From assembly GCF_003003055.1 (NCBI RefSeq), contig NZ_PVTV01000013.1, positions 124,001 through 188,000 of the forward strand: a stretch of 64,000 nt of DNA. The letters are read 5' to 3'. The notes below the pieces were generated by a model. The model had not been told where the DNA came from. It did no database searches and was given only the letters and a program-made list of their open reading frames with translations. Position 1 is the first letter of the stretch; every line of letters starts with the position of its first letter. The stretch is from Jezberella montanilacus. Lineage in GTDB: Bacteria > Pseudomonadota > Gammaproteobacteria > Burkholderiales > Burkholderiaceae_B. The position numbers and the translations under genes were made by a program. Positions 1 through 64,000 of this stretch are shown here, piece by piece.

Positions 1-96
1 CCGTCCACGCCAATCCGTCAAGTAAGGCGCAGCAAGCTCGCCCGTCAAAACCTGCTCTGATCCAAGCAAATCTTGCAATGACTCAACTAAATTCAT
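1..96 (-). CDS. FAD-linked oxidase, N-terminal 32 residues (partial)
   Basis: Only the first 32 codons lie in the window; the gene continues beyond base 1. The reverse strand reads from an ATG at 96, preceded by a GGGAG ribosome binding site six bases upstream. The peptide contains ESLQDLLG, then APYLTDWRGR. That Tyr-Leu-Thr-Asp-Trp-Arg-Gly segment is typical of the extreme N-terminus of FAD-binding oxidases of the GlcD/D-2-hydroxyglutarate dehydrogenase family, which oxidise 2-hydroxyacids. The FAD domain itself is outside the window, so the substrate cannot be judged. The gene is divergent from the phosphomannomutase gene, and the two share the 89-base gap 97-185. Confidence 0.6.
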   Translation of the reverse strand, partial: MNLVESLQDLLGSEQVLTGELAAPYLTDWRGR

Positions 97-185
97 TTCT
101 ACTCCCAAAATCTTAGGTCCGTCCTTGGCTCAAGGGGGATGTATGGCAAAATTGACAAATTGCCAAGCCCGCACACCTTTGGAGC

Positions 186-1580
186 ATGCACGTGCCAGTT
201 GAAAAGTCGTTTCCTGTAGCCGCGTTTAAAGCCTATGATATACGAGGCATTGTCCCAGATGACTTGAATCCCTCTTTTGCACGAGAACTTGGCCGAGGGC
301 TTGCTGCCCGCGCCCATCAAGTGGGCGTCGCCACCTTAGTAGTCGGTCGCGATGGCCGCTTAAGCAGCCCCGAGCTGGCTGAAGCCTTGCAACAAGGCAT
401 ACGAGACGGCGGAATCAACACTATTGACGTGGGTCAAGTACCCACCCCGCTGGTTTATTTTGCTGCCTATACATTGAAGACCGGCTCAGGTGTCGCGGTA
501 ACCGGCAGTCACAATCCACCTCAATACAACGGCTTCAAGATGATGATGGGTGGTGGCTCGCTGCACGGCCAAGCCATTATCGAGCTACGCGACGAGGTTC
601 GTGCCGGGGCAGCAATGGCCAGCTCACCAGGCACAGCCGAGCAGGTCGACATCGTCACGCCCTATCTGGCACGCGTGTTAGGCGACATCAAACTCAGCCG
701 TCCCATGAAAGTGGCGATTGACTGCGGCAATGGCGTAGCGGGTGCCATCGCCCCCAGATTATTCCGTGAAATGGGTTGCGAAGTCACTGAACTGTTTTGC
801 GAAGTCGACGGCACCTTCCCGAATCATCATCCCGATCCCGCTGATCCCCACAACCTTGAAGATTTGATTCATTGCTTGAAAACCACGGATTGTGAAATCG
901 GCCTGGCGTTCGACGGTGACGGTGACCGCCTCGGTGTCGTCACCAAACAAGGCGAGATTATCTGGCCCGACCGTCAGCTGATTTTGTATGCAAGGGATGT
1001 GTTGGATCGGGTGCCGGGCGCCACCATTATTTACGACGTCAAGTGCAGCCGGCACGTGGCGGTTGAAATCCGACGTGCTGGTGGAACACCGCTGATGTGG
1101 CAAACCGGTCATTCATTGATCAAAGCCAAACTCGCTGAAAGCGGCGCCCCCCTCGCAGGTGAAATGAGCGGTCACGTTTTCTTTAAAGAACGCTGGTTCG
1201 GTTTTGATGATGGCCTGTACACCGCCGCCCGCCTGCTTGAAATTCTGTCCCGCTCGGACGATCCCTCAGCCGTGCTGTCCGCCTTGCCGCAAGGGGTATC
1301 GACCCCTGAGCTCAAGCTTGAAATGAAAGAAGGTGAACCCCATGCGTTGATTAAACGCCTTCAAAGCGAAGCGACGTTCCAAGGCACCACCGCTATCGTG
1401 ACAATCGATGGCCTAAGGGCTGAGTTCGCCGACGGTTTTGGCTTAGCACGTGCCTCGAACACCACACCCGTAGTGGTACTGCGCTTCGAGGGGGATACGC
1501 CTGAAGCGCTTGAACGCATCAAACAGGCCTTCCGTGAACAGCTTTTGGCACTGGCGCCTGACGCCAAATTACCTTTCTAA
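186..1580 (+). CDS. manB: Phosphomannomutase/phosphoglucomutase
   Basis: This 464-residue alpha-D-phosphohexomutase interconverts 6-phospho and 1-phospho sugars (mannose, glucose) in the cytoplasm and feeds nucleotide-sugar synthesis. Visible motifs in order are the phosphoserine loop TGSHNPP with Ser108, the metal-binding DGDGDR loop (Asp243, 245 and 247) and the sugar-binding GEMSGH loop (325-330), followed by the phosphate-binding C-terminal domain. Spacing and length match the bifunctional AlgC type. The ATG at 186 has TTGGAG a few bases upstream. pgi follows after 15 bases, so the two probably form an operon that supplies sugar phosphates to the convergent polysaccharide cluster. It could equally be called algC; the bifunctional activity is inferred from the family. 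Confidence 0.92.
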   Translation: MHVPVEKSFPVAAFKAYDIRGIVPDDLNPSFARELGRGLAARAHQVGVATLVVGRDGRLSSPELAEALQQGIRDGGINTIDVGQVPTPLVYFAAYTLKTGSGVAVTGSHNPPQYNGFKMMMGGGSLHGQAIIELRDEVRAGAAMASSPGTAEQVDIVTPYLARVLGDIKLSRPMKVAIDCGNGVAGAIAPRLFREMGCEVTELFCEVDGTFPNHHPDPADPHNLEDLIHCLKTTDCEIGLAFDGDGDRLGVVTKQGEIIWPDRQLILYARDVLDRVPGATIIYDVKCSRHVAVEIRRAGGTPLMWQTGHSLIKAKLAESGAPLAGEMSGHVFFKERWFGFDDGLYTAARLLEILSRSDDPSAVLSALPQGVSTPELKLEMKEGEPHALIKRLQSEATFQGTTAIVTIDGLRAEFADGFGLARASNTTPVVVLRFEGDTPEALERIKQAFREQLLALAPDAKLPF

Positions 1581-1595
1581 TAAGGGTTACCAATC

Positions 1596-3161
1596 GTGAC
1601 TTCCCTGGCGAACAGTCCTGCATGGAAAGATTTTTGCGGTGCAGTCAAGACTAGTGAGATCGGCGCACACGCCCTTCGCATCCTTGACGCTGCTGGCTTA
1701 TCTGTTGACTTAAGTACGCAGCGGCATTCGGCAGACGTGGAAACCGCCGGCAAGCAATTGCTCAAGGCTCAGGGGTTTGAGTCAGCTCGCACGCAGCTAT
1801 TTAACGGCAGCCCAATTAACTGGACCGAAAATCGTGCAGCCTGGCACACTGCGCTGCGCGCCACCGAACCGCCTGTCGCAGTTGCAGAGCTCATCAAGCA
1901 CGAACGTGAGCGTATGCTTAGCTTCGTTGATCAAGCCAACGCAAAAAACCAATATCGTAATGTCGTGCACTTAGGTATTGGCGGTAGCGACTGGGGCCCT
2001 CGCCTCGTCGTCGAGTCGCTGACTGGCTTAACTGGGCGTCGGACGATGCGCTTCGCTTCAAACGTCGATGCGCATGCGATCACAGCCGCACTAGATGGTC
2101 TTGATCCCCACGACACGCTAATCATCATCGCCTCGAAATCATTTACCACGACCGAATCACTTGCGAACGCAGCCTGCGCCACTGACTGGCTCCGTGCAGG
2201 CGGTGTTAAACGACCTCTTGACCAATTTGTTGCCATTACGGCAAACGTCAAAGCTGCTCGCGATTACGGCATCGATAACGATCACATCTTTCAGTTTTGG
2301 GATTGGGTTGGTGGGCGGTATTCGCTCTGGTCTTCTATTGGTTTACCGATAGCTTTAGGACTGGGTGCGGACGTGTTTGCAGCACTGCTTGCTGGTGCCG
2401 CAGAAATGGATGAGCATTTTCTGACGGCGCCCATCGAAAGCAACGTACCGGTTCAGATGGCCTTGAGTGGCGTCGCTAATCGAAGCGTCCTTGGTTACGC
2501 CTCATTTGCGCTGTGCCCCTATGACGCGCGCCTGAAACACCTTATCCCATGGTTGCAACAACTCGAGATGGAGTCACTCGGCAAGTCAACAACTCGAGAC
2601 GGTGACACGCTCGATGTCCCGAGCAGCCCCGCAGTGTGGGGCATGCCCGGCACGGATAGTCAACACACCTTCTTTCAATGGTTACACCAAGACAATATAG
2701 GCGCACCCGTTGATTTTATTTTATGTGCAACCCCTGATCATCGATACAATCGCCACCATCGCTTATTAGTCGCAAACTGTCTGGCGCAGCGCGCCGCGCT
2801 GTGGCAAGGCAAATCGTATGAGAGAGCACTTGAAGAGGTGCAGCGCACCGAGAAAGATCCTGTCAAAGCCTCAATTCTGGCTCAACACAGAGTGCACCCT
2901 GGTGGTCGGCCCTCGACACTGATCGTGATGCCCCGTCTCGACGCTAAATCGCTTGGCGCCTTACTCGCACTGTATGAGCACAAGGTGTTCACACAAGGGG
3001 TGATATGGGGTATCAATCCCTTCGACCAGTGGGGCGTCGAATTTGGCAAACAACTGGCTGGTGATATTGAACGGCGCTTGGATGCCTTGGGCAGCGACCC
3101 TGAAGTCAGTCCTTATGATCCGTCAACCGCATACTGGGTAAAAAAACTAGCGGGCAGTTGA
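1596..3161 (+). CDS. pgi: Glucose-6-phosphate isomerase
   Basis: This 521-residue enzyme interconverts glucose 6-phosphate and fructose 6-phosphate in central metabolism. Both family signatures are present: GGRYSLWSSIGLPIA near residue 250 and the C-terminal GVIWGINPFDQWGVE, which carries the active-site region. It is slightly shorter than the 549-residue E. coli enzyme. The start is a GTG at 1596 with a TAAGGG element upstream; no ATG lies in a suitable place. It follows the hexomutase gene by 15 bases. Its last 15 bases overlap the 3' end of the convergent double glycosyltransferase gene, so no room for a terminator exists between them. Confidence 0.95.
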   Translation: MTSLANSPAWKDFCGAVKTSEIGAHALRILDAAGLSVDLSTQRHSADVETAGKQLLKAQGFESARTQLFNGSPINWTENRAAWHTALRATEPPVAVAELIKHERERMLSFVDQANAKNQYRNVVHLGIGGSDWGPRLVVESLTGLTGRRTMRFASNVDAHAITAALDGLDPHDTLIIIASKSFTTTESLANAACATDWLRAGGVKRPLDQFVAITANVKAARDYGIDNDHIFQFWDWVGGRYSLWSSIGLPIALGLGADVFAALLAGAAEMDEHFLTAPIESNVPVQMALSGVANRSVLGYASFALCPYDARLKHLIPWLQQLEMESLGKSTTRDGDTLDVPSSPAVWGMPGTDSQHTFFQWLHQDNIGAPVDFILCATPDHRYNRHHRLLVANCLAQRAALWQGKSYERALEEVQRTEKDPVKASILAQHRVHPGGRPSTLIVMPRLDAKSLGALLALYEHKVFTQGVIWGINPFDQWGVEFGKQLAGDIERRLDALGSDPEVSPYDPSTAYWVKKLAGS

Positions 3162-5465
3162 TAGCAGCGCTTCATAGACCATGATGTGGGCGCCCATCAC
3201 ATCGCCGACATCAAAGACACGCTCCGCGAGCGACCTTCCCGCTGCACCCATCTTCAAGCGCTTCACCGGATCGCTGGCCAGATCTCTGACCGCATCAGCC
3301 AAGGCTTGCGCATCACCAACCGGGACAAGCAATCCCGTTACGTTGGGTTCGATTGCATCGCGACAGCCGGGGACATCTGTCGTAACCACTGGACGTCCGC
3401 AAGCGGCGGCTTCAATCAACGCGCGTGGTAGGCCCTCTCGATAAGACGGTAGCACGGCAATATGGGTCGACGCGTAGAGTGCCGCAATATCCGTTCGTTC
3501 ACCCAAAATATGCAGACCTTGCTGCTCGCGCCATGTTTCGAGTTCGGCAGCCGAAATCGAAGCCGGGTTCGCCGCATCCGGGCTCCCCACGAGCCACCAC
3601 TGCGTTCTATCTCCTCGCTGCGCGGCAATACGGGCTGCTTCAACAAATTCGAGTACGCCCTTATCCCGCAATAGCCGACCCACCATTAGCGCGATGATTT
3701 CCCCTTGTGGCTCAGGCACGTGACTGTAATGGTCAAGGTCAACCCCCGAGCCTCGAATCAATACCGTATTTTTAGCTTTGACCGCTTTGATCTCTTGCAA
3801 GACCTCCGCGTCGTTGGGATTCTGAACAATGACCATACTGTGATCATGGCCCAAAGCCAAACGATACAGAAGGGTCACAATCCACCTTAATGGATCAATC
3901 AACCGTGGGGTGCGCATAAAAACATAGCCGAGGCCCGATATTGCTGCCACCACGCTGGGCACACGAGTCAATCGAGCGGCTAAGCCGCCATAAAGAACCG
4001 ACTTGATGGTCACCACGTGTACCAAGTCAGGTTTCAACTCGAGCATCAAACGGCAGAGCGCCCAGACACTGGCTAGTTCTTTGACAGGGTTTCGTCCGGT
4101 ACGGGTAATGGGCAGCGGATGGTGTGCAATGCCGTTCGCAAGCAACTCGGCAACACCGGGTGCAGCCATTGTCGCGGCATGTACTTTGTAGCCTGCCAAT
4201 TGAGCGCCCAAGGCGACAGGCAATCGATGAGAAACAAGAAAAGCCGGATTAGTCACAACAAACAATAACTTCGGGGCGAGCAGATCGCGCCAAGCATCGA
4301 CGTAGGCACTAACCATGGCATCGAGGTCGAAGTTGTTTTCGATTCGAGCGCGAACAGCGCGACGTCGCTGCTGCGAGCGACTCTCGGCTTGCCCATCACC
4401 ATGCAACGAATCTTGAACGACGTTTTGCCACGCTTGGCACGCCAGAGCGATCGCTTCACTTAAAGCCTGCGGTTTTTGAGGCTCAACCACCCAGCCTGTG
4501 TCGCCGATAATAAATGAAGCATCGCCTACTTGTGTGGATACGCAAGGTGTGCCGCAGGCCATTGCCTCGCCCAATACATTCGGAAACCCCTCTGCCCGGC
4601 TCGGCAACACATGTAAGTCAATTGCGTTCATGATCGCAGGCACGTCCTGGCGCTCACCCAACAACAGTGTGTGCTCGACCAAACCATTTTGCGCCAGCAT
4701 GGCCATCAGCGCCGTGTTCTGTTCATCGATACCTGGCCCGACTAGCAGTAAGCGCCAGGATAAGTCCTTGTGCGTCTGTGCAAACAGTCCCATCGCTTCG
4801 CACAGATTGGCGTGGTCTTTTAAGGGATTCCAACGGGCAACACACCCGATTAGCCAAGTCTGCGGTGTGATCCCCCATTGATTTCTTAATCGCTCGCGTG
4901 CCGCGGTATCCGGTTGCCACACCGATAAATCGTAGCCGTTGGTAATCACCTGCATGCGCCGCTCGTCATATCCCAAGTCCACATGTCGCGCTTGCGAGCT
5001 ATGCGAGCAAACCAGAATCGTCTCGGGTAGCCATCTGGATAAACGAGCGCACACTATTCGTGCGATACGGGCGAAACCACTGGCCCGTTTCAAGTCCTCA
5101 CCCGCATTGCGGATTCCCCAGCTTATCCGTCGAATCCTCGCGAGTTTTGCGGCCAACGACCCAAACAGGTCCGCGTTGTACATCCATGTCTGCACCACAT
5201 CCGGTTGCGTACGCTGCATCAGACGGCTAAGCGCCCATAACCCACTGATACTTAACTTACGAGACCCCATGTTGAGCGTATAAACGTCTATACCGGCGTC
5301 GCGAAGTCGTTGCCCGTGAACACCGAGATCCGTCATTGACACGACAGTGTGATGCACTCGGTCAAGCGATCCCAAGATCAAGCGTGTCAAAACGCCTTCG
5401 GCACCGCCTTGACCCAAACCGCTAATCACGTGCATCACATGAAATGGGGCTGGTTGCATTCTCAT
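3147..5465 (-). CDS. Fused double-domain family 4 glycosyltransferase
   Basis: This 772-residue protein is a tandem fusion of two GT4-type (GT-B fold) glycosyltransferases. Domain 1 spans about residues 1-395, with the donor-binding GGAEG motif near 20-24 and a retaining E-x7-E motif at Glu292/Glu300. Domain 2 runs from about 398 to 772. It starts with a fresh Rossmann strand (LLFVVTNPAFLVSHRL) and carries its own E-x7-E at Glu677/Glu685. The N-terminal half resembles PelF/WcaL-like enzymes and the C-terminal half resembles O-antigen transferases of the WbnE/CapM kind. The ATG overlaps the upstream stop codon (ATGA). It is the last gene of the polysaccharide operon and overlaps pgi convergently by 15 bases. 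Sugar specificity cannot be read from sequence. Confidence 0.88.
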   Translation of the reverse strand: MRMQPAPFHVMHVISGLGQGGAEGVLTRLILGSLDRVHHTVVSMTDLGVHGQRLRDAGIDVYTLNMGSRKLSISGLWALSRLMQRTQPDVVQTWMYNADLFGSLAAKLARIRRISWGIRNAGEDLKRASGFARIARIVCARLSRWLPETILVCSHSSQARHVDLGYDERRMQVITNGYDLSVWQPDTAARERLRNQWGITPQTWLIGCVARWNPLKDHANLCEAMGLFAQTHKDLSWRLLLVGPGIDEQNTALMAMLAQNGLVEHTLLLGERQDVPAIMNAIDLHVLPSRAEGFPNVLGEAMACGTPCVSTQVGDASFIIGDTGWVVEPQKPQALSEAIALACQAWQNVVQDSLHGDGQAESRSQQRRRAVRARIENNFDLDAMVSAYVDAWRDLLAPKLLFVVTNPAFLVSHRLPVALGAQLAGYKVHAATMAAPGVAELLANGIAHHPLPITRTGRNPVKELASVWALCRLMLELKPDLVHVVTIKSVLYGGLAARLTRVPSVVAAISGLGYVFMRTPRLIDPLRWIVTLLYRLALGHDHSMVIVQNPNDAEVLQEIKAVKAKNTVLIRGSGVDLDHYSHVPEPQGEIIALMVGRLLRDKGVLEFVEAARIAAQRGDRTQWWLVGSPDAANPASISAAELETWREQQGLHILGERTDIAALYASTHIAVLPSYREGLPRALIEAAACGRPVVTTDVPGCRDAIEPNVTGLLVPVGDAQALADAVRDLASDPVKRLKMGAAGRSLAERVFDVGDVMGAHIMVYEALLSTAR

Positions 5466-6598
5466 GAACGGTACTCCGAGGAGTCGTCTCGTTGAATCCG
5501 ATCAAACACCGCATCCCAATCGTCGATGACTTTAGCAATCGCGTAACGACGTTTGACGGATTCAGCACCACGCTGCCCCAACTCGGATCGGGACTGAGCA
5601 TCATCCATCAGTTGTTTTAACGCCTGCACAAAACCTTCCTTGTCGTTCATGCCGATCAAATATCCACTGATACCAGACTCGGTCAATTCAGCTGGCCCGC
5701 TGGGGCAATCATAAGTGATACAGGGCAAACCAAGCGCCATCGCCTCGAGCAGTACATTGGGAAACCCCTCTACCCGGGATGTCATCCCAAAAATCTGCCC
5801 GCTCGCCAAAGACTGCCACGCCTGCTTGGTGCGCCCAGGCAGCTTAACTCTGGCCTGAAGGCCAAGCTGCAGAACCTGCGCCTCAAGCGCCAGGCGTTCA
5901 GGTCCATCACCCCAGATGGTCAGTTGCCAATCAGGATACGCTTGCGCGACTCTGCTGAAAACCTCAATCAACACATCAAACTGCTTGTCGGCCGACAAAC
6001 GCCCCATTGCCACCACTTGCTTGATCTTCAACTCACTGGCGACCACATCCGCAAAGGTCGAGTGATTGATCAATTCAGCCGGCAAAGGATTTGGAATCAC
6101 GTCGACACAACGCATAGCGGGAACCATTGATCGCAAACCAAAAACAGTCGGTACAGCCTGGACGTTCACACGGGTGGCGAAACGATAGGTTAACTGCCGC
6201 AACTTAGTCAGCAGCCAGCCAACATTGTTGACAATTGAGGGATTGGTTCTTTCACAAACGATCAAGGGCAAGTTAAGGCCTCGTGTCGCCACAATTGAGG
6301 CAACATTGACATTTGTTAAAAAGGAAATAGCAAGGTTTGCACCTGACTTTTTAATTATTCGGCGCAAGGTAATTAAACGGCTAAGCGGCGCCAGGATGGA
6401 GTGGTTGCGGGCAAGGTGATCTGCCAACCAAACGACGCGCACCCGCTCATCAAGAGGATAAACACACTCACCGCGTCCAGAGTAGGTAATCAAAAGGGTG
6501 ACTTCATCGCCTCTTGCTGCCCATGCATTCACCAGCGTCGAGGCGACGCGCTCGGCACCCCCAGCATGCATTGAGCTGACAATCAGCAATAACTTCAA
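5462..6598 (-). CDS. Family 4 glycosyltransferase
   Basis: This 378-residue GT4 transferase has an N-terminal Rossmann strand, LLLIVSSMHAGGAERV, and a C-terminal donor site with SRVEGFPNVLLEAMALG, which carries the E-x7-E pair. I place the start at the TTG at 6598, which overlaps the TGA stop of the amidotransferase gene (TTGA) and gives the usual family N-terminus (Met-Lys-Leu-Leu-Leu-Ile). A longer frame to 6667 would add 23 atypical residues that lie inside the upstream gene. The gene ends in an ATGA overlap with the fused glycosyltransferase. These tight junctions suggest translational coupling. It presumably adds one sugar to the lipid-linked repeat unit at the cytoplasmic membrane. Confidence 0.88.
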   Translation of the reverse strand: MKLLLIVSSMHAGGAERVASTLVNAWAARGDEVTLLITYSGRGECVYPLDERVRVVWLADHLARNHSILAPLSRLITLRRIIKKSGANLAISFLTNVNVASIVATRGLNLPLIVCERTNPSIVNNVGWLLTKLRQLTYRFATRVNVQAVPTVFGLRSMVPAMRCVDVIPNPLPAELINHSTFADVVASELKIKQVVAMGRLSADKQFDVLIEVFSRVAQAYPDWQLTIWGDGPERLALEAQVLQLGLQARVKLPGRTKQAWQSLASGQIFGMTSRVEGFPNVLLEAMALGLPCITYDCPSGPAELTESGISGYLIGMNDKEGFVQALKQLMDDAQSRSELGQRGAESVKRRYAIAKVIDDWDAVFDRIQRDDSSEYRS

Positions 6599-8517
6599 GT
6601 GGCTACCCCAGGCGTTTGGCCGTTGTGATAGGTGTCCAGCCAGGCCTGCACCATCAGTACACCCCAAAGTTGCGAGCTCCAGTCACGTTGACCACTGGCA
6701 TGCTGTTGCCACTTAAGCGCGATCGGCTCGACGACAAACAGACCCTGTTGCCGCAACCGAGCCGGATCCAGCAAGGTATCGGCCCAGTCTTTAAGTGGGC
6801 CACGCAACCAGGCAGCTAAAGGGACGGCAAACCCTTTCTTGGGACGATCGACCAAATTGGCAGGGACGTGCTTGTAAAGAACCTGGCGCAGCAGCCATTT
6901 ACTTTGCTGATCTCTTAGCTTGTACGACCGGGGCAATTGCCAGGCGAATTCATAGACCGCATGATCGAGCATAGGTACTCTGGTCTCTAGACCAACTGCC
7001 ATGGCTGCCCGGTCAACCTTGACCAGAATATCGTCAGGTAAATAGGTGATCGCGTCGAGCTCCATCATGGCCTCGATGGGCTGTCCGGCAAAGCTTGCCC
7101 CAAAAGCGGTTTCGGGCTCATGACCACCGATCACCATACTGGCAGGGTCCAACCAATAAGACACAAACTGTCGGTAAAAATCCCCCTGATTCGTCGCCCG
7201 CAGCATATCACCCAGTTTCGCGAGCTTGCCGCGCCAGGCGCCTGATCCCGGCAAATAATTGCTGGCCAAGAGCAACTCACCTAAGGGCTTGCGGATCGCT
7301 GCCGGTAAGCGTTGACATTGTTGCCACCAACGTTCTACTCGCTGGTACCGGGTATAGCCCGCGAACAACTCGTCTCCTGCATCCCCGGATAAGGCGACAG
7401 TGACATGTTGTTTTGCCATTTTTGCAACCAAAGCGGTCGGGATCTGAGACGAATCGGCAAATGGTTCGTCATACATGTCGGGCAACGACGGAATGACATT
7501 GAGCGCATCCTGAGCCGATACGTACATAGACGTATGGCGGGTACCAAGGTATTGAGCAATCGCCTCGGCATAGGGAGCCTCATCGTAGGCGGGGTTATCG
7601 AAGCCGATCGCGAAACTACGAATAGGCCGATCACTTTGCTGCTGCATCAAGGCCACGATCGTCGATGAGTCAATCCCACCCGATAGAAATGCACCCAGTG
7701 GAACATCGGACATCATTTGACCGTGAACCGCCCGCGAGAGAATCGACTCTAGGCTATCGACCGCCTGGGCATCGCTGTCGAACGACAGAGGATGATTGCG
7801 CCCATATTCAGCACGATCCCGGGCAGACCAATAAACAACCGGTTCAGGCATTTGCAAGCCTGTAGCCTTTGCTTGACCCAGCGTCAGGTAAGTCCCAGGC
7901 GTCAGTTTCTTGATCCCTTCGTAGATTGACCATGGCGCGGGGATGTAGTTATGTCGCATAAACAAGGTCAGCGCCTGCCGGTCGATGCTTGCGCCAAAAC
8001 CCGGTATCGGCATCATGGCTTTGAGTTCAGAACCAAAGGCGAAACTGCGATTAACGTAACCGTAGTAAAGCGGTTTTTCACCGAAGCGGTCGCGTGCGAT
8101 TGTGAGTAACTTGTCAGTCTTATCCCAAAGCGCCAGAGCGAACATGCCGGTCATCGCTTTGAGGGTCGGTTCGACACCCCACGCTGCCAGCGCTGCAATC
8201 ACGGTTTCGGTATCGGAGTGTCCTCGCCAGTTCGGCGCGAGGCCTGCAAGCTCGAGCTTTGATCTGACCTCAAGATGGTTATAAATTTCACCATTAAGCA
8301 CCAGAGCGTAACGCCCGCATGCTGACAACATCGGCTGGGCACCGGCTTCTGATAAATCGACAATGGCGAGACGGACATGACCCAAGGTGATTGCAGACTC
8401 CTGGTCTTGCCAAATGCCTCGACTGTCTGGGCCTCGGTTACGCATACGCTCGCAAGCCGCTTTCATTAAACCAACTTGGTCGGGCTGCGGGCCCCAGATA
8501 CCTGCAATACCGCACAT
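6595..8517 (-). CDS. Asparagine synthase-like glutamine amidotransferase
   Basis: This 640-residue protein begins MCGIAGIW, with the class II glutaminase nucleophile at Cys2 after Met removal. The N-terminal Ntn domain covers about residues 1-210. The ATP-pyrophosphatase domain follows, with SGGIDSS as its P-loop-like motif and LSGDAGDELFAGY further on. It belongs to the AsnB family. Inside a polysaccharide operon with TviB/TviC-type genes, the likely substrate is a uronic acid sugar carboxylate converted to a uronamide, as proposed for WbpS-like proteins, rather than free aspartate. That role is inference. It lies 2 bases after one glycosyltransferase gene and overlaps the next by 4 bases. 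Confidence 0.88.
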   Translation of the reverse strand: MCGIAGIWGPQPDQVGLMKAACERMRNRGPDSRGIWQDQESAITLGHVRLAIVDLSEAGAQPMLSACGRYALVLNGEIYNHLEVRSKLELAGLAPNWRGHSDTETVIAALAAWGVEPTLKAMTGMFALALWDKTDKLLTIARDRFGEKPLYYGYVNRSFAFGSELKAMMPIPGFGASIDRQALTLFMRHNYIPAPWSIYEGIKKLTPGTYLTLGQAKATGLQMPEPVVYWSARDRAEYGRNHPLSFDSDAQAVDSLESILSRAVHGQMMSDVPLGAFLSGGIDSSTIVALMQQQSDRPIRSFAIGFDNPAYDEAPYAEAIAQYLGTRHTSMYVSAQDALNVIPSLPDMYDEPFADSSQIPTALVAKMAKQHVTVALSGDAGDELFAGYTRYQRVERWWQQCQRLPAAIRKPLGELLLASNYLPGSGAWRGKLAKLGDMLRATNQGDFYRQFVSYWLDPASMVIGGHEPETAFGASFAGQPIEAMMELDAITYLPDDILVKVDRAAMAVGLETRVPMLDHAVYEFAWQLPRSYKLRDQQSKWLLRQVLYKHVPANLVDRPKKGFAVPLAAWLRGPLKDWADTLLDPARLRQQGLFVVEPIALKWQQHASGQRDWSSQLWGVLMVQAWLDTYHNGQTPGVAT

Positions 8518-8519
8518 AT

Positions 8520-9641
8520 CTATTCGACCTCTTCCAAGAGTTGATCCCAGCGGGCAATCACACTTGCCAATGAAAAACGCTCGCGTACACGTGGGGCGTC
8601 TGTGCGTAGTTTTTGTTGAAGGGGCTCATCATCAATCAAACCCAGTAAAGCTTGTGCCAGTGCCATGCTATCGCCATCAGGCCTTACCAGAATTCCATCG
8701 ACACCATGGGTAATAATTGCGCGTGGGCCGGTATCGCAATCAAACGAGACAACCGGCAAACCCATCGCCATCGACTCAAGCAAAGTATTGGATAAACCTT
8801 CGACTCGTGAACTCAGGACATACATGTCTGCGCTCGCATACCAGTCGGCCATATTACCCACGCGCCCTGGCATGTCGATACGGCGTACCAAGTCTGCCTG
8901 CTCGATCTGTGCTTGCAAAGTGGATCGTGCGCTACCATCACCCAAAATAACCAAATCCCACTCGGACTTCTGCGCCGCAATCAGTCTGAACGCCTCAATC
9001 AACAAATCAAACCCTTTTTCTGGATGCAGCCTACCAACCGCCAATAGACGTTTACGCTGAGCTATTTTAGACGGCGGTTGAAGCACCGGCTCACCATTGG
9101 CCACAGGCCATACCACCGGGTTGGGGATCACGCGCAAATGAACACCAGGCATATTTGCCTTAATCCACAGGGCTGTCCCCTCAGTTAAGGTCACGACCGC
9201 GCGAGCAAGCGGGTAGGCAACTTTGCGCAAAACTCGCCATAATGGTGAAAGCGACTGATGCGTCGGATGAGTATGCTCAGATGCAATGACGCGGATAGGC
9301 AAACCGAGGGCAGCAAAAACAGCCAGAACCGATGAGGTTGTCATAAAACCGAGCGCGACGTCCGGTGCAATTGCCTTAAATTCTTTACGTAGGGCCAAGA
9401 CTCGCCCTAGGTTTGCTAGCAGGCCCTGCAACAGCCCAGTGCTTGCACCTGCCACATCGAGCACAACTCGGTTGATGTCAGGGTGTAACGGATAGGCGTC
9501 GTCTCTCGCGTGGCTCAGCGTAATAATGGTGACACGATCGCCGCGAGCAGCCCAACAGGCAGTCAAATCGACAAGCGTGCGTTCAGCGCCACCGCCGCCT
9601 AAAGAATGAATCACCACTGCAATCGTTTTTGGTGTTGCCAT
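8520..9641 (-). CDS. Family 4 glycosyltransferase
   Basis: This 373-residue GT4 transferase has the N-terminal acceptor-domain segment VVIHSLGGGGAERTL. In the C-terminal donor domain are GRLHPEKGFDLLIEAF and SRVEGLSNTLLESMAMG, the E-x7-E site. It resembles the neighbouring 378-residue transferase, so the two may be old duplicates with different specificities. The ATG at 9641 lies 25 bases after the flippase stop, and the gene ends 2 bases before the amidotransferase start. No membrane segment or signal peptide is seen. Acceptor and donor sugars are unknown. Confidence 0.88.
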   Translation of the reverse strand: MATPKTIAVVIHSLGGGGAERTLVDLTACWAARGDRVTIITLSHARDDAYPLHPDINRVVLDVAGASTGLLQGLLANLGRVLALRKEFKAIAPDVALGFMTTSSVLAVFAALGLPIRVIASEHTHPTHQSLSPLWRVLRKVAYPLARAVVTLTEGTALWIKANMPGVHLRVIPNPVVWPVANGEPVLQPPSKIAQRKRLLAVGRLHPEKGFDLLIEAFRLIAAQKSEWDLVILGDGSARSTLQAQIEQADLVRRIDMPGRVGNMADWYASADMYVLSSRVEGLSNTLLESMAMGLPVVSFDCDTGPRAIITHGVDGILVRPDGDSMALAQALLGLIDDEPLQQKLRTDAPRVRERFSLASVIARWDQLLEEVE

Positions 9642-9666
9642 GAATTGATAAGTCAGAGGCTTCTTG

Positions 9667-11019
9667 TCACATTTGGCTAGTTGAGGCGCGAAGCGCGGGA
9701 CGTCGCGCTGCTAACAAATAGCAAATATAGGACAAAGCATACATGCATGCCGTCGCAAGCATTATCCCCTGCAAGCCAAGTCGAGGTGCAAGGACAAAGT
9801 TCAAAACGGCCTTCAACGTAAAATTGAACACAGCAATCAGGGCAATCAAGCTATAACGTTGTTGGCTGGCAAGCAATTGAACTAAAACCAGCACACCAAA
9901 ATAGAAAGGGACTTGAAGCAAACCCCACCGCAGCACGCTGGCGACAATCTCTGTGTCTGCCGCTGTAAACGCACCACGTTCGAACAATAAAGCAACGCCG
10001 ATGGGGGTGAGTACCCATGCGGCCAGTGCAGCAGCAAAACCTGCTGCAAGCATCAGCACTGACCACTTCAAAGCCATAGTCCGGGCTCTCATGCTATCGC
10101 CGCTGCTTTGGATATCAGCCAAAACAGGGAGTGCCGCACGACCGACTGAAGCCGCCCCAATACCCAACAACAATGACAAGAGCCGCGACGCATAACCCAT
10201 TGTCGAATTTGCATGATTACCGATCGTCGCGGCAGCATATTGATCGAGTGGCCCGACAAAGCTCATTGCAATTTGCCCGATCAGCATAATACCCATGGCA
10301 TTAAACAGCGTCGGCCATTCGTCGGATCGAAACGATAGCTTTGGGATCCCCCAACCTGCTTCATCTGCCTTCGCCGCAAGGGAGACAATCCAAACCGTTT
10401 GAACAATAAAACCGACCAAGCTACCCCATAGCAGTGGGGGAAGGCCACTCGCAGGTCCGGCGAGCAATAGCCAGACCAGCAACACCAATGCTGGCACACT
10501 ATCAAGCAAGGTATTGATGTGGCGTTCTTGAGCTCTGAGCCGAGCCGCACTAAAACCGACGAACAGAGTTAGCAGGGCGCCAGGCGCAAAAGCCCATAGC
10601 AACGAGGTGGTCATCCCTTGCACCTCAGCGCTCAGACTTGCACCGAGTTGTTTAAGGATTTCAGGCCAGGCGCAAATCGTTAATACAACGAGCGCGACAC
10701 CTAAAAGCAACAACCATCCTTGAAACTCTCTGACGAAGCTAGTCTTCTCTTTGGGCGTCTTTTTATTGAGCGCAACCAGCACGGGTATCAAAACAACTGA
10801 CAGAACCCCCACCACTGTGACAGGCAGCCAGGTTGTCAGGGTCATGGTGAATTGGTAAGCATCGACCTCGGGGCTCATGCCGTACCGATAAGCAATCGCC
10901 ATTTCTTTTAAGGCGCCTGCCATTTTGCCTATCACCAGAAAAAATGCGACACGGCCAGCTGCTCGCGCTATCCGATGGTGATCCTGGTGGATAGCTGAGA
11001 ATCGCGCACGCAGGTTCAT
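9667..11019 (-). CDS. MurJ/Wzx-like lipid-linked oligosaccharide flippase
   Basis: This 450-residue polytopic membrane protein has about 12 hydrophobic segments and belongs to the MOP/MviN superfamily. The LFERGAFTAADTEIV segment near the middle-to-end is typical of MurJ-type flippases, as is the N-terminal VFFLVIGKMAGALKEM-like region. In a polysaccharide operon it most likely flips the undecaprenyl-linked repeat unit, the job of Wzx, rather than being the essential lipid II flippase. I use the ATG at 11019; a TTG just before it would add one residue. It lies 21 bases after the epimerase gene. No Wzy polymerase or O-antigen ligase is visible next to it. Confidence 0.8.
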   Translation of the reverse strand: MNLRARFSAIHQDHHRIARAAGRVAFFLVIGKMAGALKEMAIAYRYGMSPEVDAYQFTMTLTTWLPVTVVGVLSVVLIPVLVALNKKTPKEKTSFVREFQGWLLLLGVALVVLTICAWPEILKQLGASLSAEVQGMTTSLLWAFAPGALLTLFVGFSAARLRAQERHINTLLDSVPALVLLVWLLLAGPASGLPPLLWGSLVGFIVQTVWIVSLAAKADEAGWGIPKLSFRSDEWPTLFNAMGIMLIGQIAMSFVGPLDQYAAATIGNHANSTMGYASRLLSLLLGIGAASVGRAALPVLADIQSSGDSMRARTMALKWSVLMLAAGFAAALAAWVLTPIGVALLFERGAFTAADTEIVASVLRWGLLQVPFYFGVLVLVQLLASQQRYSLIALIAVFNFTLKAVLNFVLAPRLGLQGIMLATACMYALSYICYLLAARRPALRASTSQM

Positions 11020-11040
11020 CAAGGCAGGCTATATGAGGGG

Positions 11041-12066
11041 TCAGCGCAAAAATTGTGTGTACCAGGGCATTGCCACTTCAATCCCTTGCAACACGTCGTA
11101 TAAAGGCTGGTAACCAAGCAAGTTTGTTGCTTTACTGATGTCTGCCTGAGAATGCCGCACATCGCCGGCACGAAAGTCCCGATACACCGGTTGCTTGTCA
11201 ACAGCCACGCCATGAGTGGCCAGCGCCTGCACCAGGTAACGGTGTAGTTCATTCAAACTCGTTCGGGCATTAACCGCGACGTTATAAATCTGATTAGCAC
11301 CTTCGCCGTGCGCCACAGCAGCAAGGATGTTGGCTTGGACTGCATTGTCAACAAAACAAAAATCTCGGCTGGTTTCACCGTCGCCATTAATCAGCACATC
11401 TTCGTTGCGCACCATTGAAGCGATCCATTTCGGGATCACCGCAGCGTAAGCACCATTTGGATCTTGCCGTTTACCAAAGACGTTGAAGTAGCGCAGACCA
11501 ACACTGTTGAAATCATAGGATCGGCTAAAAACATCGGCATACAACTCATTGACATACTTTGTCACCGCGTAAGGCGACAAGGGCTTGCCAATTCGATCCT
11601 CTACTTTGGGCAACCCAGGGTGGTCACCATAGGTAGAGCTCGAGGCAGCATAAACAAAGCCGCTAACCTTAGCATCACGAGCCGCAACCAGCATGTTCAG
11701 AAAGCCGTTGATGTTTACATCGTTGGTCAGGATCGGATCGGCCAAGGATCTGGGTACCGAACCCAACGCAGCCTGATGCAAGACATAGTCGACGTCTAGC
11801 ACTGCCTTTTGACAGGTATCGAGGTGACGGATATCACCTTCTATAAAGGTAAAACGCCCCCATTGCCCAGAGCCGACAGTATTCTTTACTTCGTCAAGAT
11901 TGTGTTGATACCCAGTGGCAAAGTTATCCAGGCCGACAACGTACTGATCCAGCCCAAGCAGGGTTTCAAGCAGGTTTGAACCGATAAAGCCCGCGCAACC
12001 TGTAACCAACCAAGTTTTGGGATTTTTAACTAGTTCTGCCTTAGCCTGCTCGTATTTTGTTGTCAT
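11041..12066 (-). CDS. wbpP: NAD-dependent UDP-N-acetylglucosamine 4-epimerase (TviC/WbpP type)
   Basis: This 341-residue extended short-chain dehydrogenase has the nucleotide-binding motif [11 protein letters not shown] near residue 23 and the catalytic YAVTKY (Tyr-x3-Lys) preceded by SSSTYGD. The long N-terminal stretch before the Gly motif and the sequence [10 protein letters not shown] are typical of the WbpP/TviC group, which converts UDP-GlcNAc or its uronic acid to the galacto form. The ATG at 12066 has AAGGA six bases upstream; a TTG one codon earlier is possible. It sits between the TviB-type dehydrogenase and the flippase, so it probably works with TviB to make UDP-GalNAcA. Confidence 0.88.
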
Positions 12067-12098
12067 CAAAAATCCTTGGAATACTGATTACTTTTCTG

Positions 12099-12118
12099 GT
12101 TGACACGGTCATGTCAAC
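12099..12118. promoter_or_regulatory. 20-base palindrome between epimerase and dehydrogenase genes
   Basis: GTTGACA and TGTCAAC flank a six-base spacer in the 76-base gap between the two sugar-nucleotide genes. On the minus strand the left arm contains a perfect TTGACA hexamer, so the dyad could be an operator over the -35 of an internal promoter. A matching -10 hexamer at good spacing is not clear. It has no U tract and is therefore unlikely to be a terminator. Confidence 0.35.
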
Positions 12119-12142
12119 GCTATCAAATCAATCCTAAGACCA

Positions 12143-13429
12143 TTACAGCCTGAGATCCGTGCAATCTGCCGGGAACACATACTTTAGATCGTATAAAACG
12201 TGAGTAGCTTTCCCCAGCTTGCGGATGGCTTCCGAGCCCATCTCAGCAAACTGATGGTGAGCGACAGCAAGAATGACAGCGTCGTATGTGTTGGGTACTA
12301 AATCCTGGACTGGGGTAATGTCATATTCTTCAACCGCTTCTTTACTGCTGACCCAAGGATCATAGACATCAACCCTTACGTTATAAGCCTGAAGTTCGCG
12401 GACAATATCCACAACCCGCGTGTTGCGCAGATCAGGGCAGTTTTCTTTAAAAGCCAGGCCCATCACAAGCACTCTTGCGTTCAGTACACCCACATTTTTG
12501 CGTGTCATGGCTTTCAGCAATTGCGACACGACGTAATTACCCATGGCGTCGTTCAGCCTGCGCCCTGCCAAAATGATCTCTGGCTTATACCCCAGCGCTT
12601 GAGCCTTGTGGGTCAGGTAATAAGGATCGACACCAATGCAGTGGCCACCGACGAGGCCTGGCCTGAAGGGGAGGAAGTTCCATTTAGTCCCCGCGGCCTG
12701 CAGGACAGCCTCGGTATCAATGCCCATAATGTTGAAAATTAAAGCGAGCTCATTGATCAGCGCAATGTTGACGTCTCGCTGCGTGTTTTCAATGACTTTG
12801 GCGGCCTCTGCAACCCTAATACTGGGGGCCAGGTGTGTGCCAACCACGACGATTTGCCTATAGAGCTCATCGACTAGCTGCGCGATTTCAGGGGTTGACC
12901 CTGACGTCACTTTTTTAATCGTGCTCACTCGATGAGCTTTGTCGCCGGGGTTAATACGCTCGGGGCTATAGCCAGCAAAAAAATCGTCGTTGAACTTTAA
13001 CCCTGAAACGCGTTCTAGGACCGGCACGCATACTTCTTCGGTCGCACCTGGATAAACGGTTGATTCGTAGATAACCAAATCACCTTTTTTCAGCACCGCA
13101 GCAATCGTTTCGCTGGCCTTAATCAGAGGCTCGAGATCGGGGTTTTTATACTGATCGATAGGGGTCGGAACAGTGACGATAAATACGTTGGCATTGCCAA
13201 GTGTCGACCGATCCAATGTATACGTTAAATGCTTCGCGCTGGCGAGCTCTTCATCGTCTACCTCTAGGGTGTGATCCCGGCCTGACTTAAGCTCCGCAAT
13301 TCTCTCAGCATTGATATCAAACCCAACGACTGGTATTTTTTTACCGAACTCGACCGCGAGCGGCAATCCTACATAACCCAACCCAACTACTGCAAGCCTA
13401 ACATCCTGAATCTGCAAAGTACTCTCCAC
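12143..13429 (-). CDS. wbpO: UDP-N-acetyl-hexosamine 6-dehydrogenase (TviB/WbpO type)
   Basis: This 428-residue nucleotide-sugar dehydrogenase oxidises UDP-GlcNAc or UDP-GalNAc to the uronic acid with two NAD. An N-terminal Rossmann motif [12 protein letters not shown] is followed by the central domain with [11 protein letters not shown] and the catalytic [12 protein letters not shown] (Cys). The C-terminal domain contains [14 protein letters not shown]. It belongs to the TviB/WbpO/Cap5L group rather than plain UDP-glucose dehydrogenases. The start is uncertain: GTG at 13429, or TTG at 13417, which has a better-placed GGAGAG ribosome site. It is the first gene of the polysaccharide operon, downstream of a terminator-containing element at 13520-13552. 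Confidence 0.9.
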
Positions 13430-13519
13430 GCAAAAATGCGCCCTTGTTTTATTAAGCCCTATTTTAGAGCTTTAGTGCTCGGAGAGGGATTTGAGACTGA
13501 GTTTTATGAAATTGTAGAT

Positions 13520-13552
13520 AAAAAAAAGCCCAAGACTTTGCAGTCTTGGGCT
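13520..13552 (-). terminator. Strong intrinsic terminator
   Basis: A perfect 11-base-pair stem (13527-13537 with 13542-13552, four-base loop) is followed on the minus strand by eight T residues at 13527-13520. It ends either a small RNA or a leader transcript. It lies about 90 bases before the polysaccharide operon and 230 bases after coq7. Confidence 0.9.
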
Positions 13553-13612
13553 AAATCCACCAAAGGAGGAGGGTGGAGGAGACAATCTTGGCAAGCAAAG
13601 GAGCAATAGCTC
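13520..13612 (-). ncRNA. Candidate small RNA or attenuated leader with anti-Shine-Dalgarno motifs
   Basis: On the minus strand the sequence carries two copies of CTCCTCC within 17 bases (about 13563-13580). The second copy sits in the ten-base loop of a hairpin with arms TCCACC/GGTGGA (13577-13572 and 13561-13556). A terminator with an 11-bp stem and U8 follows at once. Exposed CUCCUCC complements ribosome binding sites, as in the CcsR/CUYCCUCCC family described in alphaproteobacteria. Two candidate promoters lie just upstream. The alternative is a regulatory leader of the downstream polysaccharide operon. The 5' end is not known; 13612 assumes the nearer promoter. Confidence 0.55.
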
Positions 13613-13616
13613 TGGC

Positions 13617-13643
13617 GCGTTAGCACTATCGTAACCAAGTCAA
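13617..13643 (-). promoter_or_regulatory. Candidate sigma-70 promoter, proximal
   Basis: On the minus strand TTGACT (13643-13638) is followed after 15 bases by TGC-TAACGC, an extended -10-like element (13622-13617). The spacing is short, so it is weaker than the distal candidate. It would give an RNA of about 90 bases ending at the U8 terminator. Confidence 0.35.
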
Positions 13644-13680
13644 CAGGTAACTTAACTACAAACTTCACATCCACAACTGA

Positions 13681-13709
13681 ATATTAACCTAGATTTTTGT
13701 GCATTGCAA
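13681..13709 (-). promoter_or_regulatory. Candidate sigma-70 promoter, distal
   Basis: TTGCAA (13709-13704), a 17-base spacer and TAATAT (13686-13681) on the minus strand. Spacing is ideal and both hexamers are close to consensus. Transcription would start near 13675 and reach the terminator at 13520 after about 155 bases. The rest of the 354-base gap 13430-13783 shows no open reading frame with a convincing start. Confidence 0.5.
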
Positions 13710-13783
13710 GAAATGACAGGTTGTCTATAGAATTCCTTGAAAATCGTTGTTTTTGTGCGACGCAACAAAATCTGTGGCTAGGG

Positions 13784-14470
13784 TTAAACCTTATAGGCAG
13801 TAAATGTCATGAGGCGTGACGTAAATTGCATCAATAGCTTGACCGGCAATGGCAGCTTTGCCGCGCCCTGCTCTTCTGCAGTCACTCGATGATCGGCTTC
13901 ATCTTTTTTCATTTGCGACACGATGGCTCTTGACCGATAGTCGTCTGCTGGCAAGCGAGTGAGGTGATTGTCGAGATGCGCTTCAACTTGCCTTTCAGTC
14001 TCGGCCATAAAGCCGAGATTACGGGCGACACCGGCCTTACCGGCTAGCAAACCCATGGCAAAAGAACCCGCATACCAAACTGGATTGAGCAGACTGGGGC
14101 GGCTTGACAGCTCGGACAAGCGCTCGCCGCACCACGCCAAATGATCGACCTCTTCTCTGGCCGCTTGCTGCAGAACCGCCCGAACCGCTTCATCGCGGCA
14201 AACCAGCGCTTGGCCTCGGTACAGCGCTTGCGCGCAGACTTCACCCACGTGATTAACTCTCATCAGACCAGCGGCATGGGCGCGTTGCTGCGGGCTCATT
14301 GGCTCTGAGGGTTGATCCGCTGTCAATCGGGCTGGATTCGGTCGTGTCGCTCGGGCGCCACCTGTCAATAAATCCAGAGCAACATCAATCTCGACAATGA
14401 CTGTATCTAACCAATGTGCCCGGCGTGTAAAAGTCACTCGCTTTTCAGACCAGGTGCTAGGGTCAGACAT
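13784..14470 (-). CDS. coq7: Demethoxyubiquinone hydroxylase Coq7
   Basis: This di-iron monooxygenase carries out the last hydroxylation of ubiquinone synthesis at the inner membrane. Of its 228 residues, the C-terminal two thirds hold the ferritin-like bundle, with iron-ligand motifs in VGEVCAQALY, EEVDHLAWC (ExxH), a glutamate in ETERQVEAHL, and KKDEADH (ExxH). The membrane-associating hydrophobic segment AGSFAMGLLAG lies between them. I use the ATG at 14470 with GGAAG upstream; a GTG at 14500 would add ten residues. The gene is divergent from the OsmC gene. Confidence 0.93.
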   Translation of the reverse strand: MSDPSTWSEKRVTFTRRAHWLDTVIVEIDVALDLLTGGARATRPNPARLTADQPSEPMSPQQRAHAAGLMRVNHVGEVCAQALYRGQALVCRDEAVRAVLQQAAREEVDHLAWCGERLSELSSRPSLLNPVWYAGSFAMGLLAGKAGVARNLGFMAETERQVEAHLDNHLTRLPADDYRSRAIVSQMKKDEADHRVTAEEQGAAKLPLPVKLLMQFTSRLMTFTAYKV

Positions 14471-14639
14471 AATCGCTTCCAGTGGGTCAAAGAGGTGCAC
14501 GAATCGTGCGAGCAGCTAGTGTAAACCCGTATGCCGTATCGTGGGAGAGCTTGGTCACAATCACCCCGTTTGCATGATTGGTATTCTCAACGACTTAAGG
14601 TTTATCATTCTCGCTTTACCAAAGGATTCGGGATCAGGG

Positions 14640-15086
14640 ATGGAATGCACAATTAACTGGGGTGGCCCGCAGGGTATGCTGTTTGTGGCTCAAACTGGCA
14701 GTGGACACATCGCGGCCATGGATGGTGCACCTGAGGGAGGGGGCAACAACTTGGCGCCCCGGCCAATGGAGCTTCTGCTGGCAGGCACAGGCGGGTGCAC
14801 TGCTTACGATGTCGTGCTGATTCTTAAGCGGGGGCGCCATGCCGTCACAGGCTGTTCGGTCAAGCTGCAAGCGGAGCGCGCGGACACTGATCCCAAAGTT
14901 TTTACGAGTATCCATTTCACGTTTACGGTGACTGGCAAAAATCTCTCGCGCACAGTGGTTGAGCGGGCAATTGCGCTGTCGCATGATAAGTACTGCTCGG
15001 CATCGGCGATGCTCGCTCATACCGCAAAGATTACGTGGTCGGCCGACATCATCGACGAAGCCCCGGCAGCCGCTGACAACGCTTAA
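14640..15086 (+). CDS. OsmC-family protein
   Basis: This 148-residue OsmC/Ohr-fold protein has the two redox cysteines of the family, one in GTGGCTAYDVV and one in DKYCSAS, which reduce organic hydroperoxides in characterised members. The start is set at the ATG at 14640 because homologues I recognise begin with this segment (MECTINW); upstream in-frame starts add 33 unconserved residues. A Shine-Dalgarno-like AAAGGA lies rather far (about 13 bases) upstream. thyA follows after 15 bases, so it may lead an OsmC-thyA-folA-DUF945 operon. Physiological substrate is unknown. Confidence 0.85.
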   Translation: MECTINWGGPQGMLFVAQTGSGHIAAMDGAPEGGGNNLAPRPMELLLAGTGGCTAYDVVLILKRGRHAVTGCSVKLQAERADTDPKVFTSIHFTFTVTGKNLSRTVVERAIALSHDKYCSASAMLAHTAKITWSADIIDEAPAAADNA

Positions 15087-15101
15087 TAGAGACCTGGACT
15101 G

Positions 15102-15896
15102 ATGAACCAATACGAAAACTTCATGCGGCATGTCTATACCAAGGGGACTGACAAGTCAGACCGCACAGGAACCGGCACGCGTTCGATATTTGGTCATCAG
15201 ATGCGCTTTGATTTGCAAGAAGGCTTCCCGCTGATCACGACTAAAAAGCTTCACACGCGCAGCATTTTTGTCGAGCTGCTCTGGTTCTTGCGTGGTGATT
15301 CAAACGTGCGATGGCTGCAAGAGAGAGGCGTCAGTATCTGGGATGAATGGGCAGGGGCCGATGGCGAATTAGGCCCCGTCTATGGTGTGCAGTGGCGCTC
15401 ATGGCCAACGCCTGACGGACGGCATATCGATCAAATCAGCCAAGTACTGGATCAAATTCGCCAAACACCAGATTCGCGCAGACTGATCGTGTCTGCCTGG
15501 AATGTTGCAGAAATCAAAAACATGGCATTACCGCCATGCCACGCATTTTTTCAATTTTACGTGGCCGACGGCAAACTATCGTGCCAGCTGTATCAACGCA
15601 GTGCGGATATTTTTCTAGGCGTGCCATTCAATATTGCGAGCTACGCCCTGCTCACCCACATGGTTGCTCAGCAATGCAATTTAGCGGTCGGCGATTTTAT
15701 CTGGACAGGTGGTGACTGCCACATCTACAGCAATCATTTTGAGCAAGTAGCGCTGCAGCTATCGCGCGAAGCCTTCCCGTACCCCAAACTCGTTATTCAG
15801 CGCAAACCAGACTCCCTGTTCGATTATCAGTTCGAGGATTTTGTCATCGAAAACTACGAACATCATCCCCATATCAAAGCACCTGTTGCGGTCTGA
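15102..15896 (+). CDS. thyA: Thymidylate synthase
   Basis: This 264-residue enzyme matches the E. coli length exactly and converts dUMP to dTMP using methylene-tetrahydrofolate. The catalytic nucleophile Cys146 sits in [12 protein letters not shown], and the dUMP-binding Arg region is [14 protein letters not shown]. The conserved [12 protein letters not shown] carries the Asn that selects dUMP. The C-terminus ends in Ala-Pro-Val-Ala-Val, close to the usual closing tail. folA begins 4 bases later, a logical pair since the reaction yields dihydrofolate. Confidence 0.97.
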
Positions 15897-15900
15897 TCCC

Positions 15901-16383
15901 ATGCGCCTATCCTTAATCGTCGCGTACGCCAAAAACAGAGTCATTGGGCGCAACAACACATTACCTTGGTCATTGCCAGGGGATTTGGCTCACTTTAAGC
16001 GGACAACACTTGGCTGCCCCATCATCATGGGCCGCAAAACCTGGGAGTCACTTGGACGACCGCTTCCGGGCCGTCGCAACATCGTTATTAGCCGTAACGC
16101 GAACTACGTAGCGAATGGCGCGGAAGTGGTCAGCGACTTGGCGACGGCTCAAGCATTAGTGAGCGAAGCGATTGAAGCATTTGTAATTGGTGGCGAGCAG
16201 ATATACGACGCAGCCTTGCCGTGTGCCGACCGTATCGTCGCAACCGAAATCAGCGCCTCAATCGAAGGCGATGCGCACTTCAGCGATCTGGATCCGAAAG
16301 CTTGGCAAGAAGCGTCTCGGGTTTCACAAACGCCTGAAAATGGAATCGAATATGACATTGTTGAATATCTGAGACGCCATTGA
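15901..16383 (+). CDS. folA: Dihydrofolate reductase
   Basis: This 160-residue enzyme reduces dihydrofolate to tetrahydrofolate with NADPH. Visible features are the N-terminal strand LSLIVAYAKNRVIG, the substrate loop LPWSLPGDLAHFK with the acidic active-site Asp, the NADPH motif MGRKTWESLGRPLPGR, and VIGGEQIY. The ATG at 15901 is chosen over an in-frame start at 15841, which would lie inside thyA. It is 4 bases after thyA and 31 bases before the DUF945 gene, all on one strand. Confidence 0.95.
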   Translation: MRLSLIVAYAKNRVIGRNNTLPWSLPGDLAHFKRTTLGCPIIMGRKTWESLGRPLPGRRNIVISRNANYVANGAEVVSDLATAQALVSEAIEAFVIGGEQIYDAALPCADRIVATEISASIEGDAHFSDLDPKAWQEASRVSQTPENGIEYDIVEYLRRH

Positions 16384-16414
16384 TCGTGAACAAACTCATC
16401 CTTCCGGGCTCCAC

Positions 16415-18316
16415 TTGAAAAAAACACTCCTTTCTAGCTTAGGCGGCGTCCTGTTATTGATTGTCGTCGTCTACTCGATCATCACTTGGTGGTCAGGGGA
16501 TCACATTGAGCAAGATACCCGCAATGGGATTGAGGTGCTAAACGAACGCCTGGCCGATAGCGGCTTGGGGCCCTTTACGATCAAAGAGATTGACTATAAA
16601 AGAGGTGTGTTTTCCAGTGAGGCTGTTTATGTCGTATCGCTTGCGTCTGCCACCCCTGATGCCCAACCCATCGACCTCAAGATTCGCAGCAAGATAGACC
16701 ACGGACCATTACCGTTACGTTCTCTGCTGAACGCTCAGTTCGCGCCTCATCTTGCCGTTATTCACAGTTCACTAGAACCGACGCCATACACAGAGAAACT
16801 ATTTGAGTACACAAAAGGTCGTCCTTTCATCGAAGGACAGACTTTGTTAGATCTGAATGGCGACGCACACAGTGACTGGACTCTGTTGCCCCTCGATGTT
16901 GCTCAGAACGGCGTACACACTGTCTTTAGCGGTGCAAAAATCAAAGTCAATGTTGGGGCCAACCTGAAGACTTGGCAGACCGAGGCTGAACTTGCGTCCT
17001 TGGATTTGACAGGTACCGCGCTGACCGTCTCCTTGCGTGGCGTGCGGTCTTACAACAACAGTCAGGATAATCCGACAGGGGTGAGCGTTGGCACACGTGG
17101 CGTCGCCATTAACGACCTGCAGATCAAACGAGCTGGGCTACCGAACCTGAAACTAACGGATTTGCAGAGCCGCTTCATTTTGAACGAAAACGAAAAGTTA
17201 CTCGATGGTGTGTTCAGTTACGACGCAGGTTCACTCATAATCGGCACCAAGGATCTGGGCAAATTAAATCTACTGGCATCTTTTGACCATCTGGACGCAG
17301 AGACGGTGAAATCTCTGGCTAATTTTTTCGGCAGTATTTGGCTACGATCGCTGAGCAATGCCCCTGACCAAGAACTCATTACCAGCTCTGACGTCAAAGC
17401 TTTTTGGCAACAAATGCAGGTTTTACTAAAAGACAAACCATCGTTCCACCTCAACCCGGTCTCATTAAAAAGCAGCACTGGTGAAAGTAAACTAGAACTG
17501 CATCTTGCAATGGCTCCCGCAGAAGTCAAACCAAGTGGTGTTGGTTTAACCAGCAATCCGCTCGGGGCTTTTCATGCGAGCCTAAATGTATCGCGACAGC
17601 TCGCGCTTACGATTTGGTCCGAAATCAAACGTGCGGACGGTATGCCAGAAAATAAGGCGCAGCAAGCGGCAGAGAAAGAAATCAACACTGCACTTTTCTT
17701 GGCCAGTATTGCGAAGCTAGTCAGGGTTTCTGGCGATAGTTTAAGTGCCAGTCTGACTCTGGATCAAAATGTTTTCAAACTCAACGGCAACAGCACGTCT
17801 GCCAGTGGGTTTTTGGCCTGGCTAGAGGCGACAACGCCGCAAGGTTGGCTATCAAGCAATGCGCCGACAGCACAAGAAGACCCTGACGATGCGATATCCA
17901 AGCGCAACTTTGATCCGCAATCCTTGATTGAGATTCTGACGTCTCAGGGACGCAAGTTTGAGCAACGAAAGGATGACCAGAGTGATCCTGTTATTCAGAT
18001 TGCGCCAGAAGATACGGGAGCCACCAGACTTGAGTTTGTTTTTGTCGGGTGCGGCAGTGACCCGACTTGCGAAGATGTAGTGCTAAGGGCCATCTACGAA
18101 CCGAAAAAGCCCCTGGCTACCAAGCGAGTTAGTGACTGGAATCAAGACCACAGTTTGGCAAAAGCACGAATCAATACAAGTCAAGAGCCAGTGCTTGAAA
18201 TGGATATTAGTACTTATGGCGGTCTCAGCAAAGATTCAATGCAGTCGATGGTGAGTGATTTTTTTGGCTTAGTTAAGGACTTTAACAAAGCACTGAACCA
18301 AAAGGTCGGCGACTAG
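16415..18316 (+). CDS. DUF945 (YdgA-like) family protein
   Basis: This 633-residue protein has an N-terminal hydrophobic segment (about residues 7-26) that probably anchors it in the inner membrane, with the rest in the periplasm. Early features are [19 protein letters not shown] and YKRGVFSS, both typical of the YdgA/DUF945 family. The long beta-rich remainder has no catalytic motif that I recognise. The start is a TTG at 16415 followed by a Lys-rich signal-anchor start; no usable ATG is nearby. Function is not known. It ends sharing the bases CTAG with the stop codon of convergent gcvH. Confidence 0.75.
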
Positions 18317-18690
18317 TCTTGCGCAATGGCCTCATAAGACGAAGCGTCAAGAAGCTTGTCTGCGTCTGACATCTGATCTGGTTTGATCTTAAAAATCCAG
18401 GTTCCATAAGGATCTTCATTGATAAGATCGGGGGTGTCATTCAGGGCATCATTGAAAGCAAGGATTTCACCCGAGACTGGTGCATGGATATCCGATGCTG
18501 CTTTAACCGATTCAACCACGCCAGCCACTGCGCCAGCTGTCAATTTGCCACCCACTTTGACATCACCGACGAACACCAGATCGCCTAATTGTTCTTGGGC
18601 AGGATCCGAGATGCCAACCAGCATCAAATCACCCTCTGCTTTGATCCATTCGTGAGTGCTTGCATATCGACGATCGTTTGGTATGTTCAT
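18313..18690 (-). CDS. gcvH: Glycine cleavage system H protein
   Basis: This 125-residue lipoyl carrier shuttles the aminomethyl group in glycine cleavage. The lipoylated lysine is Lys63 in [14 protein letters not shown] near the start and [12 protein letters not shown] near the end are conserved. Size is normal for the family. gcvT and gcvP, which usually flank it, are absent from this window: the upstream neighbour is a flavoprotein gene on the same strand and the downstream neighbour is DUF945. It may therefore be an orphan copy, or the sole copy placed away from its partners. Confidence 0.95.
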
Positions 18691-18726
18691 GACAGCCCCG
18701 CTAGTTTGCGCTGATCCTCATTGTAT

Positions 18727-19965
18727 CTAAAGACCTTTGGCACACGCGACGGCGGATGCCCAAGCCCACTGAAAGTTATAACCACCCAACCAACCGGTGA
18801 CATCCACGACTTCTCCGATGAAATGCAAGCCTGGACGCGCCTTAGCTTGCATCGTGCGCTGATCCAGATCTCTCGTGTCTACCCCACCTCGCATGACTTC
18901 TGCTTTTTTGTAGCCAGCAGTGCCTGAGGGCGTAAGTGTCCAGCCATGGATACGGGTCGCCAACTCGCGTATCCACTTGTCGCCGGCATCCGCCAGTTTA
19001 CTGGCCGAACTTTCGCCTAACCATTGCTCGGTTAAGCGTCGGGGCCAGAGATTCGCCAGCACCGTCCCAAGTTGTTGTTTGTTGCCAGCTTTACTTGCGA
19101 TCAGTTCATCGCCCAAGTGTCGACCAGGGGCAAGGTTTAAGCGTATGGCCTGACCTGGCTGCCAATAGCTCGATATCTGCAAAATACCAGGGCCAGACAA
19201 GCCGCGATGCGTGAATAAAACATCTTCTAAGAACGAAGTAACGGGACGATCAGTGCCTGTGGTCACTTCGGCCTCTAGCGCTAGTCCCGACAGTTCGCCA
19301 AATGGGGCCCAATCATCACCATTGAAAACCAGCGGCACCAGCGCTGGTCTGGGATCGATGACCTTCAGGCCGAACTGACGGGCGACTTTCAAACCCCAGT
19401 CTGTAGCGCCTAATTGCGGAATAGCCAAACCACCTGTAGCGATCACCAACGAAGTGACTTCGATCAGGCCTTGATCTGTCAACACCCGAAACCGAGCGGG
19501 TTTGCCAGTCGTTGCCCGTTCGACTGACGAATCAGCCGCCGCCAACTCTATCGCTTGAATCGCATCCACCTTACATGGCATGCGCCACTGCACCTGGCCA
19601 TGCTCACATTCAGTCCGCAACATGGAGATGATGTCTTCGCTACTGTCATCACAGAACAGTTGGCCTTTGTGCTTCTCGTGCCAGGGGATTCCATGTTGAT
19701 TAACCAACTCGAGGAAATCCTGAGGTGTGTACGCCGCCAGCGCTGATTTGCAAAAATGAGGGTTAGCCGAAATGAAATTCGCAGGAAGCACGTCGCGATT
19801 GGTGAAATTGCAGCGACCCCCGCCAGAGATCCGGATTTTTTCAGCCAACTTGCTTGCATGATCAATCAACACGACTTTCAAACCGCGTTGACCCGCTTGT
19901 GCTGCACACATCATGCCAGCGGCACCTGCCCCAATCACTGCTACATCAAAGCGTTGAGTGCTCAT
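18727..19965 (-). CDS. BaiN/HI0933-like flavoprotein
   Basis: This 412-residue FAD-dependent oxidoreductase has the N-terminal dinucleotide motif VIGAGAAGMMCA and the family hallmark KIRISGGGRCNFTN. A second FAD contact is VIATGGLAIPQLG, and the C-terminal GEVVDVTGWLGGYNFQWAWASA is also typical. It belongs to the HI0933/YhiN/BaiN group, whose members are widespread and mostly uncharacterised. The ATG at 19965 is 33 bases after the decarboxylase stop. It could be co-transcribed with that gene, but no pathway link is evident. Confidence 0.9.
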   Translation of the reverse strand: MSTQRFDVAVIGAGAAGMMCAAQAGQRGLKVVLIDHASKLAEKIRISGGGRCNFTNRDVLPANFISANPHFCKSALAAYTPQDFLELVNQHGIPWHEKHKGQLFCDDSSEDIISMLRTECEHGQVQWRMPCKVDAIQAIELAAADSSVERATTGKPARFRVLTDQGLIEVTSLVIATGGLAIPQLGATDWGLKVARQFGLKVIDPRPALVPLVFNGDDWAPFGELSGLALEAEVTTGTDRPVTSFLEDVLFTHRGLSGPGILQISSYWQPGQAIRLNLAPGRHLGDELIASKAGNKQQLGTVLANLWPRRLTEQWLGESSASKLADAGDKWIRELATRIHGWTLTPSGTAGYKKAEVMRGGVDTRDLDQRTMQAKARPGLHFIGEVVDVTGWLGGYNFQWAWASAVACAKGL

Positions 19966-19998
19966 CCTGAAGGCGCCCCCAACGCACGCAGATCAACA

Positions 19999-22260
19999 TT
20001 ACTCTTCAATGATGCAATCAACGTAATAACGCTTGTCGCCGTTTGGCAACGTATCTTCAGCCAAACCATGGATGTAGGTCTCAAACCCTGGGAACTGGGC
20101 ATTGAACTCGCGAGCGAATTGCAGATACTGGACGATACGCTGGTTAAACCGTTCGCCTGGTATCAGCAATGGGATGCCGGGTGGATATGGCGTCAACAGA
20201 ACACCAGTCACCCGACCCTCTAGATCATCGATGGATACCCGCTCAACTTCACGGTGAGCCATCTTGGCGAAAGCATCTGAAGGTTTGAGCGCGGGGACCA
20301 TATCGCTCAGGTACATTTCAGTCGTTAACCGAGCCACGTCGTGCTTGCGGTAAGCCGCGTGAATCAACTGGCACAAATCCTTCAGACCCATGCGTTCGTA
20401 CTTGCGGTGCACCTTACAGAAGTCGGGCAGGATTTTCCAGAGCGGGTGATTGCGATCGTAATCATCCTTGAACTGTTGCAACGCCGTCAGTAAGGTGTTC
20501 CAGCGACCCTTGGTAATGCCGATGGTGAACATGATGAAGAAAGAATACAGACCGGTCTTCTCAACCACCACGCCGTGCTCGGTCAAAAACTTCGACACGA
20601 GGGCAGCAGGGATGCCCGTCTCACCAAAGCTGCCCGACATATCCAGACCCGGCGTCACGACGGTCGCTTTGATGGGATCAAGCATATTGAAATCTTTGGC
20701 GAGATCACCGAAGCCATGCCAGTGGGCATTGGATTCAAGCATCCAGTCTTGCTGCGTACCAATGCCATCCGCCACCAGCTGATCGGGTTCCCACAAGGTA
20801 AACCACCAATCATCGGCACCGTATTCAAGATCCACCTTGCGCATCGCGCGCCTGAAGTCGAGTGCTTCGCGAATACTTTCCTCCACCAAGGCAGTGCCGC
20901 CTGGCGCTTCCATCATCGCTGCAGCGACGTCGCACGACGCGATAATCGCGTATTGCGGCGAGGTCGACGTATGCATCAAATAGGCTTCATTGAAGATATT
21001 TCGGTCAAGCTTGCGCGACTCGGACTCTTGCACAATGATTTGAGATGCTTGCGAAATACCAGCCAGCAATTTGTGTGTGGAGTGAGTCGCAAACACCATT
21101 GCTTTGGGGCTACGTGGCCGATTTGGGCCGATGGCATGCATGTCTTCATAGAACTCATGGAACGCAGCATGCGGCAACCAGGCCTCATCAAAATGCAGGG
21201 TATCGATCATATTGCCAAGCTTCTGCTTGATCATTTCAACGTTATAGATCACCCCGTCGTAGGTACTTTGCGTCAACGTCAGGATGCGTGGCTCTTTATC
21301 CTTAACCTTACGTGCGAATGGATTAGCTTCAATCTTTTTAAGAATGTTTTCTGGTTCGAATTCGCTCAGAGGGATGGGGCCGATAATCCCTAAATGATTG
21401 CGGGTCGGACGCAAAAAGACGGGGATTGCGCCGGTCATCGTGATTGCGTGCAAAATCGACTTGTGACAGTTGCGATCAACCACGACGATGTCATCTGCAG
21501 CAACGTTGGCATGCCAGACAACCTTGTTGGAGGTCGATGTGCCATTTGTGATGAAGTAGCAGTGATCGGCATGAAAAATACGCGCCGCATTGATTTCAGA
21601 TTCAGCAATCGGGCCTGTATGGTCGAGCAACTGACCTAACTCGTCGACTGCATTACAAACGTCTGCGCGCAGCATGTTTTCACCGAAGAACTGGTGAAAC
21701 ATCTGCCCAACGGGACTTTTTAAGAAAGCCACACCGCCCGAATGCCCAGGGCAGTGCCAGGAATACGAACCATCTTGGGCGTATTTAACCAACTCTCGGA
21801 AAAACGGTGGCGGCAGGCTATCAATATAGGCCCGCGCTTCGCGGATGATATGCCTGGCTACAAACTCGGGCGTATCCTCGAACATATGAATAAAACCGTG
21901 CAGTTCGCGCAGAATGTCATTCGGGATATGAGCTGAAGTGCGGGTTTCGCCGTAAAGATAAATCGGTATGTCTTCGTTACGAAAGCGAAGTTCGCCAATG
22001 AAAGCGCGCAAGTTCTTGATCGCTCCCGCCACATCCTCAGGCGAGTCGACATCAAATTCTTCGTCATCGATCGACAGAATGAACGCACTCGCACGACTTT
22101 GCTGTTGAGCAAAAGAGCTCAAATCACCATAGCTGGTGACGCCAATGACTTCCATGCCTTCTTCTTCAATCGCTGCGGCTAGCGCGCGCACACCCAGACC
22201 AGAAGCGTTCTCTGAGCGGTAGTCTTCGTCAATGATAAAAATGGGGAAACGAAACTTCAT
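19999..22260 (-). CDS. PLP-dependent arginine/lysine/ornithine decarboxylase
   Basis: This 753-residue fold-type I decarboxylase has an N-terminal response-regulator-like wing domain (about 1-130). The PLP domain includes FITNGTSTSNK, the cofactor Asp in LHFDEAW, and the Schiff-base Lys397 in THSTHKLL. The C-terminal domain ends with an acidic tail. Length and order match E. coli AdiA (arginine) and the biodegradative lysine and ornithine enzymes. Such enzymes make agmatine, cadaverine or putrescine and consume a proton, which aids acid resistance. Substrate choice cannot be made by eye. No antiporter gene is adjacent. The upstream gap has repeats that may be regulatory. Confidence 0.9.
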   Translation of the reverse strand: MKFRFPIFIIDEDYRSENASGLGVRALAAAIEEEGMEVIGVTSYGDLSSFAQQQSRASAFILSIDDEEFDVDSPEDVAGAIKNLRAFIGELRFRNEDIPIYLYGETRTSAHIPNDILRELHGFIHMFEDTPEFVARHIIREARAYIDSLPPPFFRELVKYAQDGSYSWHCPGHSGGVAFLKSPVGQMFHQFFGENMLRADVCNAVDELGQLLDHTGPIAESEINAARIFHADHCYFITNGTSTSNKVVWHANVAADDIVVVDRNCHKSILHAITMTGAIPVFLRPTRNHLGIIGPIPLSEFEPENILKKIEANPFARKVKDKEPRILTLTQSTYDGVIYNVEMIKQKLGNMIDTLHFDEAWLPHAAFHEFYEDMHAIGPNRPRSPKAMVFATHSTHKLLAGISQASQIIVQESESRKLDRNIFNEAYLMHTSTSPQYAIIASCDVAAAMMEAPGGTALVEESIREALDFRRAMRKVDLEYGADDWWFTLWEPDQLVADGIGTQQDWMLESNAHWHGFGDLAKDFNMLDPIKATVVTPGLDMSGSFGETGIPAALVSKFLTEHGVVVEKTGLYSFFIMFTIGITKGRWNTLLTALQQFKDDYDRNHPLWKILPDFCKVHRKYERMGLKDLCQLIHAAYRKHDVARLTTEMYLSDMVPALKPSDAFAKMAHREVERVSIDDLEGRVTGVLLTPYPPGIPLLIPGERFNQRIVQYLQFAREFNAQFPGFETYIHGLAEDTLPNGDKRYYVDCIIEE

Positions 22261-22277
22261 GGCGTTGACTCCGCAGA

Positions 22278-22322
22278 GGGTCTAAATAAATAAGGGTCTA
22301 ATGACGGCGTTTTAATAAAACG
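22278..22322 (-). promoter_or_regulatory. Repeats upstream of the decarboxylase gene
   Basis: GGGTCTAA occurs twice on the plus strand (22278-22285 and 22294-22301), 16 bases apart. A 15-base palindrome, CGTTTTA-A-TAAAACG, follows at 22308-22322. All lie within 65 bases upstream of the decarboxylase start, a plausible place for operator sites. No regulator is identified. Confidence 0.3.
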
Positions 22323-22371
22323 GGTCGTAGTGTAATACCCACAGACGGCTTTTTAATGACAGCCGTCGCAC

Positions 22372-22938
22372 TCAAGTTCGAGGCAATGTAACGCCCAACT
22401 GACCTTGATATTTACCGCCCCGGTCTTTATAAGAAGTTGAACAGATTTCGTCACTTTCGAAGAAAAGCATCTGCGCGCAACCCTCGCCCGCATAAATTTT
22501 TGCTGGCAATGGGGTGGTGTTAGAGAATTCTAGCGTCACGTGGCCTTCCCACTCAGGCTCAAGCGGGGTGACGTTGACGATGATGCCGCAACGAGCATAG
22601 GTGCTTTTGCCCAGGCATATGGTCAAGACACTGCGCGGGATCCGGAAGTACTCGACGGTTCGCGCCAAAGCGAAGGAGTTGGGGGGAATGATGCAGATAT
22701 CACCCTTGAAATCGACAAAAGACTTTTCGTCGAAGTTCTTAGGATCAACAATCGTCGAGTTGATATTGGTGAATATCTTGAACTCATCGGCGCAACGTAC
22801 ATCGTAACCATAGCTACTGGTGCCATAGCTGACAATGCGGCCGGACGCGTTTTCACGTACCTGGCCAGGCTCGAAGGGTTCAATCATGCCCTGACTCATC
22901 GCGGTTCGACGAATCCAGTGGTCGCTTTTAATACTCAT
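22372..22938 (-). CDS. dcd: dCTP deaminase
   Basis: This 188-residue trimeric deaminase converts dCTP to dUTP, feeding thymidylate synthesis. Motifs are [32 protein letters not shown] and [16 protein letters not shown], which carries the catalytic Glu. Length and the C-terminal GGKYQGQ segment, which closes the active site, are typical. It is monofunctional by length. It lies between apbC and the decarboxylase gene on the minus strand, an order familiar from Bordetella-type genomes. Confidence 0.96.
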
Positions 22939-23003
22939 GCCAACGTCCCAGTTAAAAGGATCAAGACCGCGGATTTTACTCTTGTCGCGTGCAGTTTTTT
23001 CGT

Positions 23004-24086
23004 TTAAACGCGCTTGACCGCTATCGTGCCGAATTTCTCACTCATATCGCGTGGCAAGTGAGCGACCCGGGCCGCCACCTGCAGGGCGATATCTTGGTAT
23101 ATCGCTGCCGCCTGACTATGGGGATCAGAAATCACTGTGGGCATGCCTTGGTCTGACTGACTACGAATGGACATGGATAATGGCAGGCTACCCAAGCAAT
23201 GCGTGTGAAACTCTGTCGCCATGCGTTTACCGCCATCCTCACCGAAAATGTGCTCAGTATGGCCGCAATTTGAGCAGATATGCACAGCCATATTCTCGAT
23301 AATCCCCAGGATAGGGACTTCGACTTTCTCGAACATGCGCAGGCCTTTGCGGGCGTCGAGCAGGGCGATATCCTGGGGGGTGGTGACAATCACAGCGGCA
23401 ACGACAGGCACTTTTTGTGCAAGGGTCAAGGCAATATCGCCAGTACCTGGTGGCATATCGACGATCAGGTAATCCAGATCGACCCAGTCCGTTTGCCGCA
23501 ATAATTGCTCTAAAGCCTGCGTCACCATGGGACCACGCCAGATTGCTGGTGAGTCTGGACTGATCAGAAAACCGATCGAATTGCACTGCAAGCCATGGCC
23601 AATCAGGGGCTCCATTGTCTTGCCGTTACTGGCAGGCTTATCGTCCACACCCAATAGCGTGGGCACGCTTGGCCCGTAAATATCGGCGTCCAGCAAGCCC
23701 ACGCGCGCACCTTGCGCCTGCAGGGCCAAAGCCAAGTTGACGGCGGTTGTGCTTTTTCCAACGCCACCTTTACCGGACGCGACGGCAATGATGTTTTTAA
23801 CGTTAGGTACCCGGTCAACACCGGGTCGAATCGCATGCGACAACACCTTGATTGAGATCTCTACCTTGACTACCGCGGCACCGACTGACTGCAGACGCTC
23901 AATTAAGTGAGCTCGCAACGCGGCACCTTGATCAGGACAGTGATAGCCCAGATTAAATTTCAGGCTGACCTGATCCCCATTGATCTCAATTTGATTATCC
24001 TTGACGAGTGCGGACACGCTGGCATGACTATGAGGGTCAATGGTTTCATCAAGCGCCAGGCGCACGTCAGTCAGCGTTACACTCAT
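23004..24086 (-). CDS. apbC: Iron-sulfur cluster carrier ApbC/Mrp
   Basis: This 360-residue P-loop ATPase binds and transfers [4Fe-4S] clusters to apo-proteins. Residues about 1-90 form the MIP18/DUF59-like domain. The deviant Walker A is [17 protein letters not shown] near residue 110, Walker B is in [13 protein letters not shown], and the cluster-binding CxxC is [13 protein letters not shown]. The usual order in related genomes is apbC next to metG and dcd, as here. It is divergent from a small membrane-protein gene, with an 81-base gap. Confidence 0.95.
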
Positions 24087-24167
24087 TTCAGTTTTCCATT
24101 CGATTCAGTTATTGCGATTCGGTTAAAACGCTTTTGTTAGTACACTTATTTCACGCATTGGGGTCTT

Positions 24168-24446
24168 ATGCCAGCATTGATACCGAAGATTTTTCGCTTG
24201 CTAGCGATTGTTATTGCTACCGTGATTGGTTTATGCATGGCGCTCATTTTTATCTGCTCAAGCGTCATTGCAATCACTGTATTGCTGATCACTGGCAAGA
24301 TCGCTGGACGCCCCTCTGCAATCAAAGAATACTTCAAGCGGGCGCAAGCGGCTCGCAAACCCGTATACCGGGAAGGTGCTTTTCAAGCTCGTTCGTTCAA
24401 ACCACACGCTGACATCATTGATGTCGAGGCCAAAGAAATCAAGTAA
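24168..24446 (+). CDS. Small membrane protein of unknown function
   Basis: This 92-residue protein has one long or two short hydrophobic segments between residues 8 and 42, then a basic, hydrophilic C-terminus. I do not recognise a family. It begins at an ATG (24168) with GGGG upstream and lies 6 bases before the first chromate-transporter gene, so the three genes probably form one operon. It may be an accessory to that transporter, but this is only from position. The antisense frame looks like a shadow. Confidence 0.55.
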   Translation: MPALIPKIFRLLAIVIATVIGLCMALIFICSSVIAITVLLITGKIAGRPSAIKEYFKRAQAARKPVYREGAFQARSFKPHADIIDVEAKEIK

Positions 24447-24452
24447 ACCGTC

Positions 24453-25097
24453 ATGCATTCACCTAAGTACGATTCACCTCGTCACGCATCGCCTGAACAC
24501 GATCAGACGCTTCAAGTGTCTGGCTCGTCAGCCAACCTGACGGGCGAGAAACCAGTGCCAAATCGAGTCATTGGACTGAGCGAGTTGTTTCGTGGTTTCG
24601 CAACGATTGGTTTACTGGGCTTTGGAGGGGTAGCCGCCGCGGCGCACCACGTGATTGTTGAGCGTTATCAGTGGCTGACAGACAAAGAGTACGCCACGGT
24701 CTTGGGCATTGGGCAAGTCTTGCCCGGGGCAAACACCGTTAATGCCGCTGTCATGATCGGTGACCGCTATCAAGGGGTAAAAGGTTCAGTAGTCTGCGTA
24801 CTAGGGATCATGCTGCTGCCGATCATTATTTTGGTGGGGCTTGCAACGCTTTACAACCAGTTCGCTCAGATCCCCGCTGTTAACGATGCGCTGACTGGCG
24901 CAGCGGCCGCCGCAGCGGGCTTGGTGATCGGTACGGGCTTAAAAATGGCCAGGCGCCTCAAACCCGGGTTGGTAGCTGGTCTGATTATTCTGCTCGTTCT
25001 TGCGGGCGTAGCGGGCATGCATTGGCCAATGATTCAGGTAATACCCGTTTTGGTGCCGCTTGCCTTGTTGTTGACTTTCGCGTGGGATAAAAAATGA
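24453..25097 (+). CDS. Chromate transporter, first half-size subunit
   Basis: This 214-residue protein is a single CHR domain with about five or six membrane segments, starting with LFRGFATIGLLGFGGVAAA and QVLPGANTVNAAVMIG, the FGG and PGP-like motifs of the family. It is a short-chain CHR protein that needs the second subunit encoded next. The N-terminal 40 residues before the domain are hydrophilic and unusual; a later GTG could be the true start. CHR proteins can export chromate, but many have no proven substrate. It overlaps the next gene by four bases (ATGA). Confidence 0.85.
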   Translation: MHSPKYDSPRHASPEHDQTLQVSGSSANLTGEKPVPNRVIGLSELFRGFATIGLLGFGGVAAAAHHVIVERYQWLTDKEYATVLGIGQVLPGANTVNAAVMIGDRYQGVKGSVVCVLGIMLLPIIILVGLATLYNQFAQIPAVNDALTGAAAAAAGLVIGTGLKMARRLKPGLVAGLIILLVLAGVAGMHWPMIQVIPVLVPLALLLTFAWDKK

Positions 25098-25645
25098 TTG
25101 ATCCCCTCATCCTCTGGCAGATGGTACGCAGCTTTGTCATGATCTCGTTGATGGCGATTGGGGGCATGAACGCCACCGTTTCAGCCGTTTTGCATGAGGT
25201 CGTCGATAAACTGCACTGGATGAACTCAGCTGAATTCATGCATCTGTTCACCGTCGCACAAATCACGCCTGGCCCGAATGTCGTCTTTATCAGCCTGCTT
25301 GGGTGGCAGCTTGCCGGCTGGAAAGGGTTACTGGTTGCTACCCTGTCGATTTTGGCCCTGCCCTGTCTTTTAGCTTTCGGGGTGGGCCGCATGGCAAACC
25401 GGGTCGGTGGCTCGCGCGGCTTTCGCTTGCTTCAGAATGCGCTGGTGCCGATCGCAGTCGGACTGGTGATCGCCAGTGGGCTCGACCTTGCTCAAGCTGC
25501 TCATCGCGGCTGGTTAACAGCCCTCATCACCGCCGTAAACCTCGTGGTGACCTTTTACACCAAAGCAAATCCGATCTGGGGTTTGGCTGCGAGCGCCCTC
25601 GTTACGGTGGTTGCTGGTCACACAGGATTGATCCATTTCTCGTAA
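25094..25645 (+). CDS. Chromate transporter, second half-size subunit
   Basis: This 183-residue CHR-domain membrane protein has the N-terminal SFVMISLMAIGGMNATV and AQITPGPNVVFISLLGW, the conserved Pro-Gly-Pro motif. About six hydrophobic segments follow. Short-chain CHR proteins work as pairs in opposite orientation, and the ATGA overlap with the preceding gene supports a heterodimer. metG starts 54 bases later on the same strand. Role in chromate resistance is inferred from the family name only. Confidence 0.88.
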   Translation: MIDPLILWQMVRSFVMISLMAIGGMNATVSAVLHEVVDKLHWMNSAEFMHLFTVAQITPGPNVVFISLLGWQLAGWKGLLVATLSILALPCLLAFGVGRMANRVGGSRGFRLLQNALVPIAVGLVIASGLDLAQAAHRGWLTALITAVNLVVTFYTKANPIWGLAASALVTVVAGHTGLIHFS

Positions 25646-25699
25646 ATAGCCGGCTTGCCTTAAAATGAGCGGCTTGATCTCTACTTGCCGGCTCGATTC

Positions 25700-27787
25700 A
25701 TGTCACGCACCATCTTTGTCACGACCGCATTGCCCTACGCCAATGGTTCTTTTCACATTGGCCACATCATGGAATACATTCAGGCTGATATCTGGGTGCG
25801 CGCCATGCGTATGGCAGGTCACACCGTGCATTTTGTCGGCGCTGATGACACCCACGGCGCGCCAATCATGCTTAAAGCCGAAGCAGAAGGGATCACGCCA
25901 CAAGAGCTCGTGGCCCGCATTGCGGCCGAGCGCCCCCAATACTTGAAAGGCTTTGAGATCGAATTTGATCACTGGCACTCGACCGACTCACCTGAAAACG
26001 TTGAACTCTCGCAATCGATTTATCGTCAGTTGCGGGCTGCCGGGTTAATCGAAACCAAACAGATCGAACAATTTTTTGACCCTATTAAGGGCATGTTTCT
26101 GCCCGATCGTTACATCAAAGGCGAATGCCCTAAATGCCATGCCAAAGATCAGTACGGCGACTCGTGTGAAGTTTGCGGTGCAGTGTATGCCCCCACCGAT
26201 CTCATTGATCCTTACTCTACCTTGACTAACGCAAGGCCGGTGCTTAAGACGTCAGAACATTTTTTCTTTAGACTCTCTGATCCGAAGTGTGTCGCCTTTT
26301 TGCAGGATTGGACAACCGGTAGTAATGGCCAAGGCAACAAGCGCCTTCAATCCGAGGTGCTCGCCAAAACCCGCGAGTGGCTGGGTAGCGGCGCAGCAGA
26401 CGCAGAGGCCAACTTAGGCGACTGGGATATCTCGCGTGATGCGCCCTACTTTGGCATTGAAATCCCCGATGCACCGGGCAAGTATTTTTACGTCTGGCTG
26501 GATGCCCCAGTCGGCTACTTGGCGTCTTTGAAAGCTTATTGCCAGAAGATAGGCATTGAATTTGACGTGTTGCTTGATCCTGAAGGCTCAACTGAGCAAG
26601 TGCATTTCATCGGCAAAGATATCGTTTATTTTCACGCCTTGTTCTGGCCTGCGATGCTGAAGTTTGCAGGTCGCAAAACACCCGACCAGCTGAATGTGCA
26701 CGGGTTTATTACCGTGAGCGGTGAAAAAATGTCCAAGAGTCGTGGCACTGGCATTTCGCCCTTACGCTACCTCGACATCGGTATGAACCCCGAATGGATG
26801 CGTTATTACATTGCAGCCAAACTCAACGCACGGGTCGAAGATATTGACTTCAATCCTGACGATTTCATTGCGCGCGTCAACAGCGACCTGGTCGGCAAAT
26901 ACATCAATATCGCCAGTCGTGCTGCCAACTTTATCAGCAAATACTTTGACGGGGCGCTTGATTACACTTGCGACACTCAGCAACTATCGAACAGTTGGGT
27001 TGAGGCTACGAATAAAGTATGCGCGGATCTCGAGGCCAGAGAATACGGTCGCGCAATACGCGACGTCATGGCACACGCCGATCTGATTAATCAGGCTTTT
27101 GATACGGCTCAACCATGGCTGGTGGCTAAGGCACTCACCCCGGAAGACACGGCCAAGCGCGCCGAGTTGCAAGATATCTGCTCGCAGGCCTTAGCGGGCT
27201 TCAAGGCGCTGTCAGTCATGTTGGCTCCTATCCTTCCAGCGCTGAGCCATCGCGTGGCAACAGAGCTCTTTGGTCTGGATCGAGGCTTTGTCTGGGCCGA
27301 TGCGGGCATCTTACCCACACAAATCAATGCCTTTAAGCACCTGATGCAACGCGTCGAGCCCACCATGCTTGACGCTTTGTTCGAACCACCCGCTGAGACG
27401 GTCGCAGCAGAGACACCCGTGTTGCCGGGTGGCGAAGAAATTGGCCCGACGATTTCGATTGACGACTTCACCAAGATTGATCTGCGGGTGGCTCGCATCG
27501 TCAACTGCGAGCACGTTGAGGGCGCGGCTAAACTGTTGCGCCTGACGCTCGATGTGGGCGAAGGTCGTCACCGCAATGTATTTTCAGGTATCAAATCCGC
27601 TTACAGCCCAGAGCAGCTGATCGGTCGGCTAACCGTGATGGTGGCCAACTTAGCGCCACGCAAAATGAAGTTCGGGATCTCTGAGGGCATGGTGTTAGCT
27701 GGCAGTCATGCCGATGACTCAGTCGATACGGGGATTTATTTGCTTGATCCGGCTTCGGGATCACAGCCCGGGATGAGAATCAGGTAA
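25700..27787 (+). CDS. metG: Methionyl-tRNA synthetase
   Basis: This 695-residue class I synthetase shows the HIGH motif at residues 19-22 (FHIGHIMEY) and a single zinc knuckle with four cysteines ([17 protein letters not shown]) near residue 140. The KMSKS loop is in GEKMSKSRG. An appended C-terminal EMAPII-like tRNA-binding domain starts at [15 protein letters not shown]. This makes it the long dimeric form. The ATG at 25700 fits the conserved N-terminus; an upstream TTG at 25685 would add five residues. Confidence 0.97.
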
Positions 27788-27845
27788 GACAAACAAGGGC
27801 TGGGAGCCGAGTCGGCGTTGACGCAAGACTGTTTCGCCGAACGCT

Positions 27846-28586
27846 CTAAGAAAGAGGATTGGGTTTAAGGTCTGGGTCTAGGGTTTCGCGCTCGTCAAAG
27901 ACGAAACAATTGCCCTCGTAACCAATCCCGCCTGTCTCTTCGAAATATTTCAAAATACCGCCATCCAGCTGATAGACATCTTTTAAGCCAAGCTCTGCCA
28001 TATAGATTGCCGCTTTCTCACAGCGGATACCGCCCGTACAAAAGCTGATCACGGTCTTGCCTTCAAGCTCAGCTTGATGGGTTTTGACCGCCTCTGGGAA
28101 CTCAGTGAATTTAGTCAAATGCCAGTTAATGGCGTTTTTAAAAGTGCCTGCTTGCACTTCAAAGTCATTGCGTGTGTCGAGTAACACTACTTTTTGACCT
28201 GCATCATCATGGCCATTGGTAATCCATCTTGCCGCGGTCTGGGCGTCGACTGCCGGTGCCCGACCCTTGAGCGGGCGAATCGTCGGCTGATCCATACGGA
28301 TAATCTCTGCCTTAATTTTGACCTTGAGTCGCTTGAAAGGTAAACCGTTAGATTCGCTATATTTGACTTCCAGCTCGGTGAACGCAGGGTCTTGCTGTAA
28401 CCAGGCAAGAAACCCTGTAATGTGCGGCTGTATGCCTGCCAAAAATATATTGATACCTTCGTGGCTGAGCAACACAGTGCCTTTGAGCTCAAAGGCTGAT
28501 GCCTGTTCAAACACGGCAAGCCGTCGTTGTTCTAGCTGATCGAGCTCAACGAATTTATAAGCTGCGATATTGAGGACTGCACTCAT
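27846..28586 (-). CDS. trhO: tRNA uridine-34 hydroxylase (rhodanese family)
   Basis: This 246-residue protein has an N-terminal acylphosphatase-like domain (about 1-95) and a rhodanese domain with the persulfide loop FCTGGIRCEKA, active Cys in CTGGIRC, and LDTRNDFEVQAGTFKNA. It belongs to the YceA/TrhO family, which oxidises uridine 34 to ho5U in some tRNAs. It lacks most of the C-terminal extension of the 350-residue E. coli protein, as shorter homologues do. It lies 16 bases from a tRNA-Gly gene on the same strand. Confidence 0.88.
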   Translation of the reverse strand: MSAVLNIAAYKFVELDQLEQRRLAVFEQASAFELKGTVLLSHEGINIFLAGIQPHITGFLAWLQQDPAFTELEVKYSESNGLPFKRLKVKIKAEIIRMDQPTIRPLKGRAPAVDAQTAARWITNGHDDAGQKVVLLDTRNDFEVQAGTFKNAINWHLTKFTEFPEAVKTHQAELEGKTVISFCTGGIRCEKAAIYMAELGLKDVYQLDGGILKYFEETGGIGYEGNCFVFDERETLDPDLKPNPLS

Positions 28587-28602
28587 GATGTCTGCATAAA
28601 CC

Positions 28603-28676
28603 TGGAGCGGGTGATGGGAATCGAACCCACGCTTGAGGCTTGGGAAGCCGCCGTTCTACCATTGAACTACACCCGC
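28603..28676 (-). tRNA. tRNA-Gly (anticodon CCC)
   Basis: The reverse strand folds into a full cloverleaf of 74 bases including an encoded CCA: acceptor GCGGGTG/CACCCGC, D arm GTTC/GAAC, anticodon loop TTCCCAA, T loop TTCGATT. The anticodon CCC reads GGG codons. The anticodon stem GCGGC/GCCTC has a C-U mismatch at 28:42. Confidence 0.95.
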
Positions 28677-28688
28677 GAAGTGTTCGAG

Positions 28689-28694
28689 ATTATA
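28689..28694 (-). promoter_or_regulatory. -10 element of tRNA-Gly
   Basis: A perfect TATAAT on the minus strand lies 12 bases before the mature tRNA 5' end. The -35 region is not recognisable. Confidence 0.4.
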
Positions 28695-28769
28695 CGGCAG
28701 ACGCTCGCTTATTTATTTTAAGGACCGAGGTCACCAAGCTTAGCCTTTTGCCAGATTACAATGCGGCTC

Positions 28770-28970
28770 ATGGAAATCTTGCTTAATGGCGCTGCAAAAA
28801 CGCTCGCACAACCCACCACGATTGCCGAGTTAATTGAGCAACTCGGTTACACCGGCAAACGCATCGCGATCGAGCGAAACGGCGATATCGTGCCTAAAAG
28901 CTCGCACGCAACCACGACGCTTTGCGACGGCGACCGCCTTGAAATCGTTGTGGCTGTGGGGGGTGGTTGA
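28770..28970 (+). CDS. thiS: Sulfur carrier protein ThiS
   Basis: This 66-residue ubiquitin-fold protein ends in VVAVGGG, the Gly-Gly tail that is adenylated and thiocarboxylated to deliver sulfur for the thiazole ring of thiamine. Start at ATG 28770; an ATG three codons earlier (28761) is also possible and neither has a clear ribosome site. The stop overlaps the start of trmB (TGATG). In Pseudomonas and many relatives thiG lies between thiS and trmB; here it is missing. Confidence 0.9.
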
Positions 28971-29644
28971 TGTTTACCACCCATATCCGCAGCTTTGTAC
29001 ATCGTCGCAGTCACATCACCCAGGGTCAGCAACAAGCACTGGATACATTACTCGCTAAGTGGGGCGTCAGCTACCAAACATCTCTGCTTGACTTAGAGGG
29101 CACGTTTGGTCGCCGTGCCGACACGATTCTTGAGATCGGCTTTGGCATGGGTGAAACAACCGAGCAGATTGCTTTGTCGCGGCCTCAGGACAATTTTCTG
29201 GGCGTTGAAGTGTTCAATGCAGGGGTGGGCTCATTGCTCAAACGGATAGAGGCCTCATCCGTTGGCAATGTTCGGATTATTCAGCACGATGCGGTCGAGG
29301 TGCTGCGCGACATGATTGCGCCCGATTCACTGGCGGGCGTTCATATTTACTTCCCTGACCCCTGGCCAAAATTACGTCATCACAAACGTCGCTTGGTTCA
29401 ATCGCCGTTTATTCAGCTGCTAGCGAGTAGATTGAAACCCGGGGGCTACATCCACTGCGCAACCGACTGGGAACATTACGCGATGCAGATGCTTGCTGTG
29501 CTTGGGCAAGAACCGGCACTTGAGAATACCTGCGAGGGGTTTGCGCCCAGGCCTGAATATCGGCCACTTACCAAATTTGAAAGCCGCGGCCTGAGGCTCG
29601 GACATGGGGTTTGGGATGTGATCTTTAAACGCAAAGTTGACTGA
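28970..29644 (+). CDS. trmB: tRNA (guanine-46-N7)-methyltransferase
   Basis: This 224-residue class I SAM-dependent methyltransferase has the SAM-binding motif [16 protein letters not shown], then [16 protein letters not shown]. The family signature [16 protein letters not shown] carries the catalytic Asp and tRNA contacts, and [14 protein letters not shown] is typical of the C-terminus. It makes m7G46 in the variable loop of tRNAs. The ATG at 28970 shares its A with the thiS stop codon, so translation is probably coupled. Confidence 0.96.
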
Positions 29645-29646
29645 TA

Positions 29647-29670
29647 GGTCTGACAGTTAGCTTTCAGACC
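29647..29670 (+). terminator. Hairpin after trmB
   Basis: GGTCTGA and TCAGACC form a seven-base-pair stem with a ten-base loop just after the trmB stop. The nearest T run begins eight bases later, so this is an imperfect intrinsic terminator candidate. Confidence 0.4.
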
Positions 29671-29744
29671 AATATGACTTTTTGTTAAATAAAAGCGTGC
29701 TAGCTTATTTCTATTCGTTCTCAACGTTATAGATACATCGGATC

Positions 29745-30983
29745 ATGCGAACTTTAATCAGATTTACCTTGGTGTTGTTGGTTCTGGTGTTTTCTCACGC
29801 AAACGCCCAGAAGGCGGTCAACCAAACTGCTTCAACAGCTAGCCCAAAGAAGAATCTCGTTTTACTTATCAGTATTGATGGCTTCAGAAACGATTACTTC
29901 AATCGCGGCATTACCCCAAATCTGTTAGCGCTTGCGAACCAAGGCGCGCACGCGAAGAACTTTGAGCCGGTGTTCCCTTCAATTACTTTCCCCAATCATT
30001 ATTCGCAAGTGACGGGGCTTTACCCCGACCATAACGGCATGGTGAATAACACCATGTACGACCCTGCCAAAACTGAGCAGGTTTTCAAGCTGTCAGATCG
30101 CAATGCCATTGAAAATCCTCTCTGGTGGGAAGAAGGCACCCCACTTTGGGTAACCATCCAGAAGCAAGGCAAAATTTCTTCGACGCTGTTTTGGGTTGGC
30201 TCTGAGGCTGTGAACCACGGCATGCAGCCCACTGACTGGCTCAGATACGACAACAACCTAAACTCATCAGGTAGGGCACAACAGTTGCTACGCTGGCTCG
30301 ATCGGCCAGATCAGACTCGGGCTGATTTTGCGACGCTGTATTTTTCTGAGGTGGATTCTAAGGGCCATGAGTTTGGGCCAGATAGCGCTGAAGTCAATGC
30401 ATCTATTGCCAATGTTGATCAAGTGATTGGCGAGGTCTTGAAAGGGCTGGATACGCTTGGCTTGAAGGATAAAACGACGCTAGTGATCACATCGGATCAC
30501 GGCATGGCCAAGGTTGAGCCGGACCGTGGCATCGATCTATCGGTTTATACCCAGGGTGTGGCCAGTGCAAAGATTCAATGGACTGGGCCGCTGGCTGGAT
30601 ATGACGTCAGCGCAGCCGATAAGCCGGTATTGTTGAACAACTTGAAACAAGACAGCCACCTGACTTGCTGGGCAAAAGAAGCAATGCCTGCCAAATATCA
30701 TTTCGGCACGCATCGCCGAATCCCTCAAGTCGTTTGCCTGGCGCAAGCCGGCTGGTCGACCATTGCGAAAGCAGGTCAAAAAGTCATCCCCGGTCAGCAT
30801 GGCTACGATCCAGTCCAGCCAGACATGCAAGGGCTGTTTATCGCGCAAGGTCCCCAGATCAACAAGATACAACTCGATACTGTCAAAAATATCGATATCT
30901 ACAACCTGTTAGTACATTTATTGAATGTGACTGGCGAGAAGAACGACGGGGACGATAAGCTCTACGAGCAAATCAAAAAATGA
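29745..30983 (+). CDS. Exported NPP-type alkaline phosphatase-like phosphodiesterase
   Basis: This 412-residue protein has a signal peptide (about 1-21, ending in SHANA) and is probably periplasmic. Catalytic features of the nucleotide pyrophosphatase/phosphodiesterase branch are present: metal-binding Asp45 in LISIDGFRNDY, the nucleophile Thr81 in FPSITFPNHYS, EVDSKGHEFGP and TSDHGMAKV with metal-binding Asp/His, and a late GQHGYDP histidine. Known relatives cleave nucleotide phosphodiesters and some phospholipid heads. It stands alone, between trmB and the convergent ffh. Confidence 0.88.
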   Translation: MRTLIRFTLVLLVLVFSHANAQKAVNQTASTASPKKNLVLLISIDGFRNDYFNRGITPNLLALANQGAHAKNFEPVFPSITFPNHYSQVTGLYPDHNGMVNNTMYDPAKTEQVFKLSDRNAIENPLWWEEGTPLWVTIQKQGKISSTLFWVGSEAVNHGMQPTDWLRYDNNLNSSGRAQQLLRWLDRPDQTRADFATLYFSEVDSKGHEFGPDSAEVNASIANVDQVIGEVLKGLDTLGLKDKTTLVITSDHGMAKVEPDRGIDLSVYTQGVASAKIQWTGPLAGYDVSAADKPVLLNNLKQDSHLTCWAKEAMPAKYHFGTHRRIPQVVCLAQAGWSTIAKAGQKVIPGQHGYDPVQPDMQGLFIAQGPQINKIQLDTVKNIDIYNLLVHLLNVTGEKNDGDDKLYEQIKK

Positions 30984-31040
30984 AATAGCCAATTTTTGGC
31001 ATGACCAGTCAAGCAAAGCTGACCAACTCCTCGCCACTAC

Positions 31041-32453
31041 TTACCGCCCAAACCCACCCATCTTGCCGAGCGCTTTCATCCCACCCATAGCGCGCATCAT
31101 CTTGGCCATGCCGCCCTTTTTCATCTGCTTCATCATGCCCTGCATTTGCTCAAACTGATTGAGCATGCGATTGACTTCTTGTACGGGCACACCTGCCCCC
31201 GCAGCGATACGGCGTTTGCGTGAGGCCTTGAGGATCTCTGGTTTACTGCGCTCAGCCGGCGTCATTGAGTTGATGATGCCCTCGGTGCGACGCATTTGTT
31301 TTTCGGCTTGGCCACTTTGCATCTGACCTGCAGCCTGGGCAAATTGTGCTGGCAGCTTCTCAAGCAACGACCCCATATCGCCCATTTTTTTGACCTGTTG
31401 CAGCTGCTCTTTAAAATCATTCAGATCGAATTTATCGCCTGACTTGATCTTGGTCGCTAGCCTTTGGGCCTCGGCTACGTCAATGTTTTGATGTGCTTGT
31501 TCGACCAGCGACAGGATATCGCCCATGCCCAAAATCCGTTGCGCCATGCGCTCTGGATGAAAAGGCTCTAGCCCGGTCAACTTCTCTGATACACCAACAA
31601 ATTTGAGTGGTTTGCCAGTCATGTGGCGCACTGACAAGGCCGCACCGCCGCGTGAATCACCATCGACTTTGGTCAACACTACACCGGTCAAAGGCAGGGC
31701 ATCACCAAAGGCTTTGGCAGTGTTGATTGCATCCTGGCCCTGCATGGCATCAACCACAAACAAGGTTTCGATCGGATTAAGCAAGGTGTGCAAGGCTTTG
31801 ATCTCAAGCATCATGGCTTCGTCGATGCCAAGGCGACCTGCGGTATCAACGATCAATACATCAAAGTGATGCCTCTTGGCGTAATCGACGGCCGCGCGGG
31901 CAATGTCTTCTGGCTTTTGGCTAGGGTCAGAGGGGATCCATTCAACACCGACTTGAGCGGCCACTGTTTTGAGCTGTTCAATCGCAGCTGGGCGATACAC
32001 GTCAGCGCTGACCACAGCGACTTTCTTCTTGCCGGTTTTACGACCGTACTGAACATGACTGCCTTCTGATAACCACTTCGCTAACTTGCCGGTTGTGGTG
32101 GTTTTACCGGCGCCTTGCAAACCAGCCATCAAAATAATTGCTGGGGGCTGCATCGCCAGAGACAACTCACTGGCATCTGCCCCCAAATCGCCACCCATTA
32201 AGGCAGTCAGTTCCTGGTGCACCACTCCAACGAGCGCCTGACCCGGTGACAGGCTACCCACCACTGCTTCGCCGAGCGCTTTCTCTTTGACTTTGGCAAT
32301 GAAATCCCTGACGACCGGCAAGGCCACGTCGGCCTCTAGCATCGCAAGGCGAACTTCGCGCAACATCTCTTGCATGTTGCTTTCAGTGAGTCTTGCCTCA
32401 CCTCGCATCGTTTTGACGACACGGGCGAAGCGATCAGTCAGATTTTCAAGCAT
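31041..32453 (-). CDS. ffh: Signal recognition particle protein Ffh
   Basis: This 470-residue GTPase binds signal sequences and 4.5S RNA for co-translational targeting. It has the N domain (about 1-90), then the G domain with GLQGAGKTTTTGKLA, DTAGRLGIDE and TKVDGDSRGG. The Met-rich M domain ends in GMMKQMKKGGMAKMMRAMGG. The start is set at ATG 32453, the conserved MLENLTDRF; the open frame continues 34 codons upstream but lacks homology. It is divergent from the CcsA-like gene with a 78-base shared gap. Confidence 0.97.
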   Translation of the reverse strand: MLENLTDRFARVVKTMRGEARLTESNMQEMLREVRLAMLEADVALPVVRDFIAKVKEKALGEAVVGSLSPGQALVGVVHQELTALMGGDLGADASELSLAMQPPAIILMAGLQGAGKTTTTGKLAKWLSEGSHVQYGRKTGKKKVAVVSADVYRPAAIEQLKTVAAQVGVEWIPSDPSQKPEDIARAAVDYAKRHHFDVLIVDTAGRLGIDEAMMLEIKALHTLLNPIETLFVVDAMQGQDAINTAKAFGDALPLTGVVLTKVDGDSRGGAALSVRHMTGKPLKFVGVSEKLTGLEPFHPERMAQRILGMGDILSLVEQAHQNIDVAEAQRLATKIKSGDKFDLNDFKEQLQQVKKMGDMGSLLEKLPAQFAQAAGQMQSGQAEKQMRRTEGIINSMTPAERSKPEILKASRKRRIAAGAGVPVQEVNRMLNQFEQMQGMMKQMKKGGMAKMMRAMGGMKALGKMGGFGR

Positions 32454-32531
32454 GGTTTTGCTGGTGCACCGAGGTAATAGAGCTAAGGGCAGATGTACCG
32501 CCGCACAACAATCGCGCAGTACAATAGTGGA

Positions 32532-33389
32532 ATGTCTGCTGCTATTGTATTTCACACTCTTGCCGCCTTGTCGTATGCTGGTCTGGCGCTAGCCCTTTGG
32601 CGGGCGTTGTCGTCTGGGCAGGGGGTGGTGCTGGCGGGTCAGTGGGGCAGACTGGGCGTACTGGCCGGGCTGATATTCCAAGGCATCGCCTTGTATGACG
32701 GCATTGCTCGCGATGGGCAACTGCTGATTAGTTGGTCGCTCGCGCTGTCAGCGGCCGTTTGGCTTGGGATTATCGTATTCTGGGTCGAGAGCCTGCTGGT
32801 TAGGATCGACGGTTTACTGCTGTTGCTGTTGCCTCTGGGCGCCCTCGTGTGCGCACTAGTCGTGCTCTCTCCTGCTGCACAACTCATCGCGCGCTCGGAC
32901 AATGCCGCGCTTCGTAGCCATCTTTTATTATCTTTATGTGCTTACGGCCTCATCACGATCTCGGCTGCGCAAGCCATCCTGATGTCTGCGCTAGATCGTC
33001 GCCTGCACTTTCCGCGGGGATCAACAATAGCGACTGCCAAGGGAATCAGATCGGCGCTCGGCCGCATACTCGATGCCCAACCACCACTACTTGCCCAAGA
33101 GCAGCTTCTGTTCAGGGTCATCTCTGCGGCGTTTATTGCACTGACTCTGGCGATTATCACCGGGTCACTGATTTCAATTTCAATCAGCGGTCATTGGTTA
33201 CCGTTTGATCACAAGACCGTATTCACCCTTTTGTCTTGGGTGACTTTTGGTGTTTTACTGGCCGGCAGGCGACTCAAGGGTTGGCGTGGTCGGCTTGCCT
33301 TGCGCTACACCCTGGTGGGGTTTGCCTTCATTCTTCTGTCCTATACCGGTAGCCGGTTCGTGTTGGGCGTGATTTTGCACAGGATCTGA
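32532..33389 (+). CDS. CcsA/YpjD-like cytochrome c assembly membrane protein
   Basis: This 285-residue integral membrane protein has about eight hydrophobic segments. It resembles the YpjD/CcsA-like cytochrome-c-assembly domain (LLLSLCAYGLITISAAQAILMSALDRRL, given here in two pieces as LLSLCAYG and AQAILMSALDRRL, then LFTLLSWVTFG). True CcsA proteins handle haem; this short form is usually found next to ffh and is of uncertain role. Start at ATG 32532 with GTGGA just upstream. One base separates it from the next gene. Confidence 0.8.
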   Translation: MSAAIVFHTLAALSYAGLALALWRALSSGQGVVLAGQWGRLGVLAGLIFQGIALYDGIARDGQLLISWSLALSAAVWLGIIVFWVESLLVRIDGLLLLLLPLGALVCALVVLSPAAQLIARSDNAALRSHLLLSLCAYGLITISAAQAILMSALDRRLHFPRGSTIATAKGIRSALGRILDAQPPLLAQEQLLFRVISAAFIALTLAIITGSLISISISGHWLPFDHKTVFTLLSWVTFGVLLAGRRLKGWRGRLALRYTLVGFAFILLSYTGSRFVLGVILHRI

Positions 33390-33390
33390 C

Positions 33391-33693
33391 ATGGCAAAAC
33401 TCATGATGTGGATCGCCATCTTGCTCGGACTGATGTTCGTTGCACGCTTGATTGCTCACAAGCAAGCCAACGACCGCATCAATGCACGTAAGCAGAAAGC
33501 AAGTAGCAACAACGACCCAGGCGCAAAGGCGAACACGCAAACCAAAAAACGTCCTGCGCAACAATCAAACGCCCCAGAGACGATGGTGCAATGCGGGCAT
33601 TGCGGGCTTCACTTGCCAGAATCCGAATCGATTGCCACTTCAGCTGGCACGTGGTGCAGCGACAAGCATGCTCGCCTTGGTTTTCGCAAATAG
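33391..33693 (+). CDS. PP0621-family zinc-ribbon-like protein
   Basis: This 100-residue protein has an N-terminal membrane segment (about 5-20), a Lys/Gln/Asn-rich linker and a C-terminal metal-knuckle-like motif, CGHCGLHLPESES, followed by TWCSDKHARLGF. This architecture and position between the CcsA-like gene and ampD match the PP0621 family. Function is not known. It starts one base after the previous stop and ends 12 bases before ampD, so the three are likely co-transcribed. Confidence 0.8.
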   Translation: MAKLMMWIAILLGLMFVARLIAHKQANDRINARKQKASSNNDPGAKANTQTKKRPAQQSNAPETMVQCGHCGLHLPESESIATSAGTWCSDKHARLGFRK

Positions 33694-33705
33694 AAAGGCC
33701 TGGTC

Positions 33706-34278
33706 ATGCAACTCATGAATGGCGGCTGGCTGGCTCTTTCTTCAAAAGTCGCCATACGACCCTCGCCGAACTTCAATGATCGCCCAGCCGATACCAAGAT
33801 ATCCCTGCTGGTCATCCATAACATCAGCCTACCGCCGGGCGAGTTCAACACACCCTATGTCGCTGATTTATTTTTAAACCGAATCGATATCAACGCAGAT
33901 CCTTGGTTCGTCAACCTGAAAGATCTGAAAGTTTCCGCGCATTTTTTCATTAACCGTCAAGGTCATGTCACACAGTTTGTGTCCTGCGATCGACGCGCCT
34001 GGCATGCTGGGGTGTCCGCCCTGAACGGCCGTGAGCAATGCAATGATTTCTCGATTGGCATTGAGCTTGAAGGTACCGACACGCTGGCCTATGAGGATGC
34101 TCAGTACGCGTCGCTCGCAGAACTGACTGAGTGTTTGCGCCAGCAGTATCCCCTCACTGACGTCAGGGGGCATTGCGACATTGCCCCAGAGCGCAAAACA
34201 GACCCTGGGCAATCTTTTGATTGGCAACGCTACGCCACGCTAGCGAACTGGCCAGCAACAGCCCTCAAGCCGCGCTGA
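33706..34278 (+). CDS. ampD: 1,6-anhydro-N-acetylmuramyl-L-alanine amidase AmpD
   Basis: This 190-residue cytoplasmic zinc amidase removes peptides from anhydromuropeptides during cell-wall recycling; its loss induces AmpC beta-lactamases in some species. Zinc ligands and catalytic residues are visible: His38 in LVIHNISLPPGEF, HFFINRQGHVTQFV, RRAWHAGVS, and the late GHCDIAPERKTDPGQSFDW with His and Asp ligands. There is no signal peptide, which separates it from AmiD. It is convergent with htpG, with 14 bases between stops. Confidence 0.95.
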   Translation: MQLMNGGWLALSSKVAIRPSPNFNDRPADTKISLLVIHNISLPPGEFNTPYVADLFLNRIDINADPWFVNLKDLKVSAHFFINRQGHVTQFVSCDRRAWHAGVSALNGREQCNDFSIGIELEGTDTLAYEDAQYASLAELTECLRQQYPLTDVRGHCDIAPERKTDPGQSFDWQRYATLANWPATALKPR

Positions 34279-34292
34279 CCAATGCAAGTCAA

Positions 34293-36200
34293 TCAATTCA
34301 ATAGCAACTGATTGATTCGCTTAACAAAAGCGGTGGGATCCGGCAATTGACTGCCATCGGCAAGCAAGGCTTGATCAAGCAAGATACTTGCCCAATCCTT
34401 AAAGCTGTCGTCCGACACACCATTAAGCTTTTGCACGAGTGCATGATCAGGATTGATCTCGAGTACTGGCAACACGTTTGGCGCATCCTGACCTGCCGCC
34501 TTAAGCATACGTTGCAGATGAGGACTAAGTTCATTTTGCCCGACGACCACGCAAGAAGGCGAATCGACCAAACGTGAGCTAACCCGAACTTCTTTAACTC
34601 GATCTTTCAAGGACTCTTGCAAGCGCTCGACCAGCGGCTTGAATTGCTCAGCAACTTCAGTCTGGTGCTTCTTCTCGTTGTCGTCAGCCATGGCTTCAAG
34701 ATCAAGGCCACCCTTAGCAACGGACGCCAGTTCTTTATAATCGAACTTACGCAAATGAGACAACATCCACTCATCCACGCGATCCCAGAGCACTAAAACC
34801 TCAATACCTTTTTTACGGAAGATCTCTAGCTGCGGGCTGTTATAGCCGCCCATATAACTGTCTGCGGTCACGTAATAAATTTTGTCCTGGCCTTCTTTCA
34901 TCCGAGAGACATAATCCGCAAGTGTGACCACTTGCGCATCTGATTCTTCGTTCGTTGAGGCAAAGCGCAGTAGTTTCGATAGGCGTTCAATATTGGCGGC
35001 GTCTTCACCTGTACCTTCTTTCAGCACCTGGCCAAACTCAGCCCAAAAGGTCGCATAATCCTCTTTTTTATTCTCAGCCATATCTTCAAGCATGCTGAGA
35101 ACGCGCTTGGTGGATCCCTCACGGATGGCTTTGACATCGCGGCTTTCTTGCAGCAATTCACGAGAAACGTTCAAAGGCAAGTCAGCTGAATCGATCACCC
35201 CGCGCACGAAGCGCAGGTAGGATGGCAGGAGTTGTTCGGCATCGTCCATGATGAAGACGCGCTTTACATAAAGGTTAACGCCTCGGCGCGCGTCCCTGTC
35301 ATAAAGGTCAAACGGAGCACGCTTGGGGATGAATAACAATTGCGTGTATTCGTTACGACCCTCTACCCGATTATGGGTCCAGGCAAGTGGGTCATCAAAA
35401 TCGTGCGAGACGTGCTTGTAGAACTCACGGTACTGCTCGTCGGTTACTTCTGATTTACTGCGAGTCCAGAGTGCGCTTGCTTGATTAACTGACTCCCATT
35501 CGTCTTGTTTGACTTGCTCACCCTTATCTTTATCCCATTCTTCTTTGAGCATCTGCACAGGCAAGGAGATGTGATCAGAGTAACGGCGCAAGACTTCACG
35601 AAGCTTCCAGTTGCTCAAGAAATCATCTTCGTCTTCGCGCAGATGCAACGTGACCTCAGTCCCACGGTCTGCCTTATCGATTTGCGAAACAGTGAATTCG
35701 CCCTGACCATCCGAGATCCACTCAACGCCATCAGCAGAAGGCAAACCAGCACGACGGCTGCGAACCGTCACTTTGTCGGCAACGATAAAAGACGAATAAA
35801 ATCCGACGCCGAACTGACCGATCAATTGCGCGTCTTTCTGTTTATCGCCTGTCAGCTTTGAAAAGAATTCTTTAGTCCCTGAGCGGGCGATGGTGCCAAG
35901 GTTGGCAATTGCCTCGTCGCGCGACAGGCCAACGCCGTTATCGCTGATCGTAATCGTACGATTCTCTTTGTTGTAATCCACCCGCACGTGCAAATCGGTA
36001 TCACCAGCCAGCAAATCAGGCTGATCAATTGCTTCGAATCGCAGTTTGTCGCAGGCATCCGACGCGTTAGAAACCAGCTCGCGCAAAAAAATCTCTTTGT
36101 TGCTGTAGAGCGAATGAATCATCAGGTGCAGAAGTTGCTTAACTTCAGCTTGAAAACCCAGTGTTTGGGCAGCGTCTGCTGAGGGAGTGGCTTGAGTCAT
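34293..36200 (-). CDS. htpG: Molecular chaperone HtpG (Hsp90)
   Basis: This 635-residue bacterial Hsp90 has an N-terminal GHKL ATPase domain with [13 protein letters not shown] (catalytic Glu just before), ISDNGVGL and [11 protein letters not shown]. The middle domain contains [14 protein letters not shown], and the C-terminal dimerisation domain holds [10 protein letters not shown]. Length matches family members. It has a near-perfect sigma-32 heat-shock promoter and a strong hairpin in the leader. GGAGT lies some bases before the ATG at 36200. Confidence 0.97.
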
Positions 36201-36227
36201 AGGAGTCTACCGATTAGTGTTGAGTGC

Positions 36228-36283
36228 AAAAAATTGGCAAGCCGGTTCTAGAAAGGCCTTCGCCATTCGAACCAACTTGCCAA
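36228..36283 (-). promoter_or_regulatory. htpG leader hairpin followed by U6
   Basis: On the minus strand, 36283-36269 pairs with 36248-36234 as a continuous 15-base-pair stem (two G-U pairs) around a 20-base loop that holds a smaller GGC/GCC stem. Six T residues follow at 36233-36228. It has the form of an intrinsic terminator, yet lies between the sigma-32 promoter and htpG. It may be an attenuator, a thermosensor or a 5'-end stabiliser; the expected start site falls at its left edge. Confidence 0.55.
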
Positions 36284-36286
36284 CTT

Positions 36287-36314
36287 AAATGGGGATCAAG
36301 AGACGGATTTCAAG
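36287..36314 (-). promoter_or_regulatory. Sigma-32 (RpoH) heat-shock promoter of htpG
   Basis: CTTGAAA (36314-36308), a 13-base spacer and CCCCATTT (36294-36287) on the minus strand match the RpoH consensus, CTTGAAA-N11-16-CCCCATnT, at every defined position. The expected start is near 36280, about 80 bases before the htpG ATG. Confidence 0.88.
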
Positions 36315-36327
36315 TGTCTGAGGTGGC

Positions 36328-36350
36328 CTAAACCTGCAGAACAGGTTTAG
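36328..36350. terminator. Hairpin at the end of the DUF3300 gene
   Basis: CTAAACCTG and CAGGTTTAG form a perfect nine-base-pair stem with a five-base loop. It includes the DUF3300 stop codon and sits just upstream of the htpG promoter. No T run follows on either strand, so it is at best a Rho-assisted or mRNA-end-protecting structure. Confidence 0.4.
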
Positions 36351-37252
36351 CGATGCCAGCTGTTACGGGGCCGGCCATGAACCCATCCGTCCGAGCGAAC
36401 CCCGCCAACATAACCGTAGCGACCAACAAAACTATTGTAGCCACCTCGGTTGACCACCACTACCCCCGTTCGCCAGCGCGGCGTCGCCCAGATTACGGCC
36501 CCAGCGGCGATACCTGCCCCAAAAACGACAGGACCCCACCCCGGGTTGTACATCGGGTAAGGCGGATAGCTCGGATACATCCAGCGACCGTAAACCACCG
36601 TCGGATTGTATTGAGGCACATAGATGAGTTGCTGGTTCGCTGGGTTGATCAATACCTGACCCTGACTATCCACAACGACCTGCATTTGCGGGCCAGACTT
36701 CAGGGCACCGTGTTGCAAAGCCTGCTTACGTAAGGCCTGTACAGCCTGCATCAACTCAACGGGCCGAAACCGGTAGAGATCGCCAATCTGGCGTGTCCAA
36801 TCGGGCTGAGTCGCCATCATGGTCAAAACTCCCGGGAAAGACAGCAACGCTTTGACCGATGGATCCCAGTTCTGCATCTGAATGGTCGCCGCAGCTTGAT
36901 CGGGACTGACCGAAGCCAAGGTTGGCAATAACAACTGTGCTTGCTCTAGCTCGGCAGGATATGCCGACGCGAGAAACATCATCGATAGCAAGCCATCTTG
37001 ATAAAGTGCAATACCAGCCACTAACGACTGGATTTGTGGCGATGTTAACTGCGTCACGGGCACCAGTTGGCGCGGTGACGGGGTAGTGCCCGGAATAGCT
37101 TGCGGCAACACAGCTGGCGGCGCGCTAGGTACCGGCACAGCCTGGCCTTGTGCCCCCGACTCAGCGGGGGTTAAACAAATAACCAGCACGGCCAGCGCGG
37201 CACCCATCACAAGTGGGTCACGACTCCGTTTTCGCTCAATGCTCAATCGCAT
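36347..37252 (-). CDS. DUF3300 exported protein
   Basis: This 301-residue protein has an N-terminal signal or anchor segment (about 14-34, ending near AESGAQ). The DUF3300 core is recognisable: SLVAGIALYQDGLLSMMFLASAYP (quoted here as IALYQDGLLSMMFLAS), FPGVLTMMATQPDW, and QVLINPANQQLIYVPQYNPTVVYG shortened to LIYVPQYNPTVVYG. The C-terminus is Tyr/Pro/Gly/Trp-rich and ends in a basic tail. It is shorter than many DUF3300 proteins, which carry long charged repeats. Ten bases separate it from the Spy-like gene upstream, suggesting a two-gene envelope operon. Function is unknown. Confidence 0.8.
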   Translation of the reverse strand: MRLSIERKRSRDPLVMGAALAVLVICLTPAESGAQGQAVPVPSAPPAVLPQAIPGTTPSPRQLVPVTQLTSPQIQSLVAGIALYQDGLLSMMFLASAYPAELEQAQLLLPTLASVSPDQAAATIQMQNWDPSVKALLSFPGVLTMMATQPDWTRQIGDLYRFRPVELMQAVQALRKQALQHGALKSGPQMQVVVDSQGQVLINPANQQLIYVPQYNPTVVYGRWMYPSYPPYPMYNPGWGPVVFGAGIAAGAVIWATPRWRTGVVVVNRGGYNSFVGRYGYVGGVRSDGWVHGRPRNSWHR

Positions 37253-37261
37253 AGTTTTTAT

Positions 37262-37687
37262 TTAGCCTTGTTTATGCTGAGGTTGATGTTTTGCCATGTA
37301 TTCGTCCAGCTTAACGCGTTGTTCGGGTGTCAACACAGCGTGAATGTCGGCTCGAGCCTGCGTCATATTTTTATCCCGGATGGCTCTTCGCGTCAGTTTC
37401 GCCTCTTTAGGGATCGCTGCAAGCTCAACGGCCATCGCATGGCGAGCGTTTTCTGCAATCAATAGAATCTGATGACGCTGATCCTCAGTTGCATGAAGCA
37501 CTTTCATCATATGGTGAAGGCGTTTTGCCATCTGGTGTGGATGAGATTGCTGCTGCCAGGCCTCTTTACCCTCATGATGGGGCGGATGATCTTGGGCTTG
37601 CTCGGAAGGTGTTTGCGCAAAAGCCAAAGACGTCGAAAGCGCCAGTAAGGTGGCCGCCAAATAAGAAACGCTTCGTTGAAATGACAT
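37262..37687 (-). CDS. Spy/CpxP-family periplasmic protein
   Basis: This 141-residue protein has a clear signal peptide (1-24, cleavage after AFA). The mature His-rich helical protein carries two LTxxQ-like motifs, ATEDQRHQI and LTPEQRVKL, the mark of Spy/CpxP chaperones or metal-stress sensors. The High His/Met content (HHMMKVLH) may bind metal ions. It is first in an operon with the DUF3300 gene. Two GTTACAAC repeats 84-110 bases upstream may be regulator sites. Confidence 0.8.
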   Translation of the reverse strand: MSFQRSVSYLAATLLALSTSLAFAQTPSEQAQDHPPHHEGKEAWQQQSHPHQMAKRLHHMMKVLHATEDQRHQILLIAENARHAMAVELAAIPKEAKLTRRAIRDKNMTQARADIHAVLTPEQRVKLDEYMAKHQPQHKQG

Positions 37688-37770
37688 CGGTAGCTCCGTG
37701 TAGGCAAGGTAAGAAGTTTGAGTTTACGTAGCTGAGATGACTGATTTGAGAGATGGTTCAGGCCGTTGGT

Positions 37771-37797
37771 GTTACAACAATTTCAGTTGGTTACAAC
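37771..37797. repeat. GTTACAAC direct repeat upstream of the Spy-like gene
   Basis: Two exact eight-base copies (37771-37778 and 37790-37797) lie 19 bases apart, about two helical turns, in the 211-base gap between the Spy-like gene and tRNA-Leu. Direct repeats on one DNA face upstream of an envelope-stress gene suggest a response-regulator site. No other gene is seen in the gap. Confidence 0.4.
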
Positions 37798-37854
37798 ATG
37801 CGGCTACATGTCCTGCAAGCTGACGTTGCCGTGAACACCTTCAAGAACGCTTTT

Positions 37855-37883
37855 TTGTAAGCACGGGCGATTTGTGCCATAAT
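37855..37883 (+). promoter_or_regulatory. tRNA-Leu promoter
   Basis: TTGTAA, a 17-base spacer and CATAAT lie 15 bases before the mature tRNA 5' end, a normal arrangement for a sigma-70 tRNA promoter. It could also transcribe the toxin-like gene downstream. Confidence 0.6.
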
Positions 37884-37898
37884 TATCGACTTACGTGC

Positions 37899-37983
37899 GC
37901 CCGGGTGATGAAATTGGTAGACGTAGGGGACTCAAAATCCCCCGCCGCAAGGCGTGCCGGTTCGAGTCCGGCCCCGGGCACCA
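37899..37983 (+). tRNA. tRNA-Leu (anticodon CAA)
   Basis: This 85-base class II tRNA with long variable arm has acceptor GCCCGGG/CCCGGGC, encoded CCA, anticodon stem GGGGA/TCCCC and loop CTCAAAA giving anticodon CAA, which reads UUG. The T arm is CCGG-TTCGAGT-CCGG. Its 3' end is repeated at 38886-38926. Confidence 0.97.
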
Positions 37984-37992
37984 GTAAAAATA
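37952..37992 (+). repeat. 41-base direct repeat, left copy (tRNA-Leu 3' end; putative attL)
   Basis: This stretch, covering the variable-arm end, T arm, acceptor, CCA and nine more bases, recurs exactly at 38886-38926. Repeats of a tRNA 3' end are the usual scar of site-specific integration. Confidence 0.75.
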
Positions 37993-38093
37993 GGCTCTAC
38001 CCCATTATCGGGGGATGAGCAGTATTAAATAAATAGCAGTACTCATCAAACTGGTTCGAGTAGCTTCCATTTCATATCCGAATCTTTCAGCCG

Positions 38094-38618
38094 TTGACAA
38101 ACACCCCGAAAATCCTCATTCTTGCCGGCCCTAATGGAGCAGGCAAAACAACATTTGCCAGAGAGTTTGTTCGCCAAGAGCTAGGCTTTAAGCACTTTGT
38201 GAATGCGGATCTTATCGCAGCGGGTATGTCGCCCTTTGAGCCTGAACTCGCGGCAATTGTTGCCGGTCGTGTGATGCTGAACCAGATCAAACATCTAGTT
38301 AAAGCTCGTGAAAGCTTTGTGATTGAAACTACCCTCTCAGGGTTAGGATATGCTCGACACATCAACCATTGGCGCTCATCTGGGTATCATGTCTCACTGA
38401 TATTTTTATCGCTCAGATCATCGAACATAGCACTTGAACGCGTACGGAATAGAGTAAAACAAGGTGGCCACAACATCCCTCCTAATGTAATTAAGCGGCG
38501 TTTTATTGCAGGGCTCGAAAATTTCAATACAATCTATAAAGATATAGTCGATGAATGGCAAGTCTTGGACAACACTGATTCGCACCCAACGCCTATTGAC
38601 TGGAAAGGTAAAAAATAA
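38094..38618 (+). CDS. Zeta-toxin-like P-loop kinase
   Basis: This 174-residue protein starts almost directly with the Walker A loop [16 protein letters not shown], followed by FVNADLIAAGMSPF (an Asp in the position of a catalytic base) and SFVIETTLSG. The Arg-rich lid RVRNRVKQGGHNIPP comes later. It belongs to the zeta-toxin/AAA-like kinases common as solitary toxins or with a small partner. Classical zeta phosphorylates UDP-GlcNAc; that activity is not established here. The start must be TTG (38094), as no ATG or GTG exists in frame before Walker A, and the ribosome site is weak. It overlaps the next gene by one base. Confidence 0.82.
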   Translation: MTNTPKILILAGPNGAGKTTFAREFVRQELGFKHFVNADLIAAGMSPFEPELAAIVAGRVMLNQIKHLVKARESFVIETTLSGLGYARHINHWRSSGYHVSLIFLSLRSSNIALERVRNRVKQGGHNIPPNVIKRRFIAGLENFNTIYKDIVDEWQVLDNTDSHPTPIDWKGKK

Positions 38619-38779
38619 TGCCCAAAGTTGCCCCTGAATATCCAGAGCACGTGCAGATTGTTATTCGAGCATTAAAACGCGCACGAAAATTAGCTCGAAA
38701 AGTCTCACAAGAAACTGGCACACCTTTTATCTATATGAAAGGTGACAAGATTATTAAAGAGATGATCACCAAGCCATAA
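38618..38779 (+). CDS. 53-residue partner of the zeta-like protein (putative antitoxin)
   Basis: A short frame from ATG 38618, whose A is the last base of the kinase stop codon (TAATG). The peptide has a basic helix (VIRALKRARKLARKV) and then the segment TGTPFIYMKGDKII. The 'TGTP-x5-G-K/D-I' ending is one I associate with small proteins found beside this kinase family. The one-base overlap suggests translational coupling. Antitoxin function is inferred from position only; order is toxin first, the reverse of most classical pairs. Confidence 0.65.
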   Translation: MPKVAPEYPEHVQIVIRALKRARKLARKVSQETGTPFIYMKGDKIIKEMITKP

Positions 38780-38800
38780 GGCTGAATCTGAGTTTTGACA

Positions 38801-38822
38801 TTTGTAATGGCGACATTACAAA
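38801..38822. promoter_or_regulatory. Palindrome after the toxin-like pair
   Basis: TTTGTAAT and ATTACAAA, both exact, flank a six-base spacer 21 bases after the small gene. TTGACA ends one base before it. It may be an operator or a weak terminator stem. The remaining bases to 38885 show no gene. Confidence 0.4.
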
Positions 38823-38885
38823 ATGGATTTCAGTATAGAACCCTATGCGGTACTTGCAGGTGACTCAAAATCCCTCGCTCGCCGT

Positions 38886-38926
38886 GCGTGCCGGTTCGAG
38901 TCCGGCCCCGGGCACCAGTAAAAATA
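38886..38926 (+). repeat. 41-base direct repeat, right copy (putative attR)
   Basis: Exact copy of the tRNA-Leu 3' end at 37952-37992, 934 bases away. Upstream of it, 38862-38874 also matches the anticodon-loop segment of the tRNA, but the rest of the tRNA is diverged or lost, so this is a tRNA remnant and not a gene. It lies 66 bases after the putative antitoxin operator. Confidence 0.75.
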
Positions 38927-38992
38927 AAGAGCTTACGACTCTGAGGATGCTCGCCCCTCAAAATACTGCTCGAAACAGTCGTGAGAATGCCC

Positions 38993-40384
38993 TTACAAGG
39001 CTGGGTATTGATTAACCCATTCATGACTCTTCTCGTAAGCATTTGCAATCTGCAAAACGACTGATTCCTCAAACGGCCGACCAGCGATCTGCAAACCAAT
39101 AGGAAGCCCTTGTCTGTCAAAACCGCAGGGGATTGAGATGGCTGGCAATCCAGTGAGGTTGTAGGGAAACGTATAACGCCACGACGCCGACAAGACACTG
39201 GTATCCTGATCACCAATCGGTACTCGCCAGGTGCCTGAGCGCCAGGCGGTAATAGGCGTCGTGGGCCCAACAATCGCATCACATGTTTTGAAAACGTCAG
39301 CAAAGTCCTGCATCAGCAAGGTACGCAATTGCTCGGCCTTCAGATAATCAGCCGCTGAGACTAAACGACCGACTTCAACGAGCGTTCGTACATCCGGGGT
39401 GAAATTGGCGACCAGACCCTTGCGCAACGATACGTCGTGGTATGCAGTCGAGGAGGCAAGCTCGATGGCAAAGATGGCGCCAAGTCCAAACTCAAGTCTG
39501 GGGATCTCAAACTCGATAATTTTGACACCTGCTTTGGCAAAAGCATCAATCGCCAACTCGACCGCGCGATCAACATCGGGTTGGTTGTCATCAAAAAAAT
39601 GGTTTCTGCAAATGCCAATCGTCATCCCGGCGATAGGCTTATTTAATTTCTTAAGATAGTCAGGTTTTGGACGATCCTGGCAGGCCGGGTCTGCCGCATC
39701 GTAGCCCGCAATAACATTCAACATCAGCGCTGAATCCTTGACAGTTCTGGTGAGTGGGCCAGCATGATCAAGCGACCACGAATGCGGCACAATCCCTGCC
39801 CGACTAACTCTGCCAAACGTTGGCTTGAGCCCCACTAACCCGCAAGCGGCAGCAGGCATGCGGATTGACCCGCCTGTATCAGACCCGGTCGCGGCAGCAC
39901 ACAAGCCAGCAGCGACCGCAGCGGCTGAACCGCCTGATGAACCAGAGGGGACAAAATCCAGATTCCAGGGGTTTCTGGTCGGCGGCGTGACATTACCCCA
40001 GGCAAATTCATGCGTGCGCGTTTTACCGATCAGTATTGCACCGGCCTCACGCAAACGCGCGCTCACAAAGGAGTCTGTCTGGGGAAACGAAATGCCCGGC
40101 GCTTCGGTTCCCGCCGTGGTGGGCATGTCTTGGGTTAAGTAATTATCTTTGATCGCAATGGGTACACCCTGCAGAGCGCCAAGTGATTTACCGGCAGCGA
40201 TCCTCTTATCGGCTTGTTTAGCTTGCTTTAGTGCGGTCTCTGACAAATATACAAAACTTTTTAGCTTGTCATCCAACGCCGAGATTCGATCAAGATAGTA
40301 TTCAACGACTTCTGTACTAGATATTTTTCGGTTGTGGATATGAGCGGTTAGCGTACTGAGATCTAAGGCGCGAAAGTCGATCAT
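38993..40384 (-). CDS. Amidase-signature family amidase
   Basis: This 463-residue amidase-signature hydrolase has the catalytic triad in place: Lys79 (VPIAIKDNY), cis-Ser149 (PSGSSGGSAAAV) and nucleophile Ser173 (GSDTGGSIRMPAA). It resembles AtzE/GatA-like enzymes that work with a small GatC-like subunit, and just such a gene lies 9 bases upstream. Its C-terminal end is close to the putative attR. The substrate is probably an amide, biuret-like or ureide compound, inferred from context with a DUF1028 gene and the divergent amide-uptake operon. Confidence 0.88.
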   Translation of the reverse strand: MIDFRALDLSTLTAHIHNRKISSTEVVEYYLDRISALDDKLKSFVYLSETALKQAKQADKRIAAGKSLGALQGVPIAIKDNYLTQDMPTTAGTEAPGISFPQTDSFVSARLREAGAILIGKTRTHEFAWGNVTPPTRNPWNLDFVPSGSSGGSAAAVAAGLCAAATGSDTGGSIRMPAAACGLVGLKPTFGRVSRAGIVPHSWSLDHAGPLTRTVKDSALMLNVIAGYDAADPACQDRPKPDYLKKLNKPIAGMTIGICRNHFFDDNQPDVDRAVELAIDAFAKAGVKIIEFEIPRLEFGLGAIFAIELASSTAYHDVSLRKGLVANFTPDVRTLVEVGRLVSAADYLKAEQLRTLLMQDFADVFKTCDAIVGPTTPITAWRSGTWRVPIGDQDTSVLSASWRYTFPYNLTGLPAISIPCGFDRQGLPIGLQIAGRPFEESVVLQIANAYEKSHEWVNQYPAL

Positions 40385-40393
40385 GATTGAGGC

Positions 40394-40585
40394 TCAGCTT
40401 TTACGATAAGGCGCGGTTGGCTCGAAAATGACCGCTGGATGAACATCGGTAAGATCCAAGTCGCGCAGCTTGCGGATTTCATGCAAAATTTCAGCGTAGG
40501 ACTCAAGATTTTGACTTAACCGATCAGGCGATACTTGTACATCAAGGATATCGAGCCAAACGTCTGGGGTCTTGGATGTAGGCAT
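40394..40585 (-). CDS. AtzG/GatC-like small amidase subunit
   Basis: A 63-residue protein starting at ATG 40585 (a GTG one codon earlier is possible). It has a helical stretch SQNLESYAEILHEIRKLRDLDL and an extended tail VHPAVIFEP, the arrangement of GatC-like accessory proteins such as AtzG, which wraps around and stabilises AtzE. It lies 9 bases before the amidase and 44 bases after the DUF1028 gene. Function is inferred from size, pattern and position. Confidence 0.6.
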   Translation of the reverse strand: MPTSKTPDVWLDILDVQVSPDRLSQNLESYAEILHEIRKLRDLDLTDVHPAVIFEPTAPYRKS

Positions 40586-40629
40586 CACATATGGTCCTTT
40601 GCGGATATATCAATTATTGAGCTGTTCGG

Positions 40630-41355
40630 TCATTTACCGAGACGGCCACGAGGCCTCAGCTCAGGGGCTAAAGCCAGCATGCTCAATACCTCGTCAGGGG
40701 CAGGCAGCCCGGCGCCATGACGGGTGGGCATACCTTGTACAAATGGTATTAGTTGAACCCGTGCAACCTCAAAGACCCGCCTCAATTCAGCGACAGGGTC
40801 ATGGTGCTCATCGACTCGCAAATCCCAGGCAGGGTAGTCTTCTTTTTCATAAACCTTGAGGCAGGCAGATTGTCGTCCGCGCTTATCCCCACCGGCAAGT
40901 TGACCTGCCTCAAGCGCCAGCAATAATCGCTCTGCCAGCTCAAGTTGAGTCGACTCGATAAACGACCTTTGCATCGCCTCAAGCGTTTCGTCACTGACCA
41001 GCATATTGCCCTGAATGCTGAAACTGGGGCCCTGCAGATCGCCAGCCCACCCTGTGCAATCATCACCAGTCCAAACTGCTGATTGACCGCTGGCATCGAC
41101 AATACCAATCTGCCGCAATTGTTTTGCATCATCCGACAGCAGGACACAATCCAAAGTAACGGCAGCACTTAAGCCAGACGCCATCAGATCAAGCGCGCGA
41201 ATCGCCAAGTAAGGATTCACCCACGACTGTGTCGAAATTGCCCCGATCCCAGCGCGTCCGAAAGGACACATTGCTCCCACTGCAGGCACAGCAGTGCTCA
41301 CTGCAACACCAACCTGGCCACTAAGCGGGCAATGGGCGACGATTGAAAATGTCAT
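40630..41355 (-). CDS. DUF1028 family protein
   Basis: This 241-residue protein begins MTFSIVAHCPLSGQVGVAVST and contains GAISTQSWVNPYLA and the AGGDKRGRQSACLKVY segment that identify DUF1028 (an Ntn-hydrolase-like fold; Thr/Ser near the start after maturation may be catalytic). DUF1028 genes often sit with amidases, ureide or peptide catabolism genes. It is first in the minus-strand arm of the amide locus and is divergent from the nitrilase-family operon. Activity is unproven. Confidence 0.85.
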   Translation of the reverse strand: MTFSIVAHCPLSGQVGVAVSTAVPAVGAMCPFGRAGIGAISTQSWVNPYLAIRALDLMASGLSAAVTLDCVLLSDDAKQLRQIGIVDASGQSAVWTGDDCTGWAGDLQGPSFSIQGNMLVSDETLEAMQRSFIESTQLELAERLLLALEAGQLAGGDKRGRQSACLKVYEKEDYPAWDLRVDEHHDPVAELRRVFEVARVQLIPFVQGMPTRHGAGLPAPDEVLSMLALAPELRPRGRLGK

Positions 41356-41502
41356 TTCGCAATTTTGTCTGGATAATCGTTGCCTTCTATTCTGCCCTGT
41401 GTTCGACTTGATCGCAACGGTTAAAGGAAGCTTGATCCGACTTGTAAAGGAGCTAAAAAAAAGCGCTCAATTTTTTTATTGTAAATTTAGTTTTAATAAT
41501 GC

Positions 41503-41532
41503 TTGACAATCGCTAGCTTCGATTCTTATCAT
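41503..41532 (+). promoter_or_regulatory. Promoter of the amide operon
   Basis: A perfect TTGACA (41503-41508), an 18-base spacer and TATCAT (41527-41532). The start would be near 41539, giving a leader of about 130 bases. The rest of the 314-base gap (41356-41669), from 41356 to 41500, is A/T-rich and holds the divergent DUF1028 promoter, which I could not place. Confidence 0.65.
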
Positions 41533-41558
41533 CAAGGTGAAGGTAGTCCAAACATCAT

Positions 41559-41599
41559 CAAGTAGTTTTTTGACTACTTGCATCGGCAACAACGCCGAT
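41559..41599 (+). promoter_or_regulatory. Tandem hexaloop hairpins (putative ANTAR target)
   Basis: Two hairpins one base apart: 41559-41580 with an eight-base-pair stem and loop UUUUUG, and 41582-41599 with a six-base-pair stem and loop AACAAC. ANTAR antiterminators bind paired stem-loops with six-base loops. The usual A1/G4 loop bases are only partly kept (A1 in the second). An ANTAR gene ends the same operon. Confidence 0.55.
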
Positions 41600-41615
41600 T
41601 TACCACTGGCAATAG

Positions 41616-41659
41616 AGCCCCCTATCAAACGCATACGCGTGATGGGGGGCTTTTTTTTT
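41616..41659 (+). terminator. Intrinsic terminator (attenuator) in the amide-operon leader
   Basis: A twelve-base-pair stem (41616-41627 with 41640-41651, one G-U pair) is followed by nine T residues ending ten bases before the first ATG. Placed between promoter and first gene, it must be read through for expression. Confidence 0.88.
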
Positions 41660-41669
41660 GGAGTTTTAG

Positions 41670-42551
41670 ATGGACAGCTTATCGTCTGCCCGAGAGGTCA
41701 AAATTGCATGCGTTCAGTTCGACCCGCAGATTGGCCAAAAGGCTGCGAATGTCGACAACTCTATTGAGTTGATCAAGGAAGCGGCGGCCAAGGGTGCGCA
41801 TATCGTTGTGTTACCCGAACTATGTAACTCAGGGTATGTCTTCGAAAGCCGCGCTGAAGCCTTTGCACTAGCAGAGGCGGTCCCCCAAGGTCAGACTAGC
41901 CAGGCGTGGATAAAAGTGGCACAGGAACTTGGCATAACACTCATCGCTGGTATCGCCGAGCGAGACAGCAACGTTTTGTACAACTCGGCTGTTGTTATTG
42001 GCCCAGAAGGCTACATCGGCACTTTTCGCAAGGTACACCTTTGGGATTCAGAAAATCTGTACTTTGAACCTGGCAACCTTGGCTTCCCAATTTTCAACAC
42101 GCCTTATGGCCGTATCGGCGTAGCAATTTGCTATGACATCTGGTTTCCAGAGACCTTCCGGACTCAAGCTCTTAACGGAGCGGACCTCGTCTGCGTGCCC
42201 ACCAACTGGGTTCCAATCCCTGGACAGGCTCAAGACAAAGATGCCATGGCGACGATCCTTGCCATGGCTGCCGCCCACACCAATTCGATATTTATCGCCT
42301 GCGCAGATAGAGTTGGCACCGAGCGCAAGCAACCGTTCATCGGTCAAAGCGTCATTGTGAGCTGCACGGGATGGCCGATCGCTGGCCCAGCCTCTGCTGA
42401 TCGATCAGAAATTATCTATGCGGATATTGACCTCGGCCAAGCAAGGCGTGCGCGCAATTGGAACACCTTTAATCAAGTGCTGCGCGACAGACGACCAGAC
42501 ATGTATCACGGAGCACTTGAGGGCGGTGGGCCCACAAGTAGATCCTCTTAA
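41670..42551 (+). CDS. Nitrilase-superfamily amidohydrolase
   Basis: This 293-residue C-N hydrolase shows the Glu-Lys-Cys triad: Glu50 (VVLPELCNSGY), Lys121 (FRKVHLWDSE) and Cys154 (VAICYDIWFPE). It has no signal peptide. The family hydrolyses amides or carbamoyl compounds. It is shorter than aliphatic amidase AmiE (about 345 residues), so it may act on a different amide. The ATG at 41670 has GGAG six bases upstream, right after the leader terminator. It is the first of seven genes in the operon. Confidence 0.9.
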   Translation: MDSLSSAREVKIACVQFDPQIGQKAANVDNSIELIKEAAAKGAHIVVLPELCNSGYVFESRAEAFALAEAVPQGQTSQAWIKVAQELGITLIAGIAERDSNVLYNSAVVIGPEGYIGTFRKVHLWDSENLYFEPGNLGFPIFNTPYGRIGVAICYDIWFPETFRTQALNGADLVCVPTNWVPIPGQAQDKDAMATILAMAAAHTNSIFIACADRVGTERKQPFIGQSVIVSCTGWPIAGPASADRSEIIYADIDLGQARRARNWNTFNQVLRDRRPDMYHGALEGGGPTSRSS

Positions 42552-42596
42552 GTCCCAGTCCCACCTCTTCCTTTCTTCAAATTTTAGGAGTGCTTC

Positions 42597-43763
42597 ATGT
42601 TCAAACCTCGCATTAGCGCCTTATCTCTGGCTTTGGCGCTCACCTCTGTTTCACTTGGCTCCATCGCAGCTGATGACAAACCTATCGTCATCGGCGTCCC
42701 TGTTGGCCTGTCAGGCGCTAACAGCGTCGTTGCCCCCTCAGTCGTGCAATCTGCTCAGTTAGCAGCTGAAGAAATTAATGCTGCAGGCGGCATACTGGGT
42801 CGAAAAGTTATCGTTGAAGTTGCTGATGACGGCTCAGGCGCGGTCGGTGCGCAAAAAGCATTTGACTCGCTTATTTTTCAGAAAAAAGTCGACGTCCTGA
42901 TCTCAATGGAAACCAGCGCAGCACGCAATGCGGGTTTGCCTATCGTCGCCAAGGGCAAGACACCTTATATCTACACTTCATTTTACGAGGGCCGTTCTTG
43001 CAGCCCCTGGATGTATGTCAACGCGTGGGTGCCTGAGCAGCAAGTTCCACCCATCGTTGATTACTTCATCAAAGAAAAATCAGCTAAAACGATTTTTTTG
43101 ATCGGCAGTGATTATGCCTTTGGTCGTGGCATGCTTGATTTCACCAAAAAATACGCTGAATCCAAAGGTGTCAAAATCGCTGGTGAGGAATACTTACCAA
43201 TGGACGGCAGCGACTGGACCGCGGTAATTAGTAAGTTGAAAGCAGCTAAACCAGATGCGATCATCACATCCACCGCAGGCGGTGCACCTAACGTAACCCT
43301 GACCAAGCAGTTGCGCGCAGCGGGCATTAACCTGCCTTACGGCAACTTGGCCGTTGACGAGGGGACCGCCAAAGGGATGGGCGCTGATGCGGAAGGCATC
43401 TACATTTCGGCCTCATACGTAACAGGTATCGATTCGCCTGCCAATAAAACATATCTCGCCGCAATGTCGAAAAAATTCGGCGCAGATCTGAAAACACCAA
43501 ATGACTTGTCCGTCCCCGAGTACGAAGCAGTCTACGCTTACAAACTAGCAGCAGAAAAAGTCAAGAGCACAGATCCGGCAAAGATAGTGGCGGCGCTGGG
43601 CGACGTCAAGTTTGATGGTCCACGTGGCAGCATCGTCATGAACAAGCAGCATCATGCGCCACTGACCATGTATCTGGCTCAAGTTCAGGCGGACGGCAGT
43701 GTCAAGGTCATTTCGACATTTAAAGATGTTGATCCGGGCCTGCAATGCCCTAACCTGAAGTAA
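42597..43763 (+). CDS. ABC transporter substrate-binding protein (Liv/urea/amide type)
   Basis: This 388-residue periplasmic binding protein has a signal peptide (about 1-24, after SIAA). The mature part starts DDKPIVIGVPVGLSGANS, the pattern of type I periplasmic proteins, with LAAEEINAAGGILGRKV following. It resembles urea/short-amide and branched-chain amino acid binders (UrtA/AmiC group). AGGAG lies just before the ATG. It probably binds the amide that the operon's hydrolase degrades. The related AmiC-like sensor is encoded five genes later. Confidence 0.9.
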   Translation: MFKPRISALSLALALTSVSLGSIAADDKPIVIGVPVGLSGANSVVAPSVVQSAQLAAEEINAAGGILGRKVIVEVADDGSGAVGAQKAFDSLIFQKKVDVLISMETSAARNAGLPIVAKGKTPYIYTSFYEGRSCSPWMYVNAWVPEQQVPPIVDYFIKEKSAKTIFLIGSDYAFGRGMLDFTKKYAESKGVKIAGEEYLPMDGSDWTAVISKLKAAKPDAIITSTAGGAPNVTLTKQLRAAGINLPYGNLAVDEGTAKGMGADAEGIYISASYVTGIDSPANKTYLAAMSKKFGADLKTPNDLSVPEYEAVYAYKLAAEKVKSTDPAKIVAALGDVKFDGPRGSIVMNKQHHAPLTMYLAQVQADGSVKVISTFKDVDPGLQCPNLK

Positions 43764-43779
43764 GCGCTAGAAAGGCACC

Positions 43780-44613
43780 ATGAACTTAATTTTTGATATC
43801 CTCACGACGGCCGCAATTCTTTATATTGTTGCGGCGGGGCTCTTGCTCGTTTACGGTGTGATGAAAATCATTAATTTTGCTCATGGTGCATTCTTAACTA
43901 TCGGTGCCTACGCAAGTTTGGTGGCGTCGCAAGTTGGTTTATCCCCTATCGCTGGTTTTTTCTTTGCATTAGTGGCTGGCGCCTTGTTTGGCTTGCTCAT
44001 TGAGCGTTTGGTACTGAGACCTCTTTACTCTCGCCCGTTAGATGCAATTCTTGCCACGTGGGGACTCGCTATCGTTATTGGTCAAGTCATCACACTCGTG
44101 TTTGGCCGAGAGGTGCAATTTGTGCCAAGCCCTGTTCATGGCACGATCGTTTTACTTGGTACAGAATATTCAGCTTACCGCTTGGTCTTGATCCTGGTTG
44201 CGCTAATCGTGGGTGGCGCCTTGGCGGTTCTATTGACACGCACGCGCGTTGGACTCGTCACCCGTGCGGTAATCCTAAACGAGCAGCTGGCACAGGGATT
44301 GGGCATTCATGCGCAATTCGTTCGTTTTTTAACCTTTGCGCTCGGGGCAGGCATTGCCAGCTTAGCAGGCGCCCTCATTACGCCATTATCTGCAGTCGAT
44401 CCAAATATGGGCGTCCCTTGGTTGATCAATGCCTTTATGTTAGTAATGGTCTCGGGCGTATCAATGACTAGTCTGTTAGTCGCAACACTCGTTTTCGGGT
44501 CAGCTCAAGTGATTATCAGTTCCTACTTCAGTCCAATATTAGGTGGCATGGCGATTGCAGTTTTAGCCGCAATCACTTTGCGGATTTGGCCTAAAGGATT
44601 TTCCCGTGATTAA
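43780..44613 (+). CDS. ABC transporter permease, LivH type
   Basis: This 277-residue polytopic permease has about eight hydrophobic segments and the LivH-type GVMKIINFAHGAFLTIGAY near residue 25-45. LPLNP-like loops are replaced by LSAVDPNMGVPWLINAFMLVMV. It pairs with the permease half of the next protein to form the channel. It lies 16 bases after the binding-protein gene and overlaps the following GTG start by eight bases. Confidence 0.92.
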   Translation: MNLIFDILTTAAILYIVAAGLLLVYGVMKIINFAHGAFLTIGAYASLVASQVGLSPIAGFFFALVAGALFGLLIERLVLRPLYSRPLDAILATWGLAIVIGQVITLVFGREVQFVPSPVHGTIVLLGTEYSAYRLVLILVALIVGGALAVLLTRTRVGLVTRAVILNEQLAQGLGIHAQFVRFLTFALGAGIASLAGALITPLSAVDPNMGVPWLINAFMLVMVSGVSMTSLLVATLVFGSAQVIISSYFSPILGGMAIAVLAAITLRIWPKGFSRD

Positions 44614-46372
44614 GGATCCAGCTATTCGCCGCCAACTGATGTGGTTGATCCTGCCAGCGTTGTTGCTAGTGCTCGTCGCACCCCTCGTTCTCGATACTTA
44701 TACGATCAATATTTTGATCCGAGCATTGTTTTTTGCAATGCTGGCCCTCACGGTGGATGTGCTTTGGGGTTATACCGGTTACTTGACGTTTGGCCAGTCA
44801 GCCTTTTTCGGGGCCGGCGCTTACGCCGCTGGCCTGGTGTTTACTCACTTAGGCTTTGGGCCTGGCTATGTTCTGCTTGCTGCCTTCCTGGCGGTGGTCG
44901 CAGCCTTACTCATCGGCTTGATCACAGGTTGGCTATCCTTCTATCACGGCTCTACCCCACTGTACGCGTCGGTTATTTCCCTCGTATTGCCAATCGTACT
45001 CACTCAGGTGCTGTTTTCTGGCGGCACGTTCACCGGCTCAAGTTCAGGCTTAACAGGATACGAAGCACCCGATCTGGAGCTGGAAACCTGGTTTCGCTTG
45101 GTGGGTTCTGCACTGGTCGTTTTAACGGCCTTCACATGTTTATTTTTGCGTAGTGACGGTGGTCGGATTTTGTCTGCCATTCGAGATAATGAGACGCGCT
45201 GTTCCTATCTGGGAATCGACATTTCACGCTACAAAATCTATTTACTAATTGCCACCGGCATCATTGCGTCGCTCGCTGGATTTGGTTATGCAAGCTTTAG
45301 CGGAGTCGTTGCACCCGAGCTGGCTGGTTTTGTGTTTGGTACCGAAGTCATTATCTGGGTCGCACTGGGCGGACGCGGTACGATCATGGGACCAGTCTTA
45401 GGTGCTGTTTTAATTGACTGGAGCAGCGCCTACTTAAGCGGGAATCTACCTTATGTCTGGAAACTTTTTTTGGGTATCGCTTTTGTTCTGGTGATTGTAC
45501 TTCTACCCAAAGGGCTACTACCTGCGATATTGAAATGGTTCCGGAAAATTAACGACGCAACTCAGCAGCCCAAGACCGTGCGCTTGGTTCTGGCTGATAC
45601 CACTCAACCTGCGGGGCTCTATACCGGTCTGGCAATAGAGCTCAAGGGTGTCGCGAAAAGTTTTGGTAGTCTTAACGTCTTGTCAGACATTACCTTCTCG
45701 GCGAGAGCTGGCGAGCTAGTCAGCTTGATAGGCCCTAACGGGGCAGGCAAGACAACGTTAATGCGCTGTATCAGCGATGGGGCTGAGCGGGGTGGTGGCA
45801 CGATCTATATTCAAGGGCACGACATTAAACTAGCCCCCCCTCATCAGTGCGTGCAATTTGGCCTCGGTCGCAAATTTCAGACTGCAACCGTTTTCGATAG
45901 TCTGACCGTTGCGGAATGTCTACGGATTGCTCGAACCCGAATTGAGACGCCCTCTTTCTCGACCCGAAGCACTGAGTTACACCTGCCCTCTTATGCGCTC
46001 GAAGTACTGCGTGCAACAGAACTGGATCAAAAACTGGACGTTGTGACCAATACGCTATCACACGGCGAAAAGCAGGCGCTAGAGTTGGCCATGGTTCTGG
46101 CGCTTGAGCCTCGTGTGGTCTTACTTGATGAGCCAACTGCTGGCTTGTCGCAAAGCGAACGCAGTCTGATTGGTCGTATCTTGGTTGATCTGACCAGCCG
46201 CTTTGGCTTGTGTTTATTGCTGGTTGAGCATGATCTTGATTTTGTCAGAGAGATTTCCAGCCGTATCGTCGTCCTGCATCAGGGCCGTTTGGTGATGGAA
46301 GGTACAGTGCGCGAAGTAGTTGATTCGGATCTCGTCAAAACGATCTATTCAGGAAGTCTCGGCCATGCGTGA
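44606..46372 (+). CDS. Fused LivM permease-LivG ATPase
   Basis: This 588-residue protein joins two components that are separate in the usual Liv system. Residues 1-about 315 are a LivM-type permease (LTVDVLWGYTGYLTFGQSAFFG). Residues about 340-588 are an ABC ATPase with Walker [14 protein letters not shown], signature LSHGEKQALELAM, Walker B VVLLDEPTAG and the H-loop VEHDLDF. The fusion fixes one permease and one ATPase per chain. GTG start at 44606, overlapping the LivH stop by eight bases, and an eight-base overlap with the next gene. Confidence 0.92.
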   Translation: MIKDPAIRRQLMWLILPALLLVLVAPLVLDTYTINILIRALFFAMLALTVDVLWGYTGYLTFGQSAFFGAGAYAAGLVFTHLGFGPGYVLLAAFLAVVAALLIGLITGWLSFYHGSTPLYASVISLVLPIVLTQVLFSGGTFTGSSSGLTGYEAPDLELETWFRLVGSALVVLTAFTCLFLRSDGGRILSAIRDNETRCSYLGIDISRYKIYLLIATGIIASLAGFGYASFSGVVAPELAGFVFGTEVIIWVALGGRGTIMGPVLGAVLIDWSSAYLSGNLPYVWKLFLGIAFVLVIVLLPKGLLPAILKWFRKINDATQQPKTVRLVLADTTQPAGLYTGLAIELKGVAKSFGSLNVLSDITFSARAGELVSLIGPNGAGKTTLMRCISDGAERGGGTIYIQGHDIKLAPPHQCVQFGLGRKFQTATVFDSLTVAECLRIARTRIETPSFSTRSTELHLPSYALEVLRATELDQKLDVVTNTLSHGEKQALELAMVLALEPRVVLLDEPTAGLSQSERSLIGRILVDLTSRFGLCLLLVEHDLDFVREISSRIVVLHQGRLVMEGTVREVVDSDLVKTIYSGSLGHA

Positions 46373-47099
46373 ACCTACTGCGTTAAAGGCCCACCCCGCC
46401 CACGCTCTCCAACTCGTCGATGTAACGAGCGGCTACGGCGCTTTGATGGTTTTACGTGACGTTAACCTTTCTGTTCCCGCGGGATCGATTGTCGCTCTGC
46501 TGGGAAAAAATGGCGTCGGCAAAACCACGCTGTTGAAATCAATTTTGGGCTTCTTGCCAAAACAGCGGGGAGCTGTGTTGTTAAACGATCGTGATGTGAC
46601 GACACTACCTGCTTATCAGGTCGCTCGCCAAAACGTCTCTTACACCCCGCAAGAACAAGCTCTATTTGCCGATTTAAGTATCAGAGATAACCTGCGGCTG
46701 GGGTTATCACGCGATACTCTGCTTGAAGAGCGGATAGAGGCAATCTATGATTTATTTCCCTTTTTGCGCGAGCGATTACGCCAGCTTGCGGGCACATTAT
46801 CTGGGGGTGAACAAAAAATGTTACTGGTTGCCAGAGCCTTACTTAGCCGCCCCAAACTGATGTTGATCGATGAGATTACTGAGGGGCTTCAACCATCTGT
46901 TATCGAGCGCGTAGCCAACGCTTTGCGCACAGAGCGCCAGCAGCACGGTACTGCTATGCTGCTTGTTGAACAGAATGTCGAATTCGCACTCAATCTTGCA
47001 GACTATTTCGTCGTACTTAAACGCGGTGAAGTTGTCGCTTCAGGCTCTGCCAACGACACAGGGGCACGAGCAACGATAGAAGCTCAGCTCAATATCTAG
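46365..47099 (+). CDS. ABC transporter ATP-binding protein, LivF type
   Basis: This 244-residue ABC ATPase has Walker A LLGKNGVGKTTLLKSI, Q-loop YTPQEQALFADLS, signature LSGGEQKMLLVARAL, Walker B LMLIDEITEG (Glu-Ile where the second ATPase of Liv systems usually has Glu-Pro) and H-loop VEQNVEF. Start is set at ATG 46365 with AGGAAG upstream; an in-frame start at 46320 lies deep in the previous gene. It completes the importer with the fused permease-ATPase. Confidence 0.93.
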   Translation: MREPTALKAHPAHALQLVDVTSGYGALMVLRDVNLSVPAGSIVALLGKNGVGKTTLLKSILGFLPKQRGAVLLNDRDVTTLPAYQVARQNVSYTPQEQALFADLSIRDNLRLGLSRDTLLEERIEAIYDLFPFLRERLRQLAGTLSGGEQKMLLVARALLSRPKLMLIDEITEGLQPSVIERVANALRTERQQHGTAMLLVEQNVEFALNLADYFVVLKRGEVVASGSANDTGARATIEAQLNI

Positions 47100-47128
47100 A
47101 CGATGCACCGATCAATTAACATCCATAC

Positions 47129-48295
47129 ATGTCTAGCGTCTTATCCTCCTTACAAAGTGATTTTCAAACAACCGACACGTGGCGGGTAGGCGTATTGTTT
47201 TCACGCTCTGGGGTCACCGCTATCTCAGAGAGCGAGCATTTTTTCGGAACTGTCCTCGCGATTGAAGAGATCAATGAAGCAGGCGGCATACTAGGCCGTA
47301 TGATCGAACCGATTGCGCTCGATCCCAAATCTGAACCAGCCCAATACCGCTCCTGTGCGGAGCAACTGCTTTTAGACGAGGGTATAAGCGTGCTCTTTGG
47401 CTGCTCGACGTCATCGTCGCGCAAGGCCGTGCTGCCAGTGATTGAGCGCTGCAATGGTTTGCTTTGGTATTGTTCTTTATACGAAGGGTTTGAGTTTTCT
47501 CCCAATGTCATCTACACGGGTGCTGCGCCTAACCAAAATAGCCTGCAGCTTGCCGCATACCTGCTAAAACACGGTTATCGAAAATGGCATCTTATCGGCT
47601 CTGACTATATCTACCCGCGGGAATCCAATCGAATCATGCGGGATGTTGTCGAGCAGCAAGACGGTGAAATCACTGCTGAAATGTACTTCCCAACTAACGC
47701 GAACACAGGCGAATTGGCTCGGGCAGTAGAGGCAATCAAAATTGCCCAGCCGGACGTTGTCTTTTCAACCTTAGTCGGAAGACCGGGACGGGAATTTTAT
47801 CGACTCTATCGAGAGCTTGGTATCGACCCGAACAAGACTCCAATAGCGAGTTTGACTATGGCTGAAGGCGAGCTTGAACTGATCGACACAAAACTTTGTG
47901 AAGGACACATTACGTCTGCAACTTACTTCAGTTCGATCCAGAGCCCAGCCAATCAAAAGTTCGTTGATGCATTTCGGCGCAGGTTCGGTTTGGCCAGTCC
48001 AGTAAGCCTGTGGGCAGAGGGTGCCTACAGTCAGGTTCACCTCTTTGCACGGGCATTGCAACGCGCTGGTTCGCTAGACACGCAGAAACTAGTGCAGGCG
48101 GCCCTTGAAGTCGATTTTGAAGCGCCCTCGGGATATCTCAAGCTGGATCCTGACAATCAGCACGCGTGGTTGCGGCCACGTATCGGTAAAGTCAGCAGTA
48201 AAGGTGGCTTTGAAATTATTTGGGAGGCACCGGCAACCATCAAGCCAGACCCCTACTTGACCCTATATGGCATGACAGATCTCTTTGTGCCATAG
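47129..48295 (+). CDS. amiC: AmiC-like cytoplasmic amide sensor
   Basis: This 388-residue type I binding-protein fold has no signal peptide (starts Met-Ser-Ser-Val-Leu and moves into RVGVLFSRSGVTAISESEHF). Length and motifs (EEINEAGGILGR, WYCSLYEGFE, GSDYIYPRESNR) match P. aeruginosa AmiC, which binds amides and sequesters AmiR. Placement immediately before an ANTAR gene supports this. The symbol is by analogy; ligand preference is unknown. Confidence 0.85.
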   Translation: MSSVLSSLQSDFQTTDTWRVGVLFSRSGVTAISESEHFFGTVLAIEEINEAGGILGRMIEPIALDPKSEPAQYRSCAEQLLLDEGISVLFGCSTSSSRKAVLPVIERCNGLLWYCSLYEGFEFSPNVIYTGAAPNQNSLQLAAYLLKHGYRKWHLIGSDYIYPRESNRIMRDVVEQQDGEITAEMYFPTNANTGELARAVEAIKIAQPDVVFSTLVGRPGREFYRLYRELGIDPNKTPIASLTMAEGELELIDTKLCEGHITSATYFSSIQSPANQKFVDAFRRRFGLASPVSLWAEGAYSQVHLFARALQRAGSLDTQKLVQAALEVDFEAPSGYLKLDPDNQHAWLRPRIGKVSSKGGFEIIWEAPATIKPDPYLTLYGMTDLFVP

Positions 48296-48302
48296 TCTGA
48301 CC

Positions 48303-48914
48303 ATGAACATTGGAATCAAGCGACTTTTTGAGGATTTACGTGGCACGCGGGTGATCGTGATTCATCCTGAGGGTGCCGAATGTAGTGTGCTTGTCAACCA
48401 ATTAAAAAGGTTTGGCTGTCGAGTGAGCACTGTTTGGCCCTGCCCTCCCGAGCCACCCAGAGACAGTGAGGTCATTTTTGTTTTGATACCTGCCGAAGCT
48501 GGCACGACGCATTTCTGGAGTGTCGTTGATTGCGACGCGGTGATCGTTGCCCTAGTGGAATACGAAAATCCTACGATACTCAAAGGCATCATCGATATCA
48601 ACGCACAAGCAGTGATTAACAAGCCGTTCAGACCAACCGGCATTCTTAGCACGTTGATCCTGGCGAGGGCCAACAAGGGCTATCAAGACCGCTTGCTGGT
48701 GAAGATCAAAAAACTAGAAGAAAATTTAAGGTCTCGGAGAGAGATCGAAAGAGCCGTCAAAATACTGGCTGAACGGCATGGGCTCACGGATATTCAGGCT
48801 TACGAGCAGATCCGTCGTCAAGCGACACACAAGAGGATTTCAATCTCGGAACTATGTGCGGTCATTAACAGCGCGAGTTCAGTTTTAGACGGTCTTTGGC
48901 CAATCGACAGTTAA
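48303..48914 (+). CDS. amiR: AmiR-like ANTAR transcription antiterminator
   Basis: This 203-residue protein has a pseudo-receiver domain (about 1-120), a coiled-coil linker and a C-terminal ANTAR domain (about 140-200: EIERAVKILAERHG, then QAYEQIRRQATHKRISISELC). ANTAR proteins bind stem-loop pairs in leader RNA and stop terminator formation. In P. aeruginosa, free AmiR allows amiE transcription. ATG at 48303, seven bases after amiC, with a TTG alternative at 48285. It probably acts on the terminator at 41616-41659, which would make the operon self-controlling. Confidence 0.85.
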   Translation: MNIGIKRLFEDLRGTRVIVIHPEGAECSVLVNQLKRFGCRVSTVWPCPPEPPRDSEVIFVLIPAEAGTTHFWSVVDCDAVIVALVEYENPTILKGIIDINAQAVINKPFRPTGILSTLILARANKGYQDRLLVKIKKLEENLRSRREIERAVKILAERHGLTDIQAYEQIRRQATHKRISISELCAVINSASSVLDGLWPIDS

Positions 48915-48946
48915 GTCAACAACCTAAACGCAACCCCAGCGCCAAC

Positions 48947-49405
48947 TCACGTCAAGTCATTGCCTTTGACCGCTTTTTTTGGCCGCTCGCGCGTGAACAG
49001 CAGTTCGTACTCGGCTTCTAAAATTGCGTAATCAGCTTTTAAGACTTTAAGCCTTCGATTGAGCTCATCCGCCAGATCCATTTTCTCTTCGCTCAAAGAC
49101 TCGTATTGAGATTTAACGTAGACGAGCTCGTGATCGAGCTCTCTCAATTGTGCGCCCAAGTCGACTTCATCAACATCCGAGTCTTCATCCAAGCTTAAGG
49201 ACCAGAATACTTGGTAGAGAAAACATGCAGTCACTAACAAAACAAACGTAACCGCCAAGCCTTTCTTCTGGTCACCCGCAATTAATACTGCAACCAGCGA
49301 CACAATCCACACGAACAAGAATGTCAATCTTGCCGACCAGAGTAGCCAGTTAAGCCCGCTGTCATAACGGCCCTTACCCCTGCGCCGTTTAGGTTGTCGT
49401 GCCAT
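48947..49405 (-). CDS. Membrane protein with C-terminal coiled coil
   Basis: This 152-residue protein has a basic start (ARQPKRRRGKGR), two hydrophobic segments (about 24-43 and 49-70) and then an acidic, heptad-rich C-terminus (about 85-140) predicted by eye to form a coiled coil. I do not recognise a family. It starts 29 bases after the marC stop on the same strand and may be co-transcribed. Function unknown. Confidence 0.6.
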   Translation of the reverse strand: MARQPKRRRGKGRYDSGLNWLLWSARLTFLFVWIVSLVAVLIAGDQKKGLAVTFVLLVTACFLYQVFWSLSLDEDSDVDEVDLGAQLRELDHELVYVKSQYESLSEEKMDLADELNRRLKVLKADYAILEAEYELLFTRERPKKAVKGNDLT

Positions 49406-49434
49406 CGCCCAATTCGCTCCTCTTTTTTAACAGG

Positions 49435-50160
49435 TCAACCAAACGAACGCGAGGGTAATTCCTTAATGACTTCTAAAAGCAAGCCATGCAATCCACCCCA
49501 TACAATCTGGACACCAATCGCCAGCAGGATAAAGGCAAACAGGCGAGTTAGCACATTGGTGCCGTTTTCACCCAAAAGTCGCTCGACGTCAGCTGCTTTC
49601 CAATACGCAATATAAACCGCGACTGACACGGCGAGAACCCCAAGCAGCGCCCCAATAATCGAGGATAGCTCTCTTTCAAGGTTGAAAACAGAATCAACGC
49701 TGAAGATAGAGGATTGCGTTCGACTGGCAACCAGGGCAATCGCAGTTGCAATGGAGCCGGGTCCGACCGTCAAGGGCAGCGTTAACGGGTAAAAAGTATG
49801 TCTGAGTGCTGTGGCATCATTGATACGAACAACGCCACCTGGCTCATCAGCTGATTTCGGTGCCTGATTAAGCAAATTCCAACCCATGGTCGCGACAACG
49901 GCTCCGCCAGCGATTTGAAGGATGGGTAAGGACACGCCAAAAAAGAGCAACAGCTTGGGGCCAATCATCATGCTTGCAAGCATCAAAATGCAGCTGTTGA
50001 TCCCGACTGTTTTGGCAAGCTTTCTTTTAACGTCGGGGCTGCAATCGCTCACCAGACTTAAAAAGATCGGGGCACCCCCCAAAGGATTAACAATGGGGAA
50101 CATCGTCGCGAAAACCGTGACGAAAACAGTAAGTGAATCGTTGATAAATTCCAAGAGCAA
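49435..50160 (-). CDS. MarC-family membrane protein
   Basis: This 241-residue protein has six likely membrane segments. Family motifs are FPIVNPLGGAPIFLSLV near the start and FLPLTLPLTVGPGSIATAIAL (quoted here as LTLPLTVGPGSIATAIA) in the middle. MarC/YchE proteins are often named NAAT transporters, but their real substrates are mostly unknown, and MarC is not needed for multiple antibiotic resistance. ATG at 50160, with a 189-base gap from the divergent DUF2244 gene. Confidence 0.88.
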   Translation of the reverse strand: MLLEFINDSLTVFVTVFATMFPIVNPLGGAPIFLSLVSDCSPDVKRKLAKTVGINSCILMLASMMIGPKLLLFFGVSLPILQIAGGAVVATMGWNLLNQAPKSADEPGGVVRINDATALRHTFYPLTLPLTVGPGSIATAIALVASRTQSSIFSVDSVFNLERELSSIIGALLGVLAVSVAVYIAYWKAADVERLLGENGTNVLTRLFAFILLAIGVQIVWGGLHGLLLEVIKELPSRSFG

Positions 50161-50349
50161 GCACCTGAGATAGTTAAGTTAATTGGGCACAACTATACCG
50201 CTAGAAAGATGGATGCCCCTGAAGGCGTTAGGCTTAAGCGCTTTCGACTCGTCCCTGCTGTTATAAATCCATTGGTTTGAATAATTTGCTGTGATGGACC
50301 ACAAAAAAGGTTGATTGCGATGAGTAACAAATTGATGGATTGACGGGTC

Positions 50350-50778
50350 ATGAAGATTTGGCGAACCAAGCGTAATTGCTCTCTCACCCCAAAGCAGTTA
50401 AGCGTTTTCTACGCGCTTCTGGTGGGCGTTTCACTGTCAGTGGGAATTGGCTTTTTTATCGCTGGCATTTGGGTCGTGCCTATCTTCAGCACGATTGAAG
50501 TGACTGCCGTCACAATCGGCTTTTTGGTTTATTCGCGCCATGCACTGGACTTTGAAGAGATCCAGATCGACGGCACCAAGCTGATCGTCAAAAAATTCAT
50601 TGGCTATCAAGAACGTATTTACGAGTTCAATACACTGTGGACGGAACTAACGATTCCCCCAAGAAACAGTAAGGTGTTTCGACTGTCTGAAGCAGCACAA
50701 ACAGTCGAAGTCGGCCAATTTGTGCCGCGCGAGCAATTACGGTTTTTTATCGCCGAGTTACGCAGACACTTGAAGTAA
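50350..50778 (+). CDS. DUF2244 membrane protein
   Basis: This 142-residue protein has two membrane segments (about 20-40 and 47-66) followed by a soluble C-terminal part with LRFFIAELRRHLK at the end. The pattern, NCSLTPKQLSVFYALL, then the EVTAVTIGFLVYSRHALDFE core, fits DUF2244. Members often stand near cytochrome oxidase genes, but none are here. It converges on the SDR gene with three bases between stops. The 189-base gap 50161-50349 shows no gene. Confidence 0.75.
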   Translation: MKIWRTKRNCSLTPKQLSVFYALLVGVSLSVGIGFFIAGIWVVPIFSTIEVTAVTIGFLVYSRHALDFEEIQIDGTKLIVKKFIGYQERIYEFNTLWTELTIPPRNSKVFRLSEAAQTVEVGQFVPREQLRFFIAELRRHLK

Positions 50779-50781
50779 CGC

Positions 50782-51540
50782 TTACTTCGGCGCCAATCTG
50801 ATCGCACCATCCAGCCGGATAGTCTCACCGTTGATCATCTCATTGGTCATGATCGACAGCACAAGTTTCGCATAATCCTCTGGACGACCCAACCGTGAAG
50901 GGAAAGGGATATTCGAAGCAAGAGAATCCTGCACCTCTTGCGACATACCAAAAATCATAGGGGTACCAAAAATGCCTGGGGCAATCGTGACACAGCGCAC
51001 GCCAAAGCCTGCAAGGTCACGCGCGATAGGCAGCGTCATCCCGACAACGCCACCTTTGGATGCAGAGTAGGCTGCTTGCCCGATCTGACCCTCATAGGCG
51101 GCAACCGAAGCAGTGTTGATTAGCACACCGCGTTCGCCAGTCGACTCGGGATCGTTTTTGCACATCGCCTCAGCAGCAAGTCTGGCCATGTTGAAGGATC
51201 CAATCAAATTGATCGTCACAACCTTTTTGAACAAATCCAGATCATGAGCGCCTTGCTTGCCCACGATCCGCGACGCGGGGGCAATACCAGCGCAGTTGAC
51301 CAGGCCCATGAGCTTGCCCATTTCAACGGCGCTAGCCACAACGGCTTGACCGTCCGCCTGGCTGGTGACGTCGCAGTGGACATAGCGCTGCTTTAACTCA
51401 GCGGCGAGCGCTTGCCCTGCCTCATCCTGCAAATCAGCAATCACCACATGAGCACCGTTAGCGGTCAACATGCGGGCGGTACCAGCACCCAAACCAGAAG
51501 CACCGCCGGTGACAATGAAAACCTTATTTGCAATATCCAT
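50782..51540 (-). CDS. SDR oxidoreductase, 3-hydroxyacyl-CoA dehydrogenase type
   Basis: This 252-residue short-chain dehydrogenase has the NAD motif VTGGASGLGAGTARML, the acidic residue of an NAD-specific enzyme in VVIADLQ, NTASVAAYEGQIGQAAYSASK with catalytic Ser-Tyr-Lys, and PGIFGTPM. The overall pattern matches the HSD17B10/type II 3-hydroxyacyl-CoA dehydrogenase group of fatty-acid and branched-chain acid breakdown. It stands alone, so its exact substrate is not shown. Confidence 0.88.
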   Translation of the reverse strand: MDIANKVFIVTGGASGLGAGTARMLTANGAHVVIADLQDEAGQALAAELKQRYVHCDVTSQADGQAVVASAVEMGKLMGLVNCAGIAPASRIVGKQGAHDLDLFKKVVTINLIGSFNMARLAAEAMCKNDPESTGERGVLINTASVAAYEGQIGQAAYSASKGGVVGMTLPIARDLAGFGVRCVTIAPGIFGTPMIFGMSQEVQDSLASNIPFPSRLGRPEDYAKLVLSIMTNEMINGETIRLDGAIRLAPK

Positions 51541-51579
51541 GATTAATCCAACTAAAGTGAAGGTAAGACGGGATAGTAA

Positions 51580-52386
51580 TCAATTCGTTTGGCTGAGTTT
51601 TTGACCAAGCCCGTAGCTTGCGATGAGAACGCCCATCACGACGGCACCAAACCAGAGCTCTTTCCCTGTGCGCCAGGTTTCAAAATCGGGCAAGGTAGCC
51701 CCAGCGATATTCAGAACCGCGACAAGAATGCTGACGCTTGCGACAGACAATGCCATCACGCGTGAAGCAATCCGGGCAGTTTGGTCTGATCGCGTGATCA
51801 GGTTCGCAATAAACAGCCCGTTAATGCCGTCGGTGATTAACATACCGACTACAAAAACGAGAGCAAAGACCAGGGCGAGTTGCCATCGCTGGTATTCAAG
51901 CGCGATGACGGCAAAGAGTGACGCCTGACTCAGGGTATCAAAAGACAGAGCGAATAACGCACCCACCGCGAGCATGGCATAAGGGCTACGCACATTAAGT
52001 AGCTTGGCAAACCACCGGTAGCGCCAGCCGCGCAAGCTGACTAGCTCAGTATTTGGGGTATGCAAAACGCCATGGATGTTCGCAATTGCGAGGGCGAGCA
52101 AGATGGATACTGATGTCCATGTGCCGAAGCCATCCAACCAATCGGGTAATTTAATGTCTCGGGTAAGCGTCGCGGCACTAACAGAGATCGGGACGATAAT
52201 TAAGCCATGCCCTAACGAGAAAAGGAAACCGGCATATTTTGCTAGTTTCGGGCTATCTTTGTGGTTGTACCGCGTCAAACCGTCGATTGCAGCCAAATGG
52301 TCTGCATCAAAACCATGGCGCATCCCAAGCAATAAGACCAAGATGGCAACACTTAACAGATCTGCAGGGTGCGCAAGACTATTCAT
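51580..52386 (-). CDS. Nickel/cobalt permease of the HoxN/NixA family
   Basis: This 268-residue membrane protein has about eight hydrophobic segments. The metal-selectivity signature RHGFDADHLAAID is in the second segment, and FSLGHGLIIV is a second family signature. ATG at 52386 is used; a TTG ten codons upstream is possible. It lies 39 bases after the SDR start region on the same strand, but no urease or hydrogenase genes are seen near, so the user of the metal is unknown. Confidence 0.9.
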   Translation of the reverse strand: MNSLAHPADLLSVAILVLLLGMRHGFDADHLAAIDGLTRYNHKDSPKLAKYAGFLFSLGHGLIIVPISVSAATLTRDIKLPDWLDGFGTWTSVSILLALAIANIHGVLHTPNTELVSLRGWRYRWFAKLLNVRSPYAMLAVGALFALSFDTLSQASLFAVIALEYQRWQLALVFALVFVVGMLITDGINGLFIANLITRSDQTARIASRVMALSVASVSILVAVLNIAGATLPDFETWRTGKELWFGAVVMGVLIASYGLGQKLSQTN

Positions 52387-52491
52387 GAACCCGCTCAATG
52401 GCAATTTTTGGATCAAGCGATACAGTAAATAATAGTGCTGAATAAGTCTAGCTAATTTGATGAAAAGCCCTACTCGAACCTTACAAAGTTA

Positions 52492-52932
52492 ATGCTCAAA
52501 AACACCAATATGATGCAGATAAAACCTTTTTCTCAAGCGAATACCGATACAGTCATTGAGCTGTGGAACCTCTGCGGGCTAACACGATCGTGGAACAATC
52601 CACGACTGGATATTGAACGCAAATTAACTGTCAAGCCAGAGTGGTTTCTGGTCGGTGAAGTCAATCAAGCAATCGTCGCCAGCGTGATGTTTGGCTATGA
52701 AGGCCACCGGGGCTGGGTGAATTACTTGGCTGTCCACCCTTCGCATCAACGAAAAGGCTACGCCAGGCAACTGATGGCCTATGGCGAACAGTTACTTGAG
52801 GCCTCGGGCTGCCCCAAACTAAGCTTGCAAATTCGGGCGACCAATAGTCAGGTCGTCGCCTTTTATGAAAGCCTGGGCTACAAACAGGACGAAGTCATCA
52901 GCATGGGTAAGCGTTTGATTACAGACGAATAA
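52492..52932 (+). CDS. GNAT-family acetyltransferase (YpeA-like)
   Basis: This 146-residue acetyltransferase contains the acetyl-CoA motif VHPSHQRKGYARQLM and YLAVHP, plus AFYESLGYKQDE near the end. The pattern WNLCGLTRSWNNP early and SLQIRATNSQVVAFYE late matches the YpeA/SnoK-type group. The start could be ATG 52492, 52510 or 52513; none has a strong ribosome site. Acceptor unknown. It is followed by the NHL protein gene after 93 bases. Confidence 0.82.
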   Translation: MLKNTNMMQIKPFSQANTDTVIELWNLCGLTRSWNNPRLDIERKLTVKPEWFLVGEVNQAIVASVMFGYEGHRGWVNYLAVHPSHQRKGYARQLMAYGEQLLEASGCPKLSLQIRATNSQVVAFYESLGYKQDEVISMGKRLITDE

Positions 52933-53025
52933 AGACCAACGTATCGACAGCGCGTTTTTATACTTTCATTTGGTCTTTTGCGTTACGCTTGTCACCACAA
53001 TGACAACCATAACGGAGACTTCAAC

Positions 53026-54120
53026 ATGAAATCATTGCTCGTCACAGCCTTAATGGCCGTCAGTACGACGACTTTCGCCCAAGCGGGTGTACCAGAGATC
53101 CCTTTTGACTCAGTGCCCAACCCTCTCGTCATGCCCAAAGATATGCATCTGGGCGAGGTGAGCGGTGTTGCAGTCAATTCAAAGGGTCACATTTTTGTAC
53201 TACACCGCGGGGCAACGAGTGGGCCAGCCTTCTCAGCAGCAGCGTCGCAACTGCTCGAATTCGATGGTAAGGGTCAATTTATCAGAGAGGTCGGTAAGGG
53301 CCTTTACGCCTGGTCTTATGCCCATATGGTTCGAATCGACAAGGATGACAATATCTGGGTAACTGACAAAGGCTCAGACATGGTGATCAGTTTTGATCCT
53401 GCTGGTCGCGTGCGCATGGTGTTCGGTCGCAAACAAGAGGCTTCAGACAAAGAAACAGGGCCACTTGAACATCCCAACCCACCACTTAAGGCAGAGGTCG
53501 GCAAGTTCAGGCAAGTCACTGACGTGGCTTGGGATCCACAAGGCGATTTGTTTATCAGTGACGGCTACGTTAACTCACGTGTGGCCAAGGCCGACAAAAA
53601 CGGCAATTGGTTGATGTCTTGGGGTGATCGCGGGCAAAAGCAGGGTGAGTTTCATACGCCTCACAGCATCGCAGCTGATGCAAATGGCAATATCTACGTT
53701 GCCGACCGAGGCAACAGACGTATTCAGGTATTCGACAGCAACGGCAAGTTCCAGCGTGAAATGAAAATCGATGTGCCGTTCGATCCAAAAATCCAACCTG
53801 CCATTGGCGATGTGCCAGACATCTCGAAAAAAGATGATCCCGCGATGATCAATAAGGTTCAGATGCCGGGTTCGCCTTGGTCGCTTTGCATTACAACTGG
53901 GCCGAAACCAGTGATGTTCGTCTCCGATGCTTACCCAGGACGTATCTACAAGATGACGTTAGACGGCACTGTGTTGGGTGTTCTCGGGCAGTCTGGCAAA
54001 CAGCTGAAGCAATTTGGCTGGATCCATGCGATTGCATGTCCCAATGAAAACACACTATATGTCGGTGAACTTTTAAATTGGCGAGTGCAGAAACTGCTTT
54101 TGCACCCGACCAAAAAATAA
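53026..54120 (+). CDS. Exported NHL-repeat beta-propeller protein
   Basis: This 364-residue protein has a signal peptide (about 1-20, ending FAQA). The mature part is a beta-propeller of NHL repeats, visible as repeating blocks such as GEVSGVAVNSKGHIFVL, DVAWDPQGDLFISDGY, SIAADANGNIYVADRGNRR and ending KLLLHP. Peptidyl-glycine lyase-like and SGL-like proteins share the fold, but no metal set was identified. ATG at 53026 with GGAGA seven bases upstream; the frame continues upstream without homology. Confidence 0.82.
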   Translation: MKSLLVTALMAVSTTTFAQAGVPEIPFDSVPNPLVMPKDMHLGEVSGVAVNSKGHIFVLHRGATSGPAFSAAASQLLEFDGKGQFIREVGKGLYAWSYAHMVRIDKDDNIWVTDKGSDMVISFDPAGRVRMVFGRKQEASDKETGPLEHPNPPLKAEVGKFRQVTDVAWDPQGDLFISDGYVNSRVAKADKNGNWLMSWGDRGQKQGEFHTPHSIAADANGNIYVADRGNRRIQVFDSNGKFQREMKIDVPFDPKIQPAIGDVPDISKKDDPAMINKVQMPGSPWSLCITTGPKPVMFVSDAYPGRIYKMTLDGTVLGVLGQSGKQLKQFGWIHAIACPNENTLYVGELLNWRVQKLLLHPTKK

Positions 54121-54130
54121 GCAATCGAGA

Positions 54131-54943
54131 TCAGGCAGTCACGTTGATCAGACTGCCTGTCGTTGAGGGGCTTGCCTGACCCAGCGCACTAATCGTGTAC
54201 TGAAGGTTTTGCAAAAACGAATCAAAGCTTGGGCTGGTGGGTGAGGTTGTCGCCCCGCCAGACGCTGCAACAATTTGCTGAAAATCAGTCTGCAAGGTTG
54301 ACAGCAACGAATTGGGCGAGACACCACCGTCTTGATTAGTTATTGATGGCGCAGACAACTGGGCGATCAGCCCGCTTAAAACACTAGACATATTGGTGTA
54401 ACCCGTCGCGCTGACGCTCGACGCAATACCGGGAGATGAAACGGACGAAGTAGCTGCACTTTGTTGAGCACTAACCGCCGTCATCAAATCATGCATAAAC
54501 TGATGGATAGCATCTCTGATGGGAAGCACATCAGCTGACTGAGTTGTGGTGGAACTGCTTGCAGCGCTCGCAGTCGGCGTAGTCGACTGAGTAGTCGGTT
54601 GTGCAGTCTGAACAAGGGCTGAAGCGGTGGTTGAAGCGGTGCTTGAAGCGCTTGTCGTGGCGCCTTTAGGGGCAGGCCCAAAAAGACTGACGCCGGACTG
54701 CAAGAGAGCGGTGCCAAATGCCTGAAGCAGGTAACCGCTAGGCCCATTACCGTTCTGTTGCCCACCTGAATTGGAGGTGCTCGGGCTTTGCGAGCCTTGA
54801 TTGACACCTGTGAGGCCAACCGCAGTCACTGCGGTGTTAATCGTTGTCGCGTTTGCCGCAGACGAAGCGGATCCCGTTGCAGGCGTTGCCGGTGCAATCG
54901 TGGTGGGCAGCGACTGCCCTAGCGCAATTGGATTAGTAGCCAT
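54131..54943 (-). CDS. Ser/Thr/Ala/Gln-rich protein of unknown function
   Basis: This 270-residue protein is dominated by Ser, Thr, Ala, Gln and Gly. The first 150 residues are low-complexity (runs such as TTSASSTASTTAS). The last 120 hold helical segments that might be a folded core (AIHQFMHDLMTAV, LLSTLQTDFQQIV). No signal peptide is seen. I do not recognise a family. The composition is like proteins exported without a signal sequence, such as type III or flagellar substrates, but this is speculation. It converges with the NHL gene. Confidence 0.6.
   Translation of the reverse strand: MATNPIALGQSLPTTIAPATPATGSASSAANATTINTAVTAVGLTGVNQGSQSPSTSNSGGQQNGNGPSGYLLQAFGTALLQSGVSLFGPAPKGATTSASSTASTTASALVQTAQPTTQSTTPTASAASSSTTTQSADVLPIRDAIHQFMHDLMTAVSAQQSAATSSVSSPGIASSVSATGYTNMSSVLSGLIAQLSAPSITNQDGGVSPNSLLSTLQTDFQQIVAASGGATTSPTSPSFDSFLQNLQYTISALGQASPSTTGSLINVTA
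54132..54159. terminator. Hairpin between convergent genes
   Basis: CAGGCAGTC and GACTGCCTG form a perfect nine-base-pair stem with a ten-base loop. It lies at the end of the Ser/Thr-rich gene, 12 bases after the NHL gene stop. No T run follows directly on either strand. Confidence 0.4.
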
Positions 54944-55109
54944 TGTATTTCTCGCTCGAAATAGAATGAATTAATACTGCTTACAATGTGTTTTTTAATA
55001 CAAAAGTCCTTAAATATCAAGCACTACCCAACAAAATAGACGTAAAACATTAAAGTTTTTGAAAATATTGCCGTAAGACTGTTAAGCCTTAACTCATGCA
55101 ATAACTTTG

Positions 55110-55125
55110 ATTACCACTTTGTAAT
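55110..55125. promoter_or_regulatory. ATTAC-N6-GTAAT dyad
   Basis: Half-sites at 55110-55114 and 55121-55125, 100 bases before the small exported-protein gene. The same dyad with six-base spacing occurs at 62431-62446 before the RND efflux operon. The remainder of the 281-base gap 54944-55224 is A/T-rich with no gene. Confidence 0.4.
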
Positions 55126-55151
55126 GACATGGCCGAACAAAATCTGGCAAA

Positions 55152-55180
55152 TTGAGGGAACTTAGCCCCTCGTTCACAAT
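55152..55180 (+). promoter_or_regulatory. Candidate promoter of the small exported-protein gene
   Basis: TTGAGG, a 17-base spacer and CACAAT, 45 bases before the ATG at 55225 and 27 bases after the dyad. The -10 is only moderately good. Confidence 0.4.
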
Positions 55181-55224
55181 CTCACTGTGCATACCTAACA
55201 ACATAACTTGAACTCGGTGACGTC

Positions 55225-55599
55225 ATGAAAAAAATACTTCTTTCCGCAGGCTTCGCCGCTGCCTTGCTGATGAGCGTGAACGCCAACGCTTGGCACGGTC
55301 ACGGTGGCTATTATCGTGGCGGTTGGGTGGGTCCAGCCATAGTCGGAGGCGTTGTCGCTGGCGCGCTAGTCGGCGGAGCGTTCGCCTCGCCTTACTATTA
55401 TGGATCGCCCTATTACTACCCGCCAGCCCCGGTTATTGTGCAGCAACCCGTTGTCGTGCAGCAACCTGTGGTCGTACAGCAGCAGCCCGTGTACGTGCAA
55501 ACTCCTGGTGCTAACAAGCCAGCTCCCGCTGGTTATCACTGGCAGGTCATGACCAATCCTCAAACCAATATCGCACAAGAAGTCCTAGTGCCAAATTGA
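55225..55599 (+). CDS. Small exported protein with Gly/Tyr- and Val/Gln/Pro-rich repeats
   Basis: This 124-residue protein has a signal peptide (about 1-22, after ANA), a Gly-rich segment (VGGVVAGALVGGAFA) and Tyr/Pro-rich YYYGSPYYYPP. A short repeat follows: QQPVVV occurs twice between residues 70 and 90. The C-terminus is GYHWQVMTNPQTNIAQEV. It looks like a small periplasmic or surface protein; similar proteins are common and uncharacterised. It is preceded by a possible regulator dyad. Confidence 0.7.
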   Translation: MKKILLSAGFAAALLMSVNANAWHGHGGYYRGGWVGPAIVGGVVAGALVGGAFASPYYYGSPYYYPPAPVIVQQPVVVQQPVVVQQQPVYVQTPGANKPAPAGYHWQVMTNPQTNIAQEVLVPN

Positions 55600-55615
55600 C
55601 CGGCTGAGGGACGCG

Positions 55616-57106
55616 TTAATCCCGCTTGCCTGCTCCGGCGTCGCTAGATTCTCGCGTCCAACCACCACCTAAGGATTGATACAAAGCGACCGTGTCGCCC
55701 ATATAGGTTGCTTGCGCCTGGAGACGGGCTGTCTTAGCGCTCAAATAACTCTGCTGAACAAGTTGAAAAGCGGGCTCTGCCGCGTAGCCTTTATCAAATT
55801 GTTGTTTCGTTGCAGTTGCAATCGCCAACAGGGCCTTTTCATTTTCAAGCGCGGCATCTAAAGCCTGCCTGTCCATCTCAAGCGCATACAGTGTGTCTGC
55901 TACGTTCTGATATGCCACCAGGACAGTTGCCTTATATTGGGCAAGGGCTTGGGCTGTTGCTGCTTCTGCCGCCTCTTTACGGAAATAAAGCGTACCCGCG
56001 TCGAACACCGTTTGAGACAGGTTTCCGGTGACACCCCAGAAGGGGTTGCCCGCAGCAAATAATGTATTGATTGCGTTAGAGGCACCACCCATCGCCGCAA
56101 CGATCGAGAATTGAGGAAGCATGTTGGCAACAGCCACGCCAATTTGCGCATTCGCTGCCTTGACCAGCTCTTCAGCGGCCATCACATCAGGGCGCTGATC
56201 AACCAACTGAGAGGGTACGGCTCTCGGTAAGTGAGCGGGGATTTTCATTGCACTGAGTTCAACGAGTTTCAGTGCCTCGCTGGGGTACTGGCCGCACAAC
56301 ACTGCGATTAAGTCGCGTGTCTGATCGAGCGCTTTTTTGACTGCGAAGCCAGCTTGCTGAGTGGCCGCATAGGCAGATTCTTGATTAGCAAGATCAACCC
56401 GGCTGAAGTAGCCAGTCGAGAAAAGCTTTCGCGCTGTGACCAGTTGTGCCAGACCCAGTTTGACCGATTCTTGTTGAGCAGTGAACTGCTCGGATAGTGT
56501 CGCTTCTTGCATGATCGCGGCGATCACATTACTGGCCACCGTGATTTTCAAGGCGTCCAATTGATACTGCGCACTGTTTGCTTGTGCCTTGAGCGACTCG
56601 ACTTGCCGGCGATTTAGTCCAAAAATATCTGGGGTGAAACCCACGCTCAACTGAGCGGTTTGAAGCGAGTAGCTGCTATCGCCGTTAACGACAGAAGTTG
56701 GGGCTGACACATAATTACCGACATTGCCGCGCGAACCTGAATACCCTGCCCCGACACTCGGAAAAAAGAAACCCTGCTGCGCTCTGACGTTGGCCTTCGC
56801 TACTTTCAAATTAGCGAGTGCCGCTTCGATAGTGGGGTTATTTTTAAGCGCCAGGTCAACCACTTGATTGAGTGCCTCGGATTGATAGGCCTTCCACCAA
56901 TCTGTTTCAACTCGAGTCGCTATTGGCTCACCCGCTTGAATCGCCGCAGAATCAACGTCACGCGTAAAACTTGACACGGCGTTTGTCTGAGTACGCACGT
57001 AATCTGGCCCAACCGAGCAAGCGGTCAGTCCGAGTGCCAACGTACTCAGGATCATGATTCGGGTTGATTTCAGCTTAAGTTTTTTCACGTTGTTCATTTC
57101 TTTCAT
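55616..57106 (-). CDS. RND efflux outer-membrane lipoprotein (NodT/OprM family)
   Basis: This 496-residue channel protein of the TolC/OprM type has a lipobox LTAC with Cys at residue 30, followed by SVGPDY (classic for the family). The two repeats of the coiled-coil barrel are recognisable. It completes a tripartite pump across the envelope. Start is set at ATG 57106; a TTG at 57115 overlaps the upstream stop (TTGA) and ATG 57097 is another choice. It is the last gene of the pump operon. Confidence 0.88.
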   Translation of the reverse strand: MKEMNNVKKLKLKSTRIMILSTLALGLTACSVGPDYVRTQTNAVSSFTRDVDSAAIQAGEPIATRVETDWWKAYQSEALNQVVDLALKNNPTIEAALANLKVAKANVRAQQGFFFPSVGAGYSGSRGNVGNYVSAPTSVVNGDSSYSLQTAQLSVGFTPDIFGLNRRQVESLKAQANSAQYQLDALKITVASNVIAAIMQEATLSEQFTAQQESVKLGLAQLVTARKLFSTGYFSRVDLANQESAYAATQQAGFAVKKALDQTRDLIAVLCGQYPSEALKLVELSAMKIPAHLPRAVPSQLVDQRPDVMAAEELVKAANAQIGVAVANMLPQFSIVAAMGGASNAINTLFAAGNPFWGVTGNLSQTVFDAGTLYFRKEAAEAATAQALAQYKATVLVAYQNVADTLYALEMDRQALDAALENEKALLAIATATKQQFDKGYAAEPAFQLVQQSYLSAKTARLQAQATYMGDTVALYQSLGGGWTRESSDAGAGKRD

Positions 57107-57111
57107 ATCGG

Positions 57112-57837
57112 TCAAGCAAGCTTCATTTCAGAGTCAGAGACATCGCGACGACCCAGCGGGTATAAGCCACCTGCAGCCCAAAGCGTAGCGATTAACGAAT
57201 AAACGCCATGGCCAAGCAGGCTCGACAACAGAGGCGATTTCATTTGTATGGCCAGGTACGTGACGACACGGGTCCAGACTAGTGCGTAAAACAAAATCAA
57301 AACCAGGCACGAGATAGGTGAAAAGAAAAGATCCCGCATAGCCTTAGCTAAAAGTACGAAGACATCACTATCATCCATCGCCAACCGCGCTGAGCAGGAG
57401 GCCATAAAAAGTATCACCAGCGCTTCCGAAAATGCATAGGGAAAAACAGCGATGAGGGGAAGATTCAGGCGGGCGGCAAACGCAGACAATTGCAATAGCC
57501 TGATCAGGTCGCTCAGGCCGGTGAACATGATAAAACCAAGCACCCCGTAGAGCAATAAACTGATCAGGACGGTTGGTCGGGCGCGCAGAGTGGCTAATTC
57601 ATTCAGCCACAGCAACGGGATACGAGATGGCCGCAAAGTCGGCACGCACAACAAAGCGCTCGTGACATAAACCAAAAACGGCCAGCTTAACCAGGTCAAA
57701 AAAGGAACACCCTGCGCAAGGGTTTGCAAACATACCGTGAGACACACTAACGCCCAAAGACCACCACCGTGCTGACGATGCAGTTGTCTGATCGCAGAGC
57801 TCCTGGCAAAGAGGTCGATGGTCAGGGTTAGTCTCAC
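57112..57837 (-). CDS. Membrane protein inserted in the RND operon
   Basis: This 241-residue protein has about five or six membrane segments. The GTG start at 57837 overlaps the RND pump stop (GTGA), and its own stop lies within the TTG-start region of the outer-membrane gene, so it is firmly part of the operon. I do not recognise it with certainty; the LLYGVLGFIMFTGL and FALVWTRVV-like segments recall YIP1-like proteins. A role in pump assembly or regulation is possible but unproven. Confidence 0.65.
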   Translation of the reverse strand: MRLTLTIDLFARSSAIRQLHRQHGGGLWALVCLTVCLQTLAQGVPFLTWLSWPFLVYVTSALLCVPTLRPSRIPLLWLNELATLRARPTVLISLLLYGVLGFIMFTGLSDLIRLLQLSAFAARLNLPLIAVFPYAFSEALVILFMASCSARLAMDDSDVFVLLAKAMRDLFFSPISCLVLILFYALVWTRVVTYLAIQMKSPLLSSLLGHGVYSLIATLWAAGGLYPLGRRDVSDSEMKLA

Positions 57838-60800
57838 CGTGCGTCCTTCGCTTTGTCGCTAAAGGCCATATCTTTAAGCAGCATCAGTGCTGGCACCACT
57901 ATCAGCAGCATGATTGGCCCAATTAACAACCCGCCCACGACTACGGTAGCGAGGGGCTTTTGAACCTGACTACCAATACCGTGAGAAATTGCAGCAGGAA
58001 ACAAGCCGATACAAGCGGACCAGGCAGTCATCAACATCGGTCGCATCCGCTGACTCGCCGCATGAAACATGGCATCGATCAAACTTAAATCCGTTGATTC
58101 ACGCGTGTGATTGAAGTAACTCGTCATCAAGATACCGTTCATCACCGTAATCCCGAATAAAGAGATGAATCCAATTGCGGCTGAAATACTGAAGTCCAAA
58201 CCTGCAACATACAAACCAATCACGCCCCCACCAATCGCGAAAGGAAGTCCGGCCAGAACCAGTAAGCTATCCATCCATGAATTAAACAAGCAATAAAGCA
58301 AGATCAAAATCAGGATCAACGTAATGGGCACAATCGTCGTTAAGCGCTCTTTTGCTTTTTGCAGATCCTCGAATTCACCTGCAAAGATAATCTGATAGCC
58401 ACGCGGTAGCGCAACATTTTTTGTAATCTTGTCCTGCGCTTCAGCGACAGTGCTGCCCAAGTCACGGCCTCGAACACTAAATTTAATCGGGATAAATCGT
58501 GCTGTGGATTCGTGATAAATGTAGGTCGCCCCCGTGTCAACGGTGATGTCGGCAACTGAGGATAAAGGGATATAAGCAGTCGCACCACTTGGTGTCTGAT
58601 AACCGATTCTCAAAGCCTTCACTTTTTCGATATCGTCACGCCCTTCTTTCGCCATGCGCACAGATAAACTGAACTGCCGCGGGCCTTCAAGCACGGTGGT
58701 GACCACGAGATCCGCAAGCGATGCTTGAATAAAGGTGTTGACGTCGCCTGTATTCAATCCATAGCGAGCCGCCTTTTCGCGATCAACTTTTATATTCAAG
58801 TTGGGTTGCCCACGCAAATAGAAGATACCAAGATCTTCTACCCCTTTCACCGTCCTCATTTGAGCCCGCACCTGCTCGGCGAGTTCTTCAAGTTTGGCCA
58901 AATTAGGCCCCAGGATTTTGACTGAATTCGCGCCTTTCACCCCTGAAAGGGCTTCCTCAACGTTATCTTGAATGTACTGTGAGAAATTAAACACAATACC
59001 TGGCAGCTCGTCGTCGAACTCTTTTTGAATATCGGCAGTCAGCATCTCTTTGGTTCGACCGCCCTTCCATTCATCATAGGGCCTTAGTGGGACGAATAAC
59101 TCTACATTTGAGAACGCGGCCGCATCGCTGCCGTTATCAGGACGGCCGTGTTGCGACACGACAGTCAGAACCTCAGGATGACGCAACAAGATTGCGCGCA
59201 TCTTAGCTGTGGGTTCCTCACCCGCGTCTAAGGCCATGGTCATTGGCATTGCGGCACGAATCCACAGGTTGCCTTCTTCTAACGCAGGTAAGAATTCAGA
59301 GCCAAGGCGGGTAGCCAGAAAAAACGTCAGCGCCAAAAAGACAACGCCAAAACCCACCATTTTTTTGCAATGAATCAACGACCAGCGCAGAACCGGCTCA
59401 TACTTGTGACGTAAAAATCTCACCAGAAAAGTTTCGACCTCTTCAATGTGAGCCGGCAGTAACAACGAGGCTAAAACGGGAGTGACAACAAAAGTTGCGA
59501 TCAAAGCACCGCTAAGTGCATAAGCGTAGGTCTTGGCCATCGGGCCGAAGATCTGCCCTTCAACGCCTTGCATCGTGAACAGCGGGATAAACGCCGCGAC
59601 CGTGATGACTGAAGAGAACAACACAGAGCTGTCTACCTGTTTTGAGCTGATCAGAATCATGCTTAGACGTTCAGTCCATTTCGGGTACCGTTTGATTTGA
59701 GCCTGTTCGTCAAAACCGGTGCCTTCAACATTCTCTATCAGTCGCCGCCTCGCGGCGCCTGTCTGCTGGAAGTTCCTGAAAATGTTTTCTACGAGAATCA
59801 CCGCAGAATCAACAATAATCCCGAAATCTACGGCACCAATTGAAAGCAGGTTAGCGTCCTCGCCTCTTGCGACGAGAATAATGATGCTGAAAAGTAAGGC
59901 GAACGGGATATTGACGCCAACAATGATCGCACTGCGCAAGTCACCCAAGAATATCCACTGGATAAAGAATACCAAGAGACAACCAAAGACCAGATTTTCG
60001 ATCACAGTGTGCGTGGTGACAGCTACTAGCCCCGAGCGATCGTAATACGGGACGATTTTGACACCTGCTGGCAAGCTGCCATCGGTGTTCATCGCATCAA
60101 TCATCGCTTTCACTTTTGGAATCATGTCATTGGTGTGCTGACTGCGTCCCATCACAACAATACCCGCGACAACATCAGGCTGATTGTCTTTGCCTGCGAT
60201 GCCCAAACGGGGGACAAAACCTATTTCAACCTTCGCCACGTCCTTGACCAGAACGGGAACGCCATTGGTTTGGCCCAAGACAACGTTTTCGATATCAGTA
60301 ATGCGATCGCCTTTGGTCAGATCATCCTCGCCGCCGTCATCTATCAGGCCGACACCTCTGATGTTTATTGACTGCTGACCGAAGGCTAACTCCCTGCCGC
60401 CAACGTTAATGTTCGCGTTACCCAATGCGGTCACGACCTGCGGCAGCGTGACGTTTCGCGCCTGTAGCTTGGCAATGTCCAGCTGTACTTGAAACTCCTT
60501 GGTTGTGCCACCCCAAGTATTGGTTTGTACGACCCCTGGGATTGTCTTTAACCTGCGCTCGACCACCCAGTCGTTGACGGTACGAAGGTTGGTCAAACCA
60601 AAGCTAGCTGGGCCGACCACTTGGTAACGAAGAATTTCACCCACAAGACTCGACTGTTGAATCTGGGGGATCTGATTAGCGGGCAAGTTCACGTTTTGTT
60701 GCAAACTAATACCAGCCTGCGCATAAGCGAAGTAGAAGTCAACGTCGTATCTAAACGTCACGCGCACAAACGAAAGACCATAAAACGAAGTGGATCGAAT

Positions 60801-61043
60801 ATTCGTGATCCCGGGGGTTGGATATAGGCCGATCTCCATCGGGACCGTGTAGTACTTCTCCATTTCTTCTGCCGACAGACCGGGCGCCTGGGCAGTGATT
60901 TCAAGAATGACTGGGGCTGGGTTCGGATAGGCCTCGATATTCAGTTTGCTGAAGGCCATCAACCCCGCTGCGATAAAGACCAGCAGGCCCAGCAAAATGA
61001 TCGGGCGACGGGTAAGACCGAAGGAAATGATTGACGCTATCAC
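57834..61043 (-). CDS. RND efflux permease, CzcA/CusA family
   Basis: This 1069-residue inner-membrane pump has the RND pattern of 12 membrane segments and two large periplasmic loops. It begins IISFGLTRRPIILLGLLVF. The heavy-metal-efflux branch is suggested by AVDFGIIVDSAVILVENI in the fourth segment and by AYPNPAPVILEITAQAPGLS in the first loop. Methionine clusters for Cu/Ag are not obvious, so the substrate (metal, organic) is open. It follows the adaptor gene by 71 bases and overlaps the next gene by four. Confidence 0.9.
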   Translation of the reverse strand: MIASIISFGLTRRPIILLGLLVFIAAGLMAFSKLNIEAYPNPAPVILEITAQAPGLSAEEMEKYYTVPMEIGLYPTPGITNIRSTSFYGLSFVRVTFRYDVDFYFAYAQAGISLQQNVNLPANQIPQIQQSSLVGEILRYQVVGPASFGLTNLRTVNDWVVERRLKTIPGVVQTNTWGGTTKEFQVQLDIAKLQARNVTLPQVVTALGNANINVGGRELAFGQQSINIRGVGLIDDGGEDDLTKGDRITDIENVVLGQTNGVPVLVKDVAKVEIGFVPRLGIAGKDNQPDVVAGIVVMGRSQHTNDMIPKVKAMIDAMNTDGSLPAGVKIVPYYDRSGLVAVTTHTVIENLVFGCLLVFFIQWIFLGDLRSAIIVGVNIPFALLFSIIILVARGEDANLLSIGAVDFGIIVDSAVILVENIFRNFQQTGAARRRLIENVEGTGFDEQAQIKRYPKWTERLSMILISSKQVDSSVLFSSVITVAAFIPLFTMQGVEGQIFGPMAKTYAYALSGALIATFVVTPVLASLLLPAHIEEVETFLVRFLRHKYEPVLRWSLIHCKKMVGFGVVFLALTFFLATRLGSEFLPALEEGNLWIRAAMPMTMALDAGEEPTAKMRAILLRHPEVLTVVSQHGRPDNGSDAAAFSNVELFVPLRPYDEWKGGRTKEMLTADIQKEFDDELPGIVFNFSQYIQDNVEEALSGVKGANSVKILGPNLAKLEELAEQVRAQMRTVKGVEDLGIFYLRGQPNLNIKVDREKAARYGLNTGDVNTFIQASLADLVVTTVLEGPRQFSLSVRMAKEGRDDIEKVKALRIGYQTPSGATAYIPLSSVADITVDTGATYIYHESTARFIPIKFSVRGRDLGSTVAEAQDKITKNVALPRGYQIIFAGEFEDLQKAKERLTTIVPITLILILILLYCLFNSWMDSLLVLAGLPFAIGGGVIGLYVAGLDFSISAAIGFISLFGITVMNGILMTSYFNHTRESTDLSLIDAMFHAASQRMRPMLMTAWSACIGLFPAAISHGIGSQVQKPLATVVVGGLLIGPIMLLIVVPALMLLKDMAFSDKAKDAR

Positions 61044-61114
61044 GAAAAATCTCTCTGTTTCAAAACTGAGGGGCGCACATTAAGTTCGATTAAATGACCT
61101 AACCGATGGATCAG

Positions 61115-62317
61115 TTACTCGCCAACCAATAATATGTTGCTCAAAAATATGGACCCGGTCGAGGCAATCAGTTCACCCTCTTTCAAACCTTGAGTAATTT
61201 GCACCAGGCCGTTCGTGCGCAGGCCGGTTGTCACAGTGCGTTTTTTCATTCTTTTATTGGCTTCGGCAATCCAGACTGACATAGTGCCATCACCCTCACG
61301 AACCAGAGCCTCGTCTGGCACCGCAACGCTCTTTGTGACCTGATCGGATCGAACGGTAAAGGTGGCATACATACCCGAGCGGAGTATGTTTGCGGCATCA
61401 GCGATTTCTGAGCGAACCACGACAGTTCTTGTGACAGGGTCGACGACAGAGCCTACAACTTTAATCCGACCCTTAAAAATTTCAGTCGGAAAAGCAGTCA
61501 CTTTCACGTCAACTTCCTGACCGACTTTAAAGCGTGGGCTCTCTGCTTCAGTGGCGTTAATTATCAGCCACTTGGTTGAAACGTCGGCCACAACAAAGGG
61601 CGCCGGGGCCGAACCAGGCTGCACAAGCAGGCCAGGCTGAACATTGCGCGTAATGACAGAACCCGATAACGGGCTTAATACCTTGAGCGTCGAATCGATC
61701 TTTCTCTTGAGTTCGATTTGCGCGATCTCTGCATCCGATTTACCGAACAGCGCCACGGTCAGCCGGGCTGCTTTCAACGCAGCTTCGGCAGTATTTTGAT
61801 CGGCAACATTTTGTTGATATTCTTTTAATGAAATCGCTTTTGTTTCATATAGCTCAGTCGCCCTGGCCAGCGTTGCAGTTGTCTGGGCGTAAACCCCTTT
61901 CGCTGCCAGTAGCGTCGACTCGGCCTGCGCCAGATCAGCGCTATCTACGCTAAATAAAACCTGGCCTTTTTTAACGGTATCGCCAACGTCGGCGAACGTC
62001 TGAATCACTCGCCCCTGATAGTTAGTGAAAACTTGTACGGCCGAGTTTTCATTGAAACCAACGTTACCGTAGGCACTATAAGTTGCCAAGAAATCTGCTG
62101 TTTTGGCGGGCGCTATTTTCACACTCGCCAACTGTTTTTCGTTCAGATCGACATAGTCCTTGTCTACAGCTTGTGTCGTATCAACTCGCGCCTCAGGTGC
62201 TTCGGCGTGGAACAACCGGCTTCCAACAAAGAGGGCAAGGCCAACAATCAGAGCTGCCAGCGCCCATAACCACAGCTTGGGGGATTTTTTGTTTGCAAGA
62301 AGGTCAAATGATTTCAT
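61115..62317 (-). CDS. RND efflux periplasmic adaptor (membrane fusion protein)
   Basis: This 400-residue adaptor has an N-terminal membrane anchor (about 15-33, LWLWALAALIVGLALFVG), then a lipoyl/barrel-sandwich half (VFTNYQGRVIQTFADVGDTVKKG, shown as GRVIQTFADVGDTVKKG), a helical hairpin and the second lipoyl half (VLSPLSGSVITRNVQPG), and a beta-barrel domain. It belongs with the CzcB/CusB group. ATG at 62317; a TTG seven codons earlier is possible. It is first in the pump operon. An ATTAC-N6-GTAAT dyad lies about 115 bases upstream. Confidence 0.9.
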   Translation of the reverse strand: MKSFDLLANKKSPKLWLWALAALIVGLALFVGSRLFHAEAPEARVDTTQAVDKDYVDLNEKQLASVKIAPAKTADFLATYSAYGNVGFNENSAVQVFTNYQGRVIQTFADVGDTVKKGQVLFSVDSADLAQAESTLLAAKGVYAQTTATLARATELYETKAISLKEYQQNVADQNTAEAALKAARLTVALFGKSDAEIAQIELKRKIDSTLKVLSPLSGSVITRNVQPGLLVQPGSAPAPFVVADVSTKWLIINATEAESPRFKVGQEVDVKVTAFPTEIFKGRIKVVGSVVDPVTRTVVVRSEIADAANILRSGMYATFTVRSDQVTKSVAVPDEALVREGDGTMSVWIAEANKRMKKRTVTTGLRTNGLVQITQGLKEGELIASTGSIFLSNILLVGE

Positions 62318-62430
62318 TTTGATCGAATCAAAGTTCAAAGGTAACGAGCTCGGGAACAGGACAACCCAAGACCCGCTTTTCAGAAGGCTGAAGTGTACGG
62401 ATAAATATGTGACGGATCACACCCGTTCTT

Positions 62431-62446
62431 ATTACAGTTTCGTAAT
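62431..62446. promoter_or_regulatory. ATTAC-N6-GTAAT dyad upstream of the RND operon
   Basis: Arms TTATTAC and GTAATAA (seven bases each with the flanking TT/AA) flank six bases in the 142-base gap between ubiX and the adaptor gene. It matches the dyad at 55110-55125. A T/A-rich TATTTA lies about 40 bases downstream on the minus strand as a weak -10 candidate. It could be the site of an OmpR-type metal- or envelope-stress regulator. Confidence 0.4.
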
Positions 62447-62459
62447 AAAGCTGAAAAGG

Positions 62460-63041
62460 CTACTTTTGAACCTTCAGACCATCCCATCTGGAAACCAGAT
62501 TTGTTTCAATTTGAAACAAATCCAACACCCGACCGACACTGTGATTAATGATGTCATCAACGCTTTGAGGACGCGTATAAAGGGCGGGCACGGGAGGCAT
62601 CACAATCGCGCCGTTTTCGGTGACTTGCGTCATAGCCTTTAAGTGCCCCGCATGAAACGGGGTTTCTCGTACAAGTAAAACCACCCGGCGGCGTTCTTTT
62701 AAAGCCACATCAGCCGCTCGAGAGATCAAATTACCCGTAATGCCCCAGGCAATCTCAGATAGCGTATTGATCGAGCAAGGCGCAACCACCATACCAAGTG
62801 TCTTGAATGAACCTGAAGCGATCGAGGCGCCGATATTCTTTGCCGCATGCACAACATCCGCCAGCGCCTCGACTTCGGCAAGCTTAAAGTCTGTCTCAGC
62901 CGTCATCGTAATTTTGGCTGAATCACTCATGACTAAATGAGTCTCGATGTCAGTTGCTTTTAATGTTTGAAGCAGCCTGATCCCGTAAAGGGTTCCTGAG
63001 GCGCCAGTCAACGCAACGATTAAGCGTTTGGTGTTTTCCAT
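62460..63041 (-). CDS. ubiX: Flavin prenyltransferase UbiX
   Basis: This 193-residue enzyme joins dimethylallyl phosphate to FMN, making prenyl-FMN for UbiD decarboxylases in ubiquinone synthesis. It begins RLIVALTGASGTLYGIRLL with the FMN-binding GASG; later motifs are GASIASGSFKTLGMVVAPCS (quoted here as SGSFKTLGMVVAPCS) and LLVRETPFHAGHL. ATG at 63041 is used; upstream in-frame codons to 63092 are unlike the family. It is upstream of the pump operon on the same strand and probably separate from it. Confidence 0.93.
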   Translation of the reverse strand: MENTKRLIVALTGASGTLYGIRLLQTLKATDIETHLVMSDSAKITMTAETDFKLAEVEALADVVHAAKNIGASIASGSFKTLGMVVAPCSINTLSEIAWGITGNLISRAADVALKERRRVVLLVRETPFHAGHLKAMTQVTENGAIVMPPVPALYTRPQSVDDIINHSVGRVLDLFQIETNLVSRWDGLKVQK

Positions 63042-63165
63042 CTTGGGATTATAGGATGCGAAGTCCTGTCGTAACAAAGAGTTACTATTCATAATCAGTT
63101 ATTCATACGCTCAGCCTGCAGCCATGCTCGGTTGGCACCAGCTTATTCTTTAAAGTCATGCACCG

Positions 63166-64000
63166 ATGAACAACATCATTACCATCTCTTCGTTATCGAA
63201 GACGTACGCAACTGGTTTCATTGCGTTAAAGAATATCAATCTTGAAGTACATCAAGGCGAGATTTTTGCTTTGCTTGGCCCAAATGGCGCAGGCAAAACG
63301 ACGTTGATCGGCATCATCTGTGGCACGATCAATCCATCGGCGGGCCATGTCGTGATTGACGGTTTTGATCACATCACCCACTACCGCGAAGCGCGCTCGC
63401 GGGTGGGTCTCGTCCCGCAAGAGATATCAACGGATATGTTTGAAACCGTCTGGAACACCGTCTCGTTTAGCAGGGGCCTGTTTGGTAAACCTGCTAATCC
63501 AGCCTTGATCGAAAAGATCCTCAAAGATCTGTCACTGTGGGATAAAAAAGATACAAGAATCATGCGCCTCTCTGGCGGTATGAAGCGGCGGGTGATGATT
63601 GCCAAGGCCTTGTCTCACGAACCGCAAGTGCTCTTCTTAGACGAACCCACCGCCGGCGTTGACGTCAGTTTACGACGCGATATGTGGGAGTTAGTCAGAC
63701 AACTGCAGCAAACTGGCGTCACGATCATTTTGACCACGCACTACATCGAAGAAGCTGAAGAAATGGCAGATCGCATCGGCATCATCACCAAGGGTGAGCT
63801 ACAACTGGTTGATACGACTGCATCGTTGATGAAAAAGCTTGGCAAAAAACAATTGATTTTGCAACTAACCACACCCTTAAACGAGCTACCAGGGTCGCTA
63901 GCGATTGAGGGTCTCACACTCTCGAAAATGAAAGATGAAATCACTTACACCTACGACTCAGAGAGCAAAGGCCCAACAATCACTGAAGTGCTGAATCTCG
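63166..64000 (+). CDS. ABC-2 type transporter ATP-binding protein (partial)
   Basis: The gene starts at ATG 63166 and runs off the window with 278 codons shown. Motifs: Walker [18 protein letters not shown]-loop GLVPQEIS, signature [16 protein letters not shown], Walker [11 protein letters not shown], and H-loop [17 protein letters not shown]. It resembles the YadG/CcmA-like drug or polysaccharide ABC-2 exporters; the permease gene would be expected next. It is divergent from ubiX with 124 bases between. The C-terminal portion is missing. Confidence 0.9.

Follow-up and report, generated by a model that had tools for sequence, protein, structure and literature searches.

A small RNA of family RF02278 downstream of coq7 in Jezberella montanilacus with paired PhaR-type operators and a covarying leader stem

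On the minus strand of the Jezberella montanilacus genome, the interval between coq7 and a tviB-like gene raises the question of whether it encodes a free small RNA (sRNA) or a leader of the polysaccharide operon that follows, and of what controls its promoter. The first-pass annotation of the window, by which we mean the whole 64,000-nucleotide stretch that was analysed, had offered both readings. We consider it very likely that the element is a free, trans-acting sRNA of Rfam family RF02278, an orthologue of Bordetella S17 that has its own σ70 promoter and is repressed by PhaR/PhbF at two operators. Orthology is the best reading of the RF02278 match together with the location downstream of coq7, as in S17. 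New beyond the known RF02278 family are the paired PhaR-type operators and a covarying leader stem, which we call P0.

An RF02278 sRNA beside coq7

The Rfam search of the interval that the first pass had proposed returned RF02278 (Betaproteobacteria_toxic_sRNA) at 13520–13584 on the minus strand (cmscan of the window, 70.2 bits against a gathering cut-off of 50, E = 4e-12), aligned over the full length of the model (1–64). The only other Rfam gathering matches in the window were two tRNA genes, at 28606–28676 (−) and 37899–37980 (+). Overexpression of RF02278 members is reported to inhibit growth (PMC11722255). The core is a double hairpin with two anti-Shine–Dalgarno (anti-SD) sites, and both of the CTCCTCC copies that had been noticed are present on the minus strand. 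Site 1 (13575–13581), at the 5′ end of the predicted mature RNA, extends into hairpin 1; Site 2 (13565–13571) occupies the hairpin 1 loop, closed by the TCCACC/GGTGGA stem (13572–13577 / 13556–13561). The intrinsic terminator (13520–13552, −) is also as described, with a stem of 11 pairs (13552–13527), a 4-nt loop and a T run to 13520, and it forms in the predicted fold of the element. If its size is taken from S17, the mature RNA would span about 67 nt (about 13520–13586), and this form folds at −27.7 kcal/mol (z = −5.5). CTCCTCC occurs exactly twice in the 64 kb against 5.1 copies expected, so that singly it is in no excess; a pair no more than 20 bases apart arose in none of 100 shuffles.

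The window and all 17 aligned relatives share an identical 31-nt core, which 51 of the 65 collected copies contain, with the B. pertussis sequence outside the comparison. For S17, a 27-nt 5′ region of the mature RNA is described as identical across many Betaproteobacteria (PMC11722255). The stem of hairpin 1 is invariant in the 17 relatives and therefore gives no covariation test; the terminator stem is 100% paired in them, with compensatory changes in one pair. The element at 13520–13584 (−) is not a chance structure.

Upstream lies coq7 (13784–14500, −; NF033656, 307.5 bits) and downstream a gene for a tviB-like UDP-GlcNAc C-6 dehydrogenase (12143–13429, −; NF011729, 660.1 bits). The conserved neighbour is coq7: it precedes every one of the 65 collected copies, of which 30 were retrieved independently of coq7. 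Among 80 coq7 loci, some of which end too early to contain a copy, 34 have an Rfam copy at the gathering cut-off (35 matches, two of them at locus L047), always on the same strand and 172–1267 nt downstream of coq7. RF02278 matches were found in 48 of 61 genomes, the host's own included, and in 188 of 300 genomes sampled from the order. Outside the window's family, five of the 13 matching genomes (G039, G042, G045, G048 and G056) have a copy within 3 kb of coq7, and copies lie elsewhere in the genome in Burkholderia, Paraburkholderia, Ralstonia, Cupriavidus, Massilia and Polynucleobacter. G042 has nine RF02278 matches (L190–L197), and in one case coq7 is within 1 kb; H. seropedicae SmR1 has four RF02278 RNAs. 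Two Polynucleobacter copies (L170 and L171) keep Site 1 and the hairpin stem around a loop without CTCCTCC.

In Bordetella, the S17 gene sits between a glycosyltransferase gene and coq7 (PMC11722255). The likeness to S17 (PMC11722255; also CT_433, PMC12235514) covers the place beside coq7, a TTGCAW-N17 promoter, the double hairpin, the anti-RBS sites and, as we infer for the window, the 67-nt mature size. Family, fold and anti-RBS sites are likewise shared with ncS03, ncS05, ncS27 and ncS62 of Burkholderia cenocepacia (RF02278; PMC5688073). Burkholderia is described as having 3–5 double-hairpin copies per genome (PMC5688073), whereas the host, with a genome of 3.16 Mb in 19 contigs, has the window copy and one sub-threshold copy of 39 bits.

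The label of a CcsR-type RNA, which the first pass had applied, turned out to be an analogy only. CcsR RNAs expose an anti-SD, CU-rich loop, and maturation by RNase E, known for the CcsR or cuckoo RNAs of alphaproteobacteria, is what we propose for the window sRNA. However, CcsR shares its transcript, made from an RpoH promoter, with a DUF1127 gene, whereas the window promoter reads as σ70-like and no DUF1127 gene is adjacent: the neighbours are coq7 and tviB, and Pfam matches none of the five small frames in 13400–13800 at E 1. Membership of the cuckoo (CIN1 locus) group was rejected.

Promoter, precursor and leader stem

The promoter proposed in the first pass, TTGCAA-N17-TAATAT, is present at 13681–13709 (−), with its hexamers at 13709–13704 and 13686–13681; it agrees with the σ70 consensus at eight of 12 bases (counted by hand), though it falls below the promoter-scan threshold. 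Its layout resembles that of the S17 promoter, PS17 (TTGCAT-17-TACTAT), from which transcription starts 7 bp downstream by 5′-RACE (PMC11722255). From this resemblance we predict a start site near 13674 and a precursor of about 155 nt. S17 itself is made as a longer, 190-nt RNA, which RNase E cuts to 67 nt, and is Hfq-dependent (PMC11722255). By analogy, the window sRNA probably depends on Hfq too, and RNase E probably cuts its ~155-nt precursor to about 67 nt, at a processing site presumed, from S17, to lie just before the mature RNA.

The predicted precursor begins close to the 5′ arm of P0 (GGAUGUGAAG, 13663–13672, −), and the 3′ arm (CUUUGCUUGCC, 13590–13600, −) lies just before the presumed RNase E site. 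Positions 13663–13668 are paired in the fold of 13520–13669, and both arms covary in relatives. The long-form 5′ end reads GGAUGUCG in many members of the family and GGAAGUUNAG in most of the genus, and it pairs with the bases directly before the GCCAnGGUUGUCUCC block. Regular expressions picked the arms in 52 of the 65 copies (29 of 65 in another pass), giving 42 unique arm pairs, in which 282 of 378 positions pair, against 245 (s.d. 4.9) after shuffling of the arms; none of 2,000 shuffles, which ignore relatedness, reached as high a value. RNAalifold, unaided, recovered the stem in 17 chosen relatives. This alignment comprised 17 of 20 references, with L055, L056 and L058 left out for their longer leaders, and the three helices named in it were read off the same alignment; 99.3% of their cells pair in the 17 relatives, against 20–46% in slid controls. 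Besides the terminator pair, one P0 pair has compensatory changes (nine cells in all), and neither the number of pairs changed on both sides nor that of further pair types exceeded shuffles. P0, ending where it does, may position the RNase E cut.

Promoter sites and leader arms of one copy from the window's genus (L011) match those of Zwartia panacis (L052), which suggests a host in the Alcaligenaceae that is related or close to Zwartia. Under the title Bordetella parapertussis, a metagenome record (L032) has the leader arms of two copies from the window's genus (L014 and L028), and its title may be wrong.

PhaR-type operators at the sRNA promoter

Two predicted PhaR-type operators lie 56 bp apart at the promoter. 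The proximal one (13695–13713, −; core TGCAATGCA at 13700–13708) covers the −35 element and scores 19.2 bits; the distal one (13751–13769, −; core TGCGTCGCA at 13756–13764) scores 24.1 bits. Both were scored with a 19-bp matrix from 73 unique sites in 60 phasin promoters, picked by their TGCnnnGCA core, which was applied to RF02278 promoters; some genomes supplied both a phasin promoter for training and an sRNA promoter for testing. The operator motif equals that of Herbaspirillum PhbF, its PhaR, which binds TG[N]TGC[N]3GCAA by MEME and footprinting and reduces the activity of phaP1 and phbF reporters (PMC3206438). We infer that PhaR represses the window promoter. TGCnnnGCA operators are shared with PhaR/PhbF phasin promoters (PMC3206438), and the phasin promoters that we examined commonly have two, 54–58 bp apart. 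This spacing makes up 37 of 49 phasin-promoter spacings and 26 of 34 sRNA-promoter spacings, 21 of the latter in the window's genus and five outside it (L016, L048, L053, L059 and L061).

The host genome encodes a PhaR (TIGR01848, 145.7 bits, cut-off 109.45; G000:C1:513243-513560) and one phasin. Two TGCnnnGCA-type sites flank the −10 element of the phasin promoter, whereas at the sRNA promoter, whose product is an RNA, one site lies over the −35 element and one farther upstream. PhbF elsewhere binds its own promoter, but the 600 nt before the host's phaR match contain no site (best −0.1 bits). TTGCAWYGCACAA occurs once in the host genome and, with that single match, was dropped as a regulon-wide motif. 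The looser TTGYNNYGCANNAAAA has 14 matches there, against one in the reversed control; on visual inspection, promoters contain the pair of the sRNA and a single palindromic site of a phasin, and most others are in or near frames.

In relatives, the conserved promoter block reads TTGCnnnGCA with flanking A's and extends beyond the −35 element, and a second TTGCnnnGCA copy upstream is usual in the window's genus. Among coq7-linked copies, 63 of 65 promoters have a site within 250 nt (55 of 57 once near-duplicates are removed), compared with 11 of 959 background windows of coq7 loci. The exact core lies within 260 nt of 16 of 30 copies from 16 further genomes, often at the −35 element, and within that distance of none of the three Thiobacillus copies among the 30. 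An upstream motif is reported as common to three B. cenocepacia homologues (PMC5688073).

We then compared sites with PhaR in 106 genomes, namely those with matches listed over the RF02278 cut-off, the host's own left out; 114 of the 300 sampled genomes had such a match and 188 had any. One best RF02278 copy was taken per genome, thresholds were set by 40 mononucleotide shuffles per promoter, and PhaR was scored absent if the assembly had no TIGR01848 match. Among the matches listed, a site over the 99% shuffle threshold was found in 68 of 77 PhaR-positive and two of 29 PhaR-negative genomes (p = 2.6e-15), and at the 95% threshold in 73 of 77 and four of 29, respectively. Counted by family, the same comparison gave 18/19 versus 1/10, and by genus 47/56 versus 1/15, with mixed groups entered on both sides. 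The site score separated genomes with and without PhaR with an AUC of 0.94, and 300 column-permuted matrices reached 0.69 at most; there is a slight difference in G+C between the two groups (0.49 versus 0.44). RF02278 copies are related by descent and only four families are mixed for PhaR; permuting the PhaR labels within these four gave p = 0.012. In a pair from one genus, G226 with PhaR scores 19.3 bits and G346 without PhaR −1.5 bits. Exceptions occur both ways: the strict site is absent in nine of the 77 PhaR-positive genomes, four of which (G192, G341, G208 and G170) have none even at the 95% threshold, and it is present despite no PhaR match in G095 and G174 (85% complete).

PhaR is missing from 50 of the 188 RF02278-bearing genomes of the order sample, and the two genes co-occur only weakly (odds ratio 2.0, p = 0.007). 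PhaR control is therefore not universal, and a universal PhaR–RF02278 coupling was rejected. The host's second RF02278 copy (L002/L269, C6:140986-141048, −; 39 bits) keeps Site 1 and has the loop UGUAAAU instead of an anti-SD sequence. A bare core TGCAATGCA lies about 40 nt upstream of it but scores −2.4 bits on the phasin-trained matrix, leaving PhaR control of this copy unsupported. As the sRNA is often found without PhaR, with exceptions both ways, and as the host's phaR has no site and the second sRNA copy scores so low, the RNA is older or broader than its control by PhaR.

How else might the locus be read? The first pass had alternatively taken the element for a leader that attenuates the polysaccharide operon of tviB; on such a reading, the terminator would be conditional and the anti-SD loops incidental. 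The tviB start does lie 90 bases past the terminator, and a tviB homologue follows 29 of 60 copies within up to 1500 nt of downstream DNA (in others it could lie farther). However, the 30 best copies retrieved through RF02278 alone, which belong to the window's family, all have coq7 upstream (30/30); relatives with no visible tviB homologue within that stretch still retain both the core and the linkage to coq7, and in other genomes RF02278 also occurs away from coq7, which together make an attenuator very unlikely. A control point for surface glycan, also put forward there, is less likely than one for carbon storage. It is extremely unlikely, in our view, that the long transcript encodes a small protein, a possibility raised for a 32-aa frame in S17L. 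There is a 56-aa GTG frame at 13504–13674, and nearly all listed relatives have an ATG or GTG at the P0 5′ arm, but the frames that open there vary in length between 1 and more than 50 codons. Many stop well short of the core, and the reading frame differs among those that extend into it. Leader variation preserves base pairs, and none of five small frames in 13400–13800 has a Pfam match at E 1; with frames not conserved among relatives, a conserved small protein was rejected. The free sRNA with its own promoter, terminator and anti-SD action, the other reading of the first pass, is supported by Rfam, synteny and the published work on the S17 orthologue.

Granted such an sRNA, TGCnnnGCA might still serve a regulator other than PhaR as its operator, or be a frozen −35 element. 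The proximal site overlaps the −35 element, the copies share descent, the host's phaR promoter has no such site, and PhaR binding to the window operators is a prediction. Against this, the site is mostly absent where PhaR is absent, even between two genomes of one genus; many copies have a second site 54–58 bp upstream, which is the phasin-promoter spacing; and the motif is the footprinted PhbF motif. We therefore consider a frozen element or another regulator rather unlikely, and favour repression by PhaR/PhbF.

A proposed link between stored carbon and translational control

The sharing of paired sites with genes of the PHB granule suggests that stored carbon switches the sRNA on. PhaR is described as leaving DNA for PHB granules (PMC9049629; PMC11332829), and S17 as repressing targets directly through single-stranded sites (PMC11722255); transport and catabolic genes are reported to be affected by S17 (PMC11722255) and ncS27 (PMC10987360). 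In the mechanism that we propose, PhaR/PhbF on the two operators would hold the sRNA promoter off until PHB builds up; PhaR would then move to the granules, and phasin and sRNA would be derepressed together. The σ70 promoter would yield a ~155-nt precursor ending at the intrinsic terminator, RNase E would trim it to the ~67-nt form, and the CUCCUCC sites would pair with the mRNAs of uptake and catabolic genes at their ribosome-binding sites, lowering nutrient uptake. A search for strict 8-base Site 1 matches before ATG gave two matches against one in the control and is thus uninformative on targets.

A similar RNA structure occurs within phasin transcripts themselves. In G055, G057, G051 and G058, a CTCCTCC-led double hairpin lies 11–41 nt past a phasin stop codon and ends in a T run, shorter in G051; the phasin gene adjoins phaR in three of these four genomes. 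Rfam scores two of the hairpins weakly, at 30.3 and 33.1 bits, below the cut-off. A second phasin gene of G058 has a double hairpin at +130. The phasin mRNAs with CTCCTCC double hairpins at their 3′ ends are L267, L255, L257, L242 and L241; in the remaining phasin 3′ untranslated regions (UTRs), a screen for CTCCTCC-like strings returned only L249 at +157, which does not fold as a double hairpin.

To our knowledge, no transcriptional regulator of RF02278 sRNAs has been identified. The authors of the S17 study postulate a repressor of PS17 without naming it (PMC11722255). In word searches of main texts, the terms PhaR, PHB and phasin were absent from PMC11722255, PMC5688073 and PMC4603805, and PHB occurred solely in a reference title in PMC7011215, on sRNA in Herbaspirillum. 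The same kind of search found no PhaR or hydroxybutyrate in the review PMC10987360 and no PhaR, phasin or hydroxybutyrate in PMC12235514. The titles and abstract openings of the literature matches listed do not connect PhaR with these sRNAs.

We think it likely that RF02278 RNAs serve the PHB-storage regulon as its post-transcriptional arm: in PhaR-bearing Burkholderiales, PhaR would govern both phasins and anti-SD sRNAs, so that a full store shuts down import and catabolism, and in some lineages a similar RNA would reside in the 3′ UTR of a phasin mRNA. If this is true, PhaR would be the missing repressor of PS17. The operator pair offers a concrete, testable regulator for sRNAs found across the order. 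PhaR control would agree with what is reported of ncS27, namely its accumulation when growth is arrested and its part in shutting down metabolism upon nutrient deprivation (PMC10987360), and PhaR operators would join carbon storage to translational control.
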